Under the pieces are notes generated by a model. It was not told the origin of the DNA and made no database searches. It worked only from the letters and a program-made list of their open reading frames with translations. Source: Pyrinomonadaceae bacterium (lineage in GTDB: Bacteria; Acidobacteriota; Blastocatellia; Pyrinomonadales; Pyrinomonadaceae). Taken from it: a DNA stretch of 64,000 nucleotides. A program made the translations under genes and the position numbers. Positions 1 through 64,000 of this stretch are shown here, piece after piece; position 1 is the first letter of the stretch; the number at the start of each line of letters is the position of its first letter. The stretch covers positions 24,741 to 88,740 of the forward strand of contig JACVRN010000006.1 of the NCBI GenBank assembly GCA_014534425.1, read 5' to 3'.

Positions 1-1365
1 GGTAATCAGGTACGCGACACCACCATCAAGCAGTTGCAGTGGTACGTCATAGCACAGCGCGCAGGAAGCACGGACAAGCTTCGCATGCCCATGTACCTGA
101 AGGCCACGCCAAGCTTGCCGTCGAATGAAATTTCCAGTGCCGAGACGGAAAACTTTACCGGCACTGTCACGATCGGCGACGCTGGCGTGCAGAGAGACAA
201 CGAGCTTTACGTAGCCGACGGCATCTCTTACGTGGATGTTCCGGTTCAGGTCGATGCTGCGACGCTGAAACTCGACGCCACGCTTTCGTGGGATTACACG
301 AACGTAGGCTACGTGCCCGTGCTTGAACAGGAAATAGGACTTCCTGATCTTGATTTCATGCTGCTCGACCCGAACGGCAACCAGATTGACCAGTCGGCCA
401 ACGGAAGCGGCCCCGAGCATCTCTCAACCAACACGACTATTCCGGGCACATATACTTACCGCGTCTACGGCTGGGTCGCGGCCAACACGGAGTTCCGCAT
501 AGAGAGCACCAAGTTGAAAGGCGGAGCGCCGCCGGTGGCCCAGGCTTTCGCTTCGGACTTTACGCTCGATACGCAGCGCTTTGATTTCGACGGCAACTAC
601 ACCTTGAACTGGCAGCCGCAGGGCAGCGTGGAAGCCTACGAGATAGAGGAATCCACGGACGGGACGAACTACTCTGTGGTTCGCACCGTAGACGGCTCCA
701 CCACGAGCGCTGATTTCACCAACGCGGGCGATGGAACGCGCAGCTACCGCATACGCTCGGTCACGCCCGGACGCGTGGGCAAGTTCGTCACCATCCCCAG
801 CAACGTAGTGAGCGTTACGGTTGCAAGACGCACGAGCGTGGATGCCACAGACTCCATCACGCCCGTCAACAAGACCATCGTCTTCAACGGCGGCATGACC
901 GACTTGACGACCACTCTTAAGAATCAATCGAGCACGACCTACTATCCTGTCACGCGCATGGAGATTGTCTCGGTTGAATCGAAAGATAACTCTGTGCAGG
1001 TCACGAACGCGGACAATAACGGCAACGGTGTTTCGACCGCAGCCGTCTTCGACTACTCGCAACTCGTCGGCGCGGATTTCCTGCCCAATGAAGAGACTGC
1101 GACGCGTGCTATTAAATTCAGCAATCCGAACACAGTGCTCTTCACCTTCACGGCGCGAGTCATAGCGAGCGTGCCTGCGGGCGCAGCCGGAACAACGTCT
1201 ACGAGTTCGATCGGCGGAACCACGACCGGCGGCACAACTGGCGGAACCAGCACGAGCGGCACGGGCACGAACTCCACAGGCACCAAAATCCTGAGCGGAA
1301 CGAAGCTGCTGAAGTTCACGGTCAACCCCTTGACCAAGACCATTTCAGTCGCACCGCTCAACTGA
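1..1365 (+). CDS. C-terminal part of a secreted/extracellular protein (peptidase-associated-like beta domains, Thr/Gly/Ser-rich linker); 5' end outside window
   Basis: Frame is open to position 1 (GNQVRDTTIKQMQWYV...); TSTSSIGGTTTGGTTGGTSTSGTGTNSTGT linker; followed by a strong terminator. Exact family not recognised. Confidence 0.6.
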   Translation, partial: GNQVRDTTIKQLQWYVIAQRAGSTDKLRMPMYLKATPSLPSNEISSAETENFTGTVTIGDAGVQRDNELYVADGISYVDVPVQVDAATLKLDATLSWDYTNVGYVPVLEQEIGLPDLDFMLLDPNGNQIDQSANGSGPEHLSTNTTIPGTYTYRVYGWVAANTEFRIESTKLKGGAPPVAQAFASDFTLDTQRFDFDGNYTLNWQPQGSVEAYEIEESTDGTNYSVVRTVDGSTTSADFTNAGDGTRSYRIRSVTPGRVGKFVTIPSNVVSVTVARRTSVDATDSITPVNKTIVFNGGMTDLTTTLKNQSSTTYYPVTRMEIVSVESKDNSVQVTNADNNGNGVSTAAVFDYSQLVGADFLPNEETATRAIKFSNPNTVLFTFTARVIASVPAGAAGTTSTSSIGGTTTGGTTGGTSTSGTGTNSTGTKILSGTKLLKFTVNPLTKTISVAPLN

Positions 1366-1373
1366 TTACTCGT

Positions 1374-1446
1374 CCGAACGCGAGTTCGGGTGAGTATAAA
1401 AGGGAAGGGCAGGCTTTTGTCGGGGAAGCCTGCTCTTCCTTTTTTT
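1374..1446 (+). terminator. Tandem hairpins, the second a Rho-independent terminator
   Basis: CCGAAC-gcga-GTTCGG then GGGAAGGGCAGGCTT-loop-AAGCCTGCTCTTCC followed by TTTTTTT. Confidence 0.85.
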
Positions 1447-1473
1447 GAATAACGGGCCGGTCTAAATTTTGTC

Positions 1474-1501
1474 TTGACAATTTTCGTCTCTGTAATAGAG
1501 T
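1474..1501 (+). promoter_or_regulatory. Putative sigma70-type promoter for the TldD-like gene
   Basis: TTGACA (1474-1479), 16-nt spacer, TAGAGT (1496-1501). Confidence 0.4.
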
Positions 1502-1605
1502 TAGCCCTCCTACGTAATTTCAACAAGACAATTTCTGAGGCTCGTCTTCGGTGAATCTTTCCGTCACGGAGCGAGGCTTGCACACATTTCAAAAGAGCGA
1601 GGCGA

Positions 1606-3177
1606 ATGATGACAACTTCTCGGCGCGATTTTTTGAAAACGGCTGGCGTGGCCCTTGGAGCAGTGACGCTGCCTTCATGGGTCTTCGAGTCGGAGGCACG
1701 CGCGGACGCGGTCGCTGATAAAAACAGACTGGCGGACGCGGCGCTCTCAACGGCTAAACGACTGGGAGCAAGTTACGCGGACATACGCATCAACCGCTAC
1801 CGCTTCGAAGCCATCAGCACGCGCGAGCAGCAGGTGCAGAACGTCTCGCGCAGCCAGAGCTTCGGCTTCGGCGTGCGCGCCCTCTACAAAGGCACCTGGG
1901 GCTTTGCTTCCAGCCGCATCGTCACACCTGAAGAGGTGCGCCGCGTGACCGCGCAGGCCGTGGAGATTGCACGCGCCAACTCGGCCTTTCAGCGCAAGCC
2001 CATTCAAATCGTCCCGGCTGCAAAGGTCGTGACGACCTGGAAGGGCGCGTTTCAGAAAGACCCTTTTGATGTTCCGATTGACGACAAGATTCAGTTTCTA
2101 TTGAAGCTCAACAAGGCGGCTATGAAGACGCAGGGCGTGGGTTTCGTCAACTCCGCCATGCTCTTCGTCAACGAGCAGAAGTTCCTCGCCACCTCCGACG
2201 GCTCGCGCATAGAGCAGTACCTTATACGCAGCTTCCCCAGCTTTACCGTGACGGCGATTAATCGCGCGAGCGGCGATTTCCAGACTCGCACATCGTTTGG
2301 CGGGCCGCAGGCGCTCGGCTATGAGTATTTGGAAAAGTATCCCTGGCTGGTCGAAGCCGAGCAGGCGGGTGAAGAAGTCGTAGCCAAGCTCAAGGCCAAA
2401 TCCGTTGAGCCGGGCAAGTACGACCTTGTGCTTCACCCTTCGCACCTGTGGCTCACGATTCACGAATCCGTGGGCCATCCTACGGAGCTTGACCGTGCGC
2501 TCTGGTGGGAGGCCAACTACGCGGGCACGAGTTTCCTGACGCCGGATAAGCGTGGCAAATTGCAGTTCGGCTCAAAGCTCGTCAACTTCGTGGCAGACCG
2601 CACGCAGCCCGCAGGTCTTGCGACTACGGGCTACGATGATGAAGGAGTGCCGGGCCAGCAGTGGCATCTGGTCAAAGACGGAGTCTTCGTCGATTGGCAG
2701 ACTACGCGAGACCTTGCGCCGCTCTTGGGGCAGAAGAAATCTTACGGCTGTCTTTATGCGGACTCGTGGGGGTCTGTTCCTTTCCCGCGCATGCCGAACG
2801 TCTCGCTGCAACCGGGCAAAGAAGCTGTCTCTCTGGACAATCTTGTGAACAGCGTTGACGACGGCATATTGATTTACGGGACCGGCAGTTATTCGATAGA
2901 CCAGCAGCGCTACAACTTCCAGTTCGGCGGGCAGACCTTTTACGAGATTAAGAAGGGGAAGATTGTAGGGATGCTGCGCGATGTTGCATATCAATCGCGG
3001 ACTACGGATTTCTGGGGCGCGTGCGACGGCCTGGGCGGGCCTCAGACTTACCAGTTGGGCGGAAGCTTCAACGACGGCAAGGGCGAGCCTACGCAATCGA
3101 ACGCCGTCAGCCACGGCTGCCCCATCGCGCGCTTCCGTCAAATCAACGTTCTCAACACAGCCGTTCGCGCTTCCTAG
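1606..3177 (+). CDS. TldD/PmbA family metallopeptidase with Tat signal peptide
   Basis: N-terminus MTTSRRDFLKTAGVALGAVTLPSWVFESEARA (Tat-like); HESVGH metal-binding motif (HExxxH); followed by PmbA/TldE-like gene. Confidence 0.9.
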   Translation: MMTTSRRDFLKTAGVALGAVTLPSWVFESEARADAVADKNRLADAALSTAKRLGASYADIRINRYRFEAISTREQQVQNVSRSQSFGFGVRALYKGTWGFASSRIVTPEEVRRVTAQAVEIARANSAFQRKPIQIVPAAKVVTTWKGAFQKDPFDVPIDDKIQFLLKLNKAAMKTQGVGFVNSAMLFVNEQKFLATSDGSRIEQYLIRSFPSFTVTAINRASGDFQTRTSFGGPQALGYEYLEKYPWLVEAEQAGEEVVAKLKAKSVEPGKYDLVLHPSHLWLTIHESVGHPTELDRALWWEANYAGTSFLTPDKRGKLQFGSKLVNFVADRTQPAGLATTGYDDEGVPGQQWHLVKDGVFVDWQTTRDLAPLLGQKKSYGCLYADSWGSVPFPRMPNVSLQPGKEAVSLDNLVNSVDDGILIYGTGSYSIDQQRYNFQFGGQTFYEIKKGKIVGMLRDVAYQSRTTDFWGACDGLGGPQTYQLGGSFNDGKGEPTQSNAVSHGCPIARFRQINVLNTAVRAS

Positions 3178-3187
3178 AGGAGAAACC

Positions 3188-4537
3188 ATGTTACTGACAG
3201 AGAAAGAGGCACGCGCCATCACGGACAAGCTGCTCGGCTACACGAAGGCCGACGACGCATCGGTCAGCGTCACGAGCGAGACCTACTCGCACCTGCGCTT
3301 TGCCGCCAACTCTTTTTTGACTAGCGGGCGGCGCGAGAACATGAACGCCAACGTGGTCGTCTGGGTTAATCGCAAGCGCGGCGCTGCTTCGACCAACGAG
3401 CTGGACGAAGCGTCTTTGAGAGCAGCAGTCGAAGAGGCCGAGCGGCTGGCGAACATCTCGCCCGTAGACGTTGAGTATGTGCCAACGCTCAAGATGCAGA
3501 CCTATAAGCCTACGCTCGGGTACGCCGAAGCCACCGCCAACGTGCCCCTAGTTGATAGAGCAAAAGCCGTCAGCGACATCATCTCCGCTTCCGAGACAGC
3601 GGGAGTCTTAAGCGCGGGCTTTCATCAAGCTCAAGCATCTGCTAGCGCTACTGCGACGAAGAACGGCAACTTCGACTACGAGCGCCGCAGCATTGTAAGT
3701 CTGGGGACGACCGCGCGCACAACGGACGGCGCAGGCTCAGGCTATTTCCTTCGCAGCCACTTCGACATCAGCCGCCTTGATACCTCTCGCATCTCGCGCG
3801 AAGCTATACGACGCGCGCTCGAGTCCCGTAACGCGCGCGTGCTGGATGCGGGCGTCTATCCGGTCATACTTGAGCCGCAGGCTGTCGCAGACCTCGTAGG
3901 CTTTTTCGGCTTCGGCTTCGACGCGCGAAACGCGGAAGAGGGACGCTCGGCCTTTTCAGCCGCAGGCGGAAAGACCCGCGTGGGCGAAAAGATATTCGAC
4001 GACCGCATAAACATCCTGAGCGACCCCTGGCGCGCAGACCTTCCAGGCTCGCAATCCACGCAAGCCGGATTGCCCGCAGAGGTCGTCTATCTTGTTAAAG
4101 GCGGCGTGCTGGAGAATCTTGTCTACTCGCGCTTCTGGGCGCAGAAGCGCGAGCGACAGCCGACGCCCGGCCCCGTCAACATCATCATGGAGCCTACCTC
4201 GCAGCCCGCGACCCTTGACGAGATGATACGCAACACCGAGCGCGGACTGCTCGTCAGCCGCTTCTGGTACATACGCTCCGTAGACCCGCGCACGGCCACG
4301 CTCACGGGACTGACGCGCGACGGCGTGTGGCTCGTAGAGAACGGAAAGATTCAATACCCCGTCCGAAATTTCCGCTTCAATCAAAGCATCATACAGATGC
4401 TCGCGCCCGGCAACGTCGAGATGATAGGCACGCCCGAACGCGTCGGAAGCTCCGAAGGCCAGGGCGGCTCAGCCTCTCTTCTGCCCGCGCTCAAGCTCAA
4501 GGCGTTCAAGTTCACTTCGCAATCCGAAGCGGTTTGA
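3188..4537 (+). CDS. TldE/PmbA family protein
   Basis: ATG at 3188 preceded by AGGAGA; PmbA/TldE-like sequence without HExxxH; 10 nt after the TldD-like stop. Confidence 0.88.
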   Translation: MLLTEKEARAITDKLLGYTKADDASVSVTSETYSHLRFAANSFLTSGRRENMNANVVVWVNRKRGAASTNELDEASLRAAVEEAERLANISPVDVEYVPTLKMQTYKPTLGYAEATANVPLVDRAKAVSDIISASETAGVLSAGFHQAQASASATATKNGNFDYERRSIVSLGTTARTTDGAGSGYFLRSHFDISRLDTSRISREAIRRALESRNARVLDAGVYPVILEPQAVADLVGFFGFGFDARNAEEGRSAFSAAGGKTRVGEKIFDDRINILSDPWRADLPGSQSTQAGLPAEVVYLVKGGVLENLVYSRFWAQKRERQPTPGPVNIIMEPTSQPATLDEMIRNTERGLLVSRFWYIRSVDPRTATLTGLTRDGVWLVENGKIQYPVRNFRFNQSIIQMLAPGNVEMIGTPERVGSSEGQGGSASLLPALKLKAFKFTSQSEAV

Positions 4538-4544
4538 ATCCGCC

Positions 4545-5111
4545 TTAGAGTTTCTTTAGAACATCGCCGACGCGAATCGTGCCTGCTTGCACGACGCGGG
4601 CGTTGATGCCGCGCAGGTTGAGTTCTCTGCCCGTAGGGGAACTGACGAATTTCAGTGCGTCCGCTCCGAAGCGAGCCGCAAACTTCCGACAGCCAGTGTG
4701 GGGTTGATTAGTGACTTCAATCACTGCCGAGCCTAAAGCCAGGCGTGTTCCGGGCGGAATGTTCTGCGCGCTCAAATCCATGTCAACGAAAAGCTGGTCG
4801 CCCGCCATAGGCCAGCGCTCCTTCGCTTGCGCCAGCAGGTTGATCACACGCGCGCTCATGATGTTTAGCTGCATGTCAGAGTGAGACGAGCCGTCCGTTG
4901 TGCGAGAGCTTCCGCGCGTTCGCCAGTTGTCGCCCACCAAGCCTTCTGTAGTACAGAGCGTTGCCTCTTCCAATACTTCGCGCGCGTCCCGTTGTGGCCG
5001 TCGAACGATTAACTCAAGCGTGCCTTCGTCTCTGGGCGCGAGCCTGATGCGGTCTAACCCCGCGTCCAACTCTTCTCTGGTCAAATGCCTGGCATCTATT
5101 ATCATCGTCAA
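4545..5111 (-). CDS. MOSC domain-containing protein
   Basis: EGLVGDNWRTRGS and HTGCRKFAARFGADALKFV motifs typical of MOSC proteins. Confidence 0.85.
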   Translation of the reverse strand: MTMIIDARHLTREELDAGLDRIRLAPRDEGTLELIVRRPQRDAREVLEEATLCTTEGLVGDNWRTRGSSRTTDGSSHSDMQLNIMSARVINLLAQAKERWPMAGDQLFVDMDLSAQNIPPGTRLALGSAVIEVTNQPHTGCRKFAARFGADALKFVSSPTGRELNLRGINARVVQAGTIRVGDVLKKL

Positions 5112-5337
5112 CCTCTATCTTAGAGACCAAGATTCGGGGATTATAGCAGACGGTAAATCCTGGCGGATTGGACACTGTCCAAAGCCTCGCACGCCGCGCC
5201 GCTTAGTCACACGGACAAAGTATTTCGTCACAAGCTCAAGGCATCCTGTCCCATACCTGTTTGCCGCAGAGGCCGTCGGCTGTATGTTGAAGGAAAGGTT
5301 TTGTGACTGAAATCTGGCTGCTTGAGGAACTAATTTG

Positions 5338-7806
5338 ATGGAAACTCTGTTGCAAGACCTCTCTTACAGCGTCCGGCTGCTGTTGAAGAATCCGGGCTTT
5401 GCAATCGTCGCAATACTTTCTCTGGCGATTGGCATAGGCGCAAACAGCGCCATCTTCAGCGTGACCGATGCCCTAATCTTTCGGCCACTGCCTTACAAGG
5501 ACGCAGAGCGCCTCGTCATACTCTGGAATCGCTCGCCGGGCTTGAACATCGCGCAGGATTGGTTTTCGCCCGCACAGCATTACGACATCAAGACGCAGAA
5601 TCACGTCTTTGAAGACACGGCCATCACCATCGGCGGAAGCTATAACCTGACGGGGCAGGGCACGCCGGAGCGAGTCGACGCCGCCCGGGTTTCATCTTCG
5701 CTCTTCCCACTCTTGGGCGCGCAGACAAAACTTGGTCGCGTCTTCCAAGCGGCGGAGGATGAGCCGGGCCAGCCGCAGACAGTGATTTTGAGTCACGGAT
5801 TCTGGCAGAGACACTTCGGCTCGGATGCCGGAGTGATTGGAAAGACTCTCGTACTCAACGGCAACACGTTTCAGATAGTCGGAGTCATGACGCCGGACTT
5901 CACGCTCGACAAAGAAGTCATGCCCGCCGTCAACGCCATAGAGCGCGCGGACGTTCTTCTGCCTCTGCCCCTGAACGAAGCCGGAAGAACTGACCGCGAC
6001 CACGAGGACTTCAATATCTTTGCGAAGCTGAAGACGGGAGTCACACAGCATCGGGCGCAGGCCGAGATGGATGTCATAGCCGAGCGCATGAAGCGACAGT
6101 ACCCGGACAATTACCCGCCGCACGGAGGCTTGACCTTCAGCGTGGTGCCTTTGCTCGAACAGGTTGTGGGCGACGTTCGATTGATATTATACGTGCTCTT
6201 CGGCGCGGTTGGGTTCGTGCTGATGGTTGCCTGCGCGAACGTGGCGAACCTGTTGCTGTCACGCGCGGCCTCGCGTCAGAAGGAGATAGCAATACGCACG
6301 GCTGTAGGCGCGAGCCGCCTGCGTGTTCTTCGTCAACTCTTGACGGAAAGCATTCTGCTTGCGCTCGCGGGCGGCGTCTTAGGGCTGCTGATAGCGTTTC
6401 TGGTCGTGAGAGTGCTGCGCGTCTACGGGCCGGAAAACATTCCGCGACTGGACGAAGTGGGCGTGGACGCTCGCGTGCTCGGCTTTACCTTTATAGTCTC
6501 GCTTATCACGGGCATCATCTTCGGCCTTGTGCCCGCGCTCAGGGCTTCGAAGGTTGATTTGAATGAAACGCTCAAGGAGGGCGGGCGCAGCTTAACAGGC
6601 GGCGGCGGTGCGCTTGGCCTCAGCCATCATCGCCTGCGAAAGCTTTTGGTAGTGGCAGAGGTCGCGCTCTCGCTCATTCTTCTCATAGGCGCGGGTCTCA
6701 TGGCTCGCAGCTACAACCTGATAGTAAACGCCAACCCCGGATACAACGCGCGCAACGTTCTCTCGCTCAGACTATCTCTGCCCGCCACAAGGTACGCCAA
6801 GCCGGAAGCAGTCGCAGCCTTTTACCGGCAGATTAACGAAAGGATAAAGCAGCTTCCAGGAGTCGTGGCCGCGAGCACTACATACAGCTTGCCTATGAGC
6901 AGGGTGGCGTTCGCCTGGGAGCCTATTATCATTGAAGGCTACCAGCCGCAGGCTTCCACCAGTTCCATCATCTCCAACACGCGCATTGTCAGCCCCGAAT
7001 ACTTTCGCGTGATGGAGATTCCGCTCCTCAAAGGGCGGTACTTCAACGACAACGACAGGGCCGGAGAGCCTGAAGTCGTCATAGTTGACGAAACGCTTGC
7101 CGCTCGCTTCTGGCCGAACGAGAACCCTATCGGAAAGCGGCTTCAGCAAAGAGGGAAGCCGGACTCCTGGAAAACGGTCGTCGGCGTTATCAGTTCGGCC
7201 CGTCAATACTCCGCAGAAAAGGAGCCGCCCATCACTGTCTATTACCCGCACGAGCAGTACGGGGCGAGGAACATATACGTGCTGGTTCGCACAACCTCAG
7301 ACCCGGCTTCGATGGCAGGGGCCGTCACCAGGGAGATTCAGGCGCAAGACCCGGAGCTTCCGGTCTTCGATGTCAACACAATGGAGCAGCGTCTTTATGA
7401 TTCGCTGGCGCGGCAACGCTTCTCCATGTTCCTGCTGGGAATCTTCGCCAGCGTCGCTTTGATACTCGCTGCAATAGGCATCTACGGAGTCATGACCTAC
7501 TGGGTCAACCAGAGGATTCATGAAATAGGCATTCGCATGGCTCTGGGCGCGCAGCCCGGAAATATCCTGCGGCTGGTGCTCAAACAATCGCTGGCGCTCA
7601 TCGCGCTTGGCATAGCCATAGGGCTTGCCGGAGCGTTTGCTTTAACACGCGTTATGTCCAGCCTGCTCTTCGGCATCAGCGCTACAGACCGGCTGACATT
7701 CGTGCTGCTCTCACTGTTCCTGGCAACCGTGGCGCTGGTCTCAAGCTACATCCCCGCGCGCAGGGCTGCGCGAGTAGACCCTATGGTCGCGCTCCGCTAC
7801 GAGTGA
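5338..7806 (+). CDS. ABC transporter permease, MacB/FtsX type (orphan permease)
   Basis: N-terminal MacB periplasmic core and two FtsX permease domains (IAIRTAVGASRLRVLRQLLTESILLAL; IHEIGIRMALGAQPGNILRLVL). Confidence 0.92.
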   Translation: METLLQDLSYSVRLLLKNPGFAIVAILSLAIGIGANSAIFSVTDALIFRPLPYKDAERLVILWNRSPGLNIAQDWFSPAQHYDIKTQNHVFEDTAITIGGSYNLTGQGTPERVDAARVSSSLFPLLGAQTKLGRVFQAAEDEPGQPQTVILSHGFWQRHFGSDAGVIGKTLVLNGNTFQIVGVMTPDFTLDKEVMPAVNAIERADVLLPLPLNEAGRTDRDHEDFNIFAKLKTGVTQHRAQAEMDVIAERMKRQYPDNYPPHGGLTFSVVPLLEQVVGDVRLILYVLFGAVGFVLMVACANVANLLLSRAASRQKEIAIRTAVGASRLRVLRQLLTESILLALAGGVLGLLIAFLVVRVLRVYGPENIPRLDEVGVDARVLGFTFIVSLITGIIFGLVPALRASKVDLNETLKEGGRSLTGGGGALGLSHHRLRKLLVVAEVALSLILLIGAGLMARSYNLIVNANPGYNARNVLSLRLSLPATRYAKPEAVAAFYRQINERIKQLPGVVAASTTYSLPMSRVAFAWEPIIIEGYQPQASTSSIISNTRIVSPEYFRVMEIPLLKGRYFNDNDRAGEPEVVIVDETLAARFWPNENPIGKRLQQRGKPDSWKTVVGVISSARQYSAEKEPPITVYYPHEQYGARNIYVLVRTTSDPASMAGAVTREIQAQDPELPVFDVNTMEQRLYDSLARQRFSMFLLGIFASVALILAAIGIYGVMTYWVNQRIHEIGIRMALGAQPGNILRLVLKQSLALIALGIAIGLAGAFALTRVMSSLLFGISATDRLTFVLLSLFLATVALVSSYIPARRAARVDPMVALRYE

Positions 7807-7813
7807 AGTTGAG

Positions 7814-8950
7814 GTGATAAACGTGAAAATAGAAATCCTGCGATTCAAAGCTTTACATGCACGCGTTGTTATCTTTCCGCTCATCGCGCTACTGCTCGGC
7901 GCGTCTCATCTCTACGCCGATTCGGTCGTGACGCGCGAGCGCACCGTGACGAAGATAGCCGAAGGCATCTACGTCATACGCCACCCGGACGCGCCCGACA
8001 CTTTCCCGCAGGGCAACACGACCGTCATCATAGGCGAGCGCGAGGTGCTCGTAGTCGATTCATGTTACCTGCCGTCGAGCGCACGCGAGGACATAGCGCA
8101 GATAAGACAATGGACGAACAAGCCCGTGCGCTATCTGGTCAACACGCATTGGCATTACGACCACACTATGGGAAACGGCGTCTACGCGGAGGCTTTTCCG
8201 GGGCTGGCAATCGTCGCCCAGATAGAGACGCGCCGTCAGAGCGTGGGCTACAACCCCGGATGGTTCGCGCGCTTTCCATCGCGCGCAGAGATTTTCAAAC
8301 AGCGCCTTGAGAGCGGAAAAGACGCCAACGGCAGAGCATTGTCTGAGACGGAAAAAAGAGAGTTCGCAAAGGCCATTGCAGGCATAGAGCCTGTGCAGGC
8401 AGAGTTCAAGGCATTGGTAGACCGCGCGCCCAACCTGACCTTCGATAGCGAAATGAACGTGGAGCTTGGAAATCGTGAAGTTCAGATTAAACACCTGGGG
8501 CGCGGCAACACTACGGGCGATGCAATCCTCTATCTGCCGAAGGAGAAGATTCTAATTGCGGGCGACCTCTTGGATCATCCAGTGCCTTATCTTGGCGGCG
8601 GCTATCCTTCCGAGCTTGTCAGGACGTTGCAGCAGATGGCGCGCTTCGACGCTCAAACTTTTGTGCCCGGCCACGGAGAAGTTTTACAGGGCGCTGCGGG
8701 CAGAGCGTACCTGAGCGAAGTGACGGAGTTCGTGCAGACGGTGACAGCAAGTGTAAGCCGTCAGGTCTACCTTATAGGCAACGGCCCCAGGAATCTTGAG
8801 GCCGTGCGAGAGGCCGTGAAGAAAGAGGTTGACGTGAACTCCTGGCGACAAAAGTTCGCGGGTGATGACGAAGACAATCGCGCACTCTTCGACGGCTTCA
8901 GCTTTCCAGGGCTTCTGACGGCTGCCTACGCCGAAGTCTGGGGCAGGTAA
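7814..8950 (+). CDS. MBL-fold metallo-hydrolase, secreted
   Basis: HWHYDHTMGN motif, PGHGEVL motif, N-terminal hydrophobic signal; GTG start at 7814 or 7823. Confidence 0.88.
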   Translation: MINVKIEILRFKALHARVVIFPLIALLLGASHLYADSVVTRERTVTKIAEGIYVIRHPDAPDTFPQGNTTVIIGEREVLVVDSCYLPSSAREDIAQIRQWTNKPVRYLVNTHWHYDHTMGNGVYAEAFPGLAIVAQIETRRQSVGYNPGWFARFPSRAEIFKQRLESGKDANGRALSETEKREFAKAIAGIEPVQAEFKALVDRAPNLTFDSEMNVELGNREVQIKHLGRGNTTGDAILYLPKEKILIAGDLLDHPVPYLGGGYPSELVRTLQQMARFDAQTFVPGHGEVLQGAAGRAYLSEVTEFVQTVTASVSRQVYLIGNGPRNLEAVREAVKKEVDVNSWRQKFAGDDEDNRALFDGFSFPGLLTAAYAEVWGR

Positions 8951-8973
8951 ACTGAAAAGCTTTTACGCGCGGG

Positions 8974-10191
8974 CTATAATTTCTTTGCAGAGTACAGTCC
9001 GTCGAAGATGTAGCGGATTTGGCCGCGCGCGTCGGGCACAAACATGAAATCATTCTCCAGCTTATCTCCGAAAGATAAGCGGTAGGGCGCTGTCCTTATC
9101 AACTCAACTTCATTCTCTTCGCGCTTATAAAAGAGCTTCCCGCCGCGCGCGATTATCTCCCAGGTCTGCGGGCCGTTGACGTATTTGCCGGTGAAGTTCG
9201 CTCTGTCAGCATCGTTTAAGGCTTGAGCAGTTTTGGGCTGAGGCGGTGTCTCGGCTTTGAGCTTCAGGAAAAGCTCCATCGCTTTGGCCCTGGTTCTAGG
9301 CAGCGTCTCGCCGCTTCGGTTGGTCTGTACGATGACGGCGAAACGTTCCTCCGGCACCATCTGAATCATGGAGCCGTATCCGCGACTGAAGCCGCCGTGC
9401 ATGATTACGTGCGCGCCTCTGTCTTCAAAATTCAGCAGGCCGTAGCCGTAATACACGTCCGCGTCGCCTGGCATAGAGATGTATTTACCGAAAAGCTTTG
9501 CGGGGACTTCCGGCGCGAGCGCCTGCTTGCCTTCCACACGCCCGCCGTTCAGCAAAGCCCTGACGAAACGCGAAAGCTCTTCGACGCTCGAATAGATTGA
9601 GCCTGCGGGCCACATGGCTACGTTATTGAAGGCCGGTCGAATAACGACAGGCTGCTGCTTGTCGTTCAGGCCGTGGCCCATCGATAGCGGATACGTCATG
9701 GCCTGAAGCGGGCGAAGCGTCGTGCGCGTCATGCCTGTGGGCGCAAAGACCAACTCGTTCATGGCGTCCGCGTAAGGCTTCCCGCTCGTCTCCTCTAAAA
9801 CATAACCGGCCAGCCAGTAGCCGGGACTGGCGTATGAATAAACCTCGCCCGGCTCCGTAAAGAGCGCGTCCGTCTTCCAGCCGCGAACCATGCCTGCTTG
9901 GTCGTGGAGCCTAAACGAAAGAGCATGTCGATCGTCACGGGCGCGCCCGTCTCCACGTTTGCGACCCCGAAGCCCTTCGCGTAAATCACCCTGTCGCCCT
10001 GCACTATGCTTATGGCCGCGCCCGGCGTCTTCGTCGCTTGCAACTCTTCCTTGATTATATTCTCCAGCGCGGCGAAATCCTGAGTAGCCGAACGCGCGAT
10101 GACAGGAGGGATAGATTGAGAGAGAAGCAAAGACAGAAGAAGGGCGATGATGACTGCTCGGCGCGATTATGTTCCGGTCATATTTGAACAA
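8974..10191 (-). pseudogene. Serine hydrolase (beta-lactamase/class C family), apparently disrupted by frameshift and internal deletion
   Basis: N-terminal half (PVIARSATQDFAALENIIKEELQATKTPGAAISIVQGDRVIYAKGFGVANVETGAPVTIDMLFRLGSTTKQ) is in a different frame (ORF 9795-10130) from the C-terminal half (WKTDALFTEPGEVYSYASPGYWLAGYVLEE...); sequence between SxxK and YSY is missing. Confidence 0.75.
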
Positions 10192-10195
10192 TTCC

Positions 10196-11770
10196 TCACT
10201 TCGTCTCTTGGCAGCCCTGAGTGATGATGGTGGAAGCTATGTTGACGATTTTCCACTCGCCACGGACGCGCACGAGTTGGATAGAGTTGTGGCCGCAGTT
10301 GGTCAGGCGTTCTCCCACATGAAAGTCGTAGCGGCCCCAGACCGCAGCTATGTCGCCCTGTGCGCGCACCTCCGCATCGAACATGCGCTCACGAAACGGC
10401 TCTTTCGTCTCCATCACCAGCTTTAGAAAATCGTCCAGCGCCAGTAGCCGCACGGCTGTCTGTCCCTGACGCATGGACGTTGAGACCAGACGCCCCTCCG
10501 GTATGAACAACGCGCGCAAAGCCTCAGCCTGTTTCGCTTCCATAGCGGCAAACAAACGGTTGACGACGCTCATCACTTCGGCATCGTTCGTGCTTCTTTG
10601 CTCATTGATTACTATCTCCGCCAGTTCTGTAATAAAGCGGCTGAGCGGCTTGCCGGTTGCGCGCGGGACGCTGGTGTTGACCTGCACGGCTATGGCGACT
10701 TTGGCTTCAGCGAAGTACATGACCTCCGTGATGTAGCCCGGAAAGAATCCGCTATGACCATAAGTTATCCCAAGCGTCGTGGGGCGTATGATAACGCCAA
10801 GCCCGTATTTCGCTTCGGGGCCTAGGCGCGCTGGAACTCCCTCAAGCATCCTGCCAAGGAGCGAAGCGTCGAACGCTTTTCCCTCGTAAAGCATCTTCGC
10901 CCACCGAGCGAGGTCTTCTGCTGTGGAGGCTATGCCGCCTCCTGTCCATTCGAACTGCGGGTTGATGACCATGCGGCCCGCTTGAATCATGGCGTCCGCG
11001 CCGCCAAACGGATTGTCCTTGCCCGCATAACCCTGCGCGAGCTTCTGTATAGTGCGGCTGTTGGAAGGAACGGTCTCGCGTAACTTCAGAGGCGAGAGAA
11101 TCCTGCGCTGTAATTCCTGATAATAAGTGTTGCCGGTGATGCGCTCTATAATCATGCCGAGGACTATGTAGTTGGTGTCGGAGTAATCCCATCCCTTCCC
11201 TGCGGCAAACGGCGCTTTGGTGTCCAGTATGTAAGAGACGAGTTCTTCCGGCTTCCAGACTTTATCTGGATTCGCCGTCAGGTCTCTGGTGAACTCTTCC
11301 TTGAACTCGTAGCGCACCAGCCCGCTAGTGTGATTCATGAGCATCCTGACCGTTATGTCGCGCGCATTAGGCAGACGCCCGAACCACTTCTCACGACCAA
11401 GATACTTTTCTATAGGGTCATCAAGGCCGAGCTTACGCTCCTGCACAAGCTGCATGGCGAGCGCCGCAACATAAGTCTTCCCGACGCTGCCTTGCAGCAT
11501 AAGGTCGCGCGGAGTCATGACCCTTTCCGACTCTACATCAGAAAGGCCCACGGCCAGCCCCAAGGACGTGCCGTCGGCAAGCGCTAAGCCAACGGTCGCG
11601 CCGGGGAATTTCCCTTTGGCATGAAATTCGTCCAGTTTTTCCTGAAGCTTCCGGCGTAGAGATTCGCCTTCCTTTTCGGTTTGCGCGGCGGGCTGCGCCG
11701 TAGAGCAAAGGGAAAGGGCCAGGAGTAAAAGGCACACAATCCGTACTTGGGCCGCAGGCTTTCGATTCAT
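10196..11770 (-). CDS. Serine hydrolase (beta-lactamase-like) fused to a C-terminal SnoaL/NTF2-like domain
   Basis: SVGK (SxxK), YSDTNYIVLG, GHSGFFPG; C-terminal VMSVVNRLFAAMEAKQAEALRALFIPEG...GEWKIVNIAS resembles DUF4440/SnoaL-like. Confidence 0.85.
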   Translation of the reverse strand: MNRKPAAQVRIVCLLLLALSLCSTAQPAAQTEKEGESLRRKLQEKLDEFHAKGKFPGATVGLALADGTSLGLAVGLSDVESERVMTPRDLMLQGSVGKTYVAALAMQLVQERKLGLDDPIEKYLGREKWFGRLPNARDITVRMLMNHTSGLVRYEFKEEFTRDLTANPDKVWKPEELVSYILDTKAPFAAGKGWDYSDTNYIVLGMIIERITGNTYYQELQRRILSPLKLRETVPSNSRTIQKLAQGYAGKDNPFGGADAMIQAGRMVINPQFEWTGGGIASTAEDLARWAKMLYEGKAFDASLLGRMLEGVPARLGPEAKYGLGVIIRPTTLGITYGHSGFFPGYITEVMYFAEAKVAIAVQVNTSVPRATGKPLSRFITELAEIVINEQRSTNDAEVMSVVNRLFAAMEAKQAEALRALFIPEGRLVSTSMRQGQTAVRLLALDDFLKLVMETKEPFRERMFDAEVRAQGDIAAVWGRYDFHVGERLTNCGHNSIQLVRVRGEWKIVNIASTIITQGCQETK

Positions 11771-11975
11771 ACTGTTCCTGTTAGGCGATGAAAATGTTCG
11801 AGCTGATTAAGACTGCTGAAGCGCGTACATAGTAGTACAGGAAACTGAGCTTATCTTCAAACAATGTGATGAGAAGGCAGACTGATAGGACAAACAGGCA
11901 GCCTGCGAGGGTGAATTACAGACATTCGCGTGCCTGACGTAAGCAGCCGGAAGTATAAAAACGGAGTAGCGCAAA

Positions 11976-11987
11976 ACGAACGTTCGT
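11976..11987. promoter_or_regulatory. Perfect palindrome ACGAACGTTCGT, putative TetR operator
   Basis: 12-bp perfect palindrome directly upstream of a TATATT -10-like element (11990-11995) and of the TetR ATG at 12028. Confidence 0.5.
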
Positions 11988-12027
11988 GCTATATTGGCGC
12001 GGATTGATTCCCGTAGGAGGCTTTTTA

Positions 12028-12702
12028 ATGAGTTCAGAGGTGGTGAGACCCGCCGCAAAGGCTCGCAAAGCGCACGGCGAGCGCAAGCGCCGCAGCATTT
12101 TAGAGGCGGCGGTTGACATAGCCTCTGCGGAGGGCCTTGAAGGGCTGACCATAGGTCGGCTGGCCTCCGAGATGGGGATGAGTAAGAGCGGGCTGTTCGC
12201 TCATTTCGGCTCGAAGGAAGATTTGCAGCTTGCGACCGTTGAGGAGGCGCGCAACGTCTTCATACGCGAAGTCATTCGACCGGCGTTCCTGGCGGAGCAA
12301 GGGTTGGCGCGGCTGTGGAAGCTGTGCGACATCTGGCTCGTTTACGTGCGAGGCGGAGTGTTTCGCGGGGGCTGCTTCTTTGCCGCAGCCGCAGCCGAGT
12401 TCGACAGCCGCCCAGGCCCTGTGCGCGACCGCATAGCGGAGATTATGAAGGAATGGCTGGCTACGCTACGCCGCGCCGTGGTCGAAGCGCAGGAGGCCGG
12501 ACAGCTTGACCGTAAGGTTGACCCTACGCAGCTAGCTTTTGAGTTCAATGCGCTTGAGCTTGGAGCCAACTGGGCTTTCCAGTTATACGGCGACAGGAAG
12601 GCGTTTGCGCGTGCGCGTGACGCCATACTTGAGCGCCTGTGTCGTCACGCCACAAAAAGCGGCGCAACATCTCTGCCCGTACAAAAAGGGAAACCGAAGT
12701 AG
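12028..12702 (+). CDS. TetR/AcrR family transcriptional regulator
   Basis: ATG at 12028 with GTAGGAGG RBS; HTH GLTIGRLASEMGMSKSGLFAHFGSKEDLQLA. Confidence 0.9.
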   Translation: MSSEVVRPAAKARKAHGERKRRSILEAAVDIASAEGLEGLTIGRLASEMGMSKSGLFAHFGSKEDLQLATVEEARNVFIREVIRPAFLAEQGLARLWKLCDIWLVYVRGGVFRGGCFFAAAAAEFDSRPGPVRDRIAEIMKEWLATLRRAVVEAQEAGQLDRKVDPTQLAFEFNALELGANWAFQLYGDRKAFARARDAILERLCRHATKSGATSLPVQKGKPK

Positions 12703-12728
12703 TTCGTTAAAGTGAGGCTCAAAAAGTC

Positions 12729-13592
12729 ATGCAGACATTTGTGCAGAATCATTCCTCGCCCGCAGTAGTTTTTAAGAGAAGGGCCGCGTGGGACGGAATA
12801 CGCCTTGAGCATTTTCGTTTCCGCGCGGGCGAGATGCCCGAACACATTCACAAGGAGCATCTGGTTCTGGTGCCGCTCAGTGAAAACTGCAACGGCGAGA
12901 TACGAACGGCGAGCGGGTTTCGCGTGCGCGCTCAAGCTAAGGGAGCCGCGTGTGTGATTCCTTCGGGCCAGGCTCTTTCGGCGCGACTCGAAGGCGAAGC
13001 GGAGCATCTTGCAATCTACCTTGAGCCGTCGCTGGTCTTTCGCGCGGCTTCCGAGTCGGGCGCTTCTTCAGCAGTCGAAGTCGTGGAGCGATGTTCTTTG
13101 AGCGACCCGATTATCAATCACGTAGGCATGGCGCTTCTGGCAGAGATGGATTCGGAAGGGTTGAGCGGGCGGCTCTACGCAGAATCGCTGGCAAACGTGC
13201 TGGCGGTTCACCTACTGAGGCATTACACGGTGGCAGAGAGTCGCGCGCAAAAGTTTACGGGCGGTCTGTCCGGGCATCGCTTGCGCGCCGTGATGGATTT
13301 CATAGCCGAAAATTACGAGCAGGATTTGAGCTTGACGGAACTGGCGCACGTTGCCGGAATGAGTACCTTCCACTTCGCGCGCGAATTCAAGAGAGCTACC
13401 GGCACCACGCCGCACCAGTACCTTATAAAGTTTCGCGTAGAGCGCGCCAAGGCTCTGTTAGTCGAAAGCGAAATACCGCTTGTAGAGGTAGGCTTTCGCT
13501 CAGGCTTCAGCCACCAGAGCCACTTTAGCCGTCTCTTTCGCAGGCTGACGGGCACGACGCCGCTCTCCTATCGCCTTATGTTTCAGTCGTAG
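12729..13592 (+). CDS. AraC family transcriptional regulator
   Basis: C-terminal double HTH (LSLTELAHVAGMSTFHFAREFKRATGTTPHQYLIKFRVERAKALL...FRSGFSHQSHFSRLFRRLTGTTPLSYR). Confidence 0.93.
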   Translation: MQTFVQNHSSPAVVFKRRAAWDGIRLEHFRFRAGEMPEHIHKEHLVLVPLSENCNGEIRTASGFRVRAQAKGAACVIPSGQALSARLEGEAEHLAIYLEPSLVFRAASESGASSAVEVVERCSLSDPIINHVGMALLAEMDSEGLSGRLYAESLANVLAVHLLRHYTVAESRAQKFTGGLSGHRLRAVMDFIAENYEQDLSLTELAHVAGMSTFHFAREFKRATGTTPHQYLIKFRVERAKALLVESEIPLVEVGFRSGFSHQSHFSRLFRRLTGTTPLSYRLMFQS

Positions 13593-13706
13593 TTGAAATC
13601 TAGTAGCAAGATTAGTCAACGCTTAGCAATAACTGGAAAGACCGAAAACGGCAGTCGCCTTTATCCTGTTGCCATAAATTCCAAACAGGAATGGGGGAAG
13701 GCGACA

Positions 13707-14438
13707 ATGAAAAAGAGATTAGTTCTGGCGGGCTTTTTGCTGATGCTCTCCTCGGTTGCGGCTCTGGCCCAGGCGGGCTTGGCGAGCGCAGACGAGATAA
13801 TCAAGCGCGGCAATCAATTCTACTCGCGCGGCGAGTATGAAGCGGCCATCAAAGAGTACAGCAGAGTTCCGCAAGGGAAGACAGAGGCTTACGCGCAGTC
13901 GCTCTACAACACGGGTGTCTGCTATTTCGAGCTTGGCCGAACCGAAGACGCCATCAAAGAGTACAAACGAGCAATTGAAGTGCGTGCGGGCAATTACCCG
14001 AAGGCGCTTTATGCGCTGGGCGTCGCGCTGGAGGTTTCAAGAAGGCTGGACGAAGCGGGCGAGGCTTACAGGCAAGCCATAGCTCAGTCCGATGGCAAGT
14101 ACACTGAAGCAGGGTTCGCCGTTGCTCATTACAGGCTGGCGCTTCTGGCAGGGCGCGAAGGCGCTTACGAGAAGGCCATCAATCTTTTCAGAGAGACGAT
14201 TGCGCGCTCAAAGGAGAGGTTTCCGGCGGGGCATAACAACCTGGGAGTGATGCTGGCGCTCGCTGGCCGCGTACAGGAGGCCGAGCGCGAGTTCGAGATT
14301 GCGCTCAGGCAGGCGTCGGATGGTTTTGAAGATGCCTCTTACAATCTGAAGCTCTGCCGCTCTCTGATGATGAAAGACGAGGCAATCGCGTCCGCCTCCA
14401 TGAAGGTTGCAGATGCGACTTTCGTTCTGACCAAATAA
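13707..14438 (+). CDS. TPR-repeat protein, secreted/periplasmic
   Basis: ATG at 13707, signal peptide MKKRLVLAGFLLMLSSVAALAQA, tandem TPR-like repeats. Confidence 0.82.
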   Translation: MKKRLVLAGFLLMLSSVAALAQAGLASADEIIKRGNQFYSRGEYEAAIKEYSRVPQGKTEAYAQSLYNTGVCYFELGRTEDAIKEYKRAIEVRAGNYPKALYALGVALEVSRRLDEAGEAYRQAIAQSDGKYTEAGFAVAHYRLALLAGREGAYEKAINLFRETIARSKERFPAGHNNLGVMLALAGRVQEAEREFEIALRQASDGFEDASYNLKLCRSLMMKDEAIASASMKVADATFVLTK

Positions 14439-14455
14439 GCTGCAAGAGAGGATGA

Positions 14456-14917
14456 ATGCTCATGGAGACAAAGCCGCTCGATGTAATCGCCATTCTTAAG
14501 CTTTACGAATTGAGAAGCGAGAAGCTGATGCGCGAGGCTCGCGCGTGGTTCTTCACGGAGTTCACGCCGCAAAGCGGCAAAGACATAGTCCGGCTTCTGT
14601 TGAGCAGCGAGCGCGAGAGCGCCTTTTATAGAATGGTAGTCTCGCACTGGGATGTAGCGGCCTCCTTCGTCAACAACGGCGGGATTGACGAGAAGCTTTT
14701 CCTTGAAGGCAACACGGAACACCTGGCTGTCTTCGCCAAGCTACAGCCCTTCATCAACGAGGTCAGGGAAACCATCGGCGAGCCGGACTACCTGTCGCAA
14801 CTGGAGCGCCTTGTGATGCGAGTGCCGAACATAGAAAAGAAGCTTGAGAATCGCAGAAGGCTTCTGGAGCGCTGGGCGCAAAGTCGTGAAGCACCCGAAG
14901 AGAGCGGAAGAAAATAG
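14456..14917 (+). CDS. Hypothetical protein
   Basis: ORF 18 nt downstream of the TPR gene; no family recognised with confidence. Confidence 0.6.
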   Translation: MLMETKPLDVIAILKLYELRSEKLMREARAWFFTEFTPQSGKDIVRLLLSSERESAFYRMVVSHWDVAASFVNNGGIDEKLFLEGNTEHLAVFAKLQPFINEVRETIGEPDYLSQLERLVMRVPNIEKKLENRRRLLERWAQSREAPEESGRK

Positions 14918-14938
14918 CAGGGCTTACATAATTTAATT

Positions 14939-14970
14939 GTAGGGGCAGGGGACAAGTCCTCTGCCCCTAC
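14939..14970. repeat. Palindromic dispersed repeat (GTAGGGGCAGGGGACAAGTCCTCTGCCCCTAC)
   Basis: Near-perfect inverted repeat; second copy at 57720-57748. Confidence 0.85.
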
Positions 14971-16334
14971 TTTCGCCGCTCCAATGTCATTCGCATTCCG
15001 TGTTTGGGTCTGAGCGTGACCATGGGCTGCGTTTCTACGGGATGGCCCGGCGCAAGCCGCATGCGCCAGGTGCGCGCGAGGGTGGCTATGACCAGAATGC
15101 CCTCCATCCAGGCGAAGCCCTCGCCTATGCAGCGACGCGGGCCGCCGCCGAAAGGAAAGTAAGAGAACTGCGGGCGCGCTTCCTTTTCTTCGGGCGTCCA
15201 GCGCTCAGGGTCAAAGCGCGAAGGCTCCGGGAAATAGCGCTCGTTACGGTGCATCACGTACGGACTCATGACGACTATGGAACCCGCAGGTATGCGAAAC
15301 CCTCCGACCTCGTAATCCTTCAACGCGCGACGACCGAGTATCCAGGCCGGAGGATAAAGTCGCATCGATTCGGCCAGCACCATCTCGGTGTAACGCAGGC
15401 TCGGCAGGTCTTCAACCGCAGGCGGTCTATCATTAAGCACAGCATCAAGCTCCGCGTGAAGCTTTGCTTCGACCTCCGGGTGTTGCGACAGCAGATACCA
15501 CGTCCAGGTCAGGGCGTTGGCGGTCGTCTCGTGTCCTGCCAGAAAGATTGTCATGCACTCGTCGCGCAACTGCTCGTCGGACATGCCCGCGCCATCTTCC
15601 TCTTCGTCCTGCGCCATGATAAGCATGGAAAGCAGGTCGCCACGGCCTTCGCGGCTCGCGCGCCGCTCGTTAATCATGCGGTAGATGATAGCGTCCAGAC
15701 GCGCCCGCGCCTGTTGAAAGCGGCGCGTTGCGGGCAGGGGCAGCTTATCCAGCAACTCCGCAAACGGCAGCATGAAGCGCGTGAAGGATTCCATAGTCGC
15801 CGTCAAAGCCGCTCGCACTTCTTCCGCCTCGGCTTCGGTCTCAGTACCGAAGAGAGTCTTGCCCACGATTGCCAGCGTCAGGTGCATCATCTCCTGCGCT
15901 ATGTCCAGTGTTTGATTGTCATGCCATCGCTCGCGCTCCATACGCAGAGCGTAATCAACCATCATGGAGGCATAGGCGGCTATGCGCTGTTTGTGAAAAG
16001 CCGGTTGAGCTAAGCGACGCTGGCGACGATGAAGCGGCGGCTCGCTCGTCAGGAGTCCTTCGCCCAGGAGGCGCTTTGCGCGTTGAAGCCCACGGCCTTT
16101 CATGAAATCCGCGTTGTGTGTCACCAGCACGTCCTTGATGTAGTCCGGGTGATTAAGAATTACGTAGTCCTGCGTCCCGTTCGTAAAGCGCGCCACGTCT
16201 CCGTAGCGACGCGCCACGCCCGTCAAAAACTCCAGGGGGTCGCGGCTGAATGCGAGCAACTGTAGTCCGGGAATAAAACTCTTCGGGCCGGGCGGGGAAG
16301 TCTGCGCGCTCATAACTTTCTCTTCGGCTTTCAT
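14967..16334 (-). CDS. Cytochrome P450
   Basis: Heme motif [17 protein letters not shown]-helix [10 protein letters not shown], ExxR (ESMR). Confidence 0.97.
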
Positions 16335-18100
16335 AGATGATAACGGCCCGCTCGTATGAGCGAGTCGCTGATGCGACGGCGTGCGGCGACCGTGTTGTAG
16401 GTCGTGTGGCTGGTGAGCCGTCGAACGCTGTTAAGAAGATGGTCGAGTTCTTCAGTTTTTGCCAGCGCAGCCGCGACCTGTCTTGCCGAATGTTCCATGC
16501 GGTCGGCAGCATCGCTGGCGTAGACGCGAGTGATGTCTATGGGAATTGTCGCGGCAGCCTCGCCCTTCGCGCCAATCAACTTCTCGGTTCTGAGAATCGC
16601 GCTCTCTAAAGCGTAAACCTCTATGATGATGTCTGCTATGTGGCCCAGCACTTCCTGCTCATTCGCAATCGCATCATTGTAAGTCGCTCGCGCGCGACCG
16701 AGCGTGAACGCAACGAGCCGCTTGGCGCGAGAGAGCATGTCGCGCTCTGCGGAAAAGTGAGTCTCAATCGTCTTCGCCAAGTCCTGCGAGTCCTCAAGGG
16801 CGCGGCGAGCGGTTTCTTTCGTGAAGAGTTGCGCGGTCTGCGGGTTCTTCAGGAGGCGCGTAGGAATGATGAGCCGGTTAATCTCGTTGGTGCCTTCGTA
16901 TATGCGAGTGATGCGCGCGTCGCGGTAGGCGCGCTCGGCTGGGAACTCTTTGGAATAACCGTAGCCGCCGTAGACCTGTAGCGCTTCGTCCACCACAAAC
17001 GCCTGCGCCTCGCTCGTCCAGACTTTATTGATGGAGCATTCGACGGCGAAGCCCTCTATGGCTTTGAGCACACGCGCGGTCTCTTCAGGCGGAATGCTGG
17101 CGAGCGCCCTGTCTACATCTCCGAGCGTGCGATAGACCATTGCGTCGCCCACGAAGCAGCGCACGGCCATCTCGCCAAGCTTCTGCCGTATCATTCCGAA
17201 CTCGCTGATGGCGCGACCAAATTGATGACGCTCGACGCTGTACTTGATGGCGCGCGACAAAGCCTGCTTGGCAGAGCCTATGTTGCGCGTGCCGAGTTTA
17301 AGACGCCCAAGGTTCAGTATGTTGAAAGCCACCTTGTGACCTTCGCCAACACGACCCAGCACGTTCTCTACGGGCACGCGCACGTTCTCAAGTATGAGCG
17401 CCGTCGTCGAAGAGCCGTCAAGGCCGAGCTTAGGCTCTTCGCGCCCGCTCACCACGCCCATCTCGCGCTCGACTATGAAGGCCGTGAAGCGCTCGCCGTC
17501 GACTTTGGCAAAGATGGTGAAGACATCCGCGAAGCCGCCGTTGGTAATCCACATCTTCTGGCCGTTCAAGATGTAGTGCTTTCGGTCTTCGCTCAAGGTA
17601 GCGCGCGAGCGGGCGGCCAGGGCGTCCGAGCCTGAGCCAGGCTCGGTCAAAGCGTAAGCCGCAACCCATTCGCCGGAAGCAAGACGCGGCAGGTATCGTG
17701 CCTTCTGCTCGTCGTTGCCGAAGTATATGAGCGGGAACGTGCCTATGGCCGTGTGCGCGCCCAGGGAGCCAGCGAAAGACGGCATGACGCCGATTTGCTC
17801 GCTGACGTACGCGGAGCTTACCTTGTCCAGCCCCAAACCGCCGTAAGCTTCCGGCACATCCACGCGAAGCAGGTCAAGCTCGCCAGCCTTCAACAGTAGT
17901 TCGCGCGTCAGCGCCCAGTCCTTGTTATAAATACGTTCTTCGTGCGGCAGGACTTCCGTACGCATGAAATCTTCAGCGATACGCCCGAACATCTGCTGCG
18001 CGGGCGAGAGGTCTTCGCGCGTGAAGACTTCTTCGGCGCTTACATCTGCGGTTAAAAACTGGCCGCCCTCTGATTCAATGGCGTCTGTTCTGGCTGACAT
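16331..18100 (-). CDS. Acyl-CoA dehydrogenase (long form with C-terminal extension)
   Basis: [46 protein letters not shown]; 4-nt overlap with the P450 gene. Confidence 0.95.
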
Positions 18101-18171
18101 AATCTTTCGGAAGTTGAGAGCCGAAGTTCAATTTGTTGACGGCGAGACTGCTTCGGATGTATAACAGCAAC

Positions 18172-18190
18172 CTACCGGACGGTCGGTAAA
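18172..18190. promoter_or_regulatory. Putative TetR operator CTACCGGACGGTCGGTAAA
   Basis: Imperfect palindrome in the divergent ACAD/TetR intergenic region; 18/19 match to 44628-44646. Confidence 0.7.
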
Positions 18191-18248
18191 ATAGCATCCC
18201 GGCGGCTCGACCGACAAGCCACACGCAAACTGTTTAAGAAGACGAAGG

Positions 18249-18887
18249 ATGAAGGCTCAGAAAAAATCGGCTCCGAATAACGAGCGCCTGGCGGAAATTT
18301 ATCGCACGGCGGCCCAGATAATATTACGCAAGGGATACGACGCCACTTCCGTCAACGACATAGCCAACGCGCTCGGCATGACGAAGGCTGGGCTTTACCA
18401 CTACATAAGCGGGAAGAAGGAACTGCTCTTCGACATCATGAATTTCGGGTTGGACGAGTTAGACGAAGAGGTCGCTATTCCGGCGAAGGCTATACCGGAT
18501 GCAGAGGCGCGCCTGCGCTTTCTGATAGCCAGCCACGCGCAGCTTGTGACCAGAGGACAGGGAGCAATCACCATCCTCGTTGACGAAGTGACGGCGCTCA
18601 CGCCCGCTCAATGCAGAAAAATCACTCGCCGTAAACGCGAATACTTCGATTACCTGCGCGACCTGCTGGACGAGCTTAAGGCCGACGGAAGGTTGCAGGA
18701 CGTGGACACGAGCGCGGCGACCTTCTGTCTTCTGGGAATGATTAACTGGTTGTCGCGCTGGTTCCGTCAGGGCGGCCCCCTGACGGCGGAACAGGTTGCC
18801 TCGGAGATAGTCAAGATAGCCCTTGGCGGATTGCTGCGCCCGGAATCGCGCGCAGCCCAGAGAGGCTTGCAGGTAGTCAAAAGCTAA
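18249..18887 (+). CDS. TetR family transcriptional regulator
   Basis: HTH SVNDIANALGMTKAGLYHYISGKKELLFDIM. Confidence 0.93.
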   Translation: MKAQKKSAPNNERLAEIYRTAAQIILRKGYDATSVNDIANALGMTKAGLYHYISGKKELLFDIMNFGLDELDEEVAIPAKAIPDAEARLRFLIASHAQLVTRGQGAITILVDEVTALTPAQCRKITRRKREYFDYLRDLLDELKADGRLQDVDTSAATFCLLGMINWLSRWFRQGGPLTAEQVASEIVKIALGGLLRPESRAAQRGLQVVKS

Positions 18888-18911
18888 AATCCAAAATCCC
18901 TTGATTCCCAC

Positions 18912-19718
18912 ATGAACATACTCGTTTGTCTGAAGCAGATTCTTGATCCTGAGATTCCGGCGCGAGACTTTCGCATTGACGCAGCAAAGCGCCTGGCGGA
19001 GCAAGGCTCTGCGAATCTGGTCACGAACATCTTCTGCGAGAACGCGCTCGAAACGGCTTTGCAGTTTCGAGAGAGAATAGGCGGCGCGAAGATAACAGTG
19101 CTTTCTTACGGTCAGCCTTCTGCGGAAGATTCACTTCGCAAGGCGCTGGCTATGAAAGCTGACCAGGCGGCGCTCGTCACTAATGATGGAAACAATAATC
19201 CTGACTCTCTGACAAACGCGCGCGTGCTGGCCGCAGCCATACGCAAGCTTGGCACGTTCGACCTTGTTATGACCGGACGCGAGGCTGGCGACTGGGGCGC
19301 GGGCCAAACGGGCGCGCTGATTGCGGAGGAACTTGGGCTGCCCTGCGTCTCTTTCGTAGACACCATAGAATCCGTGAACGGCAAGCTGAGGCTCAAGCGA
19401 CAGACCGACACCGGATGGGAAGTCTTAGAAGCTGTGCCTCCGGTTGTCGTCACCATCACCAACGACGAGCACAACGTTCCGCGCATCCCCAAGGTGCGCG
19501 ACGTGATGATGTCCTATCGCCAGCCTTTGACTAAATGGACGCTCGAAGATTTGGGCATAGACGTGAGCGAGGCACGCGCCGGTAACACTTACTACGAGGT
19601 GGCAGAACTTTTCATCCCGCAGAAGGAGACTGCTTGCGAGTTCGTGACCGGCGACACGCTGGATGAAAAAGTCGAAGCCTTCGCACGCCGCATAGTCGAA
19701 GTCACGGGAGCAATGTAA
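18912..19718 (+). CDS. etfB: Electron transfer flavoprotein beta subunit
   Basis: MNILVCLKQILDPE..., GREAGDWGAGQTGALIAEELGLPCVSFV; adjacent to etfA. Confidence 0.95.
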   Translation: MNILVCLKQILDPEIPARDFRIDAAKRLAEQGSANLVTNIFCENALETALQFRERIGGAKITVLSYGQPSAEDSLRKALAMKADQAALVTNDGNNNPDSLTNARVLAAAIRKLGTFDLVMTGREAGDWGAGQTGALIAEELGLPCVSFVDTIESVNGKLRLKRQTDTGWEVLEAVPPVVVTITNDEHNVPRIPKVRDVMMSYRQPLTKWTLEDLGIDVSEARAGNTYYEVAELFIPQKETACEFVTGDTLDEKVEAFARRIVEVTGAM

Positions 19719-19726
19719 AAGCAGAC

Positions 19727-19792
19727 AGCTTTCAGCAATCAGCTATCATGTAAAAGCTAAAGCTGACTGCTGAAGGCTGATTGCTGATAGCT
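19727..19792. repeat. Intergenic inverted repeat (arms about 22 bp)
   Basis: AGCTTTCAGCAATCAGCTATCA (19727-19748) versus TGAAGGCTGATTGCTGATAGCT (19771-19792), 19/22 complementary. Confidence 0.8.
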
Positions 19793-19797
19793 ATCTT

Positions 19798-20772
19798 ATG
19801 AATGACGTTCTCATCTGTTTATTCTCTTCGGCAGGATTTGATAAGGCGGCGCAGGGGCTTGCGGGCGCAGGCCGACGATTGGCCGACGAACTCGGCGGGC
19901 AGTTGCGCGCCGTTATTCTTGGCTCTGAGGCAGAGTCGCTTGCGCTGGAAATTGCGCGCGTGAGTGATGCTGTTACTGTGGCAGACCAGGCAGAACTGGC
20001 CGAGTACCAGCCTGAGACATGCCTGAATGCGCTTGTAGAGTTGTGCGGTGAAGCGCTGGAGGCCCGCGCCGTGCTTCTGGCTAACGACACGTACAGCCAA
20101 GAGATTGCGCCGCGTCTAGCTTATCGTCTTGGTGGAAGCGCCGTGGGCGATGGCGTTGAAGTGAGCGCCCGTGGCGAACACTTGCGCGTCAGCCGACAGG
20201 TTTACGGCGGCAAGGCGCAAGCCGTAATCGAATTGAAGCGGCGGCCCGCAGTCGTGTGGCTGCGCGCACGCTCGTTCGCTCCCCCCGCGCACCGCGAAAC
20301 GCCAGGCGCAATCACGCGCGCCGCGCTCGATATTAAACCGGACGAGCGAACCCGAATCGTCGAGCGCAAGCGTGAAACGGGCGGCGAGGCGAGGCTTGAA
20401 GAGGCGCGCGTGATTGTCTCAGGCGGGCGCGGCATCGGCGGGCCTGAGCCTTTCGAGACGGAGTTGAAGCCTCTGGCAGAATTACTCGGAGCGCAGATGG
20501 CAGCATCGCGTGCGGCCTGCGACGCTGGATGGGTGCCGCCCACCTGGCAGATAGGACAGACGGGCAAGAAGGTCACGCCCGATTTATATCTCGCCATAGC
20601 CATCACGGGCGCTAGCCAGCACATGGCAGGCATCTCCGAGGCCAAGACCATCGCGGCCATCAACACAGACCCGGACGCGCCCATCTTCAAGCACTCTCGC
20701 TTCGGCATAGTAGCCGATTACCGTCAGGTCGTGCCGCTCCTGAGAGAGAAACTTGCAGCGCTACAGAAATAA
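19798..20772 (+). CDS. etfA: Electron transfer flavoprotein alpha subunit
   Basis: VSGGRGIGGPEPFE, YLAIAITGASQHMAGI, INTDPDAPIFKHSRFGIVAD. Confidence 0.95.
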   Translation: MNDVLICLFSSAGFDKAAQGLAGAGRRLADELGGQLRAVILGSEAESLALEIARVSDAVTVADQAELAEYQPETCLNALVELCGEALEARAVLLANDTYSQEIAPRLAYRLGGSAVGDGVEVSARGEHLRVSRQVYGGKAQAVIELKRRPAVVWLRARSFAPPAHRETPGAITRAALDIKPDERTRIVERKRETGGEARLEEARVIVSGGRGIGGPEPFETELKPLAELLGAQMAASRAACDAGWVPPTWQIGQTGKKVTPDLYLAIAITGASQHMAGISEAKTIAAINTDPDAPIFKHSRFGIVADYRQVVPLLREKLAALQK

Positions 20773-20880
20773 ATTAACAGGGATGGACAGGATAAAAGAG
20801 ATTGATTCATTTGTTCATTTCTTCATTGAATCAATGAACCGATGAATCAATGATTAAATCCCTTTTCATCCTGTTTGAAT
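20771..20880. repeat. Composite palindromic repeat element (AACAGGGATGGACAGGAT outer part plus ATTGATTCAT/ATGAATCAAT inner part)
   Basis: Shares outer part with 27922-28012 and inner part with 56081-56123. Confidence 0.8.
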
Positions 20881-20890
20881 CTGCTTTTAG

Positions 20891-23008
20891 ATGATGAATC
20901 CTGCTGAGGCTACGAGAGAGATTTACTGGAACATCACTTACATCTGGGTGATGTACGCGTTGCTGCTACCGACGGCTGCAATCGCGGGCTACGGCATCTA
21001 TCGCCACTTGAGTCGTTGGCGGCGCGGGCTGCCGCTTGCGCGCTTCGACCGGCCTCAAGAGCGAATAAAGTTAGTCGTCAAGCACGCAGTAGCTCAGCGC
21101 CGAACGGCGCGCAATCTCTACGCGGGACTCTTTCATCAGTTCATCAGCTACGGCTTCGTCATACTGACCATCGCCACGACAATCGTAGCCCTCGACGCTG
21201 ACTTCGGCACGGCGATTATGCGCGGGCGCTTTTATCTATACTTTCAATCATTCACGGTCGACCTCTTCGGCGCGTTGGTGATGTTGGGAGTCTTGATGGC
21301 GGCGTTGCGCCGGTACGTCAAGCGGCCTAAGAAGCTGGTCTATACGAACGAAGCCGCAGGGATTCTGGCTCTCATATTCCTGATGTGCCTGCAAGGTTTT
21401 CTGGCCGAAGGATGGCGCATAGCTGTGACGAATGACCCTTGGGGTGCCTGGTCGCCGTTCGGCAATATGGTAGCACGCGCCTCGCGCCCGTTCATGACGG
21501 ACGAACAGATGCGTGCGGCTCACGCGGGCGTGTGGTGGTTTCATCTTGTGACGGCGTTTGCGTTCATAGCTTGGTTGCCATACACGAAGATGATGCACGT
21601 CATTACAGCGCCCCTGAATATCTACACGGCCAATCTTGAGCCGCTCGGCGCGACGCTCAAAAACATAGATTTTGAGAAGACGGAATCTTTCGGCGTCAAC
21701 TCTCTGAAAAGCTTTACCTGGAAAGACCTGTTGGATTTCGACGCCTGTACGGAGTGCGGGCGCTGCACTGCTGTCTGTCCGGCGAACGCGGTCGGCAAAG
21801 AACTCTCGCCGCGCGACATTATTCTTCAGCTTCGTGACCTGATGCACGAGCGCCCGCGAGACGCCTTCGGACTCGTAGCAATCGGCGGCAACGGCGCGAT
21901 GAGCATTGAAGCTGGCACGACGCCTGCTACGCAAGAGCCTACGACGGATATCGAAGCGCGAAAGCCTCTGGCAATTATTGGCGCGGTTCCGGCTACCTCT
22001 ACGGTTCCTCTCTGGCAATGCACGACCTGCGCCGCGTGCATGGAAGCGTGCCCCGTCTTCATAGAGCAGATGCCAAAGATTGTGGACATGCGCCGCTATC
22101 TTGTGATGGAGGAGGCGGATTTCCCTGACTCCATGCAGGAAGCCGTCATGTCTCTGGAGCGGCGCGGCCATCCCTTTACGGGGACGCAGGCGACCCGTTT
22201 GGACTGGGCCGAAGGCTTGAACGTCAAGCATGCAGGCGATGCTAGGGATGCGGAAGTGCTGTTGTGGGTGGGCTGCGGCGGCGCGCTCATAGAGCGCAAT
22301 CAAAAGGTGACGCGTGCGACCGCTCAACTTTTAGAGCAGGCTGGAGTGAAGTTCGCAATCATGGGCCGTGATGAAAAATGCTCCGGCGACCCCGCGCGAA
22401 GAATCGGGAACGAGTTTTTGTTCGAGCAGTTGGCGCGAGAGAACGTGGAGAACCTGAAACGCTTTGAAGTGAAAAGCATCGTCACGGCCTGCCCGCACTG
22501 CTTCAACACTTTCAAGAACGAGTACCCGCAGTACGGCGGAAGCTTCGAGGTCTATCATCACTCCGCTTACCTTGCGAAGCTGGTCGAAGAGGGCAGGCTC
22601 AAGCCGCACGCCATGCTGGACAAGAAGATTACCTTTCACGACCCTTGCTACCTGGGGCGGCAGAACGGCGTTTATGATGCGCCGCGAGAGCTTGTGCAAA
22701 TCTCTGCTGCGCGTGGGCGGGCCGTTGAGATGGAGCGCAGCCGTAACAAGAGCTTCTGCTGTGGCGGCGGCGGGGGCATGAGCTTCGTGGACGAGCCGCC
22801 GGATAGGCGCGTCAATCAGGAGCGTGCGCGCGAGGCATTAGAGACGGGCGCGGACGTGCTGGCCGTCGGCTGTCCCTTCTGCATGACTATGATGGAAGAC
22901 GGCATCAACGCACGCAAAGGCGAGCGCGACGTGAAAGTGATGGACGTTTCCGAATTGTTGTGGGAAGCGACGAAGCCTAGACGGGATGAAGTCAACAATC
23001 CGAGGTAG
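20891..23008 (+). CDS. Membrane (Fe-S)-binding oxidoreductase, EtfD-like (ETF:menaquinone oxidoreductase candidate)
   Basis: N-terminal transmembrane segments; CTECGRCTAVCPAN and CTTCAACMEACPV clusters; CCG-type cysteine domains (DPCYLGRQNGVYDAPR...CCGGGGG); next to etfBA. Confidence 0.88.
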   Translation: MMNPAEATREIYWNITYIWVMYALLLPTAAIAGYGIYRHLSRWRRGLPLARFDRPQERIKLVVKHAVAQRRTARNLYAGLFHQFISYGFVILTIATTIVALDADFGTAIMRGRFYLYFQSFTVDLFGALVMLGVLMAALRRYVKRPKKLVYTNEAAGILALIFLMCLQGFLAEGWRIAVTNDPWGAWSPFGNMVARASRPFMTDEQMRAAHAGVWWFHLVTAFAFIAWLPYTKMMHVITAPLNIYTANLEPLGATLKNIDFEKTESFGVNSLKSFTWKDLLDFDACTECGRCTAVCPANAVGKELSPRDIILQLRDLMHERPRDAFGLVAIGGNGAMSIEAGTTPATQEPTTDIEARKPLAIIGAVPATSTVPLWQCTTCAACMEACPVFIEQMPKIVDMRRYLVMEEADFPDSMQEAVMSLERRGHPFTGTQATRLDWAEGLNVKHAGDARDAEVLLWVGCGGALIERNQKVTRATAQLLEQAGVKFAIMGRDEKCSGDPARRIGNEFLFEQLARENVENLKRFEVKSIVTACPHCFNTFKNEYPQYGGSFEVYHHSAYLAKLVEEGRLKPHAMLDKKITFHDPCYLGRQNGVYDAPRELVQISAARGRAVEMERSRNKSFCCGGGGGMSFVDEPPDRRVNQERAREALETGADVLAVGCPFCMTMMEDGINARKGERDVKVMDVSELLWEATKPRRDEVNNPR

Positions 23009-23014
23009 AGAATC

Positions 23015-24193
23015 ATGGACTTAAACTTAACTCCGAACGAGCAGCAGTTCAGGGATGAATTCCGCGCTTGGCTCAAGGCGAACGTTCCTTCTGAGTGGAA
23101 GGGCGGTCAGCTAGGGAGCGAAGACCGCGAGGATTACATCAAGTACCTGCGCGACTGGCAGCGCGTGCTTTATGAAGGCGGGTGGGCTGGCATCTCCTGG
23201 CCCAAGGCTTTCGGCGGGCGCGGAGCGACGTTGATGGAGCAGGCCATCTTTCAGGAAGAGCTTGCGCGGGCCAACGCCCCGCAGTTGATAGGCACCATAG
23301 GCCTCTCTCTTGTCGGGCCAACCATCATTGCGCTCGGCACGGATGAGCAGAAGGCTAGATACCTGCCGAAGATTCTCTCAGGCGAAGAGATTTGGTGCCA
23401 GGGCTTTTCGGAGCCGAACGCAGGCTCGGATTTGGCGGCGCTCGGCACAAAGGCTGTGCGCGACGGCGACGACTTCATCATCAACGGTCAAAAGATTTGG
23501 ACTAGCTTCGCGCAGCTTGCGGACTGGTGTCTGCTGCTGGTGCGTACGGACGCGGAAGCGCCAAAGCACAAGGGCATCACCTGCCTGCTTCTGGACATGC
23601 GCCTTGAGGGAATTGCTGTGCGGCCTTTGAGACAGATGTCCGGCGATTCGGGCTTTAACGAAGTCTTCTTCTCGAACGTGCGCGTGCCCGTCGGTCAGGT
23701 CTTGGGCGAAATCAACAAGGGCTGGACGACCGCCATCACCGCTTTGATGAACGAGCGCGCCAATCTTGGCACGGGCGTTCAGGTAGTCTTCAAGCGAAAC
23801 CTCGAAGCATTGATTGCGCGCTCTAGGACTGTAGAGCGTCAGGGCCGCCCCGCGAGTGAAGACCCGCTCGTGAGACAAAAGCTGGCGCAAGCCTTTCTTG
23901 AACTTGAAATCCTTCGGCTGAACACGAACCGCGCGCTGACCTCGCTCTCCAAGACAGGCATCCCAGGGCCGGAAGGCTCTACCCTGAAACTCTACTGGAG
24001 CGAGATGAACCAGCGCACGCAGCAGACGGCGCAGGAAATCCTCGGCCCCTACGGGCAATTGAAAGAGTTCGACAACGGCCTCTGGGAATACGCTTACTTG
24101 CGCTCGCGCGGCAACACCATCGAGGCGGGCACAAGCGAAATCCAGCGCAACATCATAGCCGAGCGCGTGCTCGGCCTACCTAAAAGCTACTAG
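23015..24193 (+). CDS. Acyl-CoA dehydrogenase, catalytic-type subunit
   Basis: FSEPNAGSDLAAL; RGNTIEAGTSEIQRNIIAERVLGLPK. Confidence 0.93.
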   Translation: MDLNLTPNEQQFRDEFRAWLKANVPSEWKGGQLGSEDREDYIKYLRDWQRVLYEGGWAGISWPKAFGGRGATLMEQAIFQEELARANAPQLIGTIGLSLVGPTIIALGTDEQKARYLPKILSGEEIWCQGFSEPNAGSDLAALGTKAVRDGDDFIINGQKIWTSFAQLADWCLLLVRTDAEAPKHKGITCLLLDMRLEGIAVRPLRQMSGDSGFNEVFFSNVRVPVGQVLGEINKGWTTAITALMNERANLGTGVQVVFKRNLEALIARSRTVERQGRPASEDPLVRQKLAQAFLELEILRLNTNRALTSLSKTGIPGPEGSTLKLYWSEMNQRTQQTAQEILGPYGQLKEFDNGLWEYAYLRSRGNTIEAGTSEIQRNIIAERVLGLPKSY

Positions 24194-24201
24194 ACGAGAA
24201 T

Positions 24202-24266
24202 TCAGAACTCAGGAGTCAGAAGTCAGAATAAAAGCGTTTCTCTTCATTCTGACTCCTGAGTTCTGA
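24202..24266. repeat. Intergenic inverted repeat, 20-bp perfect arms
   Basis: TCAGAACTCAGGAGTCAGAA (24202-24221) and TTCTGACTCCTGAGTTCTGA (24247-24266). Confidence 0.9.
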
Positions 24267-24285
24267 GTCCTGACTACTGATTATT

Positions 24286-25416
24286 ATGGACTTCGATCTG
24301 AGTAAACCGCAGAAGCTTTTGAAGGAGTCGGCGCGTGAGTTTCTGGCGCGCGAGTGTAAGCCTGAGCGTGTGCGTGCGCTGATGGAGACCGAGACGGCGC
24401 ATGACGACGGGCTGTGGCAGGCGATTGCAGACCAGGGCTGGCTCGCGTTGCTTGTGCCGGAGGAACACGGCGGCCTCGGCCTGGGACTGGTTGAGATGGC
24501 GGCTGTAGCCGAAGAGATGGGGCGAGCGTGTTTGCCCGGCCCCTTTCTCTCGACTCTCTTTGCCACCGCGCTGATTGAGCGTGCCGGAAGCGCAGAGCAG
24601 CGCGCGAAATACCTTGAGCCTATAGCCGCAGGGGAATTGAGGGCGACCGTGGCGCTTCTGGAAGAGGGCGCGAGCTGGGACACAGAGAGCGCGAAGCTGA
24701 AAGCGCAGCGCGAAGGCGGAAGCTTCAGAGTCACGGGCAGGAAACTTTTTGTGAACGATGCCGAGACGAGCAACCTTCTGATTTGTGTTGCGCTTGACGG
24801 TGATGGTCTTGCGCTCTTGCCGGTCGAGCGCGGCGCAGGCGGCGTCTCAATCAAGCCTATGGCTTCTATGGACGGGACGCGCAAAGTCTACGAGGTCTCG
24901 TTCGAGGGCGTGTCGGTGCCTGAAGCCGATGCTTTAGGCGCGGACGGCGATGCGCGCGGCGCGCTCAACGGTGCGTTGGAGGTTGCGACCACTGCTCTCT
25001 GCGCGGAGATGGTGGGAGGGATGCAGTGGGTGCTTGATACTGCGGTCGAGTATGCCAAGACCAGGCAGCAGTTCGGGCGCGCGATTGGTTCTTTCCAGGC
25101 GGTGCAGCACCAGTGCGCGGACATGCTGATGATGACGGAGAGCGCACGCTCTGCGGCTTACTACGCGGCTTGGACTTTGACGGAGAATGACCCTGCGGCG
25201 AGCGTCGCCGTCTCCATAGCCAAGGCTTATTGCTCGGACGCGTATCGTGAGGTCGGCAATCGCGGCGTGCAGGTTCACGGCGGCATAGGTTTCACTTGGG
25301 AACACGACCTGCAACTCTATTACAAGCGAAGCAAGTCCAGCGAGACCCTTTTCGGCGACGCCACCTTTCACCGCGAGCGCATAGCGTGCCTCGTCGTGGA
25401 CAAAGAAAAGAATTGA
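24286..25416 (+). CDS. Acyl-CoA dehydrogenase, probable partner subunit
   Basis: ACAD fold motifs (VQVHGGIGFTWEHDLQLYYKR) but SSETLFGDATFHRERI in place of the IYEGTxEIQ catalytic segment. Confidence 0.9.
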   Translation: MDFDLSKPQKLLKESAREFLARECKPERVRALMETETAHDDGLWQAIADQGWLALLVPEEHGGLGLGLVEMAAVAEEMGRACLPGPFLSTLFATALIERAGSAEQRAKYLEPIAAGELRATVALLEEGASWDTESAKLKAQREGGSFRVTGRKLFVNDAETSNLLICVALDGDGLALLPVERGAGGVSIKPMASMDGTRKVYEVSFEGVSVPEADALGADGDARGALNGALEVATTALCAEMVGGMQWVLDTAVEYAKTRQQFGRAIGSFQAVQHQCADMLMMTESARSAAYYAAWTLTENDPAASVAVSIAKAYCSDAYREVGNRGVQVHGGIGFTWEHDLQLYYKRSKSSETLFGDATFHRERIACLVVDKEKN

Positions 25417-25434
25417 TTCATTAGAGGGCCTGAG

Positions 25435-26211
25435 ATGACGGCACATATTAAAGAACTGTTTGACCTGTCGGGGCGCGTGGCGATTGTTACGGGCGGCTCG
25501 CGCGGCCTTGGGCGCGAGATGGCCGAAGGGCTTGCGGAAGCAGGCGCGTCACTGATGCTCTGCGCGCGGCGCGAGGAGTGGTTGCAGCCTACCGTCGCGG
25601 AGATGCGCGAGCTTGGCTTTCAAACTGAAGGCGTGCTCTGCGACGTGTCTAAGCCGGACGACGTGCAAAGGGTCGTTGATAAAACGATAGAGGCTTACGG
25701 CAAGGTGGATATTCTTTTGAACAACGCAGGCGTCTCCTGGGGCGAGCGCCCCGAAGCCATGCCGCTTGATAAATGGCAGAAGGTGATTGACATTAACCTG
25801 ACGGGCGCGTTCCTGTTCGCGCAAGCCGCAGGGCGCGAGATGTTGAAGCGCGAAAGGGGCTGCATCATCAACGTCTCGTCGGTTTCAGGCTTGCAGTCTT
25901 CTGCGGACGGGCCGCACTACGTTGGATACGCCGCCAGCAAGGCCGGCCTCTTCGGTCTGACGCGAGAGCTTGCGGCCTCTTGGGGGCGTCAAGGGATACG
26001 CGTCAACGCCATAGCCCCTGGCTTCTTCCATTCGCGCTTGGCGGACGGCGTTATAGAATATGCCGAGCCTGTTATCAAAGCGCGCAACCCTATTCCACGC
26101 GTGGGCGCTGCCGGAGAACTAAAAGGCGTCGCGGTCTTTCTGGCCTCCGACGCCTCAAACTACATCACCGGTCAGACAATCGTCGTGGACGGAGGACGAA
26201 CCATAGTTTAA
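25435..26211 (+). CDS. SDR family oxidoreductase
   Basis: [12 protein letters not shown], YxxxK (YAASK). Confidence 0.93.
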
Positions 26212-26231
26212 GGGATGAGGAGAGATGTTTG

Positions 26232-27962
26232 ATGACGACAGTGAAAGTAGCTGAAGAGGGTGAGAAATCTGTTTACGCTCGAAGGCCCTGGCTCAATCAT
26301 TACGATTACTGGGTGAAGCCGCACATGAATTATCCGCGCAGGCCCTTGCATGAAATCCTGCGCCTGACGGCGGCAGAAGTTCCAGACCGTCCAGCCACGG
26401 CTTTTCTGGGAGCGCATCTGACATACGGACAGATAAAAGAACAGGCCGCAAGGCTCGGCACCGCGCTAGCTCGCCTTGGCGTGCGACAGGGCGACCGCGT
26501 GGGCATAATGCTTCCGAACTGCCCGCAGTATGTCGTAGCCACCTTCGCCATCCTGCGACTGGGCGCGACGGTCGTGAACGTCAACCCGCTCTACACGCCC
26601 AGAGAGGTGCTGGTGGTCGCGCAGGATTCAGGCATGAAGGCCATGCTGACCCTGGACATACTCGCGCCCGTGACTCTGGCCGTGCGGGATAAGACGGGGA
26701 TTGAGAACGTCATCATCACCTCGGCTGCTGAATACTCTATAGCCGCGCACGCGTGCCCGACAATCGAAGGCACTCTTCGAATGGCGGACTTGATGGCGGG
26801 AGTTGATGAGCCTGACCTGCCGCGCGTGGAGATTAATCCTGACGAAGACGTGGCCGTGTTGCAGTACACGGGCGGCACTACGGGCGTGCCTAAAGGGGCA
26901 ATGCTCACACACTACAACATCTTCGCCAACGTGATTCAGACCGAAGCCTGGGCGCATCGCGCTCCGCGTCGCGGCGAAGACACCTATCTGCTGGTCATTC
27001 CTTACTTTCACATCTACGGCTTCACGGTCGGCATGATGGCCGGAACCTGGATGGGCGTGCAGCAGGTTCTTATCCCGAAGTACGACGTGGATGCGCTCCT
27101 GAATGCGATACGCGATTACAAGCCCACCTATTTTCCTGCGGTTCCCACAATCTACATCTCCCTGCTCAATCATCCGAAGGCTAAGGAGTACGGCATTGAT
27201 AAGATACGCACTTTCAATAGCGGCTCTGCGCCTCTGCCTGTGGAAGTCATTGAGCGGTTCGAGCGAGTGACGGGCGGAACCTTGAACGAAGGCTACGGCC
27301 TTTCTGAAGCTTCGCCCGTGACGCACTCTACGGCTATGCTCGCGCGCCGCAAACCCGGCAGCATAGGTCTTCCTTTGCCGGACACGGACATCAAGATTGT
27401 TGACCTGGAAAACGGCACGCGCGAAGTCGCAGTGGGCGAAGAGGGCGAGCTTTGCATAGCGGGGCCGCAGGTGATGAAGGGCTACTGGAATCGTGAGGAC
27501 GAAACGAACATCGCGCTTCGCAAGGATGAAGCGGGGCGCACCTGGCTTTATACGGGCGACGTTGCGCGCATGGACGAAGACGGCTACAGCTACATTGTGC
27601 AACGCAAGAAGGACATGATTATCGTCAGTGGCTTCAACGTCTACCCTTCCGAAGTCGAAGGCATACTCTACACGCACCCGTCCGTCATGGAGGCGGGCGT
27701 CATAGGCATCCCCCACGCCTACCGTGGCGAAATGGTCAAAGCCTTCGTCGTCCTCAAACAAGGTGCAACCACAACCCCCGAAGAACTGATAGAGCACTGC
27801 AAGACCGGCCTCGCAGAATTCAAGGTGCCCTGCCATGTAGAGATTCGAGAGAGCCTGCCCAAAACAGCCGTCGGCAAGATTCTCCACCGCGTCCTGCGCG
27901 AAGAAGAGCAGGCGAAGGAAGAAATTAACAGGGATAGACAGGATAAGCAGGATAAAGAATAA
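26232..27962 (+). CDS. Long-chain fatty-acid/acyl-CoA ligase (AMP-binding)
   Basis: [42 protein letters not shown]-terminal K in [12 protein letters not shown]. Confidence 0.94.
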
Positions 27963-28012
27963 ACTCTTTCTCTTTTATCCTGACAATCTCTGTTCATCCC
28001 TGTTTGAATTTA
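27922..28012. repeat. Dispersed palindromic repeat (AAATTAACAGGGATAGACAGGATAAGCAGGATAAAG...TTATCCTG...CATCCCTGTTTGAATTT)
   Basis: Inverted-repeat arms; shared with 20771-20880 and, as a single arm, 56128-56148. Confidence 0.8.
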
Positions 28013-28041
28013 CCTTCATGAATTAGAAGCGAGAAAAGCTT

Positions 28042-28863
28042 ATGAAATTGATGGAAGGGAAAGTGGCAATCATCACGGGCGCGGCGCGTGGTATTGGTCG
28101 CGCGTGTGCCGAAGTTTTCAGCGCGCATGGTGCGCGTGTCGTTCTCTCGGACATTGACGAGGCTCCTACTCATGAGGCTGCGGAGCAGATTAAGGGCGCG
28201 GGGCACGAAGCGCTCGCGGTGCCGGGCGACGTGACGGCGCAGGATTTCGCGCCGCGATTGATTAAAGCGACGCTTGAAGAGTACGGGCGCATTGACGCAA
28301 TCGTGAACAACGCGGGCTACACATGGGACGGAGTTATTCACAAGATGACGGACGAGCAGTGGCAGGCTATGCTCGACGTTCACCTGACCGCGCCCTTTCG
28401 CCTCATACGCGCCGCTTCCGAGTACCTGCGCGAGACGGCCAAGCGCGAGAAGGAAGAGCAGGGCAGAGCGGCTGCGCGAAAGATAGTCAACGTCAGTTCT
28501 ACCACAGGCACGCGCGGCAACGCAGGGCAGGTGAACTACGCTGCGGGCAAAGCAGGAATTGTAGGCGTGACGAAAACCCTTGCGAAGGAGTGGGGGCAAT
28601 TCAACATACAGGTCAACGCCGTCGCCTTCGGCTTCATAGAAACACGCCTGACGCAGGCCAAAGAAGCGGGCGAGCGCCTAACGCGCGAATCAGCAGACAT
28701 CGCACTCGGCATTCCGCAACAGAACCGCGAGATTGCTTTTCGCATGATTCCAATGGGTCGCGGCGGAACGCCCGAAGAGGCCGCCGGGCCAGTGCTATTT
28801 TTCTCCTCGCCTTTAAGCGATTACGTGTCTGGACAAGTCTTAGAAGTCACCGGCGGATTGTAA
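28042..28863 (+). CDS. SDR family oxidoreductase (FabG/HSD-like)
   Basis: TGAARGIG, NNAGYTWDG, YAAGK. Confidence 0.92.
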   Translation: MKLMEGKVAIITGAARGIGRACAEVFSAHGARVVLSDIDEAPTHEAAEQIKGAGHEALAVPGDVTAQDFAPRLIKATLEEYGRIDAIVNNAGYTWDGVIHKMTDEQWQAMLDVHLTAPFRLIRAASEYLRETAKREKEEQGRAAARKIVNVSSTTGTRGNAGQVNYAAGKAGIVGVTKTLAKEWGQFNIQVNAVAFGFIETRLTQAKEAGERLTRESADIALGIPQQNREIAFRMIPMGRGGTPEEAAGPVLFFSSPLSDYVSGQVLEVTGGL

Positions 28864-28884
28864 AGATTCCGAGAGAGATTCTTT

Positions 28885-29610
28885 ATGAATGAAGAGGCTA
28901 TTAAATTCGACATCTGCTGCGCGGCGCGCCTTCTTTATCGTGACGGCTTGAGCGTAGCCAATGCGGGGCACCTGAGCGTGGCTGTAGGTGAAAATCGAAT
29001 GCTGGTTAATCACTTCGGGCCTTCGTTCGCCACGCTCAGGCCGGAGAACATTGTGCCAGTGGATTTCGCGGGCCGCGTGCTTGAGGGCGAAGCTTACGTC
29101 AACGACACCATACGACTGCACGGCATCATACACCGCGAGAACCCGCACGCCGTTGCGGTCGCACACACGCACCCGCCAACGGTCGTCACCTACTCCGCCT
29201 TTCGCACTGTGCCGGAAGTCTACGACCAGGAAAGCTGCATGCTCGTAGATGATGTGTGCGTGGTTGAAGAAGACTACGAAGGGCTTGCTTCGGATGAAGA
29301 GCGAGTGATGCCAATAGCGCGTGCGCTCGGCGAAAAGCGCGCAGCCATCCTGCCGAATCACGGCGCTATCACCACCGGCGACAACATCCAGGTTGCCTTC
29401 GTTCGAATGGTGCTTCTGGAAAAAATGGCCGAGCGAAACATTCAGGTGGCGCAGGCGGCGCAGGCGCTTGGGAAAAAGCCCGTGCCGATTTCACTGGAAG
29501 CCGCGCGGCGCGCTAAGTCAGAGATAGCGCGCATTCCTGTCTTCGCGCCGCTCTGGAAAGATTTCCTGACAAGGCTCAGGGCAACCGACCCGGATTTGTT
29601 CAGTCGGTAA
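28885..29610 (+). CDS. Class II aldolase/adducin family protein
   Basis: HTHPPTVVTYS metal-binding motif; LPNHGAITTGDNI. Confidence 0.85.
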   Translation: MNEEAIKFDICCAARLLYRDGLSVANAGHLSVAVGENRMLVNHFGPSFATLRPENIVPVDFAGRVLEGEAYVNDTIRLHGIIHRENPHAVAVAHTHPPTVVTYSAFRTVPEVYDQESCMLVDDVCVVEEDYEGLASDEERVMPIARALGEKRAAILPNHGAITTGDNIQVAFVRMVLLEKMAERNIQVAQAAQALGKKPVPISLEAARRAKSEIARIPVFAPLWKDFLTRLRATDPDLFSR

Positions 29611-29631
29611 GCTTCCAATCAACTCGGAGCA

Positions 29632-32046
<2,415 letters not shown>

Positions 32047-32049
32047 GAA

Positions 32050-32532
32050 ATGACGCGAACGATTAACGAAGAAGAGCTTGAGAGCAGGGCTGAAGCTCGA
32101 AGCCGTATGAGCGGGCTTGAGTACATGCAGAAGGTTGCGGCGGGCGAAGTGCCGCAGTCCGGCATGGGACAGTTGATGGGCTTCAAAATTACGGAGGTGA
32201 GCGAGGGCTACGCTGTCCTGACGGTCAGGCCGGACGATCGCCACTACAACGGCATAGGCATAGCGCACGGCGGACTGGCCGCGACGCTTCTGGATTCGGC
32301 CACGGGCTGCGCCATCAACACCATGATGCCTGCGGGCAGAATCTTCACCACGCTTGAGATGAAGATAAATTACGTGCGCCCCATCAGGGGCGAGACGGGC
32401 GTGGTTCGCTGCGAGGCCCGAGTGATTCACGTAGGGGGCCGCGTGGCGACAGCCGAAGGCCGTGTAGTAGATGAGCAGGGAAAGCTCTACGCCCACGGCA
32501 CTGCGACCTGCATGTTGTTTCAGACGAGATAG
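32050..32532 (+). CDS. PaaI family thioesterase
   Basis: IAHGGLAATLLDSATGCAINTMMPAG hotdog motif. Confidence 0.9.
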   Translation: MTRTINEEELESRAEARSRMSGLEYMQKVAAGEVPQSGMGQLMGFKITEVSEGYAVLTVRPDDRHYNGIGIAHGGLAATLLDSATGCAINTMMPAGRIFTTLEMKINYVRPIRGETGVVRCEARVIHVGGRVATAEGRVVDEQGKLYAHGTATCMLFQTR

Positions 32533-32538
32533 ATTGAG

Positions 32539-32919
32539 ATGACTGTGATGAAAGTCGGCGACCGTTTATCCTGGGAGCGTACCTTTACGGAGGAAGACAT
32601 TCGTCTCTTCGCCAGTGTCTCCGGCGACGAGGGCGCGCATCACACTTCGCCGGACGAGGCGGGCAGGCTGATGGCGCACGGGCTTTTGACCGCCACGCTG
32701 CCTACAAAAATCGGCGGCGACATCAACTTCATAGCCCGCGACATGCACTTTCATTTTCACAGGCCCGTCTTCGCAGGCGACACAGTGCGCTGCGAAGTCA
32801 CAATCGTTGAGCTTGAAGAGGCAGAGCAATTCTACCAACTGAAATCAACCTGGAGTTGCCGCAACCAACACGGCAAAGAAGTGATGAGCGGAGAAGCGAC
32901 AGGCGTCGTTAGGAAATAG
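32539..32919 (+). CDS. MaoC-like/hotdog-fold protein
   Basis: GDRLSWERTFTEEDIRLFASVSGDEGAHH...MHFHFHRPVFAGDTVRCEVTI. Confidence 0.8.
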   Translation: MTVMKVGDRLSWERTFTEEDIRLFASVSGDEGAHHTSPDEAGRLMAHGLLTATLPTKIGGDINFIARDMHFHFHRPVFAGDTVRCEVTIVELEEAEQFYQLKSTWSCRNQHGKEVMSGEATGVVRK

Positions 32920-32946
32920 AAGAAGCTGAAGATAAGAGGTTCGAGT

Positions 32947-34131
32947 ATGAGAGAAGCTGTGATTGTCGCGGGCGTGCGGACTGCTGTCGGCAAAGCGCCG
33001 CGAGGAAGTTTGCGTACGACCAGGCCGGATGATATGGCCGCTTCGGTGATAAAAGATTTGCTGCGGCGCGTGCCCGCTTTGCAGCCCGAAACTATAGACG
33101 ACGTAATCATAGGCTGCGCCACTCCCGAAGGCGAGCAGGGCACGAACGTCGCGCGCATAGCGTCTTTGCGCGCGGGCCTCTCCTACGAAGTGCCCGCCGT
33201 GACGGTCAACCGCTTCTGCTCGTCCGGGTCTCAGACGATAGCTATGGCTGCGGAGCGAATCATGGCAGGGATGGCAGACTGCATCATAGCTGGCGGCACG
33301 GAATCCATGAGTCTTCTTCGCGGCAACACCAAGTTCAGGCCCAATCCTTATCTGGTGGAAAATTACCCCGAAGTTTACCTGAGCATGGGACTCACGGCAG
33401 AGAACGTCTCGCGCAAGTACAACGTCTCGCGCGAAGAATCGGACGCCTTCTCTTATCGCAGCCACAGGCGCGCGCTCGCGGCGCAAAGTGCGGGGCGCTT
33501 CAAAGACGATGGCATCGTCCCGCTCGAAGTAGAGATTAACGAAGTGGGCGACGACGGCAGAGTGAAGCGAAAGCAGTTGACGTTTGAAGTGGACGAAGGC
33601 CCGCGAGCGGACACAACAGTCGAAGCCTTAGCCAAACTGCGTCCGGTCTTTCATGCCAGAGGCTCCGTCACTGCTGGCAACTCAAGTCAAACGTCGGACG
33701 GCGCTGCCGCAGTCCTGGTCATGTCGCGCGAGCGCGCCGAAGAGCTTGGACTAAAACCCCTGGCGCGTTTCGTCTCTTACGCTGTGGGCGGCGTGCCGCC
33801 TGAGATTATGGGGATGGGGCCGGTCGTCGCAGTGCCGAAGGCTCTGAAGCTCGCAGGACTTAAGCTCGACGATGTTGACCTGATAGAACTCAACGAAGCG
33901 TTCGCGTGCCAGGCCATAGCCGTCATGCGCGAGCTTGGCATGGACGACGAGCGCACGAATGTCAACGGCGGCGCGGTCGCGCTAGGCCATCCACTGGGAG
34001 CTTCCGGCGCTAAGCTCACCGTGCAGCTTCTGGGCGAGATGCGCCGTCGCAAGAGCCGCTACGGCATGGTCACGATGTGCGTCGGCGGCGGACAGGGCGC
34101 AGCCACCATCTTTGAGAATCTTCAAACTTAA
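32947..34131 (+). CDS. Acetyl-CoA acyltransferase (thiolase)
   Basis: [50 protein letters not shown]. Confidence 0.96.
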
Positions 34132-34152
34132 GATGAATACGGAAGGCAATCT

Positions 34153-35388
34153 ATGAAACCGGACGACCCGTATCTTGGTTTTCAAGTCTCCCCGCGCGCG
34201 AAAGAGATTTATCAAAGGCTCAGCGCCTTTATGGACGAGCATGTCTTTCCGAACGAAGAGTTGTTTCATCAACAGATAGAAGAGGGCGAGCGCTGGCAGC
34301 CTGTTCCTTTGATGGAGGAGTTGAAGGCTAAGGCCAGGGCCGAAGGGTTGTGGAACCTGTTCCTGCCTGAAAGCGAATATGGCGCGGGGCTGACGAATCT
34401 TGAATACGCGCCGATGGCGGAATTGATGGGACGCTCGCTGGCTTTCGCGTCCGAAGTTTTTAACTGTAGCGCGCCGGACACGGGCAACATGGAGGTGCTG
34501 GCGCGCTACGGCACGCAAGAACAGAAGGAGCGATGGCTGAAGCCGCTTGCCGACGGCGAGATTCGTTCCTGCTTTGCCATGACAGAGCCTGATGTTGCTT
34601 CCTCGGATGCTACAAACATACGCTCGACCATAGCGCGGGACGGAGACGAGTACGTCATCAACGGTCGCAAGTGGTGGGCGAGCGGCGCGGGCGACCCTCG
34701 CTGCAAGGTCGCAATCTTCATAGGCAAGACGGACACAGAAGCGCCAAAGCACCGGCAGCAGGCCATGATGCTCGTGCCGATGGACGCGCAGGGCGTGAAG
34801 GTCTTGCGCCTGCTGAGCGTCTTCGGCTATGACCACGCGCCGCACGGGCACGCGGAGATTGTCTTTGAGAACGTGCGCGTGCCCGCTTCGAACATGCTGC
34901 TTGGCGAAGGTCGCGGGTTTGAGATAGCGCAGGGACGCTTGGGGCCTGGGCGCATACATCATTGCATGCGGCTGATAGGAGTCTCGGAGCGCGCACTGGA
35001 AGCCATGTGCCGTCGCGTGACGGCGCGGACGGCTTTCGGTAAGACGCTTTCCGAGCAGGGCACCATACGCGCCGGAATAGCAAAGTCCAGGATGGAGATT
35101 GACCAGGCGCGGCTGCTAACTATGAAGGCCGCTTACATGATGGACGTAGTTGGCAACAAGGCTGCGCGAGCGGAAATCGCTATGATTAAAGTCGTGGCTC
35201 CGAACGTGGCGCTCAGGGTTCTAGATCGTGCTATTCAGGCTCACGGCGGCGGCGGCGTCTCGGACGACTTCTTTCTGGCTGCGGCCTGGGCCAACGCACG
35301 CACCCTGAGACTTGCCGACGGCCCCGACGAAGTTCACATAGAATCAATCGCCAGGATGGAGTTGCGAAAGTATAAAGAGAACGTGTAG
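34153..35388 (+). CDS. Acyl-CoA dehydrogenase, ACAD10/ACAD11-like
   Basis: [38 protein letters not shown] resembling ACAD10/11. Confidence 0.9.
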
Positions 35389-35403
35389 AGGCGGAATATA
35401 ACT

Positions 35404-35865
35404 ATGGCTGCGAAGCGGATTGAAAGCATAAACGAGTTGCCCGCGTTGACGGGGCAGGAGGTGGCCGTGAGCGATTGGCTGGAGGTCGCGCAAACGCGCA
35501 TCAACCAGTTCGCCGAGGCTACGGAAGACCGGCAGTGGATTCACACAGACCCTGAGCGGGCCGCGCGCGAGTCGCCGTTTAAGACGACAATCGCGCACGG
35601 CTTTCTGACGCTCTCGCTCCTGAGTGAGTTGATGAAGAAGGCCGTAGAGGTCGGAGGGCTTCGCATGGGCATCAACTACGGGTTGAACCGCGTGCGCTTT
35701 GTCAGCCCTGTGCCTTCTGGAGCGCGCATTCGCGGTCGCTTTAAGCTGGCCGAAGTGGAAGAGATTAGCGGAGGCATGCAGGCCACCTGGAACGTGACGG
35801 TCGAGCGCGAAGGCAATGACAAGCCCTGCTGCGTGGCCGAATGGCTCGTGCGATATTACGTGTGA
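35404..35865 (+). CDS. MaoC family dehydratase
   Basis: QFAEATEDRQWIHTDPERAARESPFKTTIAHGFLTLSLL hydratase-2 motif. Confidence 0.92.
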   Translation: MAAKRIESINELPALTGQEVAVSDWLEVAQTRINQFAEATEDRQWIHTDPERAARESPFKTTIAHGFLTLSLLSELMKKAVEVGGLRMGINYGLNRVRFVSPVPSGARIRGRFKLAEVEEISGGMQATWNVTVEREGNDKPCCVAEWLVRYYV

Positions 35866-35880
35866 GCAGTAAAAGGAGGA

Positions 35881-36678
35881 ATGATGACAGAACAGTCTGA
35901 AAAATTGCTGGTCACGCTCAATGACGGCATCAAGCGCATCACGATTAATCGCCCGGAGCGGCGCAACTCTGTTGACCACGAGACTATCAGAATGCTGCGT
36001 GATGCGGTTCAGCATTCGGAGACGGACGGCACCCGTGTGCTGATTCTGACGGGCGCGGGCGAGTCGTTCTGCGCGGGCGCGGATTTGGCCGCAACCTCTG
36101 CGAGCGATATTGCGAATTATGACGTGACGCGTGCGATTCGTGAGAATGTGAATCCGACGGTTGCGGCTATGCGTAAGCTGCCCGTGCCTATTATTGCGCG
36201 CGTTCACGGGCACGCGGTCGGCGTGGGCCACAACTACGCGCTGGCCTGCGACATGATTATAGCTTCGGAGCAGGCGCTCTTCGGACAGGTCTTCGTCCGT
36301 ATAGGATTGATGCCAGACGGCGGCAGCACTTTCCTTCTGCCGCGCATTGTGGGCTATCAGAAAGCATTTGAGTTGATGGCGATGGGCGACATCATAAGCG
36401 CCGAGGAGTCTTTGCGACTGGGCCTGGTCAATCGCGTGGTGCCGTTTGCAGATCTTGATGCGACCGTGGATGCCGTCGCCGCTCGCCTGGCTTCCGCGCC
36501 GCAGATGGCTTTGGCGAAGATAAAAGCTGCGCTCAATCACAGCGCGCAGAGCGACCTTGCTTCGTCGCTTGAGTTCGAAGCTGTGAATCAGGACGCCTGC
36601 TTTCACTCTGCGGATTTTATGGAGGGCGTCGCGGCCTTTATGCAGAAGCGCAAGGCCGTCTTCGGCGGGAAAGCCTGA
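35881..36678 (+). CDS. Enoyl-CoA hydratase/isomerase
   Basis: LILTGAGESFCAGADLAA, HAVGVGHNYALACDMIIASEQALFGQVF. Confidence 0.95.
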   Translation: MMTEQSEKLLVTLNDGIKRITINRPERRNSVDHETIRMLRDAVQHSETDGTRVLILTGAGESFCAGADLAATSASDIANYDVTRAIRENVNPTVAAMRKLPVPIIARVHGHAVGVGHNYALACDMIIASEQALFGQVFVRIGLMPDGGSTFLLPRIVGYQKAFELMAMGDIISAEESLRLGLVNRVVPFADLDATVDAVAARLASAPQMALAKIKAALNHSAQSDLASSLEFEAVNQDACFHSADFMEGVAAFMQKRKAVFGGKA

Positions 36679-36702
36679 GGCCGGAAGAGAATAATCGAAA
36701 CT

Positions 36703-37206
36703 ATGAGCAACGGCGGAAACACTGCGCGCACGCGCACGATTACATGGGAAGACCCGCGCGCTCTGGCCGAAGCCGGGCGCAATCTATCAGGGCTTGAGTA
36801 TCTGAGAAAAATAGTCGAAGGCAGCTTGCCTCGCCCGCCCATAGGCGCGCTGATGAACTTCACTATCGCGGAATTGAGCGAAGGCCGCGCGGTCTTTACA
36901 GTGGAGCCTGCGGAGTATCATTACAATCCTATAGGCGTCGTTCACGGGGGACTTGCGGCGACGCTGCTGGATTCGGCAATGGGCTGCGCCATACATTCCA
37001 CTCTGCCTGCGGGCGCGGGCTACACGACGCTGGAGATAAAAGTTAATTTCGTCAGGCCCATGACGGCGGAGACGGGAACCGTGAGGTGCGAAGCGAAGGT
37101 GATTTACGTCGGAGGCCGCACAGCAACCGCCGATGGCCGCGTCGTAGATGAAAGCGGAAAGCTCTACGCGCACGGCACTACTACGTGCATCATCTTTCGC
37201 CCCTGA
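36703..37206 (+). CDS. PaaI family thioesterase (paralogue of 32050-32532)
   Basis: VVHGGLAATLLDSAMGCAIHSTLPAG; co-linear similarity to the first PaaI protein. Confidence 0.9.
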   Translation: MSNGGNTARTRTITWEDPRALAEAGRNLSGLEYLRKIVEGSLPRPPIGALMNFTIAELSEGRAVFTVEPAEYHYNPIGVVHGGLAATLLDSAMGCAIHSTLPAGAGYTTLEIKVNFVRPMTAETGTVRCEAKVIYVGGRTATADGRVVDESGKLYAHGTTTCIIFRP

Positions 37207-37222
37207 CTTTTTAATCATAAAC

Positions 37223-38308
37223 GTGACGACCGATTCAACAGATACGCGGCCCGTGCGTGCGAGCGAGCAGCTTGATTGGGAAGCGCTCGCGGGATTTGTG
37301 CGCGGCAAACTTGTTGAGGTGTTCGGAGAAGAGTTCGACGCCTCCGCGCCCATGACGGTAGAGCAGTTTCCGGGCGGGCACTCGAATCTAACATACCTGT
37401 TGCGTTTCGGTCAGCATGAGTTCGTCATGCGAAGGCCGCCGTTCGGGCCTGTGCCGCCGAAGGCGCACGACATGGCGCGCGAGTATCGCATACTCGAAGC
37501 AGTGCATCCGGTCTACACTCTAGCGCCCAGACCCTTCATGCTCTGCGAAGACCAGAGCGTCATAGGCTCTACCTTCTACGTGATGGAGCGCAGGCGCGGG
37601 CTGGTCGTGCGCGTAGAGGAACCGCCAGAGTTGGCCGACCGCCCGGAAGAACGTCTGCGTGCCAGCCGTGCTTTGATAGACGCGCTCGCGCGCCTGCACA
37701 TGGTTGACATCAACGAGCACGGACTCGCAGCCTTGGGCAAGCCCGTTGGGTTCGTAGGGCGACAGGTGCGCGGGTGGAACGAGCGCTGGCACGGCTCGCA
37801 GACGAGCGAGTTGCCAGCGATGGATGCGCTGGCCGCGTGGCTGATTGAGCGACTGCCGCCCGAAGCCGAGAGGCCGACGCTCGTGCACGGCGATTTCAAG
37901 CTGGACAACGTGATGCTCGATGCAGGGGACGTGGGGCGGCTGGTGGGTGTGTTTGATTGGGAGATGGCTGCGGTCGGCGACCCGCTCATAGATTTAGGCA
38001 TACTGCTGGCCTACTGGGTTCACGTCTCTACCGCAGCAGCGAGCGCGGACGCCGTCTCAACCGTCACACAGCGCGAAGGCTGGTTAACGCGCGCAGAGAT
38101 TCTTGAGCGATATTCCGAGGGCACGGGGCTTGATGTCTCGCGCATAACTTTCTACGAAGTGTTCGCGGTCTTTAAGCTCGCGGTGGTGCTACAGCAAATC
38201 TTCTATCGCTATCATCGCGGGCAGACGGATGACCCGCGCTTCGCCACACTGGACGAGCGCGTGCGCTGGCTCGCAGACATAGCCACACGGCTGGCTGAAA
38301 AGGCATGA
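37223..38308 (+). CDS. Phosphotransferase family protein (APH-like kinase, ACAD10/11 N-domain type)
   Basis: FPGGHSNLTYLLRFGQHEFVMRRPPFG, LVHGDFKLDNVMLD, GVFDWEMAAVGDPLIDLG; GTG start proposed at 37223. Confidence 0.9.
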   Translation: MTTDSTDTRPVRASEQLDWEALAGFVRGKLVEVFGEEFDASAPMTVEQFPGGHSNLTYLLRFGQHEFVMRRPPFGPVPPKAHDMAREYRILEAVHPVYTLAPRPFMLCEDQSVIGSTFYVMERRRGLVVRVEEPPELADRPEERLRASRALIDALARLHMVDINEHGLAALGKPVGFVGRQVRGWNERWHGSQTSELPAMDALAAWLIERLPPEAERPTLVHGDFKLDNVMLDAGDVGRLVGVFDWEMAAVGDPLIDLGILLAYWVHVSTAAASADAVSTVTQREGWLTRAEILERYSEGTGLDVSRITFYEVFAVFKLAVVLQQIFYRYHRGQTDDPRFATLDERVRWLADIATRLAEKA

Positions 38309-39408
38309 ACATCAACGCAGCAATTTTGTGGGAGCAGGGTGCGCCGCTCTCTGTGGAGGAGGCGGAGTTGGAAGCGCCGCGTGCGGGCGAAGTCATGGTC
38401 GAAGTCAAAGCCGCAGGAGTTTGCCACAGCGACCTTCATCCGGCGCGCGGCGATTGGCCCGCTCGTACTCCGCTCGTGCTGGGGCATGAAGGCGCGGGCA
38501 TCGTGCGTGAAGTAGGCCCTGGTGTAACGACTTTGCGCGCGGGCGATCACGTAGTCTTCTGTTGGGCACCGCCGTGCGGGCTTTGTCCTATGTGCATGGA
38601 GGGCCGACCCGTTCTCTGCGACCGGCTGGAGCGTACGACCTATCGCAATCGTCTTCCGGCGGGCGGCACACGTCTTCACGCACGCGGGCAGGACGTGGCG
38701 CATTTCAACGGCACGGCCTGTTTCGCAGACTTCGCAGTGGTGGCAGCAGAAGGCGCGATTCCAGTTCCGGCGGATGTGAAGTTCGAGGCGCTAGCTACTC
38801 TTGGGTGCGCCGTCATCACAGGCGTAGGCGCTGTCTTGAATGCGGCCCGCGTGGAAGCTGAAGCGAGTGTCGTAGTCATTGGCGCGGGCGGCGTGGGCTT
38901 AAACGTTGTGCAGGGCGCAAGACTCGCGCAGGCTGAAAAAATCATAGCCGTAGATACACGCAGCGCGCCGCTCAAGCTGGCCGCGAGCTTCGGCGCAAGC
39001 GAAGTAGTTGAAGCTTCCACTGATAATGTAGTGGAGCAGGTGATGAAGTTGACGGGCGGGCGCGGCGCGGATTATGTCTTCGATACGGTCGGCGTGCCTG
39101 AGACTTTGACGCAAGCGCTGCGCTTCGCGCGCAAAGGCGGCGCTGTCGTGCTTACGGGACTATCGCGCACGGACGCGCGTGCCTCTTTCCCGCTCTTTCC
39201 CTTCGTGATGCAGGAGAAGCGCCTCTTAGGCTCCGTCTACGGCTCCGGCCAGCCCGCCCTGGATATTCCGCGTCTGGTAAAGCTTTACCAGGAAGGAAAG
39301 CTGAAGCTGGATGAGCTTGCCACGCGCACTTACCAACTAGAACAAGTCAACGACGCCCTGCACGCCCTGGCCTCCGCCGAAGGCGCACGCGGCATTATTC
39401 GTTGGTGA
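38305..39408 (+). CDS. Zn-dependent alcohol dehydrogenase
   Basis: GHEGAGIVREVGPGV, structural-zinc motif CGLCPMCMEGRPVLC; 4-nt overlap with previous gene. Confidence 0.94.
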   Translation: MNINAAILWEQGAPLSVEEAELEAPRAGEVMVEVKAAGVCHSDLHPARGDWPARTPLVLGHEGAGIVREVGPGVTTLRAGDHVVFCWAPPCGLCPMCMEGRPVLCDRLERTTYRNRLPAGGTRLHARGQDVAHFNGTACFADFAVVAAEGAIPVPADVKFEALATLGCAVITGVGAVLNAARVEAEASVVVIGAGGVGLNVVQGARLAQAEKIIAVDTRSAPLKLAASFGASEVVEASTDNVVEQVMKLTGGRGADYVFDTVGVPETLTQALRFARKGGAVVLTGLSRTDARASFPLFPFVMQEKRLLGSVYGSGQPALDIPRLVKLYQEGKLKLDELATRTYQLEQVNDALHALASAEGARGIIRW

Positions 39409-39419
39409 AAGAAATTGAT

Positions 39420-40400
39420 TTAACTAACGAGCAAGACCTTGCCGCTTCGTCCGGGGCGTTCGGCGTGTTCTATGGCTGCGAGCACGTCTGTCAGAGGATA
39501 TTCAGCTTCGACGGGCGGGATGATTTCATTCGTAGCCATCAGGCGCAGTAGTTCTGAAGTGACGGCTTGCTGGCGCTCTGGCGGCGCTGAGCGAAACCAT
39601 TCGTTGAGCCAGAAGCCGCGAATCGTCATGGAGGTAAAAATCATGCGGCCACTGTCAACGGGCATGGGCTGCATGGAGAGAAGACCGTAGACGAGCAGCA
39701 CGCCTCCGCGTCCAAGAGCGCTCACTACCGCGCCGCCCGTTTCGCCTCCGACGGCGTCGATGGCTTTAGTCAGTCCCGCGCTGCCCGTAATCTCCCTGAC
39801 GCGCTCGGCTAAATCGTCGTCTGCGGTGCAAATGACTTCGTCCGCGCCGAGCGTCTTTAATTCTTCGACCTGCTCGCGCCGCCTGACGACGTTAATCGTC
39901 TTGAATCCACGGAGTCGCGCAATCTGTAGAACTACGCGCCCTAGCGTTGAGCCTGCCGCCGTCTGCAAGAGCCACTCGTCGGGCTTCAATTGAAGCTCTT
40001 CGATTGTCATAATCCAGGCCGTCAGAGGATTGACTACGAATTGAGCGGCCGTTTGATTCGTGATGCTTTCGGGTACGGGGATAAGCTGTGTGCTTTCAGT
40101 CAGCAAATATTCCTGCCACGTTCCGGCAACGCCCAGGGGAATCACGCGCTGGCCGGGGCTGAGATGTTTGACGTTCTCGCCTACGCTCGCAACTTCTCCC
40201 ATGCCTTCGAGGCCGGGAGTTGCGGGAAGCTTTGGCAGAGCGCCGTAAAGCCCGCGCACCGTGAGCAGGTCGGAAGGGTTTATGGAGCGTGCGCGCATCC
40301 TGACCAGAACTTGATTCGCGCCCGGCTCCGGCTGCGGCACATCTTCGACGCGCAGCAACTCCGACGGATTTCCAAACTCGTAAAATCTTACGCTCTTCAT
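39420..40400 (-). CDS. Zinc-binding dehydrogenase family (quinone oxidoreductase/MECR-like)
   Basis: MDR fold: PGLEGMGEVASVGENVKHLSPGQRVI; QTAAGSTLGRVVLQIARLRGFKTI. Confidence 0.88.
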   Translation of the reverse strand: MKSVRFYEFGNPSELLRVEDVPQPEPGANQVLVRMRARSINPSDLLTVRGLYGALPKLPATPGLEGMGEVASVGENVKHLSPGQRVIPLGVAGTWQEYLLTESTQLIPVPESITNQTAAQFVVNPLTAWIMTIEELQLKPDEWLLQTAAGSTLGRVVLQIARLRGFKTINVVRRREQVEELKTLGADEVICTADDDLAERVREITGSAGLTKAIDAVGGETGGAVVSALGRGGVLLVYGLLSMQPMPVDSGRMIFTSMTIRGFWLNEWFRSAPPERQQAVTSELLRLMATNEIIPPVEAEYPLTDVLAAIEHAERPGRSGKVLLVS

Positions 40401-41224
40401 TCTTTATCTCTCCATGCTGAATTCATTCCTCTATCCAGAAACGACATGATGACGCGGCCAGATTCTTCGAGCCTGTCTGTCATGAACCTGTGACCGGCTC
40501 CTTCTATCAGCGCAAGCTCCGCGTCCGGGATGACGCGCGCCAGTATCTTACCGTTTTCAGTTGGAATCAGCCGGTCGCTGTCTCCATGAAGAATCAGCGT
40601 CGTTATATTCAACTCTTTCAGGCGGCTGTATGAGCCTTTCCAGGACATGATGGCTTGAAGCTGTGCTTGGTAGCTCTCTCTCTTCAACGGAGAGCGAAGC
40701 GTGACTTCAAGATCTTCCTCAATCAACTCGCGCGGCGTGGATTCGTGATAGTTAAAGGGCGCGGTCGTCCAGAATCCTTCCTCGCGCGACTTCACGTCCT
40801 TTGCAGCAAGCGCTGTTAAGACTTCCGGCTCCGCCCACACGACCTCTTTACCGCCGCAGGCCGTGGAAGCCAGCACGAGCCTGCGAACTCTTTCAGGGTA
40901 ATGCAAAGCAAACTCCTGTGCTATGAAGCCGCCCATAGAGAACCCTACAACGTGCGCGCTCTCCGCGCCTGCTGCGTCAAGCACGGCTGCCGCATCCTGC
41001 GCCATAGTAGCTATGGAGTACGGCCCAGGGTGAGCATCGCTGCGGCCCACGCCGCGATTGTCGAATATTATAGTCCTGTAGCGTGAAGAGAATTCCGGCA
41101 AGAGGCGATACCACATGTCGGACGCAGAACCCAGTCCCATGATTAGCAATAGCGGCTCGCCCTCGCCGCTCGCGTCCCAGTAAATCTTTGTCCCCGCGTT
41201 CTCTACATACGGCATACGCTTCAA
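40397..41224 (-). CDS. Alpha/beta hydrolase
   Basis: HVVGFSMGGFIAQEFAL nucleophile elbow; GAGHRFMTD histidine; 4-nt overlap with the following gene. Confidence 0.92.
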   Translation of the reverse strand: MKRMPYVENAGTKIYWDASGEGEPLLLIMGLGSASDMWYRLLPEFSSRYRTIIFDNRGVGRSDAHPGPYSIATMAQDAAAVLDAAGAESAHVVGFSMGGFIAQEFALHYPERVRRLVLASTACGGKEVVWAEPEVLTALAAKDVKSREEGFWTTAPFNYHESTPRELIEEDLEVTLRSPLKRESYQAQLQAIMSWKGSYSRLKELNITTLILHGDSDRLIPTENGKILARVIPDAELALIEGAGHRFMTDRLEESGRVIMSFLDRGMNSAWRDKE

Positions 41225-41240
41225 ATTTCTACTTAAAGAG

Positions 41241-41277
41241 AAGGAGAGCCTCGTACATAAAAGCAGAGGCTCTCCTT
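41241..41277 (-). terminator. Hairpin 3' of the TonB receptor gene
   Basis: AAGGAGAGCCTC (41241-41252) / GAGGCTCTCCTT (41266-41277), followed on the minus strand by TTCTCTTT. Confidence 0.6.
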
Positions 41278-41308
41278 AAGAACTTCGCAGCCTTGCCGGT
41301 GTGCGCGC

Positions 41309-44300
41309 TTAAAAATTGAAGCGCACGCCGAACTGCAATTGCCTGGGAGGTGCTGCCGAGGTGAAGCCTAGCGGCTGCGTCGGCGCTGCCAGAGGATTAC
41401 CGCGCGGGCGAGACAGGGCCAGAGTCCTCAGTTGAGCTATAGGAAGACTGCCGACGATGTTGTTGATGCCCGTAAAGTTCGTGCGGTTGAAAAGATTGAA
41501 GCCCTCAAAGGTTAGCTCCAGATACATCGTCTCTTTGAAGGGAAATCTTCTGGCAAGGCGCGCGTCGAAGCTGAAGTAAGGTTCGCCCACGCCGGAGTTG
41601 CGCGGCGCGTCAAACGGCCTGTCCGACTGCGAGCGCCCGTCGTTGTTCACGTCTATGCCGAGCAGAAGATTGAAGGGGCGGCCCGACTGCGCCGTAAAGA
41701 TTGGCGCGAAGACCCAGTCCGCTAGAACCTTGTTCTTGAAGGGGCTGCCGAAGACGCCGCTAAAGACGGCGCGGTGTCGCTGGTCAAAGGCCGAGAGCGT
41801 GCGGTCGCCCTTCAGGTTCAGAGGATTCTGCGCTGACCAATCGCTGTTGAAATCCGTCACCTCGTCAATAGACTTCGAGTAGGTGTAGTGAACGTTGACG
41901 CTGAAGTTATTGGCAAAGCGTCTCTGCAAAGAGATGGTGCCGGCGTTGTAGAAGGAGTTGGCGGTCGACTCGTAAACGTTATCCTGCAAGCGCAACGGAT
42001 TGACGAAGTCGCTCGCCGCCCCCAGGCATGAAGTCGCGGAGGTTGCGACCGCAGTCGGAAAGCGCACGAAGCAAGGGACGCCGAAGGTCGGGTTAAAGCC
42101 CGTCATGCGGAACTGGTTGATGTCGTGATTGCGCGTGATGTGCAGGCCGCGCGTCCAAAGATAACTGGCCTCAAGCGAGAAGCCATTGCCCAAATCTCTC
42201 TGCACGCCGAAGCTGGCCTGGTAAGTAGTCGGAGTTTCATAATCCGGCGTTGCGCGGAAGCGCACTTCGAGCGGAGCGCCGGGGCGTGGCGTGACGCCGA
42301 ACTGCAACAGGTCGGACGCTACAATCGTTCGGTTGCCTATGACGCCCTGCGCGAGCAGCGTTTGATAGACGGCGAAAGAGCTTGGCAGCCCCAGTGCCGC
42401 CGAAGTTGCAGTGGCTAGCACTATGTTAATAGGGTCGCCCGGAAAACCTGAGAGAGTCTTCGTCACGTTCGGCACGGAATAGATTGTGTAGCCGGAAAAG
42501 ATTCCCGCGCCCGCGCGAATCGCCGTCTTTCCGTCATTCCACGGATCCCACGAAAACCCTAAGCGCGGCTGAAAATCGTTCTTGTCGAGCGGCATGTAGA
42601 AAGGCTCGTCGCTTATCGAATACCTCAGCCCGTAGGTCAGCGTAAAGTTATTTCTAACCTTCCACGTGTCCTGTCCATAGAGCGCGTAGCGGTAGGTCAT
42701 GGAGTTGACTTCCGCCGTGCCGAAGCCCTGCTGGTAAACAATCGGCAGGTTCAGATTGTAAGACTGCAAGGCGTTGATGGGCGTCGAGAGCGCCGCAAGC
42801 TGGGCCGGATTGTTCGCGGTCAGAAATGCCGTCAGCGCCGGAAGGTTCGCCGCCGGGATGATGCTTGAGAGCGGGATGGCAGCGCCGAAGTTGAAGCGCC
42901 CGCCGAAGAAAGTCTCGTTGGCGGTGATAACGTGCGTGGCGAAAATCGAGCCGCCGAATTTCAGTGTGTGGTTGTTGCGAACCCACGAAATGTTGTCCAG
43001 CAAATCATACTGCTGCTGTTTGGTGCGCGACGGCAGGAAGATGTCTCGCCCGAAGAAACCGAAGCCCTCTATGTTTATCTCAGGGCCAACGGGGTCGTTC
43101 GGTATGACACTGAATCGCAGATAGCTGAACTGCATCTTCAATTCGTTAACGGTGTTCGCGTTGAACTGGTGATTCTCTGAAAGCAGCACGCCGCCGTTCA
43201 AGGTGTCCAGCGTGCGGCCACGCGACACTGCGGTCAAAGCACCCGCCGCCTGATTCTCGAATGTTGAATCATTCCAGTTGAAGCGCAGGTAGCCGTTGTC
43301 GTTCGGGCCGAAGTTGTGGTCGAAGCGCGCGGTGGCTGTCGTCTGGTTCGAGTTGAAAGGGAACTGGCCGCTCGCGCTGTTAAAGAGCGCGACCGTGCGC
43401 GGGTATCGCGCCGCAGTCGTCGTCAGCGTTCCGCTCAAACCCGTTGCCAGCGCGGCGAACGGTGTCGTCGCAAGATAGTTAAAGAGCGAAGTCTGCGAAG
43501 CCGTTAAACCGAAGACAGAAGGATCGTTCAGCAGATTAACGAACGTCGTCTCGTCCTGGCTAAACCTTTCAAGAGAGGTGAAGAAGAATGTCCTGTCCCT
43601 ATTAATCGGGCCGCCGAGCGAGCCGCCGTATTGTTGGCGGCTAAAGGGCGACTTGCCCGCAGGATTAAAGTCAAAGGCATTGCGCGCGTCGAACTTGTCA
43701 TCACGAAACAGCCCGAACAGCGAGCCGCTCCAACGGTTCGAGCCGGACTTGGAGACGATGTTGACTATGCCGCCCGAAGCCCCGCCGAACTCTGCGTTGT
43801 AGCTGTTGCGTAGTACCTGAAACTCCTGCACGGCCTCCTGATTAACGGTCGTCTGCACGCCGCCCGAAACCGTGTTGGTCTCGCCTCCGTCCACCGCGAC
43901 CAAATTGCCGCGACCATTGTTGCCGCCAAAGGAGAGACCCGATTGCGGCGTCTGCGCTACGCGAAAGTCCGAAGCGTCGGAGATGCTGTCGGCGTCGGAG
44001 ACGCCCGGCGTCAAGAGCGCGTAGTCCAGATAGTTTCTGCGGCTGATTGGCAGGTTAGTAATCTGCCGCTCGTCCACGACCGAAGATTGCTGCGTGCGGT
44101 CTGTCTCGACCACTTCCTGCCCGCCGACTATGTCTATGGTCGCGGTGACATTGCCCGTGCCAAGTTGTACGGGGATGTTGGCCTGCTGTCCGACGGTCAA
44201 TTCTATACGCGTCGTGAAGGCGGCGAAGCCTTTGCTGGCGGCTTCGACCTTCAGTTCATAAGAACTCGGAAGCAAATTCAAGAAGACGTAATTGCCTCCA

Positions 44301-44500
44301 TCGTCAGAGGTGGTCGTGCGGCTCGTGCCCTTACTTAAATCGGTGACGGTAACGGTGGCGTTGGGGACTGCCGCTCCTGCCGTGTCTGTGACCTGACCGC
44401 GCAGTTCTGCTGTCGAACTCGATGCCTGCGAGAAAGCGGGGGAGACTCCGATGACGAAAAGGAAGAACAACGTCAAAAAAAGATGAGTCAAGCTTCTCAT
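41309..44500 (-). CDS. TonB-dependent receptor with CarboxypepD_reg-like N-terminal domain
   Basis: Signal peptide; [45 protein letters not shown]; plug ([26 protein letters not shown]); C-terminal beta-barrel ending LQFGVRFNF. Confidence 0.94.
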
Positions 44501-44627
44501 TGAAATATCTCCTTGATTGAAGGATATGGACGACGGTCGAGAGGCAGCCAGAATACTGATTGCACTACGGACGCGAGCGATTGAAACTTAAAGGAATTGA
44601 CCGGGGCTTACGAGTCGAGCATAATGG

Positions 44628-44646
44628 CTACCGAACGGTCGGTAAA
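44628..44646. promoter_or_regulatory. Putative TetR operator CTACCGAACGGTCGGTAAA
   Basis: 18/19 identical to 18172-18190; located in the TonB receptor/MFS divergent intergenic region. Confidence 0.7.
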
Positions 44647-44767
44647 GTAACACTGGCTAGCTAAAACGTCAAGCTTTTGTTCCGGCCTGTCCATGCGCCT
44701 TTATCTCCTTTTACAAGCTGTTCCGGTCACTGGAAAGAGCAACTAATCCTTTGAGGGCTTGTCGTGT

Positions 44768-46111
44768 ATGAAGCAGGAGGAGCCGCGAACTCCGCGAGTC
44801 TGGTTTGCCTTGTGGGTGTTGTTTGCCATCAACACCATGAACTTCTTCGACAGGCAGATACTTGGAGCCGTGGGCGAGGCCGTGCGCCGCGAGTGGGGAA
44901 TGAGCGACGGAGCGATGGGCGCGCTTGGCACAGCCTTTACTTTGCTCTACGCTTTCGTGGGCGTGCCACTTGGCCGCCTCACGGATAAGACGGGGCGCAA
45001 GTGGATTCTTTCTGCGGGCGTCTTCGTGTGGAGTTTGACGACCGTGCTCTCAGGCTTCGCCAGAAACTTCTGGCAGCTTTTCGTGCTGCGATTGGGAGTA
45101 GGAGTAGGCGAAGCTTCTTGTGCGCCCGCAGCCACCTCCTTAATAGGCGACCTTTTCCCAGCGAGCCGCCGCGCCAAAGCTCTATCGATTTTCATGCTCG
45201 GCCTGCCCGTAGGCGTAGCCTTGAGCTTTGCGGTGAGCGGGACGATTGCGCGCTCTTACGGTTGGCGGCCTGCGTTTTATGTCGCGGGTATTCCGGGCTT
45301 GCTCTGCGCTCTGGCCGTGCTCTTGATACGCGAGCCGCAGAGAGGCGCGACCGAAGTTCACAGGATTGGCGGGAGCAAGCGCGAAGGCTCGCCCTATAGG
45401 CTGGTGCTGTCAATTCCGACTATGCGCTGGCTAATCATTTCGGGAGCCTTGCATAACTTCAACATGTACGCCATAGGCTCGTTTCTCACGCCGTTCCTGA
45501 TGCGCTATCACGGCGCGGATATACGCTCTGCGAATTTCGTTTCGATGGTCGTGTACGGGTTGTCGGGCGCGCCCGGTTTAATCCTCGGCGGCATCATAGG
45601 CGACGCGGTCATGAAGCGGCGCGCGAACGGGCGCTTGCTGGTGGGCGGCTTGGCTATACTAGGCTCAGTGCCTTTCTTGTACCTTGCCCTTGAGAGTCCT
45701 GTGGGAGAGCGCAGCGCCTTCATGATTCTGATGGGGACGGGCTGCGCGTTGATGTACGCTTACTACTCCACTGTGTATTCGACGATTCAGGACGTTATAG
45801 AGCCATCTTTGCGTGGGACAGCGATGGCGCTCTACTTCTTCGCCATGTATGTGCTTGGGGCATCGCTTGGGCCGTACGGGACGGGGCTTGTGAGCGACTT
45901 CTTCACCATGCGCGCGGCCCGCGCGGGTGGAGTTGTGAGTTTCACGCAAGGAGCGCTTGAGCCTTACCGCGCCGCAGGTCTTCACACTGCCATGTACATC
46001 ATCCCGGCCCTGGGCATCATGTTAACTCTAGTCCTCTTCGCAGCCTCGCGCACCGTGGCGAAAGACATGGAGAGACTGCAAAGCTGGATGCGCGAGAAAG
46101 CGGGAAATTAA
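44768..46111 (+). CDS. MFS transporter (spinster-like)
   Basis: 12-TM pattern, FDRQILGAVGEAVRREWGMSDGAMGALGTAFTLLYAFVGVPLGRLTDKTGRKWI. Confidence 0.92.
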   Translation: MKQEEPRTPRVWFALWVLFAINTMNFFDRQILGAVGEAVRREWGMSDGAMGALGTAFTLLYAFVGVPLGRLTDKTGRKWILSAGVFVWSLTTVLSGFARNFWQLFVLRLGVGVGEASCAPAATSLIGDLFPASRRAKALSIFMLGLPVGVALSFAVSGTIARSYGWRPAFYVAGIPGLLCALAVLLIREPQRGATEVHRIGGSKREGSPYRLVLSIPTMRWLIISGALHNFNMYAIGSFLTPFLMRYHGADIRSANFVSMVVYGLSGAPGLILGGIIGDAVMKRRANGRLLVGGLAILGSVPFLYLALESPVGERSAFMILMGTGCALMYAYYSTVYSTIQDVIEPSLRGTAMALYFFAMYVLGASLGPYGTGLVSDFFTMRAARAGGVVSFTQGALEPYRAAGLHTAMYIIPALGIMLTLVLFAASRTVAKDMERLQSWMREKAGN

Positions 46112-46962
46112 TTTGATGAAGCTTTGCGTTTCCTGAGTTTGGAAAGCTGTCCGCCGGATATCTTGTCCAGCACGGACATGTAATTCTCTGGCGAGGCGCG
46201 GTGTATTACGTCTATGATGCGCGCGTCCGTGCCTACGAGTATGCGCTTCGAGCGTCGTTTGATGCCGCGTATTATCTGTCGCGCGGCCTCTTCCGAAGTG
46301 GTCTTGGAAATCTTCGTGTGGTACTTGACGCTCTCTTCCTTGGCCGAGCTGTCGGCTTCCGCTCCGAGTCTTCCGCTACGCGCGATGTTGGTGGCAACGC
46401 CGCCCGGATGAACGCAGGAGACGCTGATGTTCGTACCCTCCAACTCGTGACGCAGCGATTCGGTAAAGCCTCGCACGGCAAACTTGCTGGCGCTGTAGGC
46501 TGCGTTGCCCGGCGGCGCTATCAATCCGAAGACGCTTGAGACGTTGACGATGTGCGCCGCAGGCTGCTCGCGCAAGACGGGCAGGAAAAGCTTCACGCCG
46601 TAGACGGTTCCCCAGAAGTTTATATTCATCAACCACTGCAAATCTTCAATCGACACCTCCTCTACGTTGCCGAAGAGAGAGACGCCCGCGTTATTAATCA
46701 GGTGTGTGACACGACCGTGCTCCGCCACAACGTCCGAAGCGAATTTCTTCATCGCGTCAAAGTCCGCGACGTTCAAGACATGCACGGAGACGCGCACGCC
46801 CGAAGGCTCAAGCAGCCTTGCCGTTTCCTCCAAGGCTTCGCGGTTGAGGTCTGCTATCGCAAGCCCCGCTATCTTCTCCGCAGCCAGTTGCAGGCTGAGC
46901 GCACGCCCTATGCCGCTCCCCGCGCCCGTCACCACAGCCACGCTCTTATTGTTCAAGCTCAT
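46108..46962 (-). CDS. SDR family oxidoreductase
   Basis: TGAGSGIGRAL, NNAGVSLFG, YSASK. Confidence 0.93.
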   Translation of the reverse strand: MSLNNKSVAVVTGAGSGIGRALSLQLAAEKIAGLAIADLNREALEETARLLEPSGVRVSVHVLNVADFDAMKKFASDVVAEHGRVTHLINNAGVSLFGNVEEVSIEDLQWLMNINFWGTVYGVKLFLPVLREQPAAHIVNVSSVFGLIAPPGNAAYSASKFAVRGFTESLRHELEGTNISVSCVHPGGVATNIARSGRLGAEADSSAKEESVKYHTKISKTTSEEAARQIIRGIKRRSKRILVGTDARIIDVIHRASPENYMSVLDKISGGQLSKLRKRKASSN

Positions 46963-46981
46963 ACGATTGAGATGAAGAAGG

Positions 46982-48319
46982 TCAATAAACCTGCAAGTCA
47001 GGGTTGGATTGAATGGTAAGTTCGGGTGGCGCGGGGCGCTCGCGCTTCAGTTTTTTACGGAGACGACGCTCGCGCCCCAGTAGAAGCGGCATGGTGTACT
47101 TTGCCATTCGCATCTGTCGCAGCGCTTTGATGGGGTCTACAAGATGAGTGTTTGGCAGCTTCGCGCCCGAAGCTTTCATCACTAAACCTATGGGAAGCTC
47201 CATCTGGTTCTGCAACTCTATCATTTTGGCTATCAGCTTTGAGCCGGGCGTCAGGAGCGGCCCTATGCCGTAGCGCGTCTGCCGCGTGCCTATCACGTAA
47301 AGGTGCTTGTACTCTGGCAACACGCAGCTTCCGTAGAGCATAGCCAGATTGTCGTTCTTGACCGTCACCATTCCTTCGGGTAGGAAGGGGAAGCTGACGT
47401 AAAAGCCAGTGGCGCAGACGACTGCGTCGAACTCGCTGCTCGTGCCGTCAACGAAGTGAACCCTGTGGCCTTCAAAGCGCGCAACGTCGGGCCGAGGCTT
47501 GATGCGACCGTGCTTAAGGTAGTGCAGGACTTCCGTGCTGATGGTCGGATGATGCTCGAAGATTTTATGATCCGGGCGCGGCAGGCCGTAATCTTCATAA
47601 CGCCCCACGACCAGTCGCACTAGAACGCGCAGTATCAGGCGCTGAACCGAGACGGGAAGATAAAGGACGGGAGATTCGACGATGGGTTTGCCGAGGAGCG
47701 TCTTGGGCATGAACCAGTAGCCGCGCCTGAGGCTCAAGTGAGCTTCAGTACTGACGCGCGCCGCTTCCGACACGACATCGCAGGCGGAGTTGCCGCCGCC
47801 TATGACAAGCACGCGCTTATCCGCCAACTGCTCTGGCCCCTTGTAATCCTTCGAATGCATCAACTCGCCCGTGAACTCGCCGTCGTAATGGGGGAACCTC
47901 TTGTGCCAGTGATGGCCGTTGCAGACGAGCACGCCCTTATACACGCGCCGCTCGCCGCTTGAAAGCTCCACGTCCCAAAGCTCGTCCTCGCGCGGGCGCA
48001 CCATTGTGACTTTGCTGTTGAACTCTATCTTCGGATAAAGATTGAAGTGCTTTGCGTAAGCGCGCATGTAATCGAGTATCTGCTGCGCGCTCGGAAAGTC
48101 CGGGTAATCCGCAGGCATTGGATAGTCCGTGAACTCCGTTGTCTTGCGCGAGGAGATGATGTGAACGGTTCTGTAGACGCCGTGATACCAGTTGCCGCCG
48201 ACATCTGCGTCGGCCTCTACCTGCTCGTAGGCTATCCGAGCTTCGGTCAGCGCTTTGGCATGTGCCAGCCCGCAAGGGCCTGCGCCGATTATCAGCATCG
48301 CATCGCGTCTGTCCTGCAT
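46982..48319 (-). CDS. Flavin-containing monooxygenase
   Basis: GAGPCGLAHA and VIGGGNSACDV Rossmann motifs; FTGELMHSKDY matches FxGxxxHxxxY. Confidence 0.9.
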   Translation of the reverse strand: MQDRRDAMLIIGAGPCGLAHAKALTEARIAYEQVEADADVGGNWYHGVYRTVHIISSRKTTEFTDYPMPADYPDFPSAQQILDYMRAYAKHFNLYPKIEFNSKVTMVRPREDELWDVELSSGERRVYKGVLVCNGHHWHKRFPHYDGEFTGELMHSKDYKGPEQLADKRVLVIGGGNSACDVVSEAARVSTEAHLSLRRGYWFMPKTLLGKPIVESPVLYLPVSVQRLILRVLVRLVVGRYEDYGLPRPDHKIFEHHPTISTEVLHYLKHGRIKPRPDVARFEGHRVHFVDGTSSEFDAVVCATGFYVSFPFLPEGMVTVKNDNLAMLYGSCVLPEYKHLYVIGTRQTRYGIGPLLTPGSKLIAKMIELQNQMELPIGLVMKASGAKLPNTHLVDPIKALRQMRMAKYTMPLLLGRERRLRKKLKRERPAPPELTIQSNPDLQVY

Positions 48320-48364
48320 CTTTCGCGCTCCTCTTAAATGATGTAATAGCACGTTAATTTCCAC

Positions 48365-48410
48365 TTTACAAAACTTTACATTCGGTTTGCACAAACTTTA
48401 CCGAACTTTC
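48365..48410 (-). promoter_or_regulatory. CpxR-box-like direct repeats
   Basis: TTTAC-AAAAC-TTTAC (48365-48379; GTAAA-N5-GTAAA on minus strand) and TTTAC-CGAAC-TTTC (48397-48410), at 10-11 bp phasing. Confidence 0.65.
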
Positions 48411-48499
48411 GAGCGCTCGTGCGTCTAAGCTAATCAAGAAGGAGCCTAAGAGGGCACTGGAAATTCTAGAATCTTAAAAATAAGAAGGGGAGAAGAGTG

Positions 48500-49030
48500 A
48501 TGAGATTAACCGGAAGAACGAAGGTCGGACTGGTTGTCACGCTGATTAGTGCGCTTCTGATGATGGCCGCAGTCGCAGGCTTTGCACAGAATGGGCCGCA
48601 GGAAGGCCCTCCGGGTGGGCCGGGCGGCCCGCGCGGTGAAAGAGGCCCTCGCGGCCCCAGAGGCCCTGGCGGCCCCATCCCGTTCCTGCGCGACCTTAAC
48701 CTGACGGACGCTCAGAAGGCGCAGGTCAAGCAGATCGTAGACAACTTCGAGGCCAGCACCAAAGAGTTGCGCGAGAAGATGCGCGGGCTTCGCGGCCCTG
48801 AGGGCGATGCGCTGAGCGGAACCTTTGACGAGGCGGCGGTGCGCTCCGCAGCGCAGGCACGCGCGGCTGTGCAGGTAGAGTTGGAAGTAGCTCATGCGCG
48901 CATGCTCTCGCAGGTCTACAACGTGCTGACGGCTGAGCAGAAGGCGCAGCTTGCAGAACGGCGACAGCAGTTCGAGCAGCGACGACGCGAAGGCCCTGGC
49001 GAGCGCGGCGGAAGACCGGAAGAGAATTAA
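48500..49030 (+). CDS. Spy/CpxP-like periplasmic protein with collagen-like Gly-X-Y tract
   Basis: Signal peptide; RDLNLTDAQKAQVKQIV and VLTAEQKAQLAERRQQ (LTxxQ motifs). Confidence 0.82.
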   Translation: MRLTGRTKVGLVVTLISALLMMAAVAGFAQNGPQEGPPGGPGGPRGERGPRGPRGPGGPIPFLRDLNLTDAQKAQVKQIVDNFEASTKELREKMRGLRGPEGDALSGTFDEAAVRSAAQARAAVQVELEVAHARMLSQVYNVLTAEQKAQLAERRQQFEQRRREGPGERGGRPEEN

Positions 49031-49074
49031 GCGGCAAACAGCATGCTTTTATAGAAAGCAAGTGTGACTACTTT

Positions 49075-49117
49075 TAAGAGGGGCGCGTTTAAGAACGGCT
49101 TTCACGTGCCCCTCTTA
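49075..49117 (+). terminator. Stem-loop 3' of the Spy/CpxP-like gene
   Basis: TAAGAGGGGC (49075-49084) / GCCCCTCTTA (49108-49117), 23-nt loop; weak T tract. Confidence 0.45.
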
Positions 49118-49139
49118 TCTCTACATTCTGCATCCACGT

Positions 49140-49772
49140 ATGGAACACGTAGAAACCTTTCCCTCATATTCGGAGGCGGCGTGTGAAAGTGAAGCGGCGT
49201 CGACTGCCGCTACGGATTACGATCTGGCTCAGAGCGCATCCGTTGGCGACATGGACGCTTTCGAGCATCTCTACCTGAAATATAACCGGCGCGTGTTTAG
49301 CCTCTGCCTGCGAATGCTGCAATCGCACGCAGAGGCCGAAGACATGATGCACGAGATTTTCATAACCCTCTTTGGAAAGATAGGCGGCTTTCGCGGAGAG
49401 TCAGCGTTTGCGACCTGGTTGCATCGTCTGACGGTCAATCATGTGCTGATGCACTTTCGCAAAAGTAGAGTCAGGCGAGAGCGCATCACAGACGACGGCG
49501 AAACTCCCCTGGAGATTGTAGAGGGAACCGCGAACCCTAATCGCATGGCCCTGCTCGACCGCATCACTCTGGATTCCACCATAGCGCAACTTCCGCCAGG
49601 CTACCGTGTCGTCTTCGTCCTTCACGAAATAGAAGGACACGAGCATCACGAGATTGCGGAAATCCTTGGCTGCTCCATAGGCACATCCAAATCGCAACTT
49701 CACAAGGCGCGCATGAAGCTCAGACGATTACTGCGCTCCAAAGAGCAAGAGAAACAACCCTCTAATCAATAA
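49140..49772 (+). CDS. RNA polymerase sigma factor, sigma-70/ECF family
   Basis: [66 protein letters not shown]-terminal sigma4 [24 protein letters not shown]. Confidence 0.94.
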
Positions 49773-49793
49773 AGTGGAAGAGAGCCAGGTCTC

Positions 49794-50303
49794 TTACTCT
49801 CCTTCACCGTCGGGCCAGTCGCCGCGCTTGTTGCCGGGTCTGACGGGCGGAGGCTGGTCTGGGCCTAGGTTGTCGGGCCGCACGTCCGCGTAGACGAAGT
49901 TCTCCGGCGGCACGGGAGAGCCGGACAATCTGCGAAGCATTGCGAGTTGCCCCGCGTGCGTCATGGCATCGCTGAAAGGCCCTTGCAGCATACGCTCCGG
50001 CGTGATGTTCTGAAAAGGAGTTTCGCTTTCAAGGTGCTCGGCCAACTCTTCTATGGTTCTGTGAAATCTTAGAACCTCCGCCTGAAAATCTTCCAGAGGC
50101 TCCTGGTTATATTCTCCGCCTATGAAGAAAGTCCGCGCGTAGCCCAGTACGCTCTCCATGTGGCGAATCAACTCAAGCGGTGTTCTGACTCGCGGGGCGG
50201 CGCGGAAAGAGTAGAAAGACTCAGGCGCGTCACGCAGAGCCTTCTGCGTGCGATAGGCCAGCGCCGCCAGGAAATGGCGAAGGAGCAAACGCTTGTCGTC
50301 CAT
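49794..50303 (-). CDS. DinB-like family protein
   Basis: DinB-like helical pattern (MTHAGQLAMLRRLSGSPVPPENF). Confidence 0.7.
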   Translation of the reverse strand: MDDKRLLLRHFLAALAYRTQKALRDAPESFYSFRAAPRVRTPLELIRHMESVLGYARTFFIGGEYNQEPLEDFQAEVLRFHRTIEELAEHLESETPFQNITPERMLQGPFSDAMTHAGQLAMLRRLSGSPVPPENFVYADVRPDNLGPDQPPPVRPGNKRGDWPDGEGE

Positions 50304-50324
50304 GACTCTTGCCTTGCCTCCGAA

Positions 50325-52898
50325 TTATTGAAGCCCTACGCGGCGCATCATCTCTGTAAAGCGCTCGTCTGTACGCAAGGGATCCAGAAAGGGGTCTACC
50401 TGTAGGATTGTCATTCTGGATGTGCGATCCTCGTAGGTCTTTTCCAGCCACTCGAACGCACGGTCTTTGTCGCCAAGCCCCGCGTAGATGATGACGAAGT
50501 TGTAGGCCGCCACGTACTGCTGCTTTGCAAGCTCCTTCAACTGGTTGAGCATCTTTAAGGCTTCATCGCGCCTGCCCGAAGCCGCGTAGGCGTGGCCCAG
50601 AAGCGCAAGCACGCGTGGGTCTGCGTTAAGCGACCGGGCCTTCTGGTAACTGGCTATGGCTTCCGCGTACTGGCCCTTCATCTCGTATGCCATGCCCAAC
50701 TCGTAATGCGCGTAATAGAAGCTCTGATCCATCTCTATGGTCTTGAGCAGTTGCTCTATGGCCTTGTCGTACTGCCGCGCATAGAAGTAGGTATCGCCCA
50801 CGTCCGCGTTGACTATCAGAGAGAGCGGGTCAAGCTCCTGCGCGCGTTTCATCTCGGCTATGGCCTCGTCGAAGTGGCCCGTGTAGAGCAACACCTGATT
50901 GCCGTACCAATGATGCGCCGTGGCGTAATTCGGATTAAGCTCTATGGCGCGTCGAAATTCTCGTATGGCGTCTGCGGCCTTCCATTCGTACGCGAACATC
51001 TCAAGGCCGAGCGCCGCGTGCGCTTCCGCGAGCGCGTCGTCAATCTCAAGCGCACGTCGCGCGGCAGCCTTCGCCTTCGGATAAGAGTCCTGCGGGCTGC
51101 TGACCGAATAGCCGGAAAAGAGGACGTAGGCGTCTGCCATCCCAGCGTAGGCCAGGGCATAATTAGGGTCGCGCTCAATCGCCTGGTTGAAGTACTCGAT
51201 TGACTTCTTCAAATCTTCGCGCGTGCGCTTGTTCCAGAAGTAGCGCCCTTTAAGATAAAGCTGGTAGGCTTCGGCGTTCTCAGTGTAGCGCTTGGTGACG
51301 CGGCTTTTGACCTCGCCGGAAATCTTCGTGCGAAGGTTGGCGGAGATTTCCTGCGCTATCTCTCGCTGCACGATGAGCAGGTCTGATATCTTTCGCTCGT
51401 ACTGCTCGCCCCAGAGTTGCTTGTTGACGCGCACGTCCACCAGTTCCACGCTGACCGTCAGGTTGTCGCCGCGCTGCATGACGCGCCCCGTGAGAACCGC
51501 GCGCACTCCAAGCTCTTTCCCGAAGGCGATTGGGTCTGCCGCTTTCCCCTTGTAGCGAAAGACGGAACTGCGGGCGATGACGCGCAGGTCTGGAAGCTGC
51601 GTCAGGCTGTTGATGATGCTCTCGGTCAACCCGTCCGAGATGTATTCGGTTTCGGGGTCGCCCGTCTGGTTGGCAAACGGCATGACGGCGATAGAGTCAA
51701 AGGAGGTCGTGCGCTCTTGCCTGAAGTAGTAGATGATAGCCGCCGTCACCGCAAGACTCGCCAGCAACGCAAGGATCAGGCCGAGCGCTATCAGGATGAT
51801 TGATTTGTATCGCTTGATATTACTTACAATGTACTCCGCGCTTGAGACCGGATGCGCCGAAGAAGCAGCGCTTTCGGCAGCGCTCTTGTCAACGCTTTCG
51901 TTCGTCTGTCTTTCGGGCCTTTCCGTCTGAACGCTCTTTCCGTGCACGCTGTCGAGCAGCACTGTGTCGCTGCTGGTGATTGAATGTGCAGACGCGGGTT
52001 GTTGCAGCGAGTCCGCGCCGCCCTTCAACTCGTGCCGCAACTCTTCAATCTCAAGGCCCACGTCCTTGATGGAGGAGTAGCGATTCTCGACCTCCTTTTC
52101 CAAACACTTGCCTATAATTTTTTGCAGGGCTTCGGGCGCTGCGGCGTTCAACTCCTTAATCTGCGGCGTGGGCGAATAGACGATCATGTGCATGGAATCA
52201 ATCGCGTCCTTGCCCTTGAAAGCCTTGCGGCCTGTGACCGCTTCGAAGAGGATGCAGCCGAAAGAGAAGATGTCCGAGCGATGGTCTATGTCCTCGACGC
52301 GACCCTGCGCCTGTTCGGGCGACATGTAGCCTACGGTTCCCATGACTGTGCCCGGTATTGAATGATGCGACATCAGAATAGTGTCGCCTTCGGGAATTTC
52401 CCCCGACTCGCTCTGCTTCTCTATGAGCTTAGCCAGCCCGAAGTCCAACACCTTCGCGTAGCCGTCATTGGTAATCATGATGTTGTCCGGCTTGAGATCA
52501 CGGTGGACTATTCCCTCCGTATGCGCCTTGTGCAATCCTTCCGCCACCTGCGCCAGATATTTGAGGAGTTGCCTGAGAGGCTCTTTACGGCTGTGAATCT
52601 TCTCGCGCAGGGTCTGACCCTCTATGTACTCCATGACTATGAAGTGGTGGTCGTCCGCTTCGCCAATCTCATAAATGTGCGCGATGTTCGGATGATTCAG
52701 AGCGGCGACCGCATAAGCCTCCTGCTTGAAGCGGCGCAGTCGCTCTTCATTCTCGCTGTACTTTAAGGCGAGAAACTTGAGGGCTACCAACCGGCGCAGT
52801 TGAGTATCCAGCGCCAGATAAACCTCGCTCATCCCGCCCGCGCCCAGCTTCGAGCGGACTTCATAGCGTCCCAGACGTGTACCGGGGGAAATGGTCAT
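50325..52898 (-). CDS. Serine/threonine protein kinase with FlgO-like and TPR domains
   Basis: HRDLKPDNIMI, DFGLAK; transmembrane segment; SIAVMPFANQTGDPETEYISDGLTESIINSLTQLPDLRVIARSS; C-terminal TPRs. Confidence 0.95.
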   Translation of the reverse strand: MTISPGTRLGRYEVRSKLGAGGMSEVYLALDTQLRRLVALKFLALKYSENEERLRRFKQEAYAVAALNHPNIAHIYEIGEADDHHFIVMEYIEGQTLREKIHSRKEPLRQLLKYLAQVAEGLHKAHTEGIVHRDLKPDNIMITNDGYAKVLDFGLAKLIEKQSESGEIPEGDTILMSHHSIPGTVMGTVGYMSPEQAQGRVEDIDHRSDIFSFGCILFEAVTGRKAFKGKDAIDSMHMIVYSPTPQIKELNAAAPEALQKIIGKCLEKEVENRYSSIKDVGLEIEELRHELKGGADSLQQPASAHSITSSDTVLLDSVHGKSVQTERPERQTNESVDKSAAESAASSAHPVSSAEYIVSNIKRYKSIILIALGLILALLASLAVTAAIIYYFRQERTTSFDSIAVMPFANQTGDPETEYISDGLTESIINSLTQLPDLRVIARSSVFRYKGKAADPIAFGKELGVRAVLTGRVMQRGDNLTVSVELVDVRVNKQLWGEQYERKISDLLIVQREIAQEISANLRTKISGEVKSRVTKRYTENAEAYQLYLKGRYFWNKRTREDLKKSIEYFNQAIERDPNYALAYAGMADAYVLFSGYSVSSPQDSYPKAKAAARRALEIDDALAEAHAALGLEMFAYEWKAADAIREFRRAIELNPNYATAHHWYGNQVLLYTGHFDEAIAEMKRAQELDPLSLIVNADVGDTYFYARQYDKAIEQLLKTIEMDQSFYYAHYELGMAYEMKGQYAEAIASYQKARSLNADPRVLALLGHAYAASGRRDEALKMLNQLKELAKQQYVAAYNFVIIYAGLGDKDRAFEWLEKTYEDRTSRMTILQVDPFLDPLRTDERFTEMMRRVGLQ

Positions 52899-53171
52899 GG
52901 CGACAGAGGACAGGAACCCTCGCGCTACTCGAAAGCAACCCCAAGCGCTAGAGTCCCAGGCAAAGACCCGCCCATTCTATCCGCCTTCCCCCACCCGCGC
53001 CAGAGTAATTTCAGAAAGACGAGCGTGACCTCACGCGAGCATTAACTGCCTATCCAATCGCTGTTGGCGATTCCCAATGTTCTCTAACCGGCGCAGAAGA
53101 TTTAATATTTGATATTGATAATCCTCTGGATTACAATTAGCGTCGTATGCTCTCTTAAAGGAGTGCTTAAC

Positions 53172-53654
53172 ATGAGAAGTCTTAGTGAGAATGATCTCGT
53201 TTGCCAGCTTCACGTATCCCTGCACAAGGAATTTGATGATGAAGAGTTCCTCACGGCAGAGTTAAGAGGAGTTGTCCAGGGTCTCGTCAACAGTCTGGGG
53301 TGGCTCGCCTTGATGACTTCCGAGCGCAGTGATTGGGAGCCGGTCTTAAGTTTATACACTGACGACCACTTCTCTAATGAAATCATGAGCCGACGGGAGA
53401 TAGTGGGGCGCATCGAAAATACTAGCGGTCTCAGTTATGAAATGTCTAATTACGCTCTTGGGGTCATAGAGAAGAGCGTAGATAACGAAACGGAAGTCGA
53501 AAATAGTTCCGCCGTCGAGATAGAACACATAGGCGTTATAAAGGCGAACGAGTGGCCGCGTTACGTAATTCATTTGAGTGACGAATTGAAGGTTTCTCCT
53601 CCGCGCACGGACAACACGCTCGACATGCCTACGATTCCCTCATTCGAGAGGTAG
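53172..53654 (+). CDS. Hypothetical protein
   Basis: ATG at 53172; 6 nt before the metallophosphoesterase gene; visibly AT-richer DNA. Confidence 0.6.
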   Translation: MRSLSENDLVCQLHVSLHKEFDDEEFLTAELRGVVQGLVNSLGWLALMTSERSDWEPVLSLYTDDHFSNEIMSRREIVGRIENTSGLSYEMSNYALGVIEKSVDNETEVENSSAVEIEHIGVIKANEWPRYVIHLSDELKVSPPRTDNTLDMPTIPSFER

Positions 53655-53660
53655 TGTGCT

Positions 53661-54740
53661 ATGACATACCCCAACCAGCCTTTCTTCACATTAGCGCAAA
53701 TTTCCGACCTCCACTTCATTGGGAAATTGACTGAGAAAGGGCGCACGCACTACCTGAAGCAATTTGGCACCAAGTCGCATGCTTTCAACAAGGTCGATGC
53801 TTTGAGCCGCGCGTTCCGCCTGATTCAACATCCAAGATGGGGTAAGCCTATTGAGGTCTTAATGGCTACGGGCGACATCAGCACCGACGGCTCTACAAAA
53901 GCCTTGTATACAGCATTGACCTTTATTGAATGTCAAGCGATAACAGATGTTAACGGCAAGCCTCTGGCTACAGGCTTAAACAAGCAGCACCATCAACGGC
54001 TGGTGTTGCCGGGTAATCATGATCGCTACACGGCCACTTGGTTGCCCAAGCAAGTATCTTCTAAGGAACTGGAAAACATTTTTAGCACACCCGTAAAATA
54101 CCCCTATGTCCGTGGCTATCGCCCTTCCGGTTCCACTAATAAGTCAGACCCCACGCTGCTTTTTATCGTCTTCGATTCGACACTGGATCCGACAGACCCT
54201 GCTTTTGCATGGAATAGGGTCGCAAGAGGGCGCGTTGAAGAGACAGAATGTCAGGGTATGCTCGATGCGCTTAATAATATTAAGAGTACGAGAGAAGTAG
54301 AGAGCATAGACGGCGGTAAGCTTGAGGTGAATTACGATAAAACTTTTCGTATTGTGCTGCTCCACCATCATCCCAAAAGACATGGTCGCGGTCTTCGCGC
54401 GGCGGTTAAGCACGCCACCAGCAAGATGGAAAATGCTCGGCTGTTTATCCGGTATTGCTTCGACGCGCACATAGACCTTATTCTGTTCGGGCACCAGCAT
54501 AAAGAGTATTACGATATAATCTCACCTACCGCGACGCCCGACTGGTCGCCTCCATCGGACGCTCACGACATTTACTACTTTTGTTGTCTTAGCACCTCTG
54601 AATATTCCGAGACGGACAATGGGTTTTATCTAATAGATTTCTATAAGAATGAATTTAGAGTAACACCCTATCACTGGACTGGCGCATCTTTTATAGACCA
54701 GGCATTTATCTCTCGTCCTTACACGCGGCCAACATTTTAG
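53661..54740 (+). CDS. Metallophosphoesterase (calcineurin-like)
   Basis: ISDLHF, GDISTDGS, LPGNHDR, LLHHHP, FGHQH motifs. Confidence 0.92.
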   Translation: MTYPNQPFFTLAQISDLHFIGKLTEKGRTHYLKQFGTKSHAFNKVDALSRAFRLIQHPRWGKPIEVLMATGDISTDGSTKALYTALTFIECQAITDVNGKPLATGLNKQHHQRLVLPGNHDRYTATWLPKQVSSKELENIFSTPVKYPYVRGYRPSGSTNKSDPTLLFIVFDSTLDPTDPAFAWNRVARGRVEETECQGMLDALNNIKSTREVESIDGGKLEVNYDKTFRIVLLHHHPKRHGRGLRAAVKHATSKMENARLFIRYCFDAHIDLILFGHQHKEYYDIISPTATPDWSPPSDAHDIYYFCCLSTSEYSETDNGFYLIDFYKNEFRVTPYHWTGASFIDQAFISRPYTRPTF

Positions 54741-54907
54741 AGCCGGACTCGGCTTGCCCCATGCGCGGCTAAATATTATAGGTCTGACAATTTGAGATAG
54801 CCTGAGAGATGAGAACCCAGGTCTAACAACTCATTCAACAGTAGAACTCTAAGTGTGGCTCGGCCCGGCGTTGATTTAGCGGGAGGTATGGGCGATTATC
54901 CGCTTTC

Positions 54908-56077
54908 ATGGCGGAGTGGGATTGCATAGTCATAGGTGCGGGGGCGGCGGGGCTGTTGTGTGCGATTGAGGCGGGACGGCGCGGGCGCAGAGTGTTGGTG
55001 CTGGAACATACCGAGCGTGTGGGGAAGAAGATTGAAATCTCTGGCGGCGGGCGCTGTAACTTCACAAACATTTATGCTGCGGCGGATAATTACATCTCGG
55101 CTAATCCTCATTTCGCAAAGTCTGCGCTGGCGCGTTACACGCCGCAGGACTTTATAGCGCTGGTGGAAAAGCACGGCATCAAGTATCACGAGAAGAAGTT
55201 GGGGCAACTCTTCTGTGAGGGAAGCTCTCGGCAGATAATCGAGATGCTGCTGAAGGAGTGCAGCCGCGCTCGCGTGGAAATTCTCTGCAATTGTCGTGTC
55301 GTCTCCGTTAGCAAGGGTGAAGCGTTTCGTGTGGAGACGAATCAGGGGAGCTTCGTCTCGCGCTCGTTGGTGATAGCAACGGGCGGGCTGTCGATTCCAA
55401 AGCTAGGCGCAACCGACCTGGGCTATCGCATAGCGCGGCAGTTCGGATTGAAGATTGAAGAGCCAAGACCGGGGCTTGTGCCTTTCACGCTCACACAGCA
55501 GATGCTGAGGCGGCTTGCAGCGCTGAGCGGTGTGTCAATCGGCGCGATTGTGAGGTGCTGCGATAAAGAGTTTCGTGAAAAGATTCTGATAACGCACAGG
55601 GGATTGAGCGGCCCGGCTATACTGCAAATCTCTTCTTACTGGGAGGCGGGCGAGAGCGTTTCCATCAATCTTCTGCCGGACGAAGATTCGTTTCATCTGC
55701 TGAGGAGCAATCAAAATTCGGGGATAGAGCTTGCAAATCTTCTGGCGCAAAGGCTGCCGCGACGGTTCGCTCAAGCGTGGTGCGAGCTATACGCGGAGTC
55801 AAGGCCGCTTAAGACTTATACCGTGGATGAGCTTAAAGAGATTGCCGCGAGGCTTCATGACATGCGTATAACGCCTTCTGGAACGGAGGGCTTCAGGAAG
55901 GCTGAAGTGACCGCAGGCGGCGTGTCGACAGATGAGCTTTCATCGCAAACTATGGAGGCGCGACGCGTGCCGGGACTGTACTTCATAGGCGAAGTGGTGG
56001 ACGTGACCGGTCAACTCGGAGGCTACAATTTCCAATGGGCCTGGGCCTCCGCTTACGCCGCAGGCCAGTATGTATGA
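54908..56077 (+). CDS. NAD(P)/FAD-dependent oxidoreductase, HI0933/BaiN-like
   Basis: CIVIGAGAAGLLCAIEAGRRGRRVLVLEHTERVGKKIEISGGGRCNFTN; GEVVDVTGQLGGYNFQWAWASAYAAG. Confidence 0.94.
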   Translation: MAEWDCIVIGAGAAGLLCAIEAGRRGRRVLVLEHTERVGKKIEISGGGRCNFTNIYAAADNYISANPHFAKSALARYTPQDFIALVEKHGIKYHEKKLGQLFCEGSSRQIIEMLLKECSRARVEILCNCRVVSVSKGEAFRVETNQGSFVSRSLVIATGGLSIPKLGATDLGYRIARQFGLKIEEPRPGLVPFTLTQQMLRRLAALSGVSIGAIVRCCDKEFREKILITHRGLSGPAILQISSYWEAGESVSINLLPDEDSFHLLRSNQNSGIELANLLAQRLPRRFAQAWCELYAESRPLKTYTVDELKEIAARLHDMRITPSGTEGFRKAEVTAGGVSTDELSSQTMEARRVPGLYFIGEVVDVTGQLGGYNFQWAWASAYAAGQYV

Positions 56078-56080
56078 GAG

Positions 56081-56123
56081 ATTGATTCATCGGTTCATTG
56101 AATCAATGAACCGATGAATCAAT
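56081..56123. repeat. 43-nt palindrome, 21-bp perfect arms
   Basis: ATTGATTCATCGGTTCATTGA-a-TCAATGAACCGATGAATCAAT. Confidence 0.92.
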
Positions 56124-56172
56124 TTCTTCCATCCCTGTTAATTTTTTATAATTATGCTTTAGAATCGCGCGT

Positions 56173-57723
56173 ATGGAGAAAATAATCGAGACGGATGTAG
56201 CCATTATAGGGGCCGGGCCGACCGGCTTGTCTCTGGCCTGCCAGTTGGTGAGGTACGGGGTTGATTTCGTCATAGTGGAGAAGAACGAGGCCATCACCCC
56301 GTACTCGAAGGCCCTGGGCGTTCATGCGCGCACACTTGAGATATATGAGCAACTGGGCGTGGCCGGGAAGGCTCTGGAGCGCGGAGAGGTTGCCAAAAAG
56401 TTCCGCCTGCTGGAAGGCGGAGAGGTGCGCGGCGAAATTCACCTGGCGGACATAGGAAAGAATCTAAGCCCTTATCCTTTCATGCTGATTCTGGAGCAGA
56501 GCAAAAATGAGCAACTGCTCTACGAGTACCTGCAAGGCCACGGAAAAGAGGTTTTGTGGAGCACAGAGCTTGAGAGCTTTTCGCAGGACGCAGAAGGCGT
56601 GAGGGTCATGGTGAAAAACGCGGAGGGCTATAAAACTATCCGCGCGAAATATCTTGCGGGCTGCGACGGTGCCAGGAGTCCTGTCAGGCACGCGCTGGGG
56701 CTGTCGTTCGAGGGCAGCACCTTCGAGCGCATTTTCTACGTGGCGGACGCGCAGGTTGACTGGGCCTTGCCGCACGACGCGCTTCAGGTCTGCTTGGCGC
56801 GCGATGTCTTCACAGCCTTCTTCCCCATGAAGGGCGAGAAACGCTATCGCATAGTCGGCACCTTCCCCGAAGGCGTGGATAAAGATGAAGGCGATGTCGT
56901 GTACGAAGAGATTGAAGAGCAGATAAAACGTGAAGCCAAACTGGAGCTTGAGATTTCAGATGTCCAATGGTTCTCGCTCTACAAAGTTCACACGCGGCGC
57001 GTCAATAAGTTTTCCGAAGGTCGTTGTTTCGTGGCAGGGGACGCCGCGCACATACACTCGCCCGCAGGCGCGCAGGGCATGAACACAGGGATTCAGGATG
57101 CATACAACCTCGCGTGGAAGCTTGCCTTCGTCCTGAAGGGGCGCGCGGACGAGAAGCTTTTGGAGACCTACAACGAAGAGAGGGTGGAAAACGCGCAACG
57201 TCTTCTTGAGACCACTGACCGTATGTTTGAGCTTGGCGCAGGCTCGAACTGGCTCATGAGCTTTATACGCACGACCATCTTTCCGCCCGTCGCCGGTTTT
57301 CTCGTCAGCTTCGACATCGTGAAGCGAACAATCTTTCCCCTGATTTCACAGATAGGCATCAACTATCGGGACAATTCTTTGAGCGACCATAGCGGCGACG
57401 AAGACTTTGATGTCAGGGCCGGAGACCGCATGCCCTATTTCCTGATTGACGGCGAGAGCATCTACGACCGGCTGCGCGAGCCTAAGTTTCATCTGCTTCT
57501 TTTCTCAAACGGGGAGAGCGATGCTGCTGTTTGCGGCAAGCTTGAAAGAGCGTATGACGGTCTGCTTGATTGTCACGCTGTCCCCATAACCGCTCGCGTC
57601 AAAGAAATCTTCGGCACAAGCGAAGCCTTCAACGTGCTGCTCAGGCCGGACAACTACATCGGATTCATTTCGAAAGACTCTGTGGATGGGGTGAAGGAGT
57701 ATCTGCGAAGGTTTATAAAGTAG
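56173..57723 (+). CDS. FAD-dependent monooxygenase (aromatic hydroxylase-like)
   Basis: AIIGAGPTGLSLACQLVRYGVDFVIVEK; GDAAHIHSPAGAQGMNTGIQDAYNLAWKLA. Confidence 0.93.
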   Translation: MEKIIETDVAIIGAGPTGLSLACQLVRYGVDFVIVEKNEAITPYSKALGVHARTLEIYEQLGVAGKALERGEVAKKFRLLEGGEVRGEIHLADIGKNLSPYPFMLILEQSKNEQLLYEYLQGHGKEVLWSTELESFSQDAEGVRVMVKNAEGYKTIRAKYLAGCDGARSPVRHALGLSFEGSTFERIFYVADAQVDWALPHDALQVCLARDVFTAFFPMKGEKRYRIVGTFPEGVDKDEGDVVYEEIEEQIKREAKLELEISDVQWFSLYKVHTRRVNKFSEGRCFVAGDAAHIHSPAGAQGMNTGIQDAYNLAWKLAFVLKGRADEKLLETYNEERVENAQRLLETTDRMFELGAGSNWLMSFIRTTIFPPVAGFLVSFDIVKRTIFPLISQIGINYRDNSLSDHSGDEDFDVRAGDRMPYFLIDGESIYDRLREPKFHLLLFSNGESDAAVCGKLERAYDGLLDCHAVPITARVKEIFGTSEAFNVLLRPDNYIGFISKDSVDGVKEYLRRFIK

Positions 57724-57748
57724 GGGCAGGGACAAGCCCTGCCCCTAC
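57720..57748. repeat. Palindromic dispersed repeat (GTAGGGGCAGGGACAAGCCCTGCCCCTAC)
   Basis: Second copy of the 14939-14970 element; overlaps the upstream stop codon. Confidence 0.88.
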
Positions 57749-57877
57749 AGTTGCATTTAATTGCTCCCATCCATTTATTCATATAAACGCCTGACAAATC
57801 ATCAATCGCCGCTATTTTGTTGACAACCTCAAAGCGCAGCTAATACATTGCTTCAAACTCAAACAGGAGAAAGACCG

Positions 57878-58813
57878 ATGATTTCCCTTAAACATTTCTA
57901 CGCTTCCTTCTTAATTCTGCTCGCCGTTGTCTGCTCTTCGCAGGCGCAGCAGGCTCCTTCCGTGCGACTTCCGCGTCCGAGCCAGAAGGCCACCGTCATG
58001 CAGACCGTCGGAGTCACGGACATCACCATCACCTACAGCCGCCCCGGCGTCAAGGGGCGTAAAATCTGGGGCGACCCGCCCGCGAGCGCCAAACCCGGCA
58101 CGGCAACTCTTGACGACGCCAACTCGCGCGCCAAGGATGCGCCGATTGTTCCCTACGGCCACGTGTGGCGCACGGGAGCAAACGAGGCCACGACTTTTAC
58201 AGTCACGGACGACGTGTTGATTAACGGCCAGAAGCTTCCGGCAGGCAATTACAGCCTGCACACGATTCCGGGCCGAGACGAGTGGACTATCATCTTCAAC
58301 TCGGATGCGGGACAGTGGGGCAGCTTCAGCTACGACGAGAAGAAGGACGTGCTGCGGGTCAAAGTGAAGCCGCAGGCGGTCGCTGACAATCAGGAGTGGC
58401 TGCTCTACAGCTTTCCTGTAGTGACGGCAAATTCCGCGCAAGTTCTCATACGTTGGGAGAAGGTCGCAGTGCCTTTCACGGTCGAAGTGCCGAATGTGGA
58501 AGCGCTCATGCGAAGCAAGATTGACGCGGCCATCGCAGCCAATCCGACAGAGTGGAGAATCCCTCTACAGGTGGCGAACCAGTACGCCAACGACGACAAG
58601 TGGGACGAGGCGCTCAAGTGGGTGGAGCAGTCAATCAAGGTCAAGGAGACCTACCAGAACCTTGCGGGCAAAGCGCAACTGCTCTACATGGCTGGCAGGA
58701 AAGACGAGGCCATGACGGTTGCGGAGCAGGCCATCAAGCGCGGCAAGGCAGACAACGTGGACACCGCGCGAATGGAGAAGCGACTGGCGGACTGGAAGGC
58801 CGCGAAGAACTAG
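57878..58813 (+). CDS. DUF2911 domain-containing protein
   Basis: ATG at 57878 with signal peptide; TYSRPGVKGRKIWG...VPYGHVWRTGANEATTFTVTDDVLINGQKLPAGNYSLHTIPG. Confidence 0.88.
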   Translation: MISLKHFYASFLILLAVVCSSQAQQAPSVRLPRPSQKATVMQTVGVTDITITYSRPGVKGRKIWGDPPASAKPGTATLDDANSRAKDAPIVPYGHVWRTGANEATTFTVTDDVLINGQKLPAGNYSLHTIPGRDEWTIIFNSDAGQWGSFSYDEKKDVLRVKVKPQAVADNQEWLLYSFPVVTANSAQVLIRWEKVAVPFTVEVPNVEALMRSKIDAAIAANPTEWRIPLQVANQYANDDKWDEALKWVEQSIKVKETYQNLAGKAQLLYMAGRKDEAMTVAEQAIKRGKADNVDTARMEKRLADWKAAKN

Positions 58814-58828
58814 AGGTCAAAACGCGGG

Positions 58829-59263
58829 ATGCCTTTCATCTCTGTGACGCGGCTTCGCGTTCGCTCTATCTTCTACCTGCCGCAGTTCATCTGGCATGCA
58901 CTGAAGTCGCAACGTCAGGCCGAGCGCGCCGCAGGCTTTCTGTGCGGCAGGGTGATGCGTGATAAAAGGAACGCCTTCTGGACTCTGACCGCGTGGAAGG
59001 ACGAGGCGGCTATGCGCGCTTACAGGGGCGCGGGCGCGCACATGAAGGCTATGCCCAAGCTTCTGGACTGGTGCGACGAGGCTTCAATAGCGCACTGGGA
59101 GCAGGAGGGCGCGGAGTTGCCTTCTTGGTCAGAGGCTCACAGCCGAATGGTTGCCGAAGGCAGAACGTCCAAGGTCAGGCACCCTTCGGACGCGCAACTC
59201 GCAGGAAAGATAACAGGGCCAAAGCAGGGCGGAACAGAGGGGCAGACGCTCAAGCCTGTGTGA
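58829..59263 (+). CDS. DUF3291-like / spheroidene monooxygenase-like small protein
   Basis: MPFISVTRLRVRSIFYLPQF...FWTLTAWKDEAAMRAYRGAGAHMKAMPKL. Confidence 0.65.
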   Translation: MPFISVTRLRVRSIFYLPQFIWHALKSQRQAERAAGFLCGRVMRDKRNAFWTLTAWKDEAAMRAYRGAGAHMKAMPKLLDWCDEASIAHWEQEGAELPSWSEAHSRMVAEGRTSKVRHPSDAQLAGKITGPKQGGTEGQTLKPV

Positions 59264-59275
59264 AAGTCTGGGATA

Positions 59276-59353
59276 GTCCCAGGTTCCAAGTTCAAAGTCC
59301 CAAGTCAAAGACTCTTTCTTTTAACCTGGGACTTTGAACTTGGAACCTGGGAC
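59276..59353. repeat. Intergenic inverted repeat, 27-bp perfect arms, 24-nt loop
   Basis: GTCCCAGGTTCCAAGTTCAAAGTCCCA (59276-59302) and TGGGACTTTGAACTTGGAACCTGGGAC (59327-59353). Confidence 0.93.
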
Positions 59354-59368
59354 TTAGATTTAGGGCTT

Positions 59369-60229
59369 ATGGAAAGTAATAGTATCGCTGAGGCGAAGCG
59401 GCAGGCGGACGAAGTTATAGAGGACGTGGCCGCGCACCCCTGGGTGGAGCGTATAGCGCGCTTCGGCTATGCTGCGAAGGGCGCGGTCTATATAGTCGTG
59501 GGCGCGCTGGCGACGATGGCCGCTTTGGGCAAGGGCGGAGAGACCACGGATACTCGCGGCGCGCTCGAAGCCATAGAGCAGCAGCCCTTCGGAAAGTTTG
59601 CGCTCGGCTGCGTGGCCTTCGGCCTCATAGGCTACGTCATCTGGCGCTGGATTCAGGCCATAGCCGACACGGACGACAAGGGCAAAGGCTTAAAGGGAAT
59701 CCTCATACGCATTGGGTACACCGGAAGCGGTCTGGTTTACGCAGGGCTTGCGCTGAGCGCCGCGAAGGTTCTGATTGACGTGGGGAACCCGGACAGCAGC
59801 ACGGAGGTTCAGCAGGATTGGGTCGCGCGCTTTTTGACTATGCCTTACGGGCGCTGGCTCGTAGGATTAGCAGGAGCGGGCGTCCTTGGCTTCGGGCTTT
59901 ATCAGATATACAAGGGCATACGCGCCAAGTTTCGCAAGCGCCTCAAGCTCGTAAAGATGAGCGAGTCTGGACGATTCTGGGCGACGCTCGCGGGCCGCGT
60001 AGGCTACTGCGCTCGCGGCGTAGTCTTCATACTCGTAGGACTCTTCCTGATACAATCTGCGCGCCACTTTAATCCGTCGGAAGCGAAGGGGCTGGACGCA
60101 GTGCTTCAGACTCTCTCGCAATGGCCCTTCGGCCCCTGGGCGCTCGCAACGGTCGCCGTCGGCCTCGTAGCCTACGGCCTCTACATGCTGGTCGAAGCCC
60201 GCTACCGCCGCATCAACGGGAGAGGTTGA
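59369..60229 (+). CDS. DUF1206 domain-containing membrane protein
   Basis: Three repeated two-TM units (ARFGYAAKGAVYIVVGALA; IRIGYTGSGLVYAGLALSA; GRVGYCARGVVFILVGLFL). Confidence 0.88.
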   Translation: MESNSIAEAKRQADEVIEDVAAHPWVERIARFGYAAKGAVYIVVGALATMAALGKGGETTDTRGALEAIEQQPFGKFALGCVAFGLIGYVIWRWIQAIADTDDKGKGLKGILIRIGYTGSGLVYAGLALSAAKVLIDVGNPDSSTEVQQDWVARFLTMPYGRWLVGLAGAGVLGFGLYQIYKGIRAKFRKRLKLVKMSESGRFWATLAGRVGYCARGVVFILVGLFLIQSARHFNPSEAKGLDAVLQTLSQWPFGPWALATVAVGLVAYGLYMLVEARYRRINGRG

Positions 60230-60255
60230 ATCTATCTTAATCAGAAAGGCTCAAG

Positions 60256-60561
60256 ATGGCATCGGGTCGTAAACTTCGCGCGTACGTCAATATTCCTACC
60301 TACATGGGGCATTCGAATATACACACTCTGACGATTACGAATATCAGCTTGAGCGGCTGCTTTCTGAGGACAGACATGTGGCTGGACTCCGGCACGAAGG
60401 TCTCGCTCGGCGTGCCTCTTGAGGGCGGAAGGGTTCTGGAGTTAGCGGGAAGGGTCGTGCGCCAGCATGACGAGCCGAAGGGTTACGGCATCAGCTTCAT
60501 CGCTCTGCCCGATGAAGAGAGAAGAGAACTGGCGCTCCTGATAGCAGAGACTATGGAATAG
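60256..60561 (+). CDS. PilZ domain-containing protein
   Basis: NISLSGCFLRTDMWLDSGTKVSLGVPLEGGRVLELAGRVVR. Confidence 0.75.
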   Translation: MASGRKLRAYVNIPTYMGHSNIHTLTITNISLSGCFLRTDMWLDSGTKVSLGVPLEGGRVLELAGRVVRQHDEPKGYGISFIALPDEERRELALLIAETME

Positions 60562-60563
60562 CT

Positions 60564-61262
60564 TTAGGCCACGAACTTGTAGCCGTGGCCCCTGACGGTC
60601 AGAAAGTGTCTTGGGTTCTTCACGTCGTCTTCAAGCTTCTGACGCAGCAGCCCCACATGAACGTCAACAGTGCGCGTCAAGATTGCGGTCTCGTAGCCCC
60701 AAACCTGTCTTAACAACTGCTGGCGTGAAAGAGTCGCGCCGCGCTGCTCTATGAAATAACGCAGGAGTTGAAACTCGCGCGCCGATAGCTCTATGCGCGT
60801 GTCGCCGCGCCTGACTTCCGTGCTGCGAAAATCCACATGCACGGAGCCGAAGCTGTATGTCTCTGACGGCGCATCCGCGAGAGTGCTTTCGGGCTGCCTG
60901 CGGCGAAGGATGGCTTCAAGACGCGCGAGCAGTTCAAGCGGCTCGAAGGGTTTCGTCAGGTAATCGTCCGCGCCGAGTTTTAGTCCGAGGACTTTGTCTA
61001 TGACCTGCCCGCGCGCTGTGAGCATGAGAACGGGAGTGTTGACGCCGCGCTGCCTGAGGTCTCGGCACACGTCGAAGCCGCTCTTGCCCGGCAGCATGAC
61101 ATCCAGAATGATAAGGTCAAAAGCGTCAGGCGCGGAAGCCCGCTCCAATCCTTCCAGTCCGTCCGAGACCGCTTCCACCTGATAACCTTCGGCGCTCAGC
61201 AAATCCGTCAGCGCCATCACCAGTCCGGGGTCGTCTTCTACAAGTAATATCTTATCCGTCAT
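60564..61262 (-). CDS. OmpR/PhoB-family response regulator
   Basis: LVEDDPGLV, LIILDVMLPGKSGFDVC, KPFEPLELLARL; winged-helix C-terminus RQQLLRQVWGYETAILTRTVDVHVGLLRQKLE. Confidence 0.96.
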   Translation of the reverse strand: MTDKILLVEDDPGLVMALTDLLSAEGYQVEAVSDGLEGLERASAPDAFDLIILDVMLPGKSGFDVCRDLRQRGVNTPVLMLTARGQVIDKVLGLKLGADDYLTKPFEPLELLARLEAILRRRQPESTLADAPSETYSFGSVHVDFRSTEVRRGDTRIELSAREFQLLRYFIEQRGATLSRQQLLRQVWGYETAILTRTVDVHVGLLRQKLEDDVKNPRHFLTVRGHGYKFVA

Positions 61263-61267
61263 CTTAG

Positions 61268-63292
61268 TTAAGCGTCTGAAATATTCTTTGAAGTTTCAAT
61301 CGCGGGCAGATGCAGCGTGAAGACAGTGCCTTCTTTGGCGGAAGATTTTACCGTCACGCTTCCGTGTTGGGCGCGCATGTGTCGGTCTACCAAGCAGAGG
61401 CCGAGGCCGGAGCCGTGGATTGTGGAGGACGAGAAGCCCCCGCCCCTGTAGAAAGGCTCAAAGATGTGCGGCAGGTCTGACTGAGCTATACCCGGGCCGT
61501 GGTCTGCGACCCTTATCTGCACCTCCCTGCCTTTCCTGGTTTGAGCGCTCGTCGCAGTGACCTTGAGCCACTTGCCCGTCGCGCCATACTTCAAAGCGTT
61601 CTCAAGCAGGTTCTCCACGGCGCTCTCAAGCGCTTGCGCGTCGGCTAGAACCTGTGGCAGATTGTCTTCCACATTCTTCTCCACAGACCACCCGCCTTCT
61701 TCAAAAGCCGCTCTGTAATCATCAAACGCGCCGTCTATGATTTCGCGCACGTCCACTGGGCGAAGCTCGTAAAGCTTGTGGCCGGATTGAATGCCCGCGA
61801 AGCTCAGCATGCGCTCGATTTGATTTATGAGACGACGCGCCTCCTTCTGAATCACGAGGCCGTACTTTTCAACGCGCGCCGGGTCTTGAATCATCCCCTT
61901 TGACAGATTGTAGCTCGTGGATTGAATTACCGTGAGTGGCGTTCGCAACTCGTGCGAGACGCCCGCCACGAATTCCATCTGCTGTTCGGCCAATGCACGC
62001 GCGCGTCTTGCGGCAAGCGCAAGCATCACTGTGCTGCCCGCAAGCAGTAGCAGGATGCCGAAGCTCAGCGCAAGGTTTCGGCGGCGCGACTGGTCTATCA
62101 GAGCATAGGGCGAGCCTGACTTGCTTTTCAAAACCAGCCGCCAGGAATCCGGGTCATAGTTCTCGGCCTTGGCCTGAAGATTTCCGGGCGGCGGTCTTCT
62201 GGCACCTGCGAAGGGCGCCGGGGGCGGCGGCCCTTCGGGCGGAGGCGGTCGCATATCTGCGGGCGGCGGGCCGGGCTGTCGCTGCTGCTGTTCCGCTCCC
62301 TGCGGCGGTGGAGGTGGAGGCGGCGGCGGCCCGTGCGGCGGACGCCCAGGCTGTAGATGCGGGCTGAAGATAACTATCTCCGCGTCACTGTTGCGAATTA
62401 AATCCTCGCCCGCGCGAGCGTCCGACTTGTAGATGAATCTGGCGGGACGCCCCGTGACAATTGCTAAACTGTAATCATTCAGAGGCTCGTGCCCGAAGTG
62501 GCGCTCGATTAGCTCCGGCAGCAGATAGCTCTCCATGTAGCTCAAATCGAACTCAAGAAAACACCAGCCCTTCAATTGAGGGACGCGCACGAGGCCATCG
62601 GGCGGCGCGGGCCTTAGCTGCTGAAGCAACAGCCTGGGGTCTGTGCCGAAGGGAGGCATGCGCCCTTGCGGCGCGTTCTCCTGCGGCGCGTCGTTCGCAG
62701 ACGGAGTTGGCGCGTCGGGCTGAGGCGGTGGTGGCGGCTCACGGTTGACGACGAGTGGAAAGACCAGCACGGGTCTTTCTGCTGCGACTGCCAGAGCAAA
62801 GCCGTTCGGGAAAAGCGGCGGCTCGCCTCCTGGCATTCGCAGACGGTTTTCCAGAATCGTGCGGAACAGCTTCAGCGATTCGGGCCAGGACTCTTCCGTG
62901 AACTGCTTGTCGGTTGAGCGCAGGCGCTTGAAGGGCACGCCATCTTTGTTCTCGACGGCGAAGCTGACGGAGCTTAACATCTGCGGTCGCTCTGCCGTGG
63001 AGCGCCATTGCAGGAACAGATTCGAGAGGTAAGGCTCGAAGGCCGTGTCTGCGGGAACCGTCGGCGAAGGTCTGAAGTAAGGAAGCGGGTAATGAATCCT
63101 CTCTGCGAAATCGTCGCTGAAGTTTCGTATAGCAGCCTCAACGTATTCCCTCTGCTGGCGGCGATCTGCTTCGCTCGCGCGATTAATCCAGCGATACTGA
63201 AGAACGGCGGCCACGCACATCACTAGCATCAAAGCTATGCAGACAATCAACAGCCAGCCGGATTTGTTCGCGCGCGTTCCCTTCATCATCAT
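61268..63292 (-). CDS. Membrane sensor histidine kinase with proline-rich extracytoplasmic domain
   Basis: Two TM segments; FVAGVSHELRTPLTVIQS; ENLLENALKYG; VADHGPGIAQSDLPHIFEPFYRGG. Confidence 0.95.
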   Translation of the reverse strand: MMMKGTRANKSGWLLIVCIALMLVMCVAAVLQYRWINRASEADRRQQREYVEAAIRNFSDDFAERIHYPLPYFRPSPTVPADTAFEPYLSNLFLQWRSTAERPQMLSSVSFAVENKDGVPFKRLRSTDKQFTEESWPESLKLFRTILENRLRMPGGEPPLFPNGFALAVAAERPVLVFPLVVNREPPPPPQPDAPTPSANDAPQENAPQGRMPPFGTDPRLLLQQLRPAPPDGLVRVPQLKGWCFLEFDLSYMESYLLPELIERHFGHEPLNDYSLAIVTGRPARFIYKSDARAGEDLIRNSDAEIVIFSPHLQPGRPPHGPPPPPPPPPQGAEQQQRQPGPPPADMRPPPPEGPPPPAPFAGARRPPPGNLQAKAENYDPDSWRLVLKSKSGSPYALIDQSRRRNLALSFGILLLLAGSTVMLALAARRARALAEQQMEFVAGVSHELRTPLTVIQSTSYNLSKGMIQDPARVEKYGLVIQKEARRLINQIERMLSFAGIQSGHKLYELRPVDVREIIDGAFDDYRAAFEEGGWSVEKNVEDNLPQVLADAQALESAVENLLENALKYGATGKWLKVTATSAQTRKGREVQIRVADHGPGIAQSDLPHIFEPFYRGGGFSSSTIHGSGLGLCLVDRHMRAQHGSVTVKSSAKEGTVFTLHLPAIETSKNISDA

Positions 63293-63340
63293 TCATTATA
63301 GCTTTCAAAAATGGCTCAACGCCCGCCCGCACGGCGAGAA

Positions 63341-63386
63341 TTTACCTTCTCTTTACAAACCCACGCTCTCTTTACCGAAGCTTTAC
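63341..63386 (-). promoter_or_regulatory. CpxR-box-like direct repeats in histidine kinase/Spy divergent intergenic region
   Basis: TTTAC-N6-TTTAC at 63341-63356 and 63371-63386 (GTAAA-N6-GTAAA on the minus strand). Confidence 0.7.
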
Positions 63387-63449
63387 ACGCCTTGAGACGA
63401 TTTCCCATTAAAATAATTGAAGCGATAATTTCGAAAGGAGAATCAAGCG

Positions 63450-63974
63450 ATGAACAAGCGTGTAGCAATCATAGGCATAGTTGCCGTGCTCGTCTGCGGC
63501 GCAATCTTTGCGACGGCACAAAGCGGCACAGGCCCGCGCGCGCAGCAACCGCCCAGAGGCATAGAGCCGCCGCCTCCACCTCCACCGCCCTTCGGCCTCC
63601 CGCACCTGGACAGGCTGGCGCGAGACCTGAACCTGACGGAAGCACAGCAGGCTGAGATTAAATCGCTGCTGGACGCCGCGCACACAACGCTCGACGCTCT
63701 GATGAAGAAGATGGACGCGGAGCGCAGGCAACTAGATACGGCCACGGCTGGAGGCCAGTTCGACGAAGCACAGGTGCGCGCCCTAGCCACACAACAGTCG
63801 CAGACGTTTGCGGAACTGATAGTCGAGCATAAAAGGCTCGAAGCCAAACTCTACAGCCTGCTGACCCAGGAGCAACGCAACCGCTTCGACCAGCTACGAC
63901 AACGCAGGCGGCAACCTCCGCCGCCCCCGCCTCCACCACCGCCGCCCGACGACGACGGGCCGAACGAGAGATGA
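63450..63974 (+). CDS. Spy/CpxP-like periplasmic protein with polyproline ends
   Basis: Signal peptide; RDLNLTEAQQAEIKSLL and LLTQEQRNRFDQLRQ (LTxxQ-like); PPPPPPPP and PPPPPPPPPPP tracts. Confidence 0.82.
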   Translation: MNKRVAIIGIVAVLVCGAIFATAQSGTGPRAQQPPRGIEPPPPPPPPFGLPHLDRLARDLNLTEAQQAEIKSLLDAAHTTLDALMKKMDAERRQLDTATAGGQFDEAQVRALATQQSQTFAELIVEHKRLEAKLYSLLTQEQRNRFDQLRQRRRQPPPPPPPPPPPDDDGPNER

Positions 63975-64000
63975 GAACGCAGACAAAAGCAGGACAGTAC

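Follow-up and report, generated by a model that had tools for sequence, protein, structure and literature searches.

Results

The focal locus and its repeat array

The window, i.e., the whole 64-kb stretch of DNA that was analyzed, lies on an 88.7-kb contig and includes a gene for an LTxxQ (Spy/CpxP-like) protein preceded by a regular array of short direct repeats. The following features are found at this focal locus:

46982-48320, minus strand: flavin-binding monooxygenase gene (Pfam FMO-like, 171 bits)
48365-48401, plus strand: putative four-box direct-repeat operator with boxes TTTAC 48365-48369, TTTAC 48375-48379, TTTGC 48386-48390 and TTTAC 48397-48401 (GTAAA on the minus strand); 17 sites from relatives keep the same columns
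48407-48411, plus strand: weak fifth half-box TTTCG, unconserved in the ungapped alignment with relatives
48421-48428, plus strand: probable -10 region GCGTCTAA, aligned without gaps to GCGTATAA of relatives, which is equally far from the last box
48500-49030, plus strand: LTxxQ gene, 176 aa, start ATG at 48500 (GTG at 48497 also possible)
49140-49772, plus strand: ECF sigma factor gene (Pfam Sigma70_r2/r4_2), downstream of the focal LTxxQ gene

The array is seated in the 179-bp gap between the minus-strand monooxygenase gene and the plus-strand LTxxQ gene, and its boxes start at 48365, 48375, 48386 and 48397 (spacing 10/11/11). A preliminary description of this DNA had reported an exact GTAAA-N5-GTAAA, a weaker intermediate repeat and a degenerate pair, all on a 10-11 bp helical phase, and each of these elements is recovered: the exact pair TTTACAAAACTTTAC at 48365-48379 has no second copy in the window (expected number 0.02), TTTGC 48386-48390 is the intermediate repeat, and the degenerate pair consists of TTTAC 48397-48401 and TTTCG 48407-48411. 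The half-box TTTCG was considered as a part of the operator and ruled out, as the alignment with relatives is without conservation at that position; this half-box probably lies outside the operator. No sigma-70 promoter-like site was found in the focal promoter region, which fits the expectation for an activator-dependent (OmpR/PhoB-type) promoter, and a regulator of this type bound at the last box, just upstream of the -35 position, would be suitably placed for activation.

The product of the downstream gene matches Pfam LTXXQ with 64 bits (cut-off 24.3) and Metal_resist with 42 bits, in agreement with the reported position of the box upstream of a Spy/CpxP-like gene, and has, by inspection only, an N-terminal signal-peptide-like stretch. 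Its NCBIfam scores for Spy (57.6 bits, cut-off 174) and CpxP (40-45 bits; 40.3 vs. 160) are below the equivalog cut-offs, by which it is neither Spy nor CpxP proper. The order of an LTxxQ gene followed by an ECF sigma factor gene (the latter by inspection) also occurs in the relative G105 (L219), beside cpxRA-like genes.

The rarity of the array was assessed by pattern searches over the entire assembly (5.43 Mb, completeness 89.8%) with reversed patterns as controls. The GTAAA-N5-GTAAA pair occurs at 5 sites vs. 2 for the backwards pattern; a single pair is mildly rare and, alone, weak evidence. Single pairs were rejected as a marker, since many of the other matches fall within genes or intergenic runs of the CCATTTAC type. 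The four-box lattice TTKAC-N5-TTTAC-N6-TTRAC-N6-TTTAC, allowing up to 2 mismatches, has exactly one match in the genome, the focal array, and none for the reversed control. Here it is the lattice that carries weight. A three-box pattern matched 5 times and its control not once; the matches fall at 4 places, namely the focal array, 63341-63386 of the window, and C305:28676-28730 and C305:100469-100514 on another contig. Two of the five LTxxQ genes of this genome have an array; none was found at the other three loci by a chain scan restricted to 10-11 bp steps and blind to a 19-bp step. Motif scans here also pick up intergenic CCATTTACTATTTAC-type repeat runs (L004, L006, L007, L020) that imitate GTAAA pairs.

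Counterparts of the focal array in relatives

The focal protein has its nearest homologues in G105, G109 and G106 (58-69% identity), where they are encoded divergently from a response regulator with the recognition helix DRSIDMHIS. The two relatives' regulators that were scanned have CpxR as the best NCBIfam model (217 and 244 bits, cut-off 341) and the one partner kinase scanned has CpxA (318 and 281 bits, cut-offs 800 and 486; next model 168), i.e., these are the best models for each, although all scores are below the equivalog cut-offs. A CpxR-like regulator is present in at least 80 of 119 same-family Acidobacteriota genomes and in at least 54 of 297 genomes sampled across the phylum, where the best 23 or fewer (family) and the best 9 or fewer (phylum) candidates per genome were scored; absence counts are therefore upper bounds outside the genome under study, which was scored in full.

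Of 84 CpxR-like genes, at least 53 are divergent from a neighboring LTxxQ gene, most within 550 bp, and the focal lattice or its two-box core is frequent in the intergenic regions between them. Upstream of CpxR-like genes, 22 of 29 regions contain the TTNAC/TTTAC pair, compared with 0.15 on average after shuffling and with 3 of 501 other windows; the 29 regions come from related genomes and are hence mutually non-independent. The full four-box pattern is missing in several relatives that have CpxR-like genes. An ungapped alignment of 18 sites (17 of them from relatives) reads TTgAC-AAAAC-TTTAC-N6-TTGAC-ngACTC-TTTAC and, at a constant distance beyond it, GCGTaTAA. These sites were picked for their lattice match, so that the independent signal is the AAAAC spacer and the -10 element. 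The focal promoter fits the consensus, with GCGTCTAA in the columns of the GCGTATAA element; its third box is TTTGC, vs. TTGAC or TTAAC in relatives.

Further observations were made around these loci. Many of the intergenic regions have a second box on the regulator side, a conserved GTAAAGAAGTGTCA located 42-170 bp from the start of the CpxR-like regulator gene (L189-L204), which is probably that gene's own operator. Focal-type arrays near genes for secreted proteins, VWA-like by inspection, mark possible further targets (L226 in G106, L228 in G043). A second group of LTxxQ genes, including one of this genome on contig C261 (L021) as well as L127, L129 and L132-L140, is without the array, and several relatives in this group share a TGTAACC-like upstream motif, perhaps that of another regulator.

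Among the loci read from other families and classes of the phylum, an LTxxQ gene stands beside the regulator with the lattice at L249 and L253 (without the last box at L253), and several other loci read outside the family have neither an LTxxQ neighbor nor the lattice. At L258 and L262, a focal-type lattice precedes an efflux-pump membrane-fusion-like gene (by inspection) with a CpxR-like regulator adjoining, a layout that recalls the control of efflux pumps by CpxR in Pseudomonas.

A second array class at the two-component system of the window

The preliminary description called the focal locus unlinked to a two-component system (TCS) of the window, which holds only loosely, as the two are separated by 12-15 kb of one contig. 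The TCS locus comprises:

60564-61262, minus strand: OmpR-family response regulator gene, closest to RegX3/MtrA/RpaB, CpxR model lower
61268-63292, minus strand: histidine kinase gene, best NCBIfam models PnpS and PhoR, not CpxA-like
63341-63386, plus strand: array in the gap that separates the kinase gene from the second LTxxQ gene, lattice 11/19/11 (TTTAC at 63341, 63352, 63371 and 63382)
63450-63974, plus strand: second LTxxQ gene, divergent from the TCS (Pfam LTXXQ, 53.5 bits)

The regulator of this TCS was rejected as a CpxR, since RegX3/MtrA/RpaB models score above CpxR. The box said to be common to both LTxxQ promoters is so in its TTTAC core, the half-site of the TCS promoter being present at the focal one, and not in its lattice (10/11/11 at the focal promoter vs. 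11/19/11). Without mismatch, the 11/19/11 lattice occurs at two places of the genome only, the TCS array and an unlinked cupredoxin-domain gene; the latter (C305:100469-100514; L018, L110) is a perfect copy upstream of a 412-aa protein (Pfam Cupredoxin_1). At the TCS locus of G103 (L030, an Acidobacteria gp4 genome), the next gene past the LTxxQ gene is a homologue of the cupredoxin gene. This arrangement supports the TCS and cupredoxin arrays as one regulon, apart from the focal gene, and copper or another metal may be what the window TCS responds to. The remaining three-box match, C305:28676-28730 (approximately 6680-6735 of L111), is a TTTAC array of several boxes that precedes a second kinase/regulator pair, and similar arrays are found in G103, G105 and G037.

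Orthologs of the window kinase with 47-57% identity (L030-L032, L043) have GTAAA-N6-GTAAA-N14-GTAAA-N6-GTAAA about 100 bp upstream, and the relatives L033-L035 keep one GTAAA pair; an LTxxQ gene adjoins the kinase ortholog in L030 and not in L031, L032 and L043. Among relatives, the focal class thus adjoins the CpxR-like regulator and the TCS class adjoins window-kinase orthologs, with both operator classes present together in G085, G095 and G113. In a gene tree of LTxxQ proteins (mostly unresolved, with four proteins left out), the array-less group, including the C261 gene, separates, the focal gene is not firmly placed, and the 63450 type groups, with weak resolution, with genes beside CpxR in G085, G088 and G001, which belong to other genera. 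The latter grouping suggests that the modules exchange regulators, and such an exchange between the two systems appears plausible.

CpxRA in the genome under study

In this assembly, from which about 10% of the genome is missing, no close CpxR was found among all candidates, each of which was scored (highest identity 41%), and no close CpxA either (highest identity 33%, over the catalytic part only). The monooxygenase gene occupies the side where relatives carry cpxRA-like genes, and a cpxR-side box was not seen at 48321-48364. Because the place of the relatives' cpxRA is assembled here and holds another gene, a loss is more likely than an assembly gap, although completeness is 89.8%, and cpxRA appears to have been lost with the operator kept. 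In G118, a 100% complete genome for which the cut-off used gave no CpxR-like match, only remnants of the array are left at the corresponding promoter. The near-intact focal array, as judged from this one comparison, suggests that something may still read the focal site.

Discussion

The comparative analysis of the focal array points to a CpxR-type operator that survives from a divergent cpxRA/cpxP-like locus and serves an activator-dependent LTxxQ promoter, a reading to which we assign a probability of about 0.78. According to the proposed mechanism, a dimeric response regulator of the OmpR/PhoB family, ancestrally CpxR-like, would bind the direct repeats on one helix face just upstream of the -10 element and recruit RNA polymerase to the promoter of a periplasmic LTxxQ protein, the trigger being a kinase that would sense envelope damage or metal stress. 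The focal site would represent the surviving half of a conserved divergent locus that has lost cpxRA together with the box on that side and has kept the LTxxQ-side operator. Several features expected of a CpxR-regulated cpxP-type promoter are observed: GTAAA-(N)4-8-GTAAA upstream of the gene (48365-48379), a target of the LTxxQ family that is periplasmic as far as its signal peptide can be recognized by inspection, and, in relatives, a location next to cpxR with the same operator between the two genes. On the other side of the balance are the failure to find the cognate regulator in this genome (best identity 41%, and 33% for the kinase over its catalytic part), the deviating third box (TTTGC), the incomplete four-box pattern in several relatives with CpxR-like genes and the equivalog scores below cut-off. 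Moreover, the TTTAC half-site is used by other OmpR-family regulators, so that box identity alone names no regulator.

The preliminary description proposed a single regulon, in which the window TCS regulator (60564-61262) would directly control both LTxxQ genes. The shared box core and gene family stand, as does the intact state of the focal array in an assembly without a CpxR-like gene; its retention, compared with the mere remnants in G118, suggests a reader, and the grouping of 63450-type LTxxQ genes with CpxR-side genes (G085, G088, G001) indicates exchange between the systems. Nevertheless, the operators belong to different classes (10/11/11 vs. 11/19/11) that are tied to different regulators in relatives, which makes one regulon with the TCS not the simplest reading: a search of this genome with the TCS lattice returns the TCS promoter and that of the cupredoxin gene but not the focal one, the focal lattice elsewhere adjoins CpxR-like regulators, and the window regulator is of a different subfamily. 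Direct control by the TCS is accordingly a possibility that we regard with some doubt. A single regulon might possibly also have arisen through takeover by a remaining regulator: after loss of CpxRA, the OmpR-family regulator of the window or that of C305 would have adopted the LTxxQ operator. This replacement, which we likewise entertain only tentatively, would merge two stress regulons that relatives keep apart.

A cpxRA-like pair controlling the focal gene from afar could reside in the unassembled tenth of the genome, where a single gap would hide both genes, adjacent as they are in relatives; the completeness of 89.8% and the intact array are in line with it. We consider such a pair rather unlikely, as in relatives it usually lies beside the LTxxQ gene, in a place that is assembled and occupied here within an 88.7-kb contig, and as up to 19 of 69 good genomes of the family are also without a match. 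Also unlikely is a relic, i.e., an array whose boxes are no longer read after a recent loss of the regulator: the degraded third box, the cpxR-side box not seen at 48321-48364 and the erosion in G118, which illustrates the fate of such sites, are in line with it, but the promoter retains three undamaged boxes, the AAAAC spacer and the GCGTCTAA element, all exactly spaced. Chance or low-complexity sequence, a source of GTAAA pairs in intergenic runs such as CCATTTACTATTTAC, is highly improbable for the focal array and can be regarded as refuted by the single lattice match in the genome (control 0) and by its alignment at the homologous place in relatives.

Comparison with known systems

Cpx is known mainly from Proteobacteria, and in E. 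coli cpxP and cpxRA are divergently arranged. Our literature search, poor in subscription journals, found no paper on Cpx regulation in Acidobacteriota. The published CpxR consensus GTAAA-(N)4-8-GTAAA is present on the P. aeruginosa cpxP promoter, which is activated by CpxR approximately 100-fold (PMC5063474). Compared with the CpxR box at the cpxP promoters of E. coli and P. aeruginosa, the focal site likewise has GTAAA-N5-GTAAA upstream of a gene for an LTxxQ periplasmic protein, but its array is longer and regular (four boxes, 10/11/11), is found in a different phylum and lacks a detected regulator in the same assembly. The HLR1 element of cyanobacterial RpaB, (G/T)TTACA(T/A)(T/A)-N2-repeat, is also fitted by the focal TTTACAAA-AC-TTTACATT (PMC9241938), and the window TCS regulator, the one OmpR-type regulator of this genome that was scored against the RpaB model, has its best match there, below the cut-off (213.9 bits vs. 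330); the focal lattice, however, differs from that at this regulator's own promoter. The 11/19/11 arrays of the TCS class share the TTTAC core with the focal array; they adjoin a TCS and, both in this genome and in G103, an LTxxQ gene as well. They differ from the focal array in spacing, in the subfamily of the neighboring regulator and in targets (kinase, LTxxQ and cupredoxin genes for the TCS class).

Overall, this comparison indicates a Cpx-like locus in Acidobacteriota, in which the regulator and LTxxQ genes are divergent and the operator code can be read. One half-site arranged in two lattices, each of which goes with a different TCS, offers a direct test of paralogous-regulator insulation, and the genome under study provides a natural case of an operator that survives with its regulator apparently missing.

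Follow-up and report, generated by a model that had tools for sequence, protein, structure and literature searches.

A conserved array of TTTAC direct repeats is a probable operator of a Cpx-like two-component system in Acidobacteriota

Results

The window analysed here is a 64,000-nucleotide stretch of a draft genome of a Pyrinomonadaceae bacterium (Acidobacteriota), and its right end is the end of the contig. Close to that end, two genes lie 5 bp apart on the minus strand and form one operon, with Pfam domains scoring above the gathering scores. The first (60564-61262) encodes an OmpR/PhoB-family response regulator with Response_reg and Trans_reg_C domains and the recognition helix TRTVDVHVGLLRQKL; every NCBIfam equivalog model scored below its cut-off on this protein. 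The other (61268-63292) encodes a sensor histidine kinase of 674 amino acids, in which Pfam, NCBIfam and a structure model place a transmembrane segment, a large extracytoplasmic domain with proline-rich loops, a second transmembrane segment, and HisKA and HATPase_c domains. No HAMP domain was found in the kinase by Pfam scan. A receiver and winged-helix regulator is thus paired in an operon with a HisKA kinase, as in OmpR/PhoB-family two-component systems. Residues 1-430 of the kinase were modelled (mean pLDDT 81, 38 sequences), and the top fold matches were double-Cache/tandem-PDC domains, i.e. those of the chemoreceptors Htc10, McpU and TlpQ and of sporulation kinase D. These matches are weak, all short of E 0.001 and with low TM-scores, and we describe the sensor as double-Cache-like with moderate confidence. 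A small PilZ-domain gene (60256-60561) is convergent with the regulator gene, its end lying 2 bp from the regulator stop.

On the plus strand, divergent from the kinase gene, lies a gene (63450-63974) for a 174-amino-acid periplasmic protein of the Spy/LTXXQ family with the motifs LTEAQ and LTQEQ, 26 bp past which the contig stops. This is the proposed target. The protein belongs to the family by its Pfam LTXXQ score (53.5 bits against a cut-off of 24.3) and by a hydrophobic, signal-like N-terminus, and its closest solved relative is Spy (E 4e-9), CpxP being matched at E 0.015. Open reading frames and Pfam matches agree with the sequence-only reading of this DNA, which had placed the regulator and kinase on the minus strand and the LTXXQ gene divergently on the plus strand.

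The region between the kinase and Spy-like genes contains four TTTAC half-sites on the plus strand (63341-63345, 63352-63356, 63371-63375 and 63382-63386). They form a distal pair (63341-63356) and a proximal pair (63371-63386), each TTTAC-N6-TTTAC or, read on the minus strand, GTAAA-N6-GTAAA, and the proximal pair overlaps the -35 region of the Spy-like gene promoter. The two pairs had been reported by the sequence-only reading at these same positions. Both are indeed present; in fact they are one four-half-site array, TTTAC-N6-TTTAC-N14-TTTAC-N6-TTTAC (63341-63386), oriented toward the Spy/LTXXQ gene, with a fixed spacing of 11/19/11 that is kept as a unit across orthologous loci. No other exact GTAAA-N6-GTAAA match occurs in the window; the number of such pairs expected from composition is 0.04 for a window and about 1e-4 for one intergenic region. 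The exact four-site array has two copies in the 5.4-Mb draft genome (reversed control 0; composition expectation about 1e-6), the second lying on a separate contig upstream of a cupredoxin-YHYH gene pair. Searching the same genome with the single-pair pattern gave 15 matches against one for the reversed control, with sites on contigs C8, C22, C69, C78, C103, C267, C278, C300 and C316.

Exact arrays, which we term A-type, were then sought in related genomes. Among 120 genomes of the family they occur in the window's own genome (G000, two copies) and in G011, G029, G120, G129, G130 and G138. The search of 165 class genomes yielded 11 exact arrays, carried by 10 of them; these are draft genomes, and several of the array-bearing ones are close relatives whose sites are not independent. 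The reversed control in the 165 class genomes gave no match at up to one mismatch. Eight exact arrays and one single-mismatch array are divergent from an orthologous kinase gene, and the exact array is present in each of the eight genomes that score highest for the kinase within the class. In the other two exact-array genomes, the kinase is found at a contig start (G120) or on another contig (G156). Judged from sequence conservation, the array is a genuine control site that is deeply conserved within Acidobacteriota.

The -10 element of the Spy-like gene, TAAAAT (63409-63414, plus strand), begins 27 nt past the first base of the last half-site, and that of the kinase operon, TATAAT (63295-63300, minus strand), lies 40 nt from the other array edge. 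We compared these distances in the nine kinase-linked loci (the eight exact arrays and the single-mismatch array). The target-side -10-like hexamer starts 27-28 nt after the last half-site start in all nine, and the kinase-side TATAAT-like hexamer starts 38-41 nt from the opposite array edge. Among the more distant loci the intervening sequence diverges widely while the -10 distances are kept, and thus the two promoters seem to be organised around the array. The check set by the sequence-only reading, conservation in orthologous kinase/target intergenic regions, therefore came out in favour of the site, with fixed -10 distances on both sides. Single-mismatch arrays in G157 and G158, which do not adjoin the kinase, have no -10 at the usual distance, and the -10 of the second own-genome array is weak (CAGACA). 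In most orthologs the kinase start codon is at or near the expected transcription start, a few nucleotides from the -10 (63284-63300 in the window), which suggests a leaderless-like kinase mRNA. Of the three ATG codons of MMMKG, the second or the third may be the true kinase start.

The gene divergent from the kinase is Spy-like in G000 and G011. The gene after Spy in G011 is an ortholog (68%) of a cupredoxin-domain protein of G000, both G011 genes lying in one run behind one array; in G000 the cupredoxin-domain gene is behind the second array, followed by the YHYH-domain gene. G049 has two arrays, one before a di-haem oxidoreductase gene and the other before a Spy gene and then a YHYH gene. 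The array precedes a di-haem oxidoreductase gene in G156, and a 250-amino-acid gene followed by a di-haem oxidoreductase gene in G162. In G029, G120, G129, G130 and G138, the target is a protein of about 173 amino acids, for which the one scanned (G129) gave a sub-threshold DUF1579 match. Array copies away from the kinase point at same-strand genes (cupredoxin-YHYH in the window's own genome, Spy-YHYH, and di-haem oxidoreductase). Most of the outputs are exported proteins, and several have a link to metals or redox chemistry. Operator and regulator stay while output genes are swapped between species.

A pattern search located a second array in the window, TTTAC-TTTAC-TTTGC-TTTAC with 10/11/11 spacing (48365-48401, plus strand), upstream of another gene identified as Spy/LTXXQ-family by profile search (48497-49030, plus strand); this array and gene are a probable further member of the regulon. 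An ECF sigma factor gene (49140-49772) follows on the same strand, and a Spy/metal-resistance-like protein beside an ECF sigma factor (48497-49772) recalls the CnrX-CnrH arrangement. On contig C177 of the same genome (L056 4086-4112), TTTGC-TTTAC-TTTAC repeats at intervals of 11 bp, followed by TAAAAT 27 nt further along, lie upstream of a gene for a 1084-amino-acid outer-membrane barrel protein, a possible additional regulon member. No array was found upstream of the LTXXQ genes on C261, C96 and C316 (three of the five in the genome) in the fetched loci.

Upstream regions of 45 distant kinases of the same kind were also scanned. Significant arrays, mainly in divergent orientation, were found for about half, including records from Vicinamibacteria, Thermoanaerobaculia and one Chloroflexaceae; about half of the 45 had no significant upstream array, and the box is thus not universal in the kinase family. 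Such distant kinases carry a second layout, the B-type box TTTACAT-N-CTTAAC-N6-TTTGC-N5-CTTAA, which was detected in 66 of the 165 genomes searched for the class and in 43 of the 396 searched for the phylum (control matches 0). For 45 of the 79 matches in the class, spread over 44 genomes, a listed kinase match lies no more than 4 kb away. Of 58 distinct boxes, 33 have the -10 at its most frequent position, 26 nt from the last half-site. The gene downstream typically encodes an exported protein of about 300-350 amino acids; those scanned had no Pfam match. Several genomes also have the gene of an outer-membrane barrel protein downstream. Pho repeats are of the TTAACA type, which the B-type box resembles. 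A Pho-box reading was rejected, as no downstream gene examined was identified as a phosphate gene; the products were the unclassified exported protein of about 300 amino acids, outer-membrane barrels, beta-lactamase-fold and aspartyl-protease proteins, and others. B-type-like boxes also lie upstream of ECF-sigma-like genes at three loci of other Acidobacteriota (L162, L164 and L181), with a related kinase on the same loci.

A third layout, C-type, lies beside a paralogous system on contig C305 of G000 and in G011 and G041. The C305 kinase/regulator genes (L048 3447-6658; about 28.1-31.4 kb of C305) have a divergent 153-amino-acid gene, and the array there comprises about six TTTAC-like tandem repeats, spaced roughly every 10 bp; this arrangement is kept in G011 (L106).

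Discussion

We propose with good confidence that the array serves the adjacent two-component system as its operator, to which the phosphorylated regulator would bind as two dimers, activating the divergent gene and probably regulating its own operon. The extracytoplasmic domain of the kinase would read a periplasmic signal, perhaps metal, redox or misfolded protein. Once phosphorylated, the OmpR-family regulator (60564-61262) would sit on the four TTTAC half-sites in the form of two dimers, each arranged head to tail on an 11-bp repeat. Of these, the proximal one would cover the -35 region and recruit RNA polymerase, in a PhoB-like class II activation, to the promoter with its -10 at 63409-63414, and more exported Spy-like protein would be made. 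The fixed distance between the array and the opposite-strand -10 points to probable autoregulation of the kinase operon. The sequence-only reading had the regulator both driving the Spy/CpxP-like gene and regulating itself. Because the array is conserved, its -10 distances are fixed and its layout follows regulator phylogeny, control of the Spy-like gene is very likely, and autoregulation is plausible.

That the regulator would activate rather than repress is suggested by the geometry. The array and the conserved -10 spacing fit a head-to-tail repeat layout near the -35 region, and a -35 consensus hexamer is missing from its expected position in the target promoter, which suggests that this promoter depends on an activator. 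It is conceivable that the regulator represses the divergent promoter or controls its own operon alone, given that a regulator bound at the proximal half-site, which overlaps the -35 region, could block polymerase, and that the distance to the kinase -10 is conserved. We consider this unlikely, since the lack of a -35 hexamer is typical of activator-dependent promoters and kinase-remote arrays still point at same-strand genes.

The adjacent regulator very probably is the protein that binds the array. In a maximum-likelihood tree of 48 regulators, on which box types were assigned by hand, regulators with A-type arrays (11/19/11) form one clade (98/92) and those with C-type arrays another (100/95), and types A, B and C can be placed on the tree with only two changes. 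Among the six OmpR-type response regulators of the window's own genome, the recognition helix TRTVD[VM]H is found only in the window regulator and its C305 paralog (52% identical). This tracking of box types with the regulator tree, together with the helix, makes a strong indirect case for the adjacent regulator. Another regulator could occupy the array, kinase adjacency being secondary; the C305 paralog has a related helix, and a tandem TTTAC array belonging to it precedes the 153-amino-acid gene. This is harder still to sustain, as box types sort with the neighbouring regulator on the tree, G011 has both systems, each with its own box type, and the exact array follows the kinase clade. We therefore retain the adjacent regulator as the predicted binder.

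In the literature the CpxR consensus is given as GTAAA-(N)4-8-GTAAA (PMC5063474, PMC12802237). A single spacer base sets the window's proximal pair apart from the cpxP site of P. aeruginosa, GTAAAGCTTGGGTAAA (PMC12802237). Two conserved N6 pairs upstream of the target fall within this consensus, so the likeness to a CpxR box is closer than stated in the sequence-only reading, which compared N6 with a quoted N5. The circuit proposed there, Cpx-like and for envelope stress, is not supported in the sense of a Cpx system. The CpxR equivalog (NF008199) scored 168.9 bits on the regulator against a cut-off of 341 and was outscored by the RpaB, MtrA, OmpR and PhoB models; the CpxA equivalog (NF007007) scored 100.2 bits on the kinase against 486; and CpxP equivalogs scored about 32 bits on the Spy-like protein against cut-offs of 148-238. 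A true Cpx system, with CpxRA orthologs and CpxP acquired or retained in Acidobacteriota, would account for the half-sites, the N6 spacing and a divergent gene with two LTXXQ motifs. It is nevertheless very improbable, and we reject it on the sub-cut-off scores of all three components, the double-Cache-like sensor in which HAMP was not found, and a divergent target other than Spy/CpxP in most relatives. What is shared with CpxA-CpxR-CpxP of Gammaproteobacteria is an operon of OmpR-family regulator and membrane kinase, a divergent LTXXQ periplasmic gene and GTAAA direct repeats; what differs is a larger sensor, four half-sites at 11/19/11, a target swapped in relatives and a target protein nearer Spy than CpxP. 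By these comparisons the system works like Cpx but is not a member of it, and the resemblance would reflect similar DNA recognition by a related winged helix together with an independent link to a Spy-like output. Finally, chance repeats within an AT-rich intergenic spacer, to which short half-sites might lend themselves, are ruled out with near certainty by 11 exact arrays against about 1e-4 expected in 165 genomes and by zero reversed-control matches.

PhoB/OmpR-type class II activated promoters have 11-bp direct repeats. The array is like them in its head-to-tail 11-bp half-sites, the last over the -35 region, and in its fixed -10 distance, and differs in half-site sequence, in having two predicted dimers separated by 19 bp, and in its targets, none of those examined being identified as a phosphate gene. 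RpaB of cyanobacteria, which binds TTACA-type direct repeats, gave the highest-scoring NCBIfam model for the regulator, still below cut-off (213.9 bits against 330), and its kinase and targets differ. The Spy chaperone shares the LTXXQ family with the window protein and is its best solved relative, but the latter is below the Spy equivalog cut-off (58.9 against 174 bits) and has proline-rich tails. The sites bound by M. tuberculosis PhoP are 7-bp repeats set apart by a 4-bp spacer (PMC4832192).

The system was not found described in the open literature searched, and searches on acidobacterial CpxP, TTTAC repeats and YHYH found nothing relevant. On balance, we lean towards an undescribed two-component family that spans the phylum Acidobacteriota and may extend to Chloroflexota. 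Its regulator, operator and promoter geometry would be ancient and fixed, while the adjoining output gene would have been repeatedly replaced (Spy, cupredoxin, YHYH, di-haem oxidoreductase, DUF1579-like, and unclassified exported proteins with an outer-membrane barrel). It would represent a circuit for envelope or metal stress that has converged on Cpx even in its DNA half-site. In a phylum whose regulation is little studied, this gives a widespread two-component family a probable cognate operator, regulon candidates and a promoter model, and the box types allow regulons to be read from genomes. A stress context is suggested for uncharacterised families such as YHYH, the cupredoxin protein and the DUF1579-like protein, and the swapped targets form a natural record of outputs gained and lost by a fixed regulator-operator pair.
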